Assembly (NCBI GenBank): GCA_017883165.1
Contig: JADGOC010000022.1
Location: 1-35,226 of the forward strand
From: Acidobacteriota bacterium
GTDB taxonomy: Bacteria; Acidobacteriota; Vicinamibacteria; Vicinamibacterales; CAVVIG01
Reading direction: 5' to 3'
DNA: 35,226 bases
This document shows positions 1 through 35,226 of the stretch, piece after piece. The notes below the pieces were generated by a model. It saw only the letters and a program-made list of their open reading frames with translations. It was not told the DNA's origin and did no database searches. Each line of letters starts with the position of its first letter. Position 1 is the stretch's first letter. The translations under genes were made by a program, and so were the position numbers.

Positions 1-571
1 TGCGCAGACGCATTTTCGGCTGGACGACGCGTCCATGGACCGCGGCCGGTTTGGCCGGCGGTTCGGCGGCGGGCGCGGGCGTCGCGGCGATTGCGGCCGG
101 CATCTCCGCGGCGATCTCCACGGGCGGCGCCGACGGCGTCTCGATGCGTTCGGCGATCGGCGAGGGCACCTCGGCGACCTCAGCCGGCGGCTCCGCGGCC
201 TCCGCCGGCGCCTCGGGCTCGACGTCCGGCTCGATCTCGGGTTCGGCCACCGCGGCCGGCTTCGCCATCTTCACGAGTCGCGGCGGCGGCAGGGCAGGGG
301 CCGCCGGCTTGGGCGGCTCGGTGGCTTTCTTGGCGGGAGCGGCGCCCTTCTTGCCTTTGACGATCGGCGTTTCCGCGAAGATGTCGCCGCTTGGCAGCGC
401 GATGTTGCGCTGGCGCGCGAGGCGCTCCACGAACTGCCGCCCGACGACCTCTTCGATCGTGCTCGAGGCGCTCTTCACCTCGATGCCGTGATCGCGCTTG
501 AGGAGCGCCGTCACTTCCTGGCTCGTCGTGCCGAGCAGTTCCGCGACCTTGTAAATCCTGACAGTGGCCAA
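1..571 (-). CDS. infB: Translation initiation factor IF-2, N-terminal part (runs off the window)
   Basis: IF-2 is the GTPase that brings initiator fMet-tRNA to the 30S subunit and promotes subunit joining. Only the first 190 residues are here. They begin MATVRIYKVAELLGTTSQEV, the classic IF2_N helical domain, which continues to about residue 55 (ending near FVERLARQRNIALPSG). After that comes a long low-complexity linker rich in Ala, Pro, Glu and Val, as is usual before the G domain; the GTPase domain lies outside the window. The start is a TTG at 571-569, with GAGG six bases upstream; no ATG or GTG fits the conserved N-terminus. The nusA stop codon lies 12 bases upstream, so infB is the third gene of the rimP-nusA-infB operon, the conserved bacterial order. 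Identity is secure; the exact start is well supported by the family N-terminus. Confidence 0.95.
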   Translation of the reverse strand, partial: MATVRIYKVAELLGTTSQEVTALLKRDHGIEVKSASSTIEEVVGRQFVERLARQRNIALPSGDIFAETPIVKGKKGAAPAKKATEPPKPAAPALPPPRLVKMAKPAAVAEPEIEPDVEPEAPAEAAEPPAEVAEVPSPIAERIETPSAPPVEIAAEMPAAIAATPAPAAEPPAKPAAVHGRVVQPKMRLR

Positions 572-583
572 CTCGACCTCGCG

Positions 584-1987
<1,404 letters not shown>

Positions 1988-1988
1988 G

Positions 1989-2474
1989 TTAAAAGTCCAC
2001 TTCAAGATTCGCGCGCGTAATCACGCCGACCGGCACGCGGTGCTGGCGGCCGTCGTCTGCGTCTATCACCACCGAGTCGTGCTCGACGCCGCCCAGCCGC
2101 CCTCGGAAGAAGGTGTGGCCGTCCACCGCCTCGCGCATCACGAGCTTCGCGCGCCGGCCGGCAAAGCGCCGATAGTCGTCGGCGTGCCGGAGCGGCCGGT
2201 CGAGCCCCGGCGACGACACTTCCAGTGTGTACGCCGTGGGCACGACATCCTCGACGTCGAGTATCGCGCTCAAATCACGGCTGACGCGCGCACAGTCCTC
2301 GACGCTAACGCTCTCCGCGGCGGTGGCCGCGGGGCCGGGGCGATCGATCTGCACACGGACGATCATGCCGCCCGCTTCACGGCGGAACTGCACGTCGAAG
2401 ATGTCGAGGCCGTAGGTGCCCGCGACACGATTCGCCAGCGTCCGCACTTGTTCGACGACGTCGGAGGCTCCCAT
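1989..2474 (-). CDS. rimP: Ribosome maturation factor RimP
   Basis: RimP helps assemble the 30S subunit. The 161-residue protein has the expected two-domain form: an N-terminal alpha/beta domain (AGTYGLDIFDVQF, then the family signature YTLEVSSPGLDRPL around residues 87-100) and a C-terminal SH3-like barrel with the RGRLGGVEHDSVVI strand region. The length is typical. The ATG at 2474 fits the family N-terminus (about 25 residues before the GLDIFDV strand). There is no Shine-Dalgarno sequence before it: the seven bases upstream follow directly on the T-run of a terminator-like hairpin. It is the first gene of the operon with nusA and infB, with a promoter at 2532-2559. Confidence 0.95.
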   Translation of the reverse strand: MGASDVVEQVRTLANRVAGTYGLDIFDVQFRREAGGMIVRVQIDRPGPAATAAESVSVEDCARVSRDLSAILDVEDVVPTAYTLEVSSPGLDRPLRHADDYRRFAGRRAKLVMREAVDGHTFFRGRLGGVEHDSVVIDADDGRQHRVPVGVITRANLEVDF

Positions 2475-2475
2475 A

Positions 2476-2502
2476 AACTAAAAAAGTGGGCACACGCCCA
2501 CT
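2476..2502 (-). terminator. Terminator-like hairpin in the rimP-nusA-infB leader (possible attenuator)
   Basis: Read on the minus strand, a perfect 7-bp stem AGTGGGC / GCCCACT with a GTGT loop (+ positions 2485-2502) is followed by TTTTTAGTTT, and the rimP ATG begins at 2474. This has the form of a factor-independent terminator or attenuator placed between the operon's promoter and its first gene. A conserved GTGGGC/GCCCAC hairpin ahead of rimP is, from memory, seen in other bacteria (a 'rimP leader' RNA is catalogued). The regulatory role here is inferred. It could instead terminate transcripts running in from rimO. Confidence 0.7.
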
Positions 2503-2531
2503 CCGGTCCTGCAACCAGGCTCGAACACAAA

Positions 2532-2559
2532 ATTATAGCACAAATGTGGCACGTTTCAG
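2532..2559 (-). promoter_or_regulatory. Promoter for rimP-nusA-infB
   Basis: On the minus strand a perfect TATAAT (+ 2537-2532) is preceded directly by TGC, an extended -10 motif. A CTGAAA hexamer (+ 2559-2554) lies 16 bases upstream as a candidate -35. The predicted start of transcription is near 2525, giving a leader of about 50 bases that contains the hairpin. The -35 region overlaps the last codons of rimO. Confidence 0.65.
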
Positions 2560-3965
2560 GCGGATGGGACGGGCCTGGCGACGAGGTCGTAGCCGTGTGC
2601 CCCGACGATCTCGACCTCGGCGAAATCGCCCAATCGATACGTGGACGGGTCGCACTCCGTCAGATAGACGCACGCGTCGATGTCGGGCGCCTGGGTCGCC
2701 AGCCGGGCCTTGAGGACGAGCTCGTGCTCGCTGGCCGGACCGTCCACGAGCACGCGCACCCGCTCGCCGATTCGGCCCCGCTGCCGTGTCTGGACCAGCC
2801 GCTTCTGCAGATTCATCACCCGCGTCCGGCGCGCCGCCTTCGTCCGGGCCGGCACATCGTCATCGAGCGCGTAGGCGGAGGTGCCTTCCTCGTGTGAGTA
2901 GGTGAAGACACCAACGTGGTCGAATCCGTGGTCGGTGACGAACGCGCTCAGCGCGTCGACATCGGCGGCGGTCTCGCCCGGGAAGCCGACGATGAAGGTG
3001 GTGCGCAGCGAGACGCCGGGCACGCGCGCGCGAATCCGCGCCAGCAGCGCGTCGTATTTCTGCCGCGTGCCGGGACGCTTCATGCGCTTGAGGACCGGAT
3101 TGGACGCGTGCTGCAGCGGCAGGTCGATGTAGCGGCATACCTTGTCGCATTCGGCCATCGCGGCGAGCGTTGCGTCGTCGATCGTCGTCGGATAGAGGTA
3201 GAGCAGGCGGATCCACTCGATGCCGTCCACCGCGTTCAGCTCGCGCAGAAGACGCGCGAGCGCGCCGCGCTCGTGGCGGTCGACGCCGTAGAAGGTCGTG
3301 TCCTGCGAAATGAGCAGGAGCTCCTTCACGCCGCGCGAGGCGAGTGCCCGCGCTTCGCGCACGATCGAGTCGGCGGGGCGGCTGCGGTAGCTGCCGCGCA
3401 GCGTCGGGATGATGCAGAAGGCGCACGTGTAGTCGCACCCTTCGGCCACTTTGACGTACGCGTAGTGCTTCGGCGTCGCGAGGAGGCGCGGCGTCTCAGC
3501 ATCGTAGATGTAGGTGGGCAGCGGCTGACGACTAACGACTGACGACTGATGACTTGCGAGTGACGACTGCCCTGGCGCCGCGCGATGAAACATCAACGGG
3601 GCGACACCGCGCGGCATCGCCGCGCCGCCGATGGCGTTGACGATCTCGGGCACCTCGCCCGTGCCGAGGACGGCGTCGATCTCGGGGATCTCGGCCATCA
3701 GCTCTTCGCGATAGCGTTCGGCGAGGCACCCGGTGACGATGAGCCGCCGGCATGCGCCGTCCTTCTTGTGCTGCGCCATCTCGAGAATCGCGTCGATCGA
3801 TTCCTGCTTCGCCGAGTCGATGAACGCGCACGTGTTCACTACGAGCACCTCCGCGGAGGCGGCGTCGCTCGTCAGTTCGTGCCCCGCGTCGCGCGAGAGG
3901 CCGAGCATGACTTCGGAGTCGACGAGGTTTTTCGGGCAGCCGAGCGAAATCAGGCCGATTTTCAC
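2556..3965 (-). CDS. rimO: Ribosomal protein S12 methylthiotransferase RimO
   Basis: RimO is a radical-SAM enzyme with two 4Fe-4S clusters that adds a methylthio group to a conserved aspartate of ribosomal protein S12. The 469-residue protein has the N-terminal UPF0004 domain with its cluster cysteines C10 ([12 protein letters not shown]), C46 (VVNTCAF) and C80 (TGCLAERY). It then has the radical-SAM motif C177-x3-C181-x2-C184 (CDYTCAFC) and a C-terminal TRAM domain from about residue 400. [18 protein letters not shown] is the RimO rather than the MiaB signature. The start is a GTG at 3965 that overlaps the asnS stop codon (GTGA). An unusual Ser/Gln-rich insert at about residues 133-148, between the first two domains, is encoded by a degenerate 7-bp tandem repeat (3523-3571). 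It stays in frame and lies in a linker, so the enzyme is probably active. Confidence 0.95.
3523..3571. repeat. Degenerate 7-bp tandem repeat inside rimO
   Basis: Seven consecutive heptamers on the plus strand: GGCTGAC, GACTAAC, GACTGAC, GACTGAT, GACTTGC, GAGTGAC, GACTGCC (consensus GACTGAC). The array is translated within rimO as a Ser/Gln-rich linker. It is one of three heptamer arrays of different consensus in this window. Confidence 0.85.
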
Positions 3966-5260
3966 GGATACAACCTGTTCAGCATCCGCGGATACGGGAT
4001 CGTCTCACGGACGTGCTCGAGCCCGCAGATCCAGGCGACGACGCGCTCGATGCCCATGCCGAAGCCGCCGTGCGGAACGCTGCCGTACCGGCGCAGATCG
4101 AGATACCACTCGAAGGCGTCCTTTGGCAGCTTGTGTTCCTCGATCCGCGCGAGGAGCAGATCGAGATCGGCCAGACGTTCGCCGCCGCCGATGATTTCGC
4201 CGTATCCCTCCGGCGCCAGCACGTCGACGCCAAGCGCCACTTCGGGACGATCCGGATCGGGCTTCATGTAGAAGGCCTTCACCTTGGACGGGTAGCGGTG
4301 CACCATCACCGGCCGATCGAACTGCGCCGACAACACCGTTTCGTCCGGGCCGCCGAAGTCGCCGCCCCATTCAAACGGCAGACCTTTCTCCTTGAGGATC
4401 TTCACCGCATCGTCGTACGAGATGCGCGGGAAGGGCGACTGCACCGCCTCGAGCTTGCTCGTATCGCGCTCGAGCACCTTCAATTCGCCGCGGCGCTTGT
4501 CGAGCACGCGCGCGACGACCGACACGACGAGGCCTTCGGCGAGCGTCATCACGTCGTTCAGGTCGGCGTACGCCATTTCGGGCTCGACCATCCAGAACTC
4601 GGTGAGGTGACGCCGTGTCTTCGATTTCTCCGCGCGGAAGGTCGGCCCGAAGCAGTACACGCGGCCGAGTGCCATGGCGTTCGCTTCGTTGTAGAGCTGA
4701 CCGCTCTGCGTCAGATAGGCGGTCTGCTCGTCGAAATACTGCGCCGGGAAGAGCGTCGTCGTGCCCTCGCACGCCGCCGGCGTGAAGATGGGCGTGTCGG
4801 CCAGGATGAAGCCGCGCGTGTTGAAGAAGTCGCGCACCGCGTTGATGATTTCGTGGCGCACGCGCAGGATCACCTGCTGGCGCTCGGCGCGAATCCACAA
4901 ATGCCGGCGATCGAGCAGGTAATCGACGCCGTGCTCCTTCGGCGTGATGGGGTAGTCGTGCGACTTGCCGACGACCTCGAAGTATTTGACGTCGATTTCG
5001 TAGCCGCTCGGGGCGCGCGCGTCGGCGCGGACCACCCCGCTCACGACGAGCGAGGTTTCCTGCGACAGGTGATCCGCCGTCGTGAACAGCTCGTCGCCGA
5101 CCGCCGATTTCGACAGCACGGCTTGTATGAATCCGGTGCCGTCGCGCACGGTCAGGAAATGAATCTTGCCGCTCGAGCGCCGGTTGTGCAGCCAGCCCTT
5201 GATGGTGACTTCCTGCCCCGCGTACTGGCCGATGTCCTCGATGTAAACGTGTGTCGCCAT
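3962..5260 (-). CDS. asnS: Asparaginyl-tRNA synthetase
   Basis: This class II aminoacyl-tRNA synthetase charges tRNA-Asn with asparagine. The 432-residue protein begins with an OB-fold anticodon-binding domain (about 1-100, with [19 protein letters not shown]). Next comes the catalytic domain with motif 2 ([21 protein letters not shown] region, about residue 205) and motif 3 ([20 protein letters not shown] near the C-terminus), ending PRMLNRLYP as AsnRS proteins do. The length matches the family. The ATG at 5260 lies one base after the stop of the upstream isomerase gene, and the stop overlaps the rimO start, so the three are very likely co-transcribed. A direct AsnRS means asparagine-tRNA need not be made by the amidotransferase route. 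Confidence 0.95.
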
Positions 5261-5261
5261 A

Positions 5262-6110
5262 TCAGGTTGTGAGCAGTCGTTCCATCCGCGCGCGCGCCTG
5301 TTGTGCGCGCACGAGCGTCGCTTTCGGTGATCCGTGCGTGGCGAGCTCCAGCAGGAGCGTGCCGTCGTAACCGACCTTCTGTACCGCCGTCATCACGCCC
5401 GGCCAATCGATCGTCCCGTCGAAAGGGACCAGATGCTCGTCGGCGCGACCGCGGTTGTCGTGCACGTGCGTCGCGATGAGATGCCCCGACACGGTTTCAA
5501 TCGCGTCGACCAGATCGCCGTCCATGTGCGCGTGGCCGAAGTCGAGGCAGATGCCGACGTCGACGCCGTCGAGATCCTCCTCGACGAAGTGGACGAGCGA
5601 TCCGACGCGCGACAGGTCGTTCGGAATCACCTCGACCGCCAGCCGGACGCCGAGCGGTTCCGCGATCTGCTGCAACTCCTCGACGCTGCGCCGCGCGGCG
5701 TCGCGATTGTTGTCCCCCGGCGGAGGCTGCTGGGCGCGTGGCACGCCGAGGTGCGTGACGAACACGCCCACCGGAATCCGGCGCGCGATGTGCAACGCAC
5801 GCTCCGCTTCCCCGACCGCCTGCGCCCGTCGATCGCGATCCACGCTCGCGAGCGACAACGCCGGCCCCCATCGTCCGCCCACGAAACTCTCGGACACCGG
5901 GGCGTGAATCCCGTGCAGCTCGAGCCCCGCGTCCGCCAGCCACTCCTGCAGGTCGGCGATCGCGGCCGGGTTGTGATAGTCGAAGTGCGTCCGCGTCGCG
6001 AACAGCTCGACCGCCTCGAACCCGTACGCCGCGATCTCCATCAGATGATCGCGGCCCAGCCGCTGGCCGTGGTAAAGGTGCGTCGACACCCCGAACTTGC
6101 GTTTGGACAC
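5262..6110 (-). CDS. TIM-barrel sugar phosphate isomerase/epimerase family protein
   Basis: This 282-residue protein belongs to the AP-endonuclease-2/xylose-isomerase-like TIM-barrel family, whose members isomerise or epimerise sugars and related polyols with a bound divalent metal. Visible signs are the start [11 protein letters not shown] (first strand), likely metal ligands in LAVEVIPND (Glu), CLDFGHAH (Asp/His), ATHVHDNRG (His) and LLLELATHG (Glu), and the length. The exact substrate cannot be read from the sequence. The start is a GTG at 6110; a TACAAT box lies 14 bases upstream, with AGGGAG between them that could serve as ribosome site. It is the first gene of the run isomerase-asnS-rimO and seems placed there without an obvious functional link. 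Confidence 0.85.
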
Positions 6111-6124
6111 TGGGCGAACTCCCT

Positions 6125-6130
6125 ATTGTA
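6125..6130 (-). promoter_or_regulatory. -10 box upstream of the isomerase-asnS-rimO run
   Basis: TACAAT on the minus strand in the 68-base gap between the kinase gene and the isomerase. No clear -35 hexamer. The transcript would start 6-8 bases before the GTG start codon. Confidence 0.45.
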
Positions 6131-6178
6131 CCGCAGGGCCCGCCGCGCCCGTATCGAAGGTCCGGGTGAAGTTGGACG

Positions 6179-7201
6179 CTACTGCAGCTCGTCGATGTGC
6201 GCCGCCAGCAGATCGCGCAGTCGTGTGAACCGGTCGTACCTCTCGAGATTGGTGCGCGCGTAGCGGAGCGTGCGGGGGATGTACTGAATGTAGACCGGGT
6301 TACGGCGCGTCATCGTCTGGTAGCCGAACGTGCCGAGCGCCTTCAGATTGCGCTGCAGCGCCATCAGGTCGAAGCGCCGCCGGAACTCCTGCTCGTCCTG
6401 CCCGCCCTTGAGCGCGAGAAAGTAGGCGACGAGCTCGTCCACGGCGGCGTCGGCCGTGTCGACATACGAGTCGCGCAACAACGAGACCAGGTCGTACGTG
6501 TCAGGCCCCATCCGTGCGTCCTGGAAGTCGATGATGTACAAACTGCCGTCGTGCAGCATCAGGTTCCGGCTGTGATAGTCGCGATGGCAAAGCACCCGCG
6601 GCTCGGACGCGAGCTCGGTGACGATGGAGGCCCACTCCTCGGCCAGCACCGCTTTCTCCGAAGGCGTCAGGACGATGCCGCGATACCCTTCGACGAAATG
6701 GCGGATGAAGAAGTCGAGCTCCCACGTCAGCTTCTCGACGTCGAACGCAATGCGGTAGGGCAGATGCGCGTCGGACGCGAGCTCGGCGCCGCGCCGCTGC
6801 AACAGCTCGATGAGCGTGACCGCCTGGCGATAGAGCGCCGCGTGCTCGCTCGGCGACGAGGCGCCCAGGTGCGCCTGCAGCGTCACGTCCCCCAGATCCT
6901 GCTGCGCGACGATGCCGAGCGCGTCGGAATGATCGATAACGAGCGGCACCGGCAGCGGCACCTGCCGCAGCAGCTCCGCCACGTTGGCGAAGGGCAGCGC
7001 CGCGAAGTCGATCGGCCCGGCATGCAGCGCCAGCACGATCGACGCCTCATCGGCCGTAATGATTCTGAAGTACTTGCGGTCCGATGCATCGCCGGTGAGC
7101 GGGACGACGCGGGTGTGGCGATCGGTCAGACCGCGCTCACGCAGGTACTGGCCGATGCGGTCCCTGACCGCGGCGCCTTCGAGCGTACGGTGGTCTGTCA
7201 T
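6179..7201 (-). CDS. amgK: AmgK-like sugar kinase (aminoglycoside phosphotransferase fold)
   Basis: AmgK phosphorylates the anomeric carbon of N-acetylmuramic acid (and GlcNAc) during peptidoglycan recycling in pseudomonads. This 340-residue protein has the AmgK-type N-terminal motif LTGDASDRKYFRI (36-46), the catalytic loop HRDYHSRNLM (206-215) and the metal-binding DFQDARMGP (225-233), followed by YDLVSLLRDSYVD. These motifs are closer to AmgK than to antibiotic phosphotransferases. The gene directly follows a sugar-1-phosphate nucleotidyltransferase (three bases between stop and ATG), which parallels the amgK-murU pair that converts MurNAc to UDP-MurNAc. The true sugar has not been shown here, so a different sugar kinase is possible. 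It is the last gene of a minus-strand run; a promoter for the next gene follows. Confidence 0.75.
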   Translation of the reverse strand: MTDHRTLEGAAVRDRIGQYLRERGLTDRHTRVVPLTGDASDRKYFRIITADEASIVLALHAGPIDFAALPFANVAELLRQVPLPVPLVIDHSDALGIVAQQDLGDVTLQAHLGASSPSEHAALYRQAVTLIELLQRRGAELASDAHLPYRIAFDVEKLTWELDFFIRHFVEGYRGIVLTPSEKAVLAEEWASIVTELASEPRVLCHRDYHSRNLMLHDGSLYIIDFQDARMGPDTYDLVSLLRDSYVDTADAAVDELVAYFLALKGGQDEQEFRRRFDLMALQRNLKALGTFGYQTMTRRNPVYIQYIPRTLRYARTNLERYDRFTRLRDLLAAHIDELQ

Positions 7202-7204
7202 ACG

Positions 7205-8134
7205 TCAATCGCTCAAGGAGAATACAAGGACCTCGTCATCCGCGCGCAGGAGAATGGCGCGGCGGTACGTCGATCCCGCCGGGACCTGCACGCCGTCGGT
7301 CACGATGCACCGATCGAGCGTGGAGGCCGCACCCACGTCGATATCGTCCCAGAGAATCGAATCGCGGATGCGCGCGGTGGGATCGACGCGGACGCTTCGG
7401 CCGTGCACCTCGGCTCCGCCGGCACGGAAGGCGTCTGATGTTTTCAGATAGTCGGCCGGCGTGCCGACGTCCCAGAAGTGTGCGTTGCAGACGTAGCCGC
7501 GGACGCTGCCGCTGCGCGTGGCGATGAGCGTGTCGTACACGTCGCCGATCGAGTTGATCGGCGTGCCTGGCGTCAGCGCACGGAACGCCTCGGCCGACGC
7601 TACCTGCACGCCGACGAAGTGGTACGACCCGTCAGCCGCGGTCCCGCGCCGCGGGAACCCCGTGACGGCGCCGTCCGCGTCGAGCTGCACGCCGCCGTAT
7701 CGCTGCGGCTCCACGTTCGGTACGAGCGCGAGCGTGACGAGCGCGCCAGACGCGCCGTGCGCCGCGGCGAGCGCGCGAAGGCTGACGTCGGTCAGCGTGT
7801 CGCCGTTGACGATGAAGAAGGTCTCGGCGCCGAGGATGGCGAGCGCCTGACGCGGTCCGCCGGCGCTGCCGAGGACGGCGGGCTGCTCCCACGAATAGCG
7901 GACGCGCGCCGACAGATCGCTGCCGTCGCCGACGACCGCCGTGAGCGTGTCAGGACGATGGTGGAGGTTGAGCACGAGCTCGGTCACGCCGTTGTCCGCC
8001 AGCCACGCGATGATGCGGCGGATGATCGGCTCGCCGGCGACCGGGATCGCCGGCTTCGCGCGGACGCGCGTGAGCGGGTCGAGCCGCGTGCCGAGCCCGG
8101 CGGTCAGAACGAGCGCGTGGTGAAGGGATGACAC
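7205..8134 (-). CDS. Sugar-1-phosphate nucleotidyltransferase with C-terminal beta-helix (MurU-like)
   Basis: The protein transfers a nucleotide to a sugar-1-phosphate. The first 230 residues are the nucleotidyltransferase fold, with the nucleotide loop ALVLTAGLGTRLDPLT at the N-terminus, the KPAIPVAGEPII lysine segment and FFIVNGDTL with the metal aspartate. After that come about 70 residues with hexapeptide-like turns (SVRVDPTARIRDSILWDD), resembling the left-handed beta-helix of mannose-1-phosphate guanylyltransferases. Classical MurU lacks that tail. I start at GTG 8134 because upstream in-frame codons lie in the preceding gene and do not resemble the family. Beside the AmgK-like kinase the most likely product is a UDP-activated amino sugar; GDP-mannose or dTDP-sugar synthesis remains possible. 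Confidence 0.85.
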   Translation of the reverse strand: MSSLHHALVLTAGLGTRLDPLTRVRAKPAIPVAGEPIIRRIIAWLADNGVTELVLNLHHRPDTLTAVVGDGSDLSARVRYSWEQPAVLGSAGGPRQALAILGAETFFIVNGDTLTDVSLRALAAAHGASGALVTLALVPNVEPQRYGGVQLDADGAVTGFPRRGTAADGSYHFVGVQVASAEAFRALTPGTPINSIGDVYDTLIATRSGSVRGYVCNAHFWDVGTPADYLKTSDAFRAGGAEVHGRSVRVDPTARIRDSILWDDIDVGAASTLDRCIVTDGVQVPAGSTYRRAILLRADDEVLVFSLSD

Positions 8135-8141
8135 GGCCGCG

Positions 8142-8699
8142 TCACTCAGCGTCGAACAGCATGTCGGTCGCCGGCTGGCCGAGTCGCCGGCAGTGCTCGG
8201 TGAAGAGACCGCGATAGGAGTCGAGCAGATAGTCGGCCGGACCGCGGCCGAGCGCGGCGGCCATCTCGGCGATCCCGCGGTCGCCCCCTTCGATCTCGAC
8301 AAATGTGCCGACCGGCGTTTCATCCACCGCGACGATCACATCGTCGAGCGCGAACTCTTCGCGAAACTTCTGGTAGCGGAACCAGATGTGGAAGCCGAGC
8401 TCTCCGAGCATTTGCAGGAGCAGCGTGCCGTCGCCGACCACCGTTTCGAGCTCTTCGCGCAGCTTCATGTCCGACGGTTGCACGGGCCCTTTGAACGTGA
8501 GCAGGCTCTTGCCCGATTCCATGCGGACGCGCAGCACGCATCGGCGCCGCCATAGCTCGCTGTCGGCGGTGTCGAGGAGGCAGTCTTCCTGGAGCCGGCG
8601 GGAATGAATCGGCGTGGCGCCGGCGGCGACGACCGCGTCGCGCGCGGCCTCGGCGCTGTCGAACCGCAGCTTGATTTCGCGCTCGAGCGTCGCGGCCAT
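8142..8699 (-). CDS. CYTH-domain protein (class IV adenylate cyclase / triphosphatase type)
   Basis: The CYTH family acts on triphosphate substrates in a beta-tunnel with divalent metals; members are class IV adenylate cyclases, thiamine triphosphatases and inorganic triphosphatases. The diagnostic ExExK motif is present at the N-terminus (LEREIKLR: E6, E8, K10). Further charged strand motifs follow (RRRCVLRVR, LLTFKGP, LREELET, FVEIEGG). The 185-residue length fits a single CYTH domain. It ends seven bases before the nucleotidyltransferase GTG, so it belongs to the same run. No promoter consensus is clear; TTAAATA lies just before the ATG. The substrate cannot be decided, and cyclase activity should not be assumed. 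Confidence 0.85.
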   Translation of the reverse strand: MAATLEREIKLRFDSAEAARDAVVAAGATPIHSRRLQEDCLLDTADSELWRRRCVLRVRMESGKSLLTFKGPVQPSDMKLREELETVVGDGTLLLQMLGELGFHIWFRYQKFREEFALDDVIVAVDETPVGTFVEIEGGDRGIAEMAAALGRGPADYLLDSYRGLFTEHCRRLGQPATDMLFDAE

Positions 8700-8730
8700 G
8701 ACGGTCTATTTAAGCGCCGCGCCGCGCAAT

Positions 8731-9561
8731 TTACAACGCAATCGTTCGGCCGAGCTTGGTGAAGGCCATTCGCACGAACACGTACATCGTGAAGCATTCC
8801 AGCGCGAAGGCCGGAAAGCCGAGGAATCCAGGCAGCGGCATCTCGAAGAGCTTCACGTGTTCCATGATCGGGACGGTGTAGTGCCATTTCGAGCGCGACC
8901 AGTAATTCCAGAACTCCCACAGGAATCCGCAGAGGAATCCGCTGAACGCGAGGTTGACGAGCCGGTCGTACCGGCCCCGGCGCGCGTCAGCCAGGAGCGA
9001 TTCGGCGCCGAGGCGGGCGTTGATCGGATCGAGCACGAGGATGAAGCCGAGCCACACGGGCGCCGCGAGATAGCGCGACGGCCAGACGAGCGGCCAGACG
9101 AGCATGGCGGCGCCGGCGGCGATCGAGATGGCAACAAGGGCCGGAGGGGCGGGAAGGGCCGGATGAGCAGGACGGGTGGGAGACGGGCCGCGCCAGACGG
9201 CGACGAGCTCCGCGCTTTCGAAGATCGCGGGCCAGATCGTCGCGAACGACCACGCGTAGCCGAAATAGCGAAGCGCCACGTTCTCCGGCAAACCGACGTA
9301 ATACCAGTTGTCGATGAAGCGGTTGTAGAACTCGAACACCAGCCACAGCGGGATTGACGTGAGCGCCAGGCACAGGAATTCGCGTGGCTCGGACCGGATC
9401 CAGGAGTGGCCGCGCGCGCGAAAGACGAGGGCGTCGGCGAAGAGGATGAAGCCGGTCCAGGCGATCGGGGTGTTCCACGACCAGAACGGCTCCACGTGCG
9501 CGAGCGTGGCCGTTTCCGACGTGATCATGACGAGGAGGCCGATCCACGCGCCCATCGTCAT
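8731..9561 (-). CDS. Multi-pass membrane protein of unknown function
   Basis: This 276-residue protein is not one I can name. It has about seven hydrophobic segments, including the start WIGLLVMITSETATL, IAWTGFILFADALVF, FLCLALTSIPLWLVFEF, LVAISIAAGAAMLVWPLVW, WLGFILVLDPINA and LAFSGFLCGFLWEFWNYW. Aromatic-rich motifs (FEFYNRFIDNWYYVG; WEFWNYWSRSKWHYTVP) repeat the same pattern in each half and hint at an internal duplication. A Pro/Ala linker (PTRPAHPALPAPPALVA) joins the halves and is encoded by low-complexity DNA. The ATG at 9561 overlaps the midA-like stop (ATGA), so it is translationally coupled. No catalytic motif is seen. Confidence 0.75.
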   Translation of the reverse strand: MTMGAWIGLLVMITSETATLAHVEPFWSWNTPIAWTGFILFADALVFRARGHSWIRSEPREFLCLALTSIPLWLVFEFYNRFIDNWYYVGLPENVALRYFGYAWSFATIWPAIFESAELVAVWRGPSPTRPAHPALPAPPALVAISIAAGAAMLVWPLVWPSRYLAAPVWLGFILVLDPINARLGAESLLADARRGRYDRLVNLAFSGFLCGFLWEFWNYWSRSKWHYTVPIMEHVKLFEMPLPGFLGFPAFALECFTMYVFVRMAFTKLGRTIAL

Positions 9562-10739
9562 GTGACGCGCATCCGGAACGAGCAGCCGCGCAGCGCGGGC
9601 GCGCCGACGCCTTTGCCGAGGATCAGGACCTTGTGCGTGCTGCCGAGGCCCCCCGGCATGATGAGTGTCTTGAGGTGTCGGGAGCCTTTTGCCGTTTCTG
9701 CCATGTGCATGGCAGAAACGGCAAAAGGCTCCCGACCCCCTGTGAGTAACCCCATCAGAAAATAGGTCTGATCCAGAAAGCCGAGCGTCGCGCACCCTTC
9801 GGCCTCGGCCGCCGCGCGCACGCTGGTGAAATCGACGTGCGCCGTGATGTCCTGTTCGCCCGGATGCCGCAGCCACGTCGGCACCACGCCGGCCGATTCC
9901 GGCCCCGCCGACGTGTGCCGCGTGAACGTCGTCAGCGTCCCGTCGGCGTGCGCCGCCGAATAGAGCTCGCGCGCGTCGTGGCCGTAGTCGATGAGCACGA
10001 TGAAGCCGCGGCCGAGACGCCGCGCCGCGTCTCGAATCCAATCGACCGCGCGGAGGTTTATCTCGGCGCGCCATCCGGGCTCGAGCGCGATGCCGAGTCG
10101 ATCCAGATACGCGGCGAGCGCCGGCGTGGACGGCGGTCCTTCGACGGTGACGAGGTACGCGGTATTGTCTCCTCCCGCGCTGAACGGCGCGGAGGCGGTC
10201 ACGTAGACTTCGCGCAGGCCCTCCTCGCGCATCACGACCTGATGCACGGGCATCGCATCGAGCAGCTCGTTGGCCACCAATGCGCCCTCGAACGACTCGG
10301 GCAGCGTCGCGGCACTCGATTCGAGCCGGCCGCCGACCTCGCCGAGCGTCGCGCGCTGCTCGCCACGCGCCGCCGCGCTCGTTTCGACCAGATGCAGCCG
10401 GATGCGGTCGTAGAAGGACGGGAAGTGCGCCCGCGCAGCGCGCAGGATGTCGGCTGACAGACGGCCGTTGCCCGCGCCGGCTTCGACGAGGTCGAAGTCG
10501 CCAGTCAGGATGTCCGCCATTTCGGCGAGCTGAATCGCGATGAGTTCGCCGAAGAGCGGTCCGACATCGACGCTGGTAAAAAAATCGCCCGCGCGCCCGG
10601 AACGTTGGGCAGCGCGGGCGTAGTAGCCGACCTCGCGATCGTAGAGGGCGAGATCCATGAACGCGGCGACCGTGATCAATCCCCGCTCGCGAACTAGGTC
10701 TGCAATCCGCAATCCGTAATCTGCAATCTGCAATCGCAA
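9558..10739 (-). CDS. MidA/NDUFAF7-like SAM-dependent methyltransferase
   Basis: In mitochondria the relative NDUFAF7/MidA methylates an arginine of a complex I subunit; bacterial members are mostly uncharacterised. Family features are FMDLALYDREVGYYAR near the N-terminus, FFTSVDVGPLFGELIA, the SAM motif LVEAGAGNGRLSADIL, LVANELLDAMPVHQVVM, IDYGHDARELY, and the C-terminal LIMPGGLGSTHKVLILGKG. Two oddities stand out. The coding start lies in a 7-bp tandem repeat (10697-10739), so the start is most likely a TTG in it (10739 or 10733); an ATG-type start at 10796 would overlap htrA by about 50 bases. A 60-bp perfect palindrome near the 3' end adds residues such as REPFAVSAMHMAETAKGSRH in a normally variable loop, in frame. 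The protein is probably still functional. Confidence 0.85.
   Translation of the reverse strand: MRLQIADYGLRIADLVRERGLITVAAFMDLALYDREVGYYARAAQRSGRAGDFFTSVDVGPLFGELIAIQLAEMADILTGDFDLVEAGAGNGRLSADILRAARAHFPSFYDRIRLHLVETSAAARGEQRATLGEVGGRLESSAATLPESFEGALVANELLDAMPVHQVVMREEGLREVYVTASAPFSAGGDNTAYLVTVEGPPSTPALAAYLDRLGIALEPGWRAEINLRAVDWIRDAARRLGRGFIVLIDYGHDARELYSAAHADGTLTTFTRHTSAGPESAGVVPTWLRHPGEQDITAHVDFTSVRAAAEAEGCATLGFLDQTYFLMGLLTGGREPFAVSAMHMAETAKGSRHLKTLIMPGGLGSTHKVLILGKGVGAPALRGCSFRMRVT
9677..9736. repeat. Perfect 60-bp palindrome (REP-like) inside the midA-like gene
   Basis: Two 29-base arms that are exact reverse complements (left 9677-9705, right 9708-9736) around a 2-base centre. The outer end reads GTCGGGAGCCTTTTGCCG. 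It is translated in frame by the midA-like gene. Size and symmetry suggest a REP/BIME-type mobile palindrome of the kind moved by RAYT transposases, though no such transposase is in the window. Confidence 0.9.
10697..10739. repeat. Degenerate 7-bp tandem repeat at the start of the midA-like gene
   Basis: About six units on the minus strand with consensus TTGCAGA (TTTGCGA, TTGCAGA, TTGCAGA, TTACGGA, TTGCGGA, TTGCAGA, partly overlapping at the first unit). The array begins just after the htrA stop codon and encodes LRLQIADYGLRIAD. The unit itself contains TTG, a usable start codon. Confidence 0.85.
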
Positions 10740-10747
10740 ATCACCGA

Positions 10748-12337
10748 TCAGTCTTTCTTGATCGTCACGAACGTATCGCCGTTCGCCTCGCGCCACAGCA
10801 AGATCTGCGCGTAATGGCCCGATGCCACCTTCGCGAGCTCGCGCGCGGCCTCGGTCTTGTTCGCCACCGGCTTGCGGTTGACCTGCTCGATGACGTCGCC
10901 CGCGCGAATCGCCGCCGCTGCCGGGCCGCTCGGGTCGACGTCAGTGACGAGGGCGCCGGTCCGGCCCGAGGGCAGCTGTAGCCGCCGCGCGATCTGCGGC
11001 GTCACGTCCTGCAGCGTCAGGCCGAATCCGCTGCCGGTCTCTTCTTCCGGCGGCGCCGTCTCGTTGGTGCTGGGCCGCGCCGTGCGTCCCGCCTGCTCGG
11101 CCTCGAGATCGAGCTCGATGACCGTGACGTTCAGCATCTTGTCCTGCTTGTCCCGTATCACTTTCAGCGGCACGGTCGTCCCCGGCTTGGTGCCGACGAC
11201 CATCTTCACGAGGTCGTCGCTCTTCGGGACGGGGCGGCCGTTGTACTCGACGATCACGTCGCCCGGTTCGACGCCCGCTTTCGCGGCGGGGCCGCCGCTG
11301 GTCACGGTATTGACGATCGCGCCCATGCGCGACTTCAGGCCGAACATCTCCTCGTAGCCTTCGCGCGGCACCGCAAGGACCTGCACGCCGATCCGGCCGC
11401 GGACGACTTTGCCTTGCCGCAGCTGCGGCAACAGCTCGCGCACGGTGTTAATCGGCACCGCGAAGCCGATGCCGATGTTGCCCTCGCTGCGCGCGTTGGT
11501 GATGATCGCCGTGTTGATGCCGATGACCTCGCCGCGCACGTTCAGCAGCGGACCGCCGGAGTTGCCGGGATTAATCGCCGCGTCGGTTTGCAGCATGTCG
11601 TTGGTGCGTCCATCGGTCACCGGGAACGTGCGCTGGGTCGCGCTGATGACGCCCACGGTCACCGTGTGCTGGTAGCCGAACGGCTGCCCGATCGCCATCA
11701 CCCAGTCGCCCGCGCCGACCTGCGACGAATCGCCGAACTTGGCTTCCGGCAGCGGGTGATTCGGCTTCTCGGTGAGCTGGATGAGCGCGCTGTCGGTCAG
11801 CGGATCGCGTCCGATGACCTTGGCGGAGTAATTGATGTCCGGATCGTCGGCGTACAACCCCACTTCGATCTTCGTCGCGTCTTCGACGACGTGGTTGTTG
11901 GTGAGGATGAGACCGTCGCTGCTGATGATGAAGCCGGTGCCGGTCGCCGCCATCTTCGGCTCGCGCGGCCGGCGTCCACGCCCGGTGCCGCCTTGGTCGT
12001 CCGGCGTGCCTCCGCGTCCGCCTTGATCGCCGAAGAAGCGATGCAGCAAGTCGTCCGGCATGTTGCCGCTGCCGAAGAAGTCGGTGAGGTCCTGCGCCTT
12101 GGCCTTCATCTCGGTCCGGATGTTCACGACCATCGGCGACTGCGATTTCGCGATGTTCCGGAACGTGGACGCGTCGATCGGTCCGGTGATCGGCGCGCTG
12201 TTCATCGGCGGCACCGCGATCGTCTGGGCCGAGGACACCGGCGTGAGGCCGATCCGAGAAAAGACGACCGTGCTCACGGCCAGCGTGGCGACGGCGGTCA
12301 GCAGAACGTAGAAGAATGTGGTCTTGCGGGTCGACAT
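10748..12337 (-). CDS. HtrA/Deg-family periplasmic serine protease with two PDZ domains
   Basis: Deg proteases degrade or refold damaged envelope proteins. The 529-residue protein has an N-terminal signal anchor (FFYVLLTAVATLAVSTVVF), a Gly/Arg-rich stretch (about 105-125), and a trypsin-like domain with the full triad: His149 (LTNNHVVEDA), Asp182 (TDSALIQL) and Ser260 (INPGNSGGPLLN). Two PDZ domains follow (GAIVNTVTSGGPAAKAGVEP; GALVTDVDPSGPAAAAIRAG). This is the DegP/DegQ layout. I chose ATG 12337 because GGGAGGT lies four to five bases upstream; a TTG four codons earlier is the alternative. The gene begins 16 bases after the M24 peptidase stop; a TATAGT box lies in between, so a second promoter is possible. 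Confidence 0.93.
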   Translation of the reverse strand: MSTRKTTFFYVLLTAVATLAVSTVVFSRIGLTPVSSAQTIAVPPMNSAPITGPIDASTFRNIAKSQSPMVVNIRTEMKAKAQDLTDFFGSGNMPDDLLHRFFGDQGGRGGTPDDQGGTGRGRRPREPKMAATGTGFIISSDGLILTNNHVVEDATKIEVGLYADDPDINYSAKVIGRDPLTDSALIQLTEKPNHPLPEAKFGDSSQVGAGDWVMAIGQPFGYQHTVTVGVISATQRTFPVTDGRTNDMLQTDAAINPGNSGGPLLNVRGEVIGINTAIITNARSEGNIGIGFAVPINTVRELLPQLRQGKVVRGRIGVQVLAVPREGYEEMFGLKSRMGAIVNTVTSGGPAAKAGVEPGDVIVEYNGRPVPKSDDLVKMVVGTKPGTTVPLKVIRDKQDKMLNVTVIELDLEAEQAGRTARPSTNETAPPEEETGSGFGLTLQDVTPQIARRLQLPSGRTGALVTDVDPSGPAAAAIRAGDVIEQVNRKPVANKTEAARELAKVASGHYAQILLWREANGDTFVTIKKD

Positions 12338-12353
12338 CGGACCTCCCAAAAAA

Positions 12354-13532
12354 CTATACCAGCCCCTGAATCCCGGTCTGCCGCGGGCCGGTCACGGCCG
12401 CGCGCCCTTCGTACACGATCATGTTGATTTCAGTCCGCACGCCGAAATCGTCGAAATAGACGCCCGGTTCGATCGTGAACCCGGTGCCCACGAGCAGCCG
12501 GCGGTCGTCATGTGTTTCGTAGTCGTCCATATTGACGCCGTTGCCGTGCACCGTCTCGCCGAGGCTGTGGCCGGTGCGGTGCAGAATGCGATCGCCGTAC
12601 CCGGCTTCGTGCAGCACCGACGAGGCCGCGCGATCCACCTGCCAGCCGCGCACCTCGCCGCCCTCGCGCGCCGCACGCTCGACGAGCGCGATCGCGGCGT
12701 CGCGCGCCGCGCACACCGCGCCGAACGCGCGCGCGTAGCGCTCGGGCACGGCGTGTCCGGTATAGCCCACCCAGGTGATATCCGCGTACACCGCGCCGGG
12801 GCGCTCGAGCTTTCCCCACAAATCAAGCAGCACGAGCTCGTCGCGGCGGATCGGCCGGTGCACCGCGGCGGTCGGCAAATAGTGTGGATTGCCGGCGTTC
12901 TCCGCGGCTGACACATTGGGGTCGGAGTCGCTGACGAGTCCCTCTTCGCGAAACCACGCGGCCATCAGCTGCTGAATGTCGTACTCGGTCGTCGGCACGT
13001 CGTCGCGCGTCCGGCGGGCGATGGCGTCGAAGGCGCGATCCTTCACGCGGTGCAGCATCGCCGAAGCCGCGCGGTGCGTCTCGATCGCCTCATCGTTCCA
13101 CGAGGCAGCAAACCGTTGCACGAGATCGCCCGACGACACGACGTCGACGCCGAACTCGCGCACGAGCTCGATCGTGCCCGCGTCGACGCGTCCGATGTAC
13201 GGGATCGCGCAGCGCGGCGAATACTCCATCGCCACACGTGTCAGCCCAGAGACGAGACGCTTGAGGCCGCGTTCGAGCTGATCGCGCCCCGCATACCGCT
13301 CGGTGGAACCGGGGAGGTGCGCGAGCGAGTCGCGCTCGATCGCGTGCACGAGCCCGCGCGGTTCGCCCTCGGCGGGGACAAGGTAGTACCACCGGCGCGT
13401 CGCCAGGTGGCCGCCCTGCCGCCCGACACCCGTGACGTCGGCGGCGATCGGATTCAGGCCGCGGAAGTCGTAGAGCAGCCAGGCGTCGATACCGTCGGCT
13501 TTGAGCGCCGCCTGCACCGCGACGATGTCCAT
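12354..13532 (-). CDS. M24-family metallopeptidase (Xaa-Pro aminopeptidase-like)
   Basis: M24 'pita-bread' enzymes remove N-terminal residues, often before proline, using two metal ions. This 392-residue protein has an N-terminal creatinase-like domain (to about 165) and a C-terminal catalytic domain. The expected metal ligands are seen: Asp in VLLDLWGKL, Asp in AVYADITWVGYTG, His in HRTGHSLGETVHGNG, Glu in FTIEPGVYFDD and Glu in VRTEINMIVYE. No signal peptide is seen, so it is cytoplasmic. The ATG at 13532 lies seven bases after a TATACT box, so the message may be leaderless; there is no Shine-Dalgarno. The exact peptide substrate is not readable. Confidence 0.88.
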   Translation of the reverse strand: MDIVAVQAALKADGIDAWLLYDFRGLNPIAADVTGVGRQGGHLATRRWYYLVPAEGEPRGLVHAIERDSLAHLPGSTERYAGRDQLERGLKRLVSGLTRVAMEYSPRCAIPYIGRVDAGTIELVREFGVDVVSSGDLVQRFAASWNDEAIETHRAASAMLHRVKDRAFDAIARRTRDDVPTTEYDIQQLMAAWFREEGLVSDSDPNVSAAENAGNPHYLPTAAVHRPIRRDELVLLDLWGKLERPGAVYADITWVGYTGHAVPERYARAFGAVCAARDAAIALVERAAREGGEVRGWQVDRAASSVLHEAGYGDRILHRTGHSLGETVHGNGVNMDDYETHDDRRLLVGTGFTIEPGVYFDDFGVRTEINMIVYEGRAAVTGPRQTGIQGLV

Positions 13533-13536
13533 GGGG

Positions 13537-13569
13537 TCCAGTATAGCGTGGCTCACGCGCTATACTGGA
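13537..13569. promoter_or_regulatory. Symmetrical divergent promoter/operator
   Basis: Twelve-base arms TCCAGTATAGCG and CGCTATACTGGA (13537-13548, 13558-13569) are exact reverse complements around a 9-base centre. Each arm carries TATACT reading outward: + 13545-13540 on the minus strand for the M24 peptidase, and 13561-13566 on the plus strand for the first VWFA gene. Each promoter's -35 region would fall on the other's -10 box, so RNA polymerase could use only one at a time. The palindrome could also be a regulator site. Promoter function is inferred. Confidence 0.65.
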
Positions 13570-13595
13570 TAACGCCTGAGATGCCAGTACTTTAT

Positions 13596-13613
13596 ACGTC
13601 GCTCACGCGACGT
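13596..13613 (+). other. Hairpin in the leader of the first VWFA gene
   Basis: Perfect 7-bp stem ACGTCGC / GCGACGT with loop TCAC, 15 bases before the chosen ATG at 13629. The GCTCACGCG part is a direct repeat of 13551-13559 in the promoter palindrome. There is no T-run after it, so it is not a terminator; it could affect ribosome access or be a second copy of a regulator site. Confidence 0.45.
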
Positions 13614-13628
13614 GTGTGGGATAAGAAG

Positions 13629-15725
13629 ATGCTAGGTCGCGTCCGTCTATCCGCCCCCCTCGCCATGCTCCTCGCCGGAAGCGCCCTCCTCGCCGGCCAG
13701 GCGCCCTCCCTTTCGGCGCCGGCCACGCCGCAGCAGCCGACCTTCAAAGTGCAGGTCGACTACGTCGAGGTCGACGCCCTCGTCACCGATCGCACGGGCG
13801 CCATCGTCTCCGACCTGAAGAAAGAGGATTTTCAGGTGCTCGAGGACGGCCGGCCGCAGACGATCACCGCCTTCTCGCTCGTGAGCATTCCGGTGGAGCA
13901 CCTCCAGCGGCCGCTCGGCGCGGCGCTGCCGGTCGAGCCTGACGTCAAGACCAACGAGGTGCCGTTCGACGGCCGCGTGTACGTGATGGTGATCGACGAC
14001 ATGCACACGCGCTTCGAGCGGACCGACCGCGTCAAGCGCGCGGCGAAACAGTTTATCGACAAGAATCTCGGGTCGAACGATCTGATGGCGGTGCTGCACA
14101 CGGCCGGCTCGACGGACGCGAGCCAAGAGTTCACGAGCAACAAGCGGCTGCTCACGGCCGCTGTCGACAGAACGATGGGACGCAAGCTCGACTCGGCGAC
14201 CGCGGGGAAAACCCAGGAGTACTACCGCCCTCGGCAGCCCGGCGCTCCGCTGGCCGATCCGGCCGATCAGGAACGGACCTACAACGCGCGTGCGACGCTC
14301 GACACGCTGAAGCAGGTCGCCGACTGGTTCGGCAGCGTCCACGGCCGACGCAAGTCGATTCTCTTCGTCAGCGAGGGCATCGATTACGACATCACGGACG
14401 TCTTCAACAACCAGGGCGCGTCGACCGTCATCGATGCGACGCGCGACGCGATCGCGGCGGCGAGCAAGGCCAACGTCAGCATCTACGGCATCGATCCGCG
14501 CGGGCTGACCGACCTCGGGGACGAAGACATCGAGATCGCCGCGTATCCCGACGATCCGACGGTCGGCGTCGGCCGCAACTCGCTGGAGAACGAACTGAGG
14601 CTCTCGCAGGACAGTCTGCGCACCCTGTCGGACGAGACCGGCGGATTCGCGGCGGTCAATCGCAACGATCTCGCGACCGCCTTCGATCGCATCGTCCAGG
14701 ACAATAGCTCGTACTATGTGCTCGCGTACTATCCGCCGACGACCGACAAGCGCGACAACAAGTTCCACAAGATCGACGTCCGCGTGACGCGGCCCGGGTT
14801 GATCGTGCGCGCGCGGCAGGGCTACGCGACGCCGAAAGCGAAGCCGGCGGCCACGCTCGCCAACTCAGCAAGCGCGACGCCCGTCGAGCTCCGCGAGGCG
14901 CTCGACAGCCCGCTTCCCGTCAGCGGGCTGACGCTCCACGTCTTTGCCGCGCCGTTCAAGGGCGCCGCACCGAACGCCTCCGTGCTCGTCGGCATCGAGA
15001 TGCGCGGCCGCGATTTGAAGATGGCGGCGAACAGCCCCGTCGATCTCTCATATATCGCCGTCGACTCGAAGGGTAAGGTCCGCGGCGGGGGAAACAACGT
15101 GGTCCCTTGGGCCAACGTCCGGCCGGAAACCAAGCCACTCATCGAGCGGACCGGCATCCGCGTGCTCAACCGCATGGACTTGCCGCCCGGCCGCTATCAA
15201 CTGCGCGTGGCGGCGCACGAGACGGGCGGCGGCGCGCTTGGGTCAGTACTCTACGATCTGGACGTTCCCGATTTCTACAAGACGGCATTCAGCATGAGCG
15301 GACTGGCGATCACGTCGATGGCCGCGAGCGCGCTGCCGACGGCGAAGGCCGACGAACCGCTCAGGGCGATGCTGCCCGCTCCACCGTCGGCGCAGCGGAC
15401 GTTCCCGCCGAACGACGAGCTCGCGATCTTCGCGGAGGTGTACGACAACGCCGCGTCCACCGCTCACAAAGTCGACATCACGACCACCGTCACCTCCGAC
15501 ACCGCCAAGGTGGTGTTCAAGGCCGCCGAGGAGCGCTCATCGTCTGACATTCAGGGGAAGAGCGGCGGCTATGGCTACGCGACACGCGTTCCGCTGCGCG
15601 ACATCGAGCCGGGGATCTACGTGTTGAGAGTGGAAGCGCGATCGCGTCTCGGTCACGGAGCCACGGCGAGTCGGGAAATGCAGTTCACGATCGGCGGGCC
15701 GCGGCCTACGGCGCCGCCCAGATAG
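13629..15725 (+). CDS. Secreted VWFA-related acidobacterial protein (copy 1)
   Basis: This 698-residue protein fits the Acidobacteria-specific VWFA-related family (TIGR03436 type). It has a signal peptide (LSAPLAMLLAGSALLAGQA), then FKVQVDYVEVDALVTDRTG and DLKKEDFQVLEDGRPQTI, which form a beta domain common to the family. The VWA-like domain begins YVMVIDDMHTRFER (about residue 117); the usual MIDAS DxSxS is replaced by DDMHT, so metal binding is uncertain. The middle includes RKSILFVSEGIDY and IVQDNSSYYVLAYYPP; the last 250 residues are beta-rich (LPPGRYQLRVAA). The role is unknown, presumably binding or scaffolding in the periplasm or outside. I chose ATG 13629 for its signal peptide; an in-frame ATG at 13581 is possible. 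It is followed ten bases later by the PrcB-domain gene and then a paralogue. Confidence 0.88.
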   Translation: MLGRVRLSAPLAMLLAGSALLAGQAPSLSAPATPQQPTFKVQVDYVEVDALVTDRTGAIVSDLKKEDFQVLEDGRPQTITAFSLVSIPVEHLQRPLGAALPVEPDVKTNEVPFDGRVYVMVIDDMHTRFERTDRVKRAAKQFIDKNLGSNDLMAVLHTAGSTDASQEFTSNKRLLTAAVDRTMGRKLDSATAGKTQEYYRPRQPGAPLADPADQERTYNARATLDTLKQVADWFGSVHGRRKSILFVSEGIDYDITDVFNNQGASTVIDATRDAIAAASKANVSIYGIDPRGLTDLGDEDIEIAAYPDDPTVGVGRNSLENELRLSQDSLRTLSDETGGFAAVNRNDLATAFDRIVQDNSSYYVLAYYPPTTDKRDNKFHKIDVRVTRPGLIVRARQGYATPKAKPAATLANSASATPVELREALDSPLPVSGLTLHVFAAPFKGAAPNASVLVGIEMRGRDLKMAANSPVDLSYIAVDSKGKVRGGGNNVVPWANVRPETKPLIERTGIRVLNRMDLPPGRYQLRVAAHETGGGALGSVLYDLDVPDFYKTAFSMSGLAITSMAASALPTAKADEPLRAMLPAPPSAQRTFPPNDELAIFAEVYDNAASTAHKVDITTTVTSDTAKVVFKAAEERSSSDIQGKSGGYGYATRVPLRDIEPGIYVLRVEARSRLGHGATASREMQFTIGGPRPTAPPR

Positions 15726-15734
15726 AGGATCAGG

Positions 15735-16160
15735 ATGATGATGCTGTTGCTCGCGGCGTGGCTGCAGGCGGGCGCGCCGCCCACGCCGCCGGTTCATAAG
15801 CCGATGCTGAGAACGATCGACAAAGGCACCGAGTCGAACGTCGACGATGCGAAGACCGTCGTCGTGCGCGACGCGGCCGCGTGGAAGAAGCTGTGGCAGG
15901 GCCACGCGCCCGATCGCGCGCTGCCCGCCGTCGATTTTTCGCGCGAGATGGTCGTGGCGGTGTTCATGGGCTCGCGGACGACGTCCGGGTACGACGTCGC
16001 GATCCAGGGAACCCGCGAAGAGGGCGGCGCGCTCGTGGTCGCGTATCGCGAAACCGCGCCGGCGCGCGAGGTGATGACGGCGCAGGTCATCACCTCGCCG
16101 TACCACATAGCGGCTGTGCCCGTGCGAAGCGGGGACGTGCGGTTCGAGAAGATCAAGTGA
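15735..16160 (+). CDS. Secreted PrcB_C-domain protein
   Basis: The 141-residue protein has a short hydrophobic N-terminus (MMMLLLAAWLQAG) and then a single PrcB C-terminal domain. Recognisable parts are VVVRDAAAWKKLWQGH, VDFSREMVVAVFMGSRTTSG, YDVAIQGTREEGGALVVAY and the tail AQVITSPYHIAAVPV. The domain is named after PrcB, a subunit of the dentilisin protease complex of Treponema; its role elsewhere is not known. Here it is sandwiched between two paralogous VWFA genes: it starts nine bases after the first (AGAGGATCAGG before the ATG) and its TGA overlaps the GTG start of the second. The three are surely one operon, and their products probably meet in the periplasm. Confidence 0.8.
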   Translation: MMMLLLAAWLQAGAPPTPPVHKPMLRTIDKGTESNVDDAKTVVVRDAAAWKKLWQGHAPDRALPAVDFSREMVVAVFMGSRTTSGYDVAIQGTREEGGALVVAYRETAPAREVMTAQVITSPYHIAAVPVRSGDVRFEKIK

Positions 16161-18193
16161 CTCCACGCGCCGCGGTTCTCGCCATGCTGTGCGCGGCGAC
16201 CGCGGTGGCCGCCGGACAGGCGCCGGCCCCGGCTCCGCAGCAGCCGACGTTCAAGGTGCAGGTCGACTACGTCGAGGTTGATGCCATCGCCACCGATCGC
16301 GCCGGCGGCATTGTCTCCGATCTGAAGAAAGAGGATTTCAAGATCCTCGAGGACGGCCAGCCTCAGGCGATCAACGCGTTTACGTTCGTCCACATCCCCG
16401 TCGAACAGCTGCAACGGCCGCTCGGCGCACCAGCGCCGATCGAACCGGACGTCAAGGACAACGTGCGTCCGTTCGATGGGCGCTTGTACGTGATGATCAT
16501 CGATGATCAACACACCGCGTTCGCACGCACCCAGCCGGTCAAGCGGGCGGCGAAGGAGTTCATCGACAAGCACCTCGGCTCGAACGACCTGATGGCGGTG
16601 GTGCACACCGCCGGCGGTCCGAAAGCGGGCCAGGAATTGACGAGCAACAAGCGCCTGCTGCTCGCGTCAGTGGATCGCACGCTTGGCATCAAGGCGGACT
16701 CCGCCGCCATCAGTAAGGCGCGTGGCGACGTGGCGAACCTGTCGAACGACCAGGAGCGCGCGCACAACGCGCGCATGGCCCTCGAGACGGTGCGGCAGGT
16801 GGCCGGTTGGTTCGACGGCATCCACGGCCGGCGAAAGACGATTCTGTTTGTCAGCGAGGGAGTCGACTACAACATCGGCGATCCATTCAACAATCCGAAT
16901 GCGTCGACGATCAACGATGAGACTCGCGAGGTCCTCGCAGCGGCGACACGCGCGAACGTCAGCATTTATGGCATCGATCCGCGGGGGTTGACCACGGGCA
17001 CCGAAGACGCCATTGAGTTCGGTCCGGCCTCGCAGGTGGGACGTCTCGGAGCGTCGGCGGGTCCCGATCAGTCGACGATGATGAACGAGCTGCGCTTGTC
17101 GCAGGACAGTCTCAGGGCGCTGTCCGACAACACGGGCGGGTTCGCCGTCCTCAACCAGAACGGTTTCGCCAGCAGTTTCGATCGCATCGTGCAGGACAAC
17201 AGCTCGTACTACGTGCTGGCCTACTATCCACCGGCCGGCGACACGAAGCCCGGCAAGTTCCACAAGATCGAGGTCAGCGTCGCACGGCCCGGCGTCACGA
17301 TCCGCGCGCGCCAGGGCTACGCGACGCCGACCACGAAGCCGGTGGCGCCGGCCACCGCGGCGAAAGGCGTCTCGCCGGAAATTCAGGGCGCGCTCGAGAG
17401 CCCGCTGCCGTTGACGGGCTTGACGCTGCGCGTCTTCGCCGCGCCGTTCAAAGGGACATCAGCGAACGCATCGGTGTTCGTGCTCACCGAGATGTCCGGC
17501 CGCGACCTGAAGCTGTCGCCGAAAGACAGCGTCGAGTTGTCCTACCGGGCCGTGGACGCGGACGGGAAGATCCGCGGCGGCGACACGCAGCTGGTGACGC
17601 TGCCGGACAACGTCCGGCCCGAAATCCGCGCGCGCATGGAGCAGGGCGGCCTGCGCATCACGGATCGCATCGACCTGCCGCCCGGTCGTTATCAGATGCG
17701 CGTCGCGGCGCACGACACGGGCGGCGGCAGTGTGGGCTCGGTCACCTACGATCTCGACGTGCCGGACTTCAACACAGGCGCGCTGACCATCAGCGGCCTC
17801 GCGGTGACGTCCGTCACCGGTTCGCTCGTGCCGACGATGCACCCGGACGCGCTGCTGAAGGACGCGATGCAGGCGTCACCGGTCGCGCTCCGCCGGTTCC
17901 CGAGCGACGACGAGCTCGGCGTGTTTGCCGAGGTGTACGACAACAATGCCTCGACGCCCCACAAGGTGGACATCACGACGACGATCGCCGCCGATGACGG
18001 GAAAGTCGTGTTCAAGGCGGACGAAGAACGTTCGTCCACCGACATTCAAGGGAAGCGCGGCGGGTATGGGTACTCGGCGAAGATTCCGCTGACGGGCATC
18101 GCGCCGGGGACGTATGTGTTGAAGGTTGAGGCCCGATCGCGCCTCGGCGAGGGGGCCTCGGCGAGGCGCGAAGTGCAGTTCACGATTCAGTAG
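16157..18193 (+). CDS. Secreted VWFA-related acidobacterial protein (copy 2)
   Basis: This 678-residue paralogue of the protein at 13629-15725 shares long identical runs (for example QQPTFKVQVDYVEVDA and RIVQDNSSYYVLAYYPP) and the same domain order. It has a signal peptide (AAVLAMLCAATAVAAGQA), N-terminal beta domain, VWA-like domain beginning YVMIIDDQHTAFAR, and a beta-rich C-terminal half ending EARSRLGEGASARREVQFTI. As in copy 1 the canonical MIDAS motif is not conserved (DDQHT). The start is GTG 16157, overlapping the PrcB gene stop (GTGA); upstream in-frame codons are antisense-like sequence in the PrcB gene. The stop is directly abutted by the stop of the convergent gene at 18194. Confidence 0.88.
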   Translation: MTPRAAVLAMLCAATAVAAGQAPAPAPQQPTFKVQVDYVEVDAIATDRAGGIVSDLKKEDFKILEDGQPQAINAFTFVHIPVEQLQRPLGAPAPIEPDVKDNVRPFDGRLYVMIIDDQHTAFARTQPVKRAAKEFIDKHLGSNDLMAVVHTAGGPKAGQELTSNKRLLLASVDRTLGIKADSAAISKARGDVANLSNDQERAHNARMALETVRQVAGWFDGIHGRRKTILFVSEGVDYNIGDPFNNPNASTINDETREVLAAATRANVSIYGIDPRGLTTGTEDAIEFGPASQVGRLGASAGPDQSTMMNELRLSQDSLRALSDNTGGFAVLNQNGFASSFDRIVQDNSSYYVLAYYPPAGDTKPGKFHKIEVSVARPGVTIRARQGYATPTTKPVAPATAAKGVSPEIQGALESPLPLTGLTLRVFAAPFKGTSANASVFVLTEMSGRDLKLSPKDSVELSYRAVDADGKIRGGDTQLVTLPDNVRPEIRARMEQGGLRITDRIDLPPGRYQMRVAAHDTGGGSVGSVTYDLDVPDFNTGALTISGLAVTSVTGSLVPTMHPDALLKDAMQASPVALRRFPSDDELGVFAEVYDNNASTPHKVDITTTIAADDGKVVFKADEERSSTDIQGKRGGYGYSAKIPLTGIAPGTYVLKVEARSRLGEGASARREVQFTIQ

Positions 18194-18679
18194 TTACTTC
18201 TTCTTCTTGGTTGGCGCCGGTTTCGCGGCCGGGTCGTCGAGCGACTTCACCAGATGCGTCTTCACCGTACCGTTGGCGTGCGAGAAGTTCCAGTTGTTCG
18301 AGGACATCTTCGGGTCGTACGGCGTGTGGATTTCGATCGTCTTGACTTCGCCCGGCTGCAGCAGCCCGTTGATGTAGCCTTTGCTGCCTCCCACCATCTG
18401 GCTGTCCTTGCTGTACCAGGTCTCCGACACCGTGAGCCGCGGGATCGGGGCGTTCGAGATGTTCTTCACGACGATCCGGGTGACCACTTCGCCCTTTTCC
18501 TTCTTGGTCACCGGTTTCGTGAATTCCACGTCGGCCTGACCCCTGATCGGCGGCGTGAACTTCTTGCCCGCCAGAACTGACGTCATGGGCGGCGTCTGGG
18601 CCGTTTGGGCGTGAATAGTGCTGGCGAGAAGGCTGGCGCCGATGAGGGTCGCGGCGAAGGTCGCAGGCACGCGGATCAT
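18194..18679 (-). CDS. Small secreted protein of unknown function
   Basis: The 161-residue protein has a clear signal peptide (FAATLIGASLLASTIHAQT) and a beta-rich mature part. GEVVTRIVVKNISNAPIPRL and LLQPGEVKTIEIHTPYDPKM look like an Ig-like or FxLYD-type fold, where a conserved 'NISN' strand is followed by a proline turn. The C-terminus is a lysine/proline tail (AKPAPTKKKK). I do not recognise a named family. GGAGGT lies six bases before the ATG and a TATAAT box further upstream, giving it its own conventional transcript. It is convergent with the second VWFA gene with no base between the stops. Confidence 0.75.
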   Translation of the reverse strand: MIRVPATFAATLIGASLLASTIHAQTAQTPPMTSVLAGKKFTPPIRGQADVEFTKPVTKKEKGEVVTRIVVKNISNAPIPRLTVSETWYSKDSQMVGGSKGYINGLLQPGEVKTIEIHTPYDPKMSSNNWNFSHANGTVKTHLVKSLDDPAAKPAPTKKKK

Positions 18680-18707
18680 AAGACTACCTCCACGGGGAAA
18701 TGAAGGG

Positions 18708-18713
18708 ATTATA
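18708..18713 (-). promoter_or_regulatory. -10 box for the small secreted protein gene
   Basis: Perfect TATAAT on the minus strand, 28 bases before the ATG at 18679, with GGAGGT in between. No convincing -35. The box directly follows the stop of the zinc-ribbon gene. Confidence 0.5.
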
Positions 18714-18715
18714 GA

Positions 18716-19174
18716 CTACATTTCGCCGTTCCAGTCCTCCGGTTCCGGGTTCACCGATCGGAAGATCTCCATGTGCCACTTGCCGCCGCCCCAGGGCTCG
18801 ATCACCTCGGCGGCGACCACATCCACCAGGATTTCCGAAAACAGACGTCCTTCGGGATCGCCTTCGAGGTGATAGGCGGGCTCGTCCCACGCGAAGTTCG
18901 GATACAGCATCAGTGTCAGGAACAGATCGTACCCGTCGTCGACGACGATGAGCTGCCCGCAGGGACGCTTGAGCGTCGAGTGGTAGATCAGATATTTCTC
19001 CGCGCTGTGCGCGCGGATGTAGCGCTTCAGCGCGAACTCGCGGGCGACGATCTCCTCGACGGCGATCTTCTTGTCCCAGCAGTCGCGGCAGTATTTCTCC
19101 TCGCCGCGCGGCTCCGACACCTCTTTGGCGCCGCACAGCGCGCACCGCGACTTGGCGACCGACTTACGTGGCAT
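18716..19174 (-). CDS. Zinc-ribbon protein of unknown function
   Basis: A 152-residue protein with an N-terminal zinc-ribbon: CALCGAKEV and, 14 residues on, KYCRDCWDKK, giving two CxxC pairs. Then comes a mixed alpha/beta domain with YIRAHSAEKYLIYHSTLKRPC, IVVDDGYDLFLTLMLYPNFA and an acidic tail (RSVNPEPEDWNGEM). I do not recognise a named family. The ATG at 19174 lies six bases after a GATAAT box that itself overlaps the end of the phosphorylase gene region, so this gene probably makes a leaderless message. Confidence 0.7.
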   Translation of the reverse strand: MPRKSVAKSRCALCGAKEVSEPRGEEKYCRDCWDKKIAVEEIVAREFALKRYIRAHSAEKYLIYHSTLKRPCGQLIVVDDGYDLFLTLMLYPNFAWDEPAYHLEGDPEGRLFSEILVDVVAAEVIEPWGGGKWHMEIFRSVNPEPEDWNGEM

Positions 19175-19180
19175 AGCTCG

Positions 19181-19186
19181 ATTATC
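19181..19186 (-). promoter_or_regulatory. -10 box of a probably leaderless zinc-ribbon gene
   Basis: GATAAT on the minus strand preceded by TGA (extended -10 form TGn). Exactly six bases separate it from the A of the ATG at 19174, so transcription would start at or next to the start codon. Confidence 0.55.
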
Positions 19187-21337
19187 TCACGTCCGCCCGA
19201 CCGTGCGCCGCTCCATCGCCGGCGCGTACATGCGCTCGACGTATTCCTTGACCATCCGCCGCGCGGAGAAACGCGGCGCGATCGATCGGATCGATTCCTT
19301 CACCGTCGCCAGCCAGCGGTGCGGCACGCCCGCCGCGTCGCGATCGTAGAAGGCCGGCACGACCTCTTCTTCCAGCAGCCGGTAGAGCGCGTTGGCGTCG
19401 GCGGCGTCGACCGCGTCGTAGTCGTTTCCGCTCGTCCCGCCGTCGATCATCCAGCCGTTGGCGCCGTTGAAGCCTTCGGCCCACCAGCCGTCGCCGATGC
19501 TCAGGTGCGGCACGCCGTTCAGCGCGGCCTTCATCCCGCTCGTCCCGCTCGCCTCGAGCGGTTTGCGCGGGTTGTTCAACCACACGTCGCAACCCTGCAC
19601 CAGGAAATGCGCGACGTGCAGATCGTAATCGTCGACGAACGCGACCCGTCCGCCGAAGACCGGATCGAGCGCGCGCCGATAGACGCGTTGCAGGTGGTGT
19701 TTGCCGACGTCGTCGGCGGGATGCGACTTGCCGGCAAAGATGATCTGCAGCGGACGCCCCGGCGCGTTCAAAATGCGCGCGAGACGGTCGGCGTCGTGGA
19801 AGATGAGCTCCGGCCGCTTGTAGCCGGCGAAGCGGCGCGCGAAGCCGATCGTCAGCGCCTCGGGCTCGAGCAGCGTGCCGGCGGCGACGATGCGCGGCGT
19901 GCCGACGTGCTCTTCGCTCCACCGCTGGCGCGCGCGATCGCGCACGAAGGTGAACAGATACCGCCGCAGCCCCTGGCGCACCGCCCAGAGCTCGGCGTCG
20001 GGAATGGCGAGCACCGCGTCCCACAACGCCGGATCGTCGTGCCGATCGAGCCAGTCGGCGCCGAGGTACTTCGCGAAGAGATCGGCGAGGTCGCCCGCGA
20101 GCCAGGTCGGCACGTGGACGCCGTTGGTCACCGACGACACGGGCCGCTCGGGCTCCGGCACGCCGGGCCACATCGATCCCCACATCTCGCGCGTGACCTG
20201 TCCGTGCAGCTGGCTGACGGCATTCACGCTGCCGGCCGATCGCAGCGCGAGCGCCGTCATGTTGAACTGGACGCCGGCGCCGTTGTCGTGCGCTCCGAGC
20301 GCGAGAAAACGATCGCGGTGCGGCCCGAGGCTGCCCCAGCAGCCGGCGAGATGCTTCTCGACCAGATGAAACGGGAATGCGTCGTGTCCGGCCGGCACCG
20401 GCGTGTGCGTCGTGAACACCGTCGTCCGGTGAATTTCCTCGAGCGCGTCGTCGAAGCTCGACCCGCGCTCGGTCAGATCGCGGATCCGCTGGAGGACGAC
20501 AAAGGCGGCGTGCCCTTCGTTGAGATGGAAGACCACGGGATCCGAGCCGAGCGCCTTGAGCGCGCGGACGCCGCCGACGCCGAGGATGATCTCCTGCTGC
20601 ACGCGCGTTTCGCGGTCGCCGCCGTACAAGCGCGCGGACAGCTCGCGATCCCATGGCGCGTTCTCCTCGAGATCGGTGTCGAGGAGGTACAGCTTCACGC
20701 GGCCCATCCGGACGCGCCACACCGCGACGAGCACGGATCGATCGCCGAGCGGCACGGCCGTGATGCACGGCTTGCCGTCGGGCGTCAGCGCCGGCTCGAT
20801 CGGCGCGTCGGCCCAGGTGAGCCGCTCGTAGCTTTCTTCCTGCCAGCCTTCGGCCGACACGTGCTGATGAAAGTACCCCTGCGGATACATGAAGCCGACG
20901 CCGATGAGCGGCACGCCGAGGTCGCCCGCCTCCTTGCAGTGATCGCCGGCGAGGACGCCGAGGCCGCCCGCGTAAATCGGCAGCGACTGGTGCAGCGCGA
21001 ACTCCGCCGAGAAGTACGCGATCGAGTGGCCGGTGTGCTGGGGGTAGGTCCGCGTCCACCACGTGTTGTGCGCCGCCCGCGCCGCGTCGAGCGCCGCGAT
21101 CGCGCGGTCGTAGAGCTGCGCGAACGCGGGATCGGCCGCCGCCCAATCGAGCTTCTCGCGCGGAATCAGCCACAACATGCGCACCGGGTTGTGCGCCGTG
21201 GCGCGCCAGAGGGGGTAGTCGAGCGTGCGAAACACCGATCGCGCCTCGACGTTCCACGCCCACCACAGATCGATGGCGAGCTCGTGCAGGCGGTTCAGGC
21301 GATCGGGCAGGGGCGCGAGCGCGGCATATCGATTCAT
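19187..21337 (-). CDS. glgP: Alpha-glucan (glycogen) phosphorylase
   Basis: The enzyme releases glucose-1-phosphate from glycogen or maltodextrins using pyridoxal phosphate. This 716-residue protein is the short bacterial form (TIGR02094 type) that begins with a WWAWN motif (LHELAIDLWWAWNVEA). It then has YFSAEFALHQSLPIYAGGLG, GDHCKEAGDLGVPL, VFHLNEGHAAF, FTTHTPVPAGHDAF, SSVTNGVHVPTW, FARRFAGYKRPEL and the PLP-lysine segment EASGTSGMKAALNGV. All of these are family hallmarks. The start ATG 21337 overlaps the stop of the dehydratase gene (ATGA), so both are coupled. A much longer open frame upstream is an antisense-like extension and was dropped. It implies storage glycogen or alpha-glucan use. 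Confidence 0.93.
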   Translation of the reverse strand: MNRYAALAPLPDRLNRLHELAIDLWWAWNVEARSVFRTLDYPLWRATAHNPVRMLWLIPREKLDWAAADPAFAQLYDRAIAALDAARAAHNTWWTRTYPQHTGHSIAYFSAEFALHQSLPIYAGGLGVLAGDHCKEAGDLGVPLIGVGFMYPQGYFHQHVSAEGWQEESYERLTWADAPIEPALTPDGKPCITAVPLGDRSVLVAVWRVRMGRVKLYLLDTDLEENAPWDRELSARLYGGDRETRVQQEIILGVGGVRALKALGSDPVVFHLNEGHAAFVVLQRIRDLTERGSSFDDALEEIHRTTVFTTHTPVPAGHDAFPFHLVEKHLAGCWGSLGPHRDRFLALGAHDNGAGVQFNMTALALRSAGSVNAVSQLHGQVTREMWGSMWPGVPEPERPVSSVTNGVHVPTWLAGDLADLFAKYLGADWLDRHDDPALWDAVLAIPDAELWAVRQGLRRYLFTFVRDRARQRWSEEHVGTPRIVAAGTLLEPEALTIGFARRFAGYKRPELIFHDADRLARILNAPGRPLQIIFAGKSHPADDVGKHHLQRVYRRALDPVFGGRVAFVDDYDLHVAHFLVQGCDVWLNNPRKPLEASGTSGMKAALNGVPHLSIGDGWWAEGFNGANGWMIDGGTSGNDYDAVDAADANALYRLLEEEVVPAFYDRDAAGVPHRWLATVKESIRSIAPRFSARRMVKEYVERMYAPAMERRTVGRT

Positions 21338-22305
21338 GAACGCGGGCCGCAGGCGCCGACGAGCGACGCGAACTTCGACAGATCGATGTTGCCGCCGGAC
21401 ACGACGGCGACGACCTTTCCCGAGCCGGCGCGGCCGCTGAGCGCGGCGGCGATCGCGCAGCCGGCGGCGCCTTCGGCGATGACGTGCGTGCGCTCGGCGA
21501 CGAGCGTCATCGCGCGCACCACCTCGTCGAGCGTCACGACGATCGATCCGGCGAGCGGCTCGAGCAGCGGCCACATCGTCTCGAGTACTGATTTTCCGCC
21601 CGCGCCGTCGACAAACGACGGCGTCCAGTTGTCGAAGAACATCGGCCGGCCCGCGGCGAGCGACGCGCTGAGCGGGGCCGCGGTCTCGGGCTCCGCCGCG
21701 TAGAGTCTGATGTCGGGCTTCAGCTCGCTCACGGCCGCCGAGATGCCGGCGAGCAGCCCTCCGCCGCCGAGCGGCGCGACGATGGCGCTCACGTCGGGCA
21801 GATCCTCGAGAATCTCGAGCCCCACCGTGCCATTCCCCGCAATGAACCGGTCGTCGTCGAACGGGTGGACGAAATAGCCGGTCATGCGCTCCGAGCGATG
21901 ATCGATCACCGTGCGCCAGCACTCGTCGTAGCTCGCGCGGACGATCGACGCGCCGAGCCGCTCGATGGCGCGGATCTTGGTGTCGGGCGCCGTGTCCATG
22001 ACCATCACCGAGCAGCGCGCGCCGACTTTGCGCGCGGCGAACGCGACGCCTTGGGCGGCGTTGCCCGCGCTGACCGTCCAGACACCGTCGGCGAGTTGCG
22101 CGGGTGGCAGCTGGCGGATGACGTTGTACGCGCCGCGGATCTTGAACGAGCCGATCGGTTGCAGTACTTCGAGCTTGAGATAGAGATCGATGTCGGGCAG
22201 CTCGACGCGGACGAGCGGCGTGCGGATGGCGGCGCCGTAGACGGCGGTGGCGGCGTCGCGGACGGCGGCGAGCGGAATGTGGCGGCGCGGAAGGGTGATG
22301 GGCAT
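21334..22305 (-). CDS. PLP-dependent threonine/serine dehydratase family protein
   Basis: Fold-type II PLP enzymes of this group deaminate threonine or serine to 2-oxo acids, or racemise serine. The protein (about 323 residues) shows the PLP-lysine motif PIGSFKIRGAYN, the substrate loop TVSAGNAAQGVAFAA, the phosphate-binding loop APLGGGGLLAG and the C-terminal VVAVVSGGNID. No ACT domain follows, so it is of the short, catabolic or serine-racemase-like type, without isoleucine feedback. Three in-frame ATGs exist (22341, 22326, 22305). A TACAAT box at 22327-22332 would place the transcript start downstream of the first two, so I use 22305 (MPITLPRRHIPLAAV). Confidence 0.85.
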   Translation of the reverse strand: MPITLPRRHIPLAAVRDAATAVYGAAIRTPLVRVELPDIDLYLKLEVLQPIGSFKIRGAYNVIRQLPPAQLADGVWTVSAGNAAQGVAFAARKVGARCSVMVMDTAPDTKIRAIERLGASIVRASYDECWRTVIDHRSERMTGYFVHPFDDDRFIAGNGTVGLEILEDLPDVSAIVAPLGGGGLLAGISAAVSELKPDIRLYAAEPETAAPLSASLAAGRPMFFDNWTPSFVDGAGGKSVLETMWPLLEPLAGSIVVTLDEVVRAMTLVAERTHVIAEGAAGCAIAAALSGRAGSGKVVAVVSGGNIDLSKFASLVGACGPRS

Positions 22306-22326
22306 CGACAATTTGCGGACGGCCAT

Positions 22327-22332
22327 ATTGTA
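22327..22332 (-). promoter_or_regulatory. -10 box for the dehydratase-phosphorylase pair
   Basis: TACAAT on the minus strand, 21 bases before the ATG at 22305. Upstream of it are short GATC-rich near-repeats. No clear -35. Confidence 0.45.
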
Positions 22333-22374
22333 GATCGGCAAATCGGCGATCGTCGATCTCCGGAGTGAAAGGCG

Positions 22375-22833
22375 TCAGCGAGCGGGAGCGGGGCCCCCCG
22401 ATGAGGAAGAGAAGTGCGCATCGATGAACGCCGTCAGCTCCTCGATCGACGCGTACCCGAAGGTCGTGCACGCCGTGTCGCTGTTGCCGGTGATGAGGCG
22501 CGAGATCGCCCCGCGCCGCGCGGTGTCGTAGAGCAAGACGGCGCGCTGGCGGGTCTCGCTGGCGCGGCCGAGCACGTAGCCCACCTCGAAGCCGACGCCG
22601 TAGCTCGATCCCGAGGCTTCCGCGACGATCACATCGCAGCTCGACAGCCATTGCAGATCGCGCGTGTACACCTCTTGCTCGGTCAGCGTCGACTCCGTGT
22701 CGTTGACGTGGTCGGCGAGCAGATGCGTCGTCAGCACGTGGTGGCCGTGGTGTTGGAGCCGCGCGCAGATGGCCCGCCCGGCTTCCACTCCGCCGCGATC
22801 GCCGCGAACCGTGCACGCGAGGTAGATGGTCAC
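22375..22833 (-). CDS. DNPH1/Rcl-like 2'-deoxynucleoside 5'-phosphate N-hydrolase family protein
   Basis: The 152-residue protein matches the nucleoside 2-deoxyribosyltransferase fold, and within it the DNPH1 (Rcl) pattern: IYLACTVRGDRGGVEAGR at the start (phosphate/sugar site), TLTEQEVYTRDLQWL, then SCDVIVAEASGSSYGVGFEVGY with the catalytic Glu. DNPH1 cleaves the base from deoxynucleotides, including 5-hydroxymethyl-dUMP, and so cleans the nucleotide pool. Activity here is inferred from motifs. The start is GTG 22833, inside the last unit of a 7-bp tandem repeat that fills the gap to the preceding gene; the repeat units (GGTGACT) contain a Shine-Dalgarno-like GGTGA. The C-terminus is a short Ser/Pro tail. 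Confidence 0.8.
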   Translation of the reverse strand: MTIYLACTVRGDRGGVEAGRAICARLQHHGHHVLTTHLLADHVNDTESTLTEQEVYTRDLQWLSSCDVIVAEASGSSYGVGFEVGYVLGRASETRQRAVLLYDTARRGAISRLITGNSDTACTTFGYASIEELTAFIDAHFSSSSGGPAPAR

Positions 22834-22871
22834 AAACCGCCAGTCACCGGTTACCAGCCACCAGTCACCTC
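22830..22871. repeat. Degenerate 7-bp tandem repeat joining the peptidase stop to the DNPH1 start
   Basis: Six units on the minus strand: GGTGACT, GGTGGCT, GGTAACC, GGTGACT, GGCGGTT, TGTGACC. The first unit supplies the peptidase TGA stop and the last supplies the GTG start of the next gene, so the array is the whole intergenic region. Confidence 0.85.
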
Positions 22872-24022
22872 TTTAAGAGGTCCCGGAGACGGTCGATCGG
22901 GATCGCTTCCGCCGTCCCCATCGCCGACCGCACCGTCGCCGCCTGGAGGAGTGAATTGTAGACGGCCTCTTCGGTCGCCTCGAGCGCCGCCTCGAAGAGC
23001 GGCGATGTGGCGTCGGTCGGGAGCGTCCGGTGCGCGCGGAGCGCGGTTTCACCGGAGCGGCTGCGCATCTCCGCCGAGGTCGAGAAAGCGACCGCGAAAT
23101 CGCCGCTGCCGTTGCTGTACGACGATCCCGTGCGCGCGAGGCCGAATACGGCGCGCGCCGCGAGCCGCCGCAGGTCGCGCGCATCGAGCGGCGCGTCGGT
23201 CGCGACGACGAGCATGCAGGAGCCATCTTGATCTCCACGCGCGTCGGCACGCGCCGCGCGCGGCGGCTGGAGCGATCGCCAGATCGGCACGCCCGCGACC
23301 GTCAGGTTGCCGCCGAAGTTGGTCTGCGCGAGCACGCCGACCGTGTAGCCGTCCCGTTCGGCGGCGACGCGCCGCGAGGCGGTGCCGATCCCGCCTTTCC
23401 ATCCATAGCAGATCGTTCCCGTGCCGGCGCCGACGGTCCCTTCCGCCACCGGTCCGCCGGCAGCGCCCCGGATCGCGTCCAAAACGTGCGCCGCCGTGAC
23501 GTGGAGGCCGCGAATGTCGTTCAATCCGCCGTCGTTGGTTTCGCCGACGACCGCATTCACCGATCGCACCTGCTCGTTACCCGGCTGCGCGAGCGTGTAG
23601 CGAACGACCGCGTCCATCGCGACGCCGACGCTCAACGTGTTGGTGAGGACGATCGGCGTCTCGATGGTGCCGAGCTCGTTCACCTGCGTCGATCCGGCCA
23701 GCTTGCCGAACGCGTTGCCGACAAAGACGGCGCCGGCGACCTTGTCCTGAAAGACGTTGCCCTCGTGCGGAAGGATCGCCGTGACGCCAGTCCGCACCGT
23801 GTCGCCGTCGATGAGCGTGGTGTGGCCGACGCGCACGCCGCCGACGTCGGTGATCGCGTTGAGCGGGCCCGGGGCGTAGACGCCTGGCGCGATTCCGAGA
23901 TCGCGCGCGCGTGGACGCGACTGAGCCACGACGATCGACGCAGAAACCGCGGAAACCGCAACGATCAGGAAGACTAAGAATCTCTGCGTGTTCCGCGAGT
24001 TCTGCGTGAGGCGGTGTCTCAT
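22865..24022 (-). CDS. Secreted P1/S58-family aminopeptidase (DmpA-like)
   Basis: DmpA-type enzymes are N-terminal nucleophile hydrolases that cleave themselves before a serine and then act as D/L-aminopeptidases or beta-peptidases. The 385-residue precursor has a signal peptide (FLVFLIVAVSAVSASIVVAQ). The mature part opens with ITDVGGVRVGHTTL and includes NAVVGETNDGGLNDI, GTGTICYGWKGGIGTASR and the self-cleavage site DQDG/SCMLVVATDAPL, with the nucleophile at Ser268. The tail FEAALEATEEAVYNSLLQA is also typical. The family length fits. The ATG at 24022 overlaps the stop of the upstream DUF421 gene (ATGA). The first 85 bases of coding sequence contain an inverted repeat (23938-24007). Confidence 0.9.
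   Translation of the reverse strand: MRHRLTQNSRNTQRFLVFLIVAVSAVSASIVVAQSRPRARDLGIAPGVYAPGPLNAITDVGGVRVGHTTLIDGDTVRTGVTAILPHEGNVFQDKVAGAVFVGNAFGKLAGSTQVNELGTIETPIVLTNTLSVGVAMDAVVRYTLAQPGNEQVRSVNAVVGETNDGGLNDIRGLHVTAAHVLDAIRGAAGGPVAEGTVGAGTGTICYGWKGGIGTASRRVAAERDGYTVGVLAQTNFGGNLTVAGVPIWRSLQPPRAARADARGDQDGSCMLVVATDAPLDARDLRRLAARAVFGLARTGSSYSNGSGDFAVAFSTSAEMRSRSGETALRAHRTLPTDATSPLFEAALEATEEAVYNSLLQAATVRSAMGTAEAIPIDRLRDLLKR
23938..24007. repeat. Imperfect inverted repeat within the peptidase signal-peptide region
   Basis: Arms of 22 bases (23938-23959 and 23986-24007) are reverse complements at 18 of 22 positions around a 26-base loop. Each arm is made of 9-base near-repeats (such as CGCAGAACT, CGCGGAACA). 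The element encodes part of the n-region and the AVSAVSA end of the signal peptide. Confidence 0.7.
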
Positions 24023-24588
24023 GATCGCAGCGCTGCCAGCTGCGCTGTGATCTGGTCGAGCCGCGCCAGCAGCTCGCCATGCCGCGAGGCTTCCGGCGTC
24101 GGCCGCTTCGCGAAGAAGCAGATCGTGCCGCCCGGCTCGAGAATCGCGCGGTCCACTTCGTCGAGCGTCGCGAATCCCTGCTTGTGCGCCGACGACTGGA
24201 GCTCGGCCATCGTGATCAGCTCCTTCTTCAGCCGATCGAGCTGGACGACGCCGTCGTCGATGAGCACGTCCGGATCGCCTTCGACGAGCCGCTCCAGCCG
24301 GTCGTGGCCGTACAGGTAGCGGACGACGAAGTGGTTGACGATGAGCAGCGTCGCCGCGCCGATGACACCGCCGGTCACACTGTTGTCGTCGCCGATGATC
24401 GCGTTCTGCACCGCGTTCGAGAGCGTGAGCAGGACGACGAGATCGAAGGGGTTGAGCTGTGCCAGCTCCCGTTTGCCGGCCAGCCGGAGCCCGACAATCA
24501 GAAACGCGTACACAACCAGGGGTCGCGCGATCTTCTCGGCGACCGGCAATCCGAGGAAGAACATGTCGTGAAGGAGCTTCGAATCCAT
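24019..24588 (-). CDS. YetF/DUF421-family membrane protein
   Basis: The 189-residue protein has two or three N-terminal membrane segments (ARPLVVYAFLIVGLRLAG; VVLLTLSNAVQNAIIG; GVIGAATLLIVNHFVVRYL) and the family signature GKRELAQLNPFDLVVLLTLSN. A cytoplasmic C-terminal domain of the YetF type follows (PDVLIDDGVVQLDRLKKELITMAEL). The function of the family is not known; some members have been linked to spore or envelope processes. It is the first gene of the run with the peptidase and the DNPH1-like gene, and is divergent from the phosphoglycerol transferase gene, whose apparent start overlaps its 5' end. Confidence 0.88.
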   Translation of the reverse strand: MDSKLLHDMFFLGLPVAEKIARPLVVYAFLIVGLRLAGKRELAQLNPFDLVVLLTLSNAVQNAIIGDDNSVTGGVIGAATLLIVNHFVVRYLYGHDRLERLVEGDPDVLIDDGVVQLDRLKKELITMAELQSSAHKQGFATLDEVDRAILEPGGTICFFAKRPTPEASRHGELLARLDQITAQLAALRS

Positions 24589-27108
24589 GGCGGTAATCCT
24601 AACGCAGGTCTACGCGGTGAAAGTGGTAATCTCGTCCTTGCGATTACTACTACACCTCGTTTCTCAGTTTCCAGATTTCTCGCGCTCGCCGCGGTTCTCC
24701 TCGCGAGCGCCTCTTTCGCTGCCGGCTGCCGCCGCGTGCCCGCGCCTCCATACCCGCGCGCGTTCGCGCTCGAGGGGCGCGCGCCGCGTGTCCTCGAGCG
24801 TTCCGAAGAGATTCTCGTTCCGCTGACGATCACCAACACCGGAGATCGCGCCTGGGATCCGGCGCGCATCCACGTCTCGTATCACTGGCTCTGGCTGGTT
24901 CCGCGTGAGCTCGCCGCGCGGTCGCGCTGGGACGTGCCGTATGACGAGGGCATTCGAACATTCCTGACCGGACCGGTCCCGCCGGCGGGCCGCGTCGCGA
25001 TCGAGGCGCGGCTGCTCGCGCCGTCGACGCCCGGCATCTACTGGCTGCAGTGGGACATGGTGGAGGAGGGCGTGACCTGGTTCACGCAAGTCTCCCCCCG
25101 CCAGCCGCGCCGCCTCGTCGTCGTGCCCCCGGTGCTCGCGGAATGGTGTGCACCGTTGCCGCTCGTGATCGCGATCGCCGGCATCATGGCCCTCGGGGCG
25201 CTCGGCCGGCTCACGCGGGCCAGGACGCGGCCCGCGCCGGCGATGGTGGCGCTCATCGCCGCGTCCGACGTCGCCTGGTGCGCGGCGGCTCTCTTCTCCA
25301 AGCAAGTGCTTCTCGTGCCGGCGGCGCTCCTCGAGCCGACCCGCGTGGCGTACTGGCTGACGGCGGTCGCCGCCTTCGCGCCGCCGCTCATCCTGATGCT
25401 CGTCGTGCCGCGCCGCGCGCGCGGCTGGGTGCTCTGGGCCTGCGGCGTGTTCGGCACGCTCGTCATCCTGGCCGACGTCGTGTACTACCGGTTCTTCGGC
25501 GACGTGATGTCGACGCCGGCGCTGCTCGCCGCGCATCAGACGGGACATGTGATCGGATCGATCCGGAGCCTCCTGACGTGGGACCTGCTGTGGCTCGTCA
25601 TCGACCTGCCGTTCGCGTTGTGGCTCGTCGTCGGGCTGCGGCGATTGTCGCCGGTCGAGTGGCTGCCTCGCCGCGCGCCGCGCGTCGTCGCGGCGGGCAT
25701 CGCCGCGCTGCTGGCCATTATTGGCGTGGTGTTGTCGGCGCCGCGCGTGCTGGCGTCCAGCCAACTCGATCAGATATTCCGCAACCGCGCCGTCGTCGAG
25801 CAGTTGGGTCCGTTTGGCTTTCACGCCTACGACGCGTGGACCTACGCGCACGCGACGCTCCTGCGTCCGCAGGTCACCGACGCGCAGGTGGCCGAGGTGC
25901 GCGCGTGGTTCGCCGCGCGCGCACCGCTGCGCGCCGGAGTAGGGCCGGCGTTCGGCGCCGCGCGCGGAAAGAACCTCATCGTCGTGCAGGTCGAATCGCT
26001 GCAGGATTTCGCCGTCGACTATCGGGTCGGCGGCCCCGGCGGTTCTGGCAGCCCTGGTAGCCAAGACGTGATGCCGCACCTGCGAACGTGGAGCGGCGAC
26101 AGCGTGCGCTTCACGAACGTAACCGATCAGACCAATGAAGGCCGCACCTCGGATGCGGAGTTCACGTCGCTCGTCTCCCTGTTGCCGCTCGACCACGGCG
26201 CCGTCGCATTTCGCTATCCCGGCAATCATTACGTCGGCCTGCCGCGCGTCCTCGGTGAGCACGGCTACACGACGCTGTCGGCGGTGCCGTTCGAACCGGG
26301 CTTCTGGAACCGGCGCGTGATGCACCCGTCATACGGTTTCACGCAGAGCCTGTTCGAAAGCGACTTTCAGATGACCGAGCAGATCGGCTGGGGGCTGAAC
26401 GATCGCGACTTCCTCCAGCAGATGATCCCGCGGCTGCAGCAACTGCCGCGGCCCTTCTGCGCGTGGCTCATCACCCTGTCGCTGCATCATCCGTACGACG
26501 GTTTTCCCGAGGGCCATAAGGTGTTGAAGCTCGGTGCGCTCGATCGGACCTCGTTCGGCAACTACCTGCACACCATGCGGTTCTTCGATCAGGCGCTCGA
26601 GGATTTCAGGGCCGCGCTCGCGCGCACGGGCCTTCTCGACGACACGGTGCTGGCCGTGTTCGGCGATCACGACGCCGGCTTTCCGCGCGGTCCCGCAGAC
26701 GATGAAGCGTCGTGGATGCTGAGAGATCGCGTGCCGTTCTTCGTGCGCGTGCCGGGCGGCGCCGCCGGTGCCTTGCACGGCAATCGCCCGCTGGCCGCCG
26801 GCCAGACCGACTTCGCGCCGACGCTGCTGGCGCTGCTGGGCATCGATCCCGCGCCGCTGCCCTACGCCGGCCGGAATCTGCTCGGACAGCCCGGCGATCC
26901 GCCGGTCGTGCGTCCGTACGGCGACTGGCTCGATGACGAGCATCTCTGGATCAGCCACACCGCCGATCACGCGCGCGCGTGCTACGACCTCGCGCGCGGC
27001 GCGTTCACCGCGGTCGGCGCCTGCGACCGGACGGCGACGGCCGCCCGGAAGGCGCGCGACGTCTCGCGCGTGGTGGTCGCCGACGATCTGCAGCAGCGGC
27101 TGCGCTGA
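24568..27108 (+). CDS. LtaS/OpgB-like sulfatase-fold membrane transferase
   Basis: Enzymes of this type transfer phosphoglycerol or related groups onto envelope polymers outside the cytoplasmic membrane. The sulfatase-like domain is complete: LIVVQVESLQDF (metal Glu), NEGRTSDAEFTSLVSL (nucleophile Thr in the LtaS-like TSD context), ITLSLHHPYDGF and VFGDHDAGFPR (metal Asp/His). About five membrane segments precede it (roughly residues 190-395). Unusually, the N-terminus has a lipobox (LASASFAAGC) and a beta-sandwich (ILVPLTITNTGDRAWDP ... GIYWLQWDMVEEGVTWF) resembling NBR1-type four-tryptophan domains. The start is uncertain: no ATG or TTG precedes the signal in frame; GTG 24568 is the nearest standard start and overlaps the divergent gene, and ATT 24643 is the alternative. 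Confidence 0.8.
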   Translation: MKELRIHGGNPNAGLRGESGNLVLAITTTPRFSVSRFLALAAVLLASASFAAGCRRVPAPPYPRAFALEGRAPRVLERSEEILVPLTITNTGDRAWDPARIHVSYHWLWLVPRELAARSRWDVPYDEGIRTFLTGPVPPAGRVAIEARLLAPSTPGIYWLQWDMVEEGVTWFTQVSPRQPRRLVVVPPVLAEWCAPLPLVIAIAGIMALGALGRLTRARTRPAPAMVALIAASDVAWCAAALFSKQVLLVPAALLEPTRVAYWLTAVAAFAPPLILMLVVPRRARGWVLWACGVFGTLVILADVVYYRFFGDVMSTPALLAAHQTGHVIGSIRSLLTWDLLWLVIDLPFALWLVVGLRRLSPVEWLPRRAPRVVAAGIAALLAIIGVVLSAPRVLASSQLDQIFRNRAVVEQLGPFGFHAYDAWTYAHATLLRPQVTDAQVAEVRAWFAARAPLRAGVGPAFGAARGKNLIVVQVESLQDFAVDYRVGGPGGSGSPGSQDVMPHLRTWSGDSVRFTNVTDQTNEGRTSDAEFTSLVSLLPLDHGAVAFRYPGNHYVGLPRVLGEHGYTTLSAVPFEPGFWNRRVMHPSYGFTQSLFESDFQMTEQIGWGLNDRDFLQQMIPRLQQLPRPFCAWLITLSLHHPYDGFPEGHKVLKLGALDRTSFGNYLHTMRFFDQALEDFRAALARTGLLDDTVLAVFGDHDAGFPRGPADDEASWMLRDRVPFFVRVPGGAAGALHGNRPLAAGQTDFAPTLLALLGIDPAPLPYAGRNLLGQPGDPPVVRPYGDWLDDEHLWISHTADHARACYDLARGAFTAVGACDRTATAARKARDVSRVVVADDLQQRLR
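26031..26064 (+). repeat. Gly/Ser/Pro low-complexity insert in the LtaS-like gene
   Basis: Codes for GGPGGSGSPGSQ between two strands of the sulfatase domain. The DNA shows short repeats (CTGGCAGCCCTGGTAGCC). It may be another in-frame repeat insertion; it lies in a surface loop by position. Confidence 0.4.
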
Positions 27109-27117
27109 TCTTACTGG

Positions 27118-27123
27118 TACAAT
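27118..27123 (+). promoter_or_regulatory. -10 box for the outer-membrane-type protein gene
   Basis: TACAAT preceded by TGG (extended -10 form), ten bases before the ATG at 27134. No clear -35. Confidence 0.5.
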
Positions 27124-27133
27124 CACGGCCCAG

Positions 27134-27790
27134 ATGACACGCGTTCGATCGGCGCTCGTGCTGCTGTTGGTCGCGGTGTGTTCGCGCGCCGAGGCACAGC
27201 AGGCGCCGCCGCGGATCGGCCCGCTCGTCGCCGATGTCCATCTCACGTTTCCGAACTTTCCCAACGACTCCCCACAGCTGTCAGGCAGCCGCACGGGAAT
27301 CGACGTGACGGATCTGCCGGGCCTCGGGCGCGGCATCGACATCGCCGCGCAGCTCTATGTGTTCAAGCTGCGGAACATCACCTTCGGCCTGGGCGGCAAC
27401 CTCATGATCGGCACCTCGCACTTTTCGCCGCTCGCGCCCGGCCCCGGGCAGGTGGCGGTCGGCCATGCGGTGAGCGAACGGTACACGTCGTTCGCGCCGC
27501 AGGTCTCGATCAACTTCGGCAACGGCGATGGCTGGAGCTATCTGAGCGGCGGCATCGGCAATTCGACCTGGTCGCTCGTGCCGGACGGCGCGGTGGCGGG
27601 GCCGGCCGACCAAGAGTCGCTCAAGACGATCAACTACGGCGGCGGGGCGCGCTGGTTCAAGAAGAGGCACGTCGGCTTCAGCTTCGACGTCAGGTTCTAC
27701 GCCATCAATCCGGGCACGCCCTTCGGCCCGAGCCTCGGCAGCCCGCGCACCCGGCTGCTCGTCATGGGCGCCGGCGTGTCGCTGAAGTGA
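27134..27790 (+). CDS. Outer-membrane beta-barrel-like protein of unknown function
   Basis: A 218-residue protein with a signal peptide (SALVLLLVAVCSRAEAQQ). The rest is made of alternating hydrophobic strands with Gly and aromatic residues: LPGLGRGIDIAAQLYVFKL, ITFGLGGNLMIGTSHF, YTSFAPQVSINFGNGDGWSYL, TINYGGGARWFKKRHVGFSF and a final RTRLLVMGAGVSLK. This pattern and the ending suggest a small outer-membrane barrel, but no named family is recognised. The gene follows the phosphoglycerol transferase by 25 bases and has its own TACAAT box in that gap, with only about ten bases to the ATG. Confidence 0.75.
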   Translation: MTRVRSALVLLLVAVCSRAEAQQAPPRIGPLVADVHLTFPNFPNDSPQLSGSRTGIDVTDLPGLGRGIDIAAQLYVFKLRNITFGLGGNLMIGTSHFSPLAPGPGQVAVGHAVSERYTSFAPQVSINFGNGDGWSYLSGGIGNSTWSLVPDGAVAGPADQESLKTINYGGGARWFKKRHVGFSFDVRFYAINPGTPFGPSLGSPRTRLLVMGAGVSLK

Positions 27791-27791
27791 A

Positions 27792-27941
27792 TCACCGGGA
27801 CGGCTGACCTGAAGCGCTGATGTCGCGGCCGCGCGTTTCCGGGCCGAGCCACACGCACAGAATCATCAGCAGACCGGCGCCGACGATGCAGCCGCCCATG
27901 ACCGGCGCGAGCGCCATCCCACCAAGGATATTTCTGCAACA
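27792..27941 (-). pseudogene. Remnant of an MFS transporter (C-terminal end only)
   Basis: On the minus strand the frame ending at the TGA 27794-27792 reads ILGGMALAPVMGG, then CIVGAGLLMILCVWLGPETR, then GRDISASGQPSR. The last membrane helix followed by PETRGRD is the typical C-terminus of major facilitator superfamily transporters (PETKG motif). An in-frame TGA lies at the upstream edge and the next 30 bases belong to the neighbouring gene's promoter region, so the other roughly 400 codons are absent. I read it as a deletion remnant. A tiny independent gene starting at ATG 27917 is possible but has no ribosome site that I can see. Confidence 0.65.
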
Positions 27942-27972
27942 TCAACCCGGCTGATGACGTAAGACTATGTAG

Positions 27973-28332
27973 ATGGACTGGCGCCCGGCGCAGGACCGTG
28001 AGAGGCCGGGGTTCGCCCGGTTCGCGGGGTGGGCGATAGTCGGCCTTCTGGCGAGCGCCTCGTGTGTGGCGGTGGTGAGTCTGTTGCTGCCGTTCGCGGT
28101 GCGCGGGTTCGTGCGCGCGGTCGAGGCGGCGATCGACGGCTGTGTCTGGTTCGCCATGTCGCTCAGCGCGGGGGTGAGCATGTGGAGCGTCCTCCGCCGC
28201 ATGATGCGCACCGCGGCGGTGTTGATGGTCAGTCCCCAGGCGACGGTTGCGCTGGCCGCGCTCGTGATCGTCGGCGCGGCGGCCGCCTACGGGTTGCAGC
28301 GGGTCCTAGGTTCCGAAGAGGAGTCCTCGTGA
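27973..28332 (+). CDS. Small membrane protein of unknown function
   Basis: A 119-residue protein with two or three hydrophobic segments: FAGWAIVGLLASASCVAVVS, SLLLPFAVRGFVRAVEAAI (amphipathic) and TVALAALVIVGAAAAYGL near the C-terminus. I do not recognise a family. Its TGA overlaps the start of the next gene (TGATG), so the two are translated together; that partner is a membrane-anchored bactofilin-like protein. The ATG at 27973 has no clear Shine-Dalgarno; TAAGAC seven bases upstream is a weak -10. Confidence 0.65.
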   Translation: MDWRPAQDRERPGFARFAGWAIVGLLASASCVAVVSLLLPFAVRGFVRAVEAAIDGCVWFAMSLSAGVSMWSVLRRMMRTAAVLMVSPQATVALAALVIVGAAAAYGLQRVLGSEEESS

Positions 28333-29642
28333 TGATGATGCGGAAACGGTTCGGAATCGCGCTCGTGGTCGCGGCGGCCGCGGCCATCGCCGGTGACGTG
28401 CCGGCGGTGGCGCAAGCCGGATCCTCGGCGGCCGACGGGCTGAAGCGTCAGATCGAACGGCGCTTCGACGTCCTGCCGCTGCGGGACGGCCTCGCACTCC
28501 GGCCCAAGTCGGCCACGCACGGCGTGCGGTCGATCGAGCTGACCGGTGGGACCATCGCCATTGACGGCGCGCCGGCCACCGGCGCCGACGTGCGCGACAA
28601 GCTGGGCGCCGACGCCGAGCTCGTCCTTCGTCTGTCCTATCTCGATGCCGATGCGCGGCGCGCGATGTTTGGCCCTTCCGACACGACGCACACCGCGCCG
28701 CCGACGTCGTCTCCGGGGGCCCCCGAGGCACCAGAGACGCCAGAGGCGCCACCCGCGCCGGCGCCGCCCCGCACGCGACATTCCGACGCGCGTGTCCGCA
28801 TCGGCGGCAGCGTTACGGTGGACGCCGACGAGACGGTCAGCGACGTCGTCGTCATCGGCGGAACGGCGCGGGTGATGGGAGAAGTGGACGGCGACCTCGT
28901 CGTCATCGGTGGGGCGGCGTATCTCGGGCCGCATGCCGAGGTCCGCAAGGACGTCACCGTCATCGGCGGAACGCTCAGCCGCGATCCCGGCGCGCATGTC
29001 GGCGGCCGCGTCAACGACGTCGGCCCCGGTGCGAACCTGCGCGGCTGGCGTTTCGGCCGACTGCCGTTCAACAGGACGTTCCTGTTCGGGTCGGTGTGGG
29101 GCGGGCTGTTCGCCTTCGTGTCGACGCTCTGCTATCTGGCCGCCCTCTGTCTGTTCGGTTTCCTCGTGGTGCTGATCGACCGGGGGTACGTGGAACGCGT
29201 GGCCGCTCGCGCGGCCGCCGAGCCGATCAAAGCGGGGGTCGTCGGCCTGCTCGCGCAGTTGCTCTTCATTCCGCTGCTCGTCGTCACCATCCTCGTGCTG
29301 GTGATTACGATCATCGGCATTCCGCTGCTCGTCCTGGTGCCGTTCGCCGTGCTCGCGCTCGTGGTCTTCTTCTTCGTCGGTTTTACGGCGGTCGCGTACC
29401 GGATCGGCGGTCTGGTCACCGCGCGGACCGGCTCCGTCGCGAATCCCTATGTGACGGCTGTTGTCGGCATCCTCGTCGTCATGTCGCCGCTCATCGTCGG
29501 CCGCATCCTCGGCATCGGCGGGCCGATCCTGCTGCCGCTGACGCTCCCCGTGCTGTTGATCGGATTTCTGGCGGAGTATCTCGCGTGGACGGTGGGCTTC
29601 GGTGCCGTGGCGCTGAACAGGTTCGACAGGCGCACCGGCTGA
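28332..29642 (+). CDS. Bactofilin-like (polymer-forming) membrane protein
   Basis: A 436-residue protein with a signal peptide (FGIALVVAAAAAIAGDVPAVA), an N-terminal domain, and a Pro/Ala/Glu-rich linker (about 125-150). A right-handed beta-helix-like segment with bactofilin-type repeats follows: VRIGGSVTVDADETVSDVVV, IGGTARVMGEVDGDLVVIGG and AEVRKDVTVIGGTLSRDPG. Four membrane helices then follow (FGSVWGGLFAFVSTLCYLAA; LLFIPLLVVTILVLVITIIG; VLVPFAVLALVVFFFVGFTA; PLIVGRILGIGG). Such proteins are widespread in Acidobacteriota but not characterised; the helix part may assemble on the outside. ATG 28332 overlaps the upstream TGA; GTG 28329 and two further ATGs are possible. Overlap with the small membrane protein suggests a joint function. 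Confidence 0.8.
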   Translation: MMMRKRFGIALVVAAAAAIAGDVPAVAQAGSSAADGLKRQIERRFDVLPLRDGLALRPKSATHGVRSIELTGGTIAIDGAPATGADVRDKLGADAELVLRLSYLDADARRAMFGPSDTTHTAPPTSSPGAPEAPETPEAPPAPAPPRTRHSDARVRIGGSVTVDADETVSDVVVIGGTARVMGEVDGDLVVIGGAAYLGPHAEVRKDVTVIGGTLSRDPGAHVGGRVNDVGPGANLRGWRFGRLPFNRTFLFGSVWGGLFAFVSTLCYLAALCLFGFLVVLIDRGYVERVAARAAAEPIKAGVVGLLAQLLFIPLLVVTILVLVITIIGIPLLVLVPFAVLALVVFFFVGFTAVAYRIGGLVTARTGSVANPYVTAVVGILVVMSPLIVGRILGIGGPILLPLTLPVLLIGFLAEYLAWTVGFGAVALNRFDRRTG

Positions 29643-29707
29643 CCCGGCGCATCATGTCGAAGGGGGCGGTTCCGGCCGATAGACTGCTCGAAGGCGGGAA
29701 CCTCCCG

Positions 29708-29980
29708 ATGGCATCTCCAAACGAACCAGGCGACGAAGCCTACGAGATCGCGCTCGACACGGCGGCCGAGATCCCTTCGGACTGGCAGAAGGTGGCGGTC
29801 TACAAGATTGAGCTGCCGGTCCGCTGCCCGCACTGCCGCGAGCCGATCCGCGAGCTTCGCGCGCTGCGGCTGAGCCGCGCGCAGGTCGCGTTCACCTCGA
29901 CGCTCCCGCGCAGCGGCCGCATCCTCGTCTGTCCGCTCTGCGAGCGGATCATCTCTGCCGAGCTGACGGGATTGGTCTAG
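29708..29980 (+). CDS. Small zinc-ribbon protein of unknown function
   Basis: A 90-residue protein with an N-terminal acidic part (SPNEPGDEAYEIALDTAAEI) and a compact zinc ribbon: VRCPHCREPIREL and, about 30 residues later, ILVCPLCERIIS, giving two CPxC knuckles. I do not recognise a named family. Two starts are possible: ATG 29708 (GGCGGGAA upstream) and ATG 29654 (MSKGAVPADRLLEGG), eighteen codons earlier. The stop TAG shares its bases with the stop of the convergent radical-SAM gene in a palindromic CTAG. Confidence 0.7.
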   Translation: MASPNEPGDEAYEIALDTAAEIPSDWQKVAVYKIELPVRCPHCREPIRELRALRLSRAQVAFTSTLPRSGRILVCPLCERIISAELTGLV

Positions 29981-31482
29981 GCCGGAACGCTGAGGTCGGG
30001 CATGGGCCGGCCAGAGAAGAACCGGCGGGTCGGCTTGGCGATCCACCGCGCCCACTGCGCCGCGCGACCGACGCGCGCGCTATCGGTCGCGATGCCGGTA
30101 TTGGCGTACATCTGGCGGTACAGCTTCGACACGAGCACGAAGGCCAGCCGCGATTTCAGCGACTCGACGCAGTGCGCGCGCTCCCAAATATTCTTGAAGC
30201 TGTAAAAGCGATCCCAGGCGCCTTGCGTGCCGGCCCGGATGTCGTCGGCCGACATCACCGGATGCGGGGTGTACACCTTGGGCCGCATCCCGTCAGGAAT
30301 CAGCCAGTGGCGCGTGAGCGGCGTACCCTCGATCCGCGTCGGATCGTTCTCCATCTTCTTTTCCCAGGCGGCGAAATCGTTCGTGCCGGGAAACGGCGTC
30401 AGCATCACGAACTGCGCGAACGTCACGCCCGCCCGCTGCGCCACGTCGACGGTCGCGCCGAAGGTGGACGGCCCGTCGCTCGGCAGCCCGAAGATGAACG
30501 AGCCGAGCACGTGCACGCCGTGATGCTTGAATGAGCGCAGGCGATCGACGAGGTGCTCGCCCGCCTCGTTGAAGCCTTTATGCACGTCCTTGAGCCCCTC
30601 GGCCGTCACCGACTCGACGCCGACGAGCGCGCCCTTGATGCGCGCGCTGCGCATGGCGTCGAGGAACTCGGGATCCTCGGCCGCTTCCATCGTGATCTGC
30701 GTGAAGAAGATCATGTCGTCCGGCATCGCGGCGAGCCGGCGCATCAGCTCGAAGCGCTCGTCGCGGATGGCCTTCAGCGTCTCGTACTGCGCCTTGTCGG
30801 CGCGCCGCGAGGCCATTTGCAAATCGGTGAGCGTGACGGGGTAGAAGTTGTCGTCGGCGAGCGCGATGAAGCGGAAGCCGCGGCGCCGCAGTTCGGTGAC
30901 CTCCCGAATGACGCCGTCGCTCGGGCGCTGGCGCGGACGCTGGCCGTCGGTCTTCCACACCGAGCAGAACGAGCAGTGCTTCGGGCAGCCGCGCACGGTC
31001 TGCACCGACGCCCACATGTAGCGATCCTGCGGCATCAGATCCCACCGCGCCGGCAGCAGATCCTCGGGCTCGACGCGTCCGCCGTCGTAGACCGGCACGA
31101 GCGTGCCGGCGACGCAGTCCCGAATCGCCTGGCCCCACGCGATGTCGCCGTCGCCCTTGACGACCGCGTCGGCACAGCCGAGCCGCTGCGCCTCTTCAGG
31201 AAACAGCGTTGCGTGAATGCCGCCGAAGACGACGCGGGCGCCCCGCTCGCGCGCGATCCTGCCGATTTTGTAGCCACGCAGCGCGTTGCCGGTGTGAATG
31301 CCGATGCCGACGATATCGCCGGCGGCAATGGTGTTGGGGTCGAGCACTTCGAGCGTTTCATCGACGATGACCGGGTCGCCGAACGCCCGAGGCGTCGCTT
31401 CCGCCAGGACGAACAGCCAGCGCGGCGTGATGACGCCGATGCCGAATGACACGTCGCTCGGATTAATCAGATGTATTCTCAT
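29977..31482 (-). CDS. B12-binding-domain radical-SAM protein
   Basis: This 501-residue protein has an N-terminal cobalamin-binding-like Rossmann domain (MRIHLINPSD; GDIVGIGIHTGNALRGYKI; ARVVFGGIHATLFPEEA) and then the radical-SAM cluster motif C166-x3-C170-x2-C173 (RGCPKHCSFCSVWK). DDNFYPVTL, GALVGVESVTAEGL and VLGSFIFGLPSDGP complete the barrel, and an extra C-terminal domain follows. This layout is shared by methylases and other enzymes of lipid or natural-product pathways (for example hopanoid-modifying enzymes); the substrate is not readable here and no pathway partners are adjacent. ATG 31482 lies five bases after a TATCGT box, without a ribosome site, so the message may be leaderless. 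Confidence 0.88.
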   Translation of the reverse strand: MRIHLINPSDVSFGIGVITPRWLFVLAEATPRAFGDPVIVDETLEVLDPNTIAAGDIVGIGIHTGNALRGYKIGRIARERGARVVFGGIHATLFPEEAQRLGCADAVVKGDGDIAWGQAIRDCVAGTLVPVYDGGRVEPEDLLPARWDLMPQDRYMWASVQTVRGCPKHCSFCSVWKTDGQRPRQRPSDGVIREVTELRRRGFRFIALADDNFYPVTLTDLQMASRRADKAQYETLKAIRDERFELMRRLAAMPDDMIFFTQITMEAAEDPEFLDAMRSARIKGALVGVESVTAEGLKDVHKGFNEAGEHLVDRLRSFKHHGVHVLGSFIFGLPSDGPSTFGATVDVAQRAGVTFAQFVMLTPFPGTNDFAAWEKKMENDPTRIEGTPLTRHWLIPDGMRPKVYTPHPVMSADDIRAGTQGAWDRFYSFKNIWERAHCVESLKSRLAFVLVSKLYRQMYANTGIATDSARVGRAAQWARWIAKPTRRFFSGRPMPDLSVPA

Positions 31483-31487
31483 CGTGT

Positions 31488-31493
31488 ACGATA
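31488..31493 (-). promoter_or_regulatory. -10 box of a probably leaderless radical-SAM gene
   Basis: TATCGT on the minus strand, five bases before the ATG at 31482. The match to consensus is moderate and no -35 is clear. Confidence 0.4.
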
Positions 31494-31627
31494 CCTAAGG
31501 TTCCTGGCTGCTGGGCGTCCGGCGAATCGCGTCCGCTAAGGACGAGCGGCGCGGCATGGCAAGAAAGAAACGGTTCATGAGTCTAGCCCTTCCGGCAGTA
31601 GGGGTCAACCAAGGCGTGTGCCTGTGC

Positions 31628-31633
31628 TATTCT
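31628..31633 (+). promoter_or_regulatory. -10 box for the peroxiredoxin gene
   Basis: TATTCT preceded by TGC (extended -10 form), 23 bases before the ATG at 31657, with AAGGAGG in between. The rest of 31483-31627 shows no gene; a small GTCC/GGAC hairpin lies near 31530-31545. Confidence 0.5.
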
Positions 31634-31656
31634 GCCCTCGATCTCAAGGAGGTTCG

Positions 31657-32235
31657 ATGACGCGTATCTTTCGCTTTCTTTCCGGGGGACTGGTTGTGTC
31701 CGGGCTGCTCATGACGCCCGCGGCCCCGTTTGCGAGAACCGGAACCGCCGCCACGGCCGAGGAGCTCAAAGCCGGCGACCCGGCGCCGGACTTCACGCTG
31801 CCCGGCACCGACGGCAAGCCCCACACGTTGTCACAGCTCAAGGGCCAAACGGTCGTTCTGGCGTGGTTCCCGAAGGCGTTTACCGGTGGTTGAACGGCCG
31901 AATGCAACTCGCTCCGTGCGAGCGGGGAACTGATTCGTAAGTACAACGTCGCGTATTTCATGATCAGCGGGGACACGCCCGAGGACAACAAGGCCTTCGC
32001 GGAAAAAGAGCACGCCGACTTCACGATGCTGTCCAACCCGGACAAGAAGGTCGCGATCGCGTACGGCGTCATCGCCGCCGACGCGCCGCCCGACCGGCAG
32101 TACGCCAAACGATGGACGTTCTACATCGGTCCAGACGGCAAGATCATCTTCATCGATAAGCAAGTGCATCCGGCAACGTCGGGCGAAGACGTCGTGGCGA
32201 AGCTCAAGGAGCTCAACGTACCGGAACGGCGGTAG
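31657..32235 (+). CDS. Secreted Bcp/PrxQ-type peroxiredoxin with in-frame UGA at the catalytic position (probable selenoprotein)
   Basis: Peroxiredoxins of this type reduce peroxides with a peroxidatic cysteine in the motif FPKAFTxGCTxEC. Read through the TGA at 31891-31893, the 192-residue protein has a signal sequence ([20 protein letters not shown]), then [34 protein letters not shown], [TGA, residue 79], [13 protein letters not shown] with the second Cys at 83, and [20 protein letters not shown]. After these come [17 protein letters not shown] and a complete C-terminus ending [10 protein letters not shown]. The TGA replaces exactly the peroxidatic Cys; the frame continues with full family similarity and normal codon use. 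Selenocysteine at this site is known in other peroxiredoxins. The start ATG has AAGGAGG six bases upstream. The alternative is a one-base nonsense mutation (TGC or TGT to TGA). Confidence 0.85.
31891..31936 (+). promoter_or_regulatory. Candidate bacterial SECIS hairpin after the UGA
   Basis: After the UGA (31891-31893) a 5-bp stem CTCGC / GCGAG (31908-31912, 31918-31922) closes on loop TCCGT, with a possible lower stem GAAT / ATTC (31900-31903, 31933-31936). The loop guanine is 23 bases after the UGA. An alternative fold CTCC / GGGG (31912-31915, 31924-31927) would put GT at the start of the loop, which fits bacterial SECIS rules better. Which fold SelB would bind cannot be decided by eye. 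Confidence 0.5.
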
Positions 32236-32244
32236 CTTCGGTGT

Positions 32245-35226
32245 TCATCGCGTCGCGCTGATGCTGATCGGCGGCACGTTCGCCGCCTTCAGCGTCGCGT
32301 TGAGCGCCGCCAGATCCGATCCTTCGAGCGCAATCCAGCGCGCCATCAGCTTCGCCGCCGCCTGACGCCGCTCGCCGACTGCGGCTGCCAGTGGCGCGGT
32401 CGGCGTCGCGTCGGCGGCCTGCAGCGTCGCCATCAGCGGCGCCAGCGTGCCGCCCACGCACGAGAGGGTGTCCGGCGCCCCTTGAGCGGGGCCGCCGCGG
32501 CCGCCACCAGCGCCGCGGCCGCCACGCCCTCCGCCCACCCCGCAGGACCCTTCGATCGCCGCGGCCTTCTTGTCGAAATCGGCGAGCGCCTGCGCGGCCG
32601 GACCCTGCGCGGCGCGATCCTGGGCCGCTTTCACCAGCGCCCGCAGCGCGCGAATCTTGTCGACCGCGGCCTGCGCGCTCGCCGTGGCGTCGTAGAGCGC
32701 CTTCGACAGCGTGAACTGCTGCGCGAGGCCGAGCGCCGGCGTCCGCACGCGCGGATCCGTTTTGAGCGTGAGCGGCTGCGTGTAGCTCTTGCCGTTGACG
32801 GTGAGTTTCACGGTGTATGCGCCCGGCGCGGCCCACGGCGTCGATGGCGCTGGGACGGTGTTGTGCGCGACCGCCGCGATCGGCAGCCCGCCGCGCCCGC
32901 CGGCCGCGCCAGGAATCGGCTGGTAGTGCACATCCCACAGGAAGCGATGCATCCCCGCCGCGGCCGACAACGATTGCGGCGGGCGATACCAATACAACGG
33001 AACCGGCGCCGTCGCCGGATCGGGCGTCTCGATCGGATCGGTGCTCGCGTAGCGCCGGACGAGTCTGCCGGAGGCGTCGAGAATCTCGAGCGTCACCGGC
33101 GTCGCCGCCGCACCCTTCAGCGCGTAATTGATGATCGCGCCGTCCGGCGGATTCTCTCCCGTCGCCTCGTCGGGCGGAATCGGCGTGTCCGTGTTGGTGT
33201 TCCATCGCACGCGATACGCGACCTCGGGCTTGAAGAGCACCGCATCAGAAGCCGCCGCGGCGGCGTCGAGCTGACGCAGCGGCGTGATGTCATCCAGGAT
33301 CCAGATGCCTCGGCCGTGCGTGCCGGCAATGAGATCGTCGTTCTTGACGATGAGATCCCGGACCGAGGTGGCCGGCATGTTCAGCCGCAGCGACTGCCAG
33401 TTGTCGCCATCGTCGAACGAGACGTAGACCTGGCGTTCGGTGCCGGCGTAGAGGAGGCCCTTGCGTTTGGGGTCTTCGCGGACGACGTTGACGGGCGCGC
33501 CGTCGGGGATGCCGCTGGTGATGTGCGTCCACGTCTTGCCGCCGTCGCGTGTGCGGTAGATGTGCGGCGACATGTCGTCGAGCCGCAGCGTGTTGATCGC
33601 GGCGTACGCGGTCAGCGCGTCGAAGTGCCCGGCGTCCATCAGCGACACTTTCGCGAACGGCTTCAGGTCCGGCGGCGTCACGTTGGTCCAGTGGCTGCCG
33701 CCGTCGATTGTCACGTGGATCAGCCCGTCGTCGGTGCCGGCCCAGATGCGGTTGATGTCGAGCGGTGACGGCGCGACGGTGTAGATCACGCCGCGCTGGC
33801 TCGGCTGCGCCGTCGGGTCATTCTTATACTTGCCGACGGTGGGCGGCACCTCCCACGTCGGACGCGAGAGGTCGGGGCTGATCTGCGTCCACGCCTGGCC
33901 GCCGGTGGACGTCTTCCACAGCGTGTTGCCGGCGTAGTAGAGGACGTGCGGATCGATCGGCGAGAAGAGTACCGGGGCGGTCCGCAGCGTGCGGATGGCG
34001 CCGCGTCCTCCGGCGGTCGGCGCGACGTTCTGCACCTGGTTGGTCCGCCGGTCGGTGCGCGTCGGCGCGCGGCCGCCGTAGATGATCTCCGGATTGAGCG
34101 GGTCGGGCGCGGCGTAGCCGTATTCGTCGACGCCGACGGGGTGCCAGTCGCGGAACGTGATCTCGCCGTCGTTGCCGCGGCTGGAGACGCACGCCGAGCC
34201 ACTCTCTTGCTGGCCGCCGCAGACGTGATAGGGGAACGCGTTGTCCGCCGCGACGTGATACATCTGCGCGGTCGGCTGATTGAACCACGAGCTCCACGTC
34301 TCGCCGCCGTTCACAGTAATGATAGTTCCCTGGTCGCTCGCTATCGCGATGATGTCCGGGTTGACGGGATTGATCCACGCGCGCTGATAATCGTCGCCGC
34401 CGGGCGCGCCGCGAATGCCGGTCCACGACTTGCCGCCGTCGATCGACTTCCAGGTCACCACGCTCGCGACGATCAGCATGTCGGCGTTCTTCGGATTGAC
34501 GACCGGCACGGGGAGATCGCCGCCGCCGATGCGTCCGGCGGGGCGGTTGTCGGTCGTGGCCCGCGTCCAGGTCTCGCCCGCGTCGTCGGATCGAAAGATG
34601 CCGACGGCCTGCCCGGTGGCGACCGTCGCGTACAAACGGCGCGGATCGCTCGGCGCGGCCGCGATGTCGGCTTGCGTCACGCCCTCAGGCAGCCCTTTCG
34701 TCAGCGGCTTCCACGTATTGCCACCGTCGGTCGACTTGAAGATGCCGCCGTTGGTGCCGTTCCACGCGCCGTTTTCCCATGGGCCCTGACGCGTTTCCCA
34801 CAGGCACGCGTACAGGATGTCGGGGTCTTTCGGATCGAATTCGAGATCCGAGGCGCCGGTGTTTTCGTCCTTGTAGAGGATCTTCTGAAATGTGCGGCCG
34901 CCGTCGGTCGAGCGAAACACGCCGCGCTCTTCGTTCGGTCCGTACGGATGTCCCAGGACGGCGACAAACAGCCGATTCGCGTCGCGCGGGTCCACGAGGA
35001 TGTAGGGAATCTGCTGGCCGTCGCGCAGGCCGAGATGTGTCCACGTCTTGCCGGCGTCGATCGACTTGTAGATGCCATCGCCGGTCGACAGATCGGGGCG
35101 CGCGATGCCTTCGCCGCTGCCGACGTAGACGATGTTCGGATCGGAGGGTGCGACGGCGACGGCGCCAATCGAGCCGGTCGGCTGATCGTCGAAGATCGGC
35201 TGCCAGGTGCGGCCGTAGTCGTTGGT
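32245..35226 (-). CDS. BNR/sortilin-like repeat protein, C-terminal part (runs off the window)
   Basis: At least 993 residues are here; the frame is open to the window edge, so the N-terminus is missing. The first two thirds are many beta-propeller blades with Asp-box/BNR motifs: SIDAGKTWTHLG, STDGGRTFQKIL, STDGGNTWKPLT, SDDAGETWTRAT, SIDGGKSWTGIR, TRDGGKTWTHIT and FDDGDNWQSL. After the propeller comes HGRGIWILDDITPLRQL, the typical family closing motif, then Ig-like beta domains (GAYTVKLTVNGKSYTQPLTL) and a Gly-rich segment near residue 860. Such proteins are numerous and secreted in Acidobacteriota, commonly annotated as glycosyl hydrolase or VPS10-like, though no catalytic residues are identified here. 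The stop faces the peroxiredoxin stop nine bases away. Confidence 0.9.
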   Translation of the reverse strand, partial: TNDYGRTWQPIFDDQPTGSIGAVAVAPSDPNIVYVGSGEGIARPDLSTGDGIYKSIDAGKTWTHLGLRDGQQIPYILVDPRDANRLFVAVLGHPYGPNEERGVFRSTDGGRTFQKILYKDENTGASDLEFDPKDPDILYACLWETRQGPWENGAWNGTNGGIFKSTDGGNTWKPLTKGLPEGVTQADIAAAPSDPRRLYATVATGQAVGIFRSDDAGETWTRATTDNRPAGRIGGGDLPVPVVNPKNADMLIVASVVTWKSIDGGKSWTGIRGAPGGDDYQRAWINPVNPDIIAIASDQGTIITVNGGETWSSWFNQPTAQMYHVAADNAFPYHVCGGQQESGSACVSSRGNDGEITFRDWHPVGVDEYGYAAPDPLNPEIIYGGRAPTRTDRRTNQVQNVAPTAGGRGAIRTLRTAPVLFSPIDPHVLYYAGNTLWKTSTGGQAWTQISPDLSRPTWEVPPTVGKYKNDPTAQPSQRGVIYTVAPSPLDINRIWAGTDDGLIHVTIDGGSHWTNVTPPDLKPFAKVSLMDAGHFDALTAYAAINTLRLDDMSPHIYRTRDGGKTWTHITSGIPDGAPVNVVREDPKRKGLLYAGTERQVYVSFDDGDNWQSLRLNMPATSVRDLIVKNDDLIAGTHGRGIWILDDITPLRQLDAAAAASDAVLFKPEVAYRVRWNTNTDTPIPPDEATGENPPDGAIINYALKGAAATPVTLEILDASGRLVRRYASTDPIETPDPATAPVPLYWYRPPQSLSAAAGMHRFLWDVHYQPIPGAAGGRGGLPIAAVAHNTVPAPSTPWAAPGAYTVKLTVNGKSYTQPLTLKTDPRVRTPALGLAQQFTLSKALYDATASAQAAVDKIRALRALVKAAQDRAAQGPAAQALADFDKKAAAIEGSCGVGGGRGGRGAGGGRGGPAQGAPDTLSCVGGTLAPLMATLQAADATPTAPLAAAVGERRQAAAKLMARWIALEGSDLAALNATLKAANVPPISISATR

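Follow-up and report, generated by a model that had tools for sequence, protein, structure and literature searches.

A probable selenocysteine-containing peroxiredoxin with a signal-peptide-like N-terminus in the Vicinamibacterales (Acidobacteriota)

The window analyzed here is a stretch of 35,226 nucleotides from an Acidobacteriota bacterium of the order Vicinamibacterales. On its forward strand, positions 31657–32235 encode a peroxiredoxin of 192 amino acids when one in-frame UGA (31891–31893) is read as selenocysteine (Sec), as delimited by translation, a PF00578 match and order-wide homologues. An AAGGAGG ribosome-binding site (31646–31656, forward strand) stands just before the ATG at 31657, and the frame ends with TAG at 32233–32235; the TGA at residue 79 (U79) is its sole odd codon. 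In the list of open reading frames the gene appears only as two fragments, 31618–31893 and 31960–32235. The first-pass annotation had described two frames of the same phase parted by one TGA, with the halves of a peroxiredoxin active site on either side and the catalytic Cys as the missing residue. Translation as a single frame bears this out, and the TGA falls on the peroxidatic-cysteine position. Both neighboring genes are on the reverse strand. A radical SAM protein (29977–31482), whose B12-binding match is weak, is divergent from the peroxiredoxin gene, with no sign of a link between them, and a large sortilin/BNR-repeat protein (32245–34995) is convergent with it.

The Pfam profile PF00578 spans the TGA, matching residues 40–164 of the 192-residue protein (E = 2.4e-30). 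The active site reads TGGU, with U79 in place of the peroxidatic cysteine of the peroxiredoxin motif PxxxTxxC. The domain, together with an invariant T, C/U and R and a near-invariant P, places the protein among the peroxiredoxins; the catalytic set P44, T48, C51 and R124 (numbering of alignment A2) is conserved. Cys83 (TGC, 31903–31905, forward strand), which forms a UxxxC pair with U79 and is a candidate resolving cysteine, is also invariant in this alignment, and the residue four places after site 79 is Cys in 90 of 90 order-wide loci. An AlphaFold2 model based on a 43-sequence alignment (pLDDT 96) places U79 and Cys83 (model residues 51 and 55) within one helix (49–60). Among solved structures, PrxQ/Bcp and AhpE come closest in both sequence and fold. 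When the window protein was compared with the NCBIfam models, none reached its cut-off. Because the best profile, PrxQ NF006960, scored 89 bits against a curated cut-off of 140, the protein is PrxQ-like and is not assigned to that equivalog. The PrxU model NF040737 scored 40.7, below its curated cut-off of 270.

The N-terminus (31657–31755, forward strand) is an uncharged hydrophobic stretch that resembles a signal peptide with a putative cleavage site. Based on a simple hydropathy rule for a hydrophobic N-terminal segment, such a stretch is present in 165 of 168 UGA forms and in 39 of 39 Cys forms. Since nearly all members start in this way, the window enzyme is probably exported. Of the signal sequence and export proposed in the first-pass annotation, the former is supported by composition, with a signal-like stretch in nearly all homologues, and the latter stands as a prediction. 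The protein might instead be a selenoprotein that is not an exported peroxidase, acting in the cytoplasm or as a thiol-disulfide oxidoreductase through its UxxxC pair. Export and activity are both predicted properties of the window protein, and UxxxC differs from the CxxxxC spacing of E. coli-type PrxQ. However, the N-termini of the homologues, the conserved catalytic set and the best structural matches, which are PrxQ/Bcp and AhpE peroxidases, make this alternative unlikely.

We examined the codon at site 79 in 209 related loci. It is TGA in 170, TGC in 38, TGT in 1 and no other codon in any, with UGA enriched among the 118 loci that were picked by a TGA-containing pattern. The 90 loci fetched from the order-wide search, in which Cys loci were over-sampled on purpose, comprise 51 with TGA, 38 with TGC and 1 with TGT. 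Site 79 therefore alternates only between TGA and TGC/TGT, as the first-pass annotation had expected of a Sec codon. Relatives are present in 137 of 162 genomes of Vicinamibacterales, and the UGA form is found in about 103 of the 162. A scan of a genome collection returned the UGA form of the pattern KAFTxGUTxEC in at least 118 stretches. The titles among the matches listed include Acidobacteriota, Planctomycetota, Verrucomicrobiota, Gammaproteobacteria and others, although titles of metagenome bins may be wrong; plasmids gave no match. Across a tree built from 188 proteins, at least 7 switches between Sec and Cys are required, of which at least 3 are forced by well-supported branches. Downstream of the TGA, pN/pS is 0.20–0.37, about as low as upstream. 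By this measure selection on the region after the codon is purifying, and the decay that the first-pass annotation had listed among contrary signs is not seen. In two genomes a Cys form directly adjoins a UGA form on one contig (L190 and L053 on G054:C174; L199 on G114:C223), an arrangement suggestive of a tandem duplication whose copies diverged into Sec and Cys forms.

A SECIS-type hairpin (31908–31926, forward strand) follows the UGA, as judged by pairing and covariation. Its stem of 7 bp (31908–31914 with 31920–31926) encloses the loop CGUGC (31915–31919), which begins 21 nt after the UGA. When the T of TGA is numbered 0, positions 17–23 pair with 29–35 around a five-base loop. Loop position is mostly 21 nt in UGA forms, and a G occupies one of the first two loop bases in 145 of 151. 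Of 153 distinct UGA forms, 114 retain all seven pairs, as do 0 of 39 Cys forms; among the UGA forms 93% of cells pair, compared with 30–66% when the register is slid by 1–3 bases. For pairs 17/35, 21/31 and 23/29, compensatory changes exceed those in all 1000 shuffles, a comparison that ignores relatedness. Pair 23/29 is C-G in 119 forms, G-C in 22 and G-U in 5, with 0 of 1000 shuffles as good, and it couples the synonymous third base of a Leu codon (CTC/CTG) to GAG versus GAC/GAT. Such synonymous coupling is a signature of selection on the RNA and not on the protein. The arginine within the loop uses the conserved codon CGT in 91% of UGA forms, as compared with a CGT share of 11% in the rest of these genes and 12% in the genes of the window. 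A conserved, covarying hairpin thus lies immediately 3' of the UGA, one of the features by which bacterial selenoproteins are recognized.

Folded as a single sequence, the window hairpin has no exceptional stability of its own (z = -0.71). UGA and Cys forms were not told apart by codon-preserving fold z-scores, whereas position-specific pairing and covariation did distinguish them. Cys forms have SLAE next to the site where UGA forms have SLRE, and part of the hairpin contrast between the two may come from this difference in protein sequence. The synonymous covariation is independent of that contrast.

These patterns bear on the possibility of a pseudogene or a sequencing error, in which a TGC was mutated or misread to TGA. 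The change requires one step, and a lone TGA in an otherwise intact gene of a 334-contig assembly could be taken for such a case. However, the source genome encodes a second peroxiredoxin (L003:1387–1944 on contig C23), 49% identical to the window protein, that has TGA at the same site. Because of this paralogue and of a census restricted to TGA, TGC and TGT, a chance TGA is excluded. The paralogue and 170 loci of several phyla share the codon, their sequence after it is intact and selection there is purifying, and the RNA covaries; together these observations led us to reject this explanation as highly improbable. The hairpin is retained in the C23 paralogue, with A-U in place of C-G at the stem base.

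The source genome (4.24 Mb, 334 contigs) is rated 100% complete. Profile searches found selA on contig C57 (543.7 bits), selB on C270 (345.1 bits) and selD on C46 (340.5 bits), and a tRNA-Sec on C89 scored 62.1 bits, above its gathering score of 47, with anticodon UCA assigned by ARAGORN. All four genes that the first-pass annotation had named for a search are thus present. The selD gene (L029, C46:13294-14259, reverse strand) has its own in-frame TGA, in CAGU, and is a further gene, unrelated to the peroxiredoxin, that uses this codon; SelD (MSKRLTQMVACAGUASK) is itself a predicted selenoprotein. In the WAxxUGC_long profile search no member was above the cut-off. An in-frame TGA in a conserved protein could also reflect a variant code that assigns UGA to another amino acid, or readthrough by an ordinary tRNA, but since TGA is the normal stop of the S58 peptidase, sulfatase and selB genes of this genome a general code change is excluded, and with alternation to Cys codons only and a full set of sel genes we rejected this barely credible explanation.

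Across the order, the match was recorded as containing a TGA in 104 genomes, with the position of the TGA read individually in the fetched loci. Taking E <= 1e-60 as the threshold for presence, selB was found in 89 of the 104, and 14 of the other 15 have selA, with partial matches in two of them (G039 and G141). The last exception (G104) has TGC at site 79 in its fetched locus. Thus, of 103 UGA-form genomes, 89 have selB and the remaining 14 have selA. Among the 15 Cys-only genomes without selB, 14 are also without selA. Matches to the tRNA-Sec model at about 50 bits occur in four genomes with Cys forms only and no selA (G065, G067, G090 and G092), and are possibly other long-arm tRNAs or relics.

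We conclude that the UGA at 31891–31893 is very probably decoded as selenocysteine, with a probability of roughly 0.97. The first-pass annotation had reached the same reading, with which the sel genes, the Sec/Cys alternation, the covariation of the hairpin and the recurrence in relatives agree. The sequences themselves show the frame, the machinery, the Sec/Cys alternation, a conserved RNA element and a predicted peroxiredoxin fold; from these we infer decoding in the cell, export, the substrate, the resolving role of Cys83 and the reductant. SelD would make selenophosphate, and SelA would convert Ser-tRNA-Sec to Sec-tRNA-Sec, which SelB, on the hairpin after the UGA, would deliver so that residue 79 becomes selenocysteine. 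After export, the selenolate would attack H2O2 or an organic peroxide to give a selenenic acid. Cys83, which lies one turn further along the helix, would most likely resolve this acid to a selenenylsulfide, and an extracytoplasmic thioredoxin-like reductant would then reduce the selenenylsulfide.

Sec-peroxiredoxins of the TxxU type, to which that of Eubacterium acidaminophilum belongs, form a recognized selenoprotein family (PMC1794560, PMC2398784, PMC9312934, PMC13188914), and the first-pass statement that Sec replaces Cys in some bacterial peroxiredoxins matches the literature (PMC1794560, PMC2398784, PMC13188914). For Acidobacteria, 4 selenoproteins in 3 families were reported in 2006 (PMC1794560), and a further study (PMC12013277) screened a single Acidobacteriota genome. 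The first-pass annotation knew of no exported Sec-peroxiredoxin in Acidobacteriota; we found no description of one in the open-access literature, so its claim holds for that literature and for the exported form, Sec-peroxiredoxins themselves being already known. The exported UxxxC branch, common in Vicinamibacterales and outside the NCBIfam models at their cut-offs, is apparently undescribed there.

With this gene, soil bacteria whose use of selenium has received little description gain a selenoenzyme that is well supported and probably exported. Ordinary gene finders would split or shorten it, and public annotations are probably wrong for many UGA peroxiredoxins, given split or truncated calls and no NCBIfam model at cut-off. 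The covarying hairpin provides a natural series for SECIS versus coding constraints and for SECIS loss in Cys forms. More broadly, the exported branch (signal peptide, FTGGUTxEC, UxxxC) may be distinct and widespread, belong to the standard peroxide defence of the envelope in Vicinamibacterales and in further soil and marine bacteria (Planctomycetota, Verrucomicrobiota, Gammaproteobacteria), escape the family models now in use, and perhaps be a main reason why these lineages retain selenocysteine; we judge the odds of this proposal to be about even.

Among known systems, the TxxU selenoprotein peroxiredoxins (pfam00578/COG1225) share with the window protein the PF00578 domain and Sec at the peroxidatic position of PxxxTxxU. 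The window protein differs in its signal-like N-terminus, its UxxxC pair, its Vicinamibacterales host and its sub-threshold NF040737 score. The PrxQ/Bcp thiol peroxidases (NF006960; Xanthomonas and Sulfolobus structures) provide the best NCBIfam profile and are among the best PDB fold matches. In contrast to them, the window protein scores below the family cut-off, has Sec in place of Cys and a second Cys at i+4, and starts with a signal-like segment. The 1-Cys peroxiredoxin AhpE of Mycobacterium tuberculosis is close in fold (1xxu, TMt 0.87) and has, like the window protein, an FTG-type active site. As the title of 1xxu states, AhpE is a Cys enzyme with a single active cysteine, whereas the window protein pairs U79 with Cys83.
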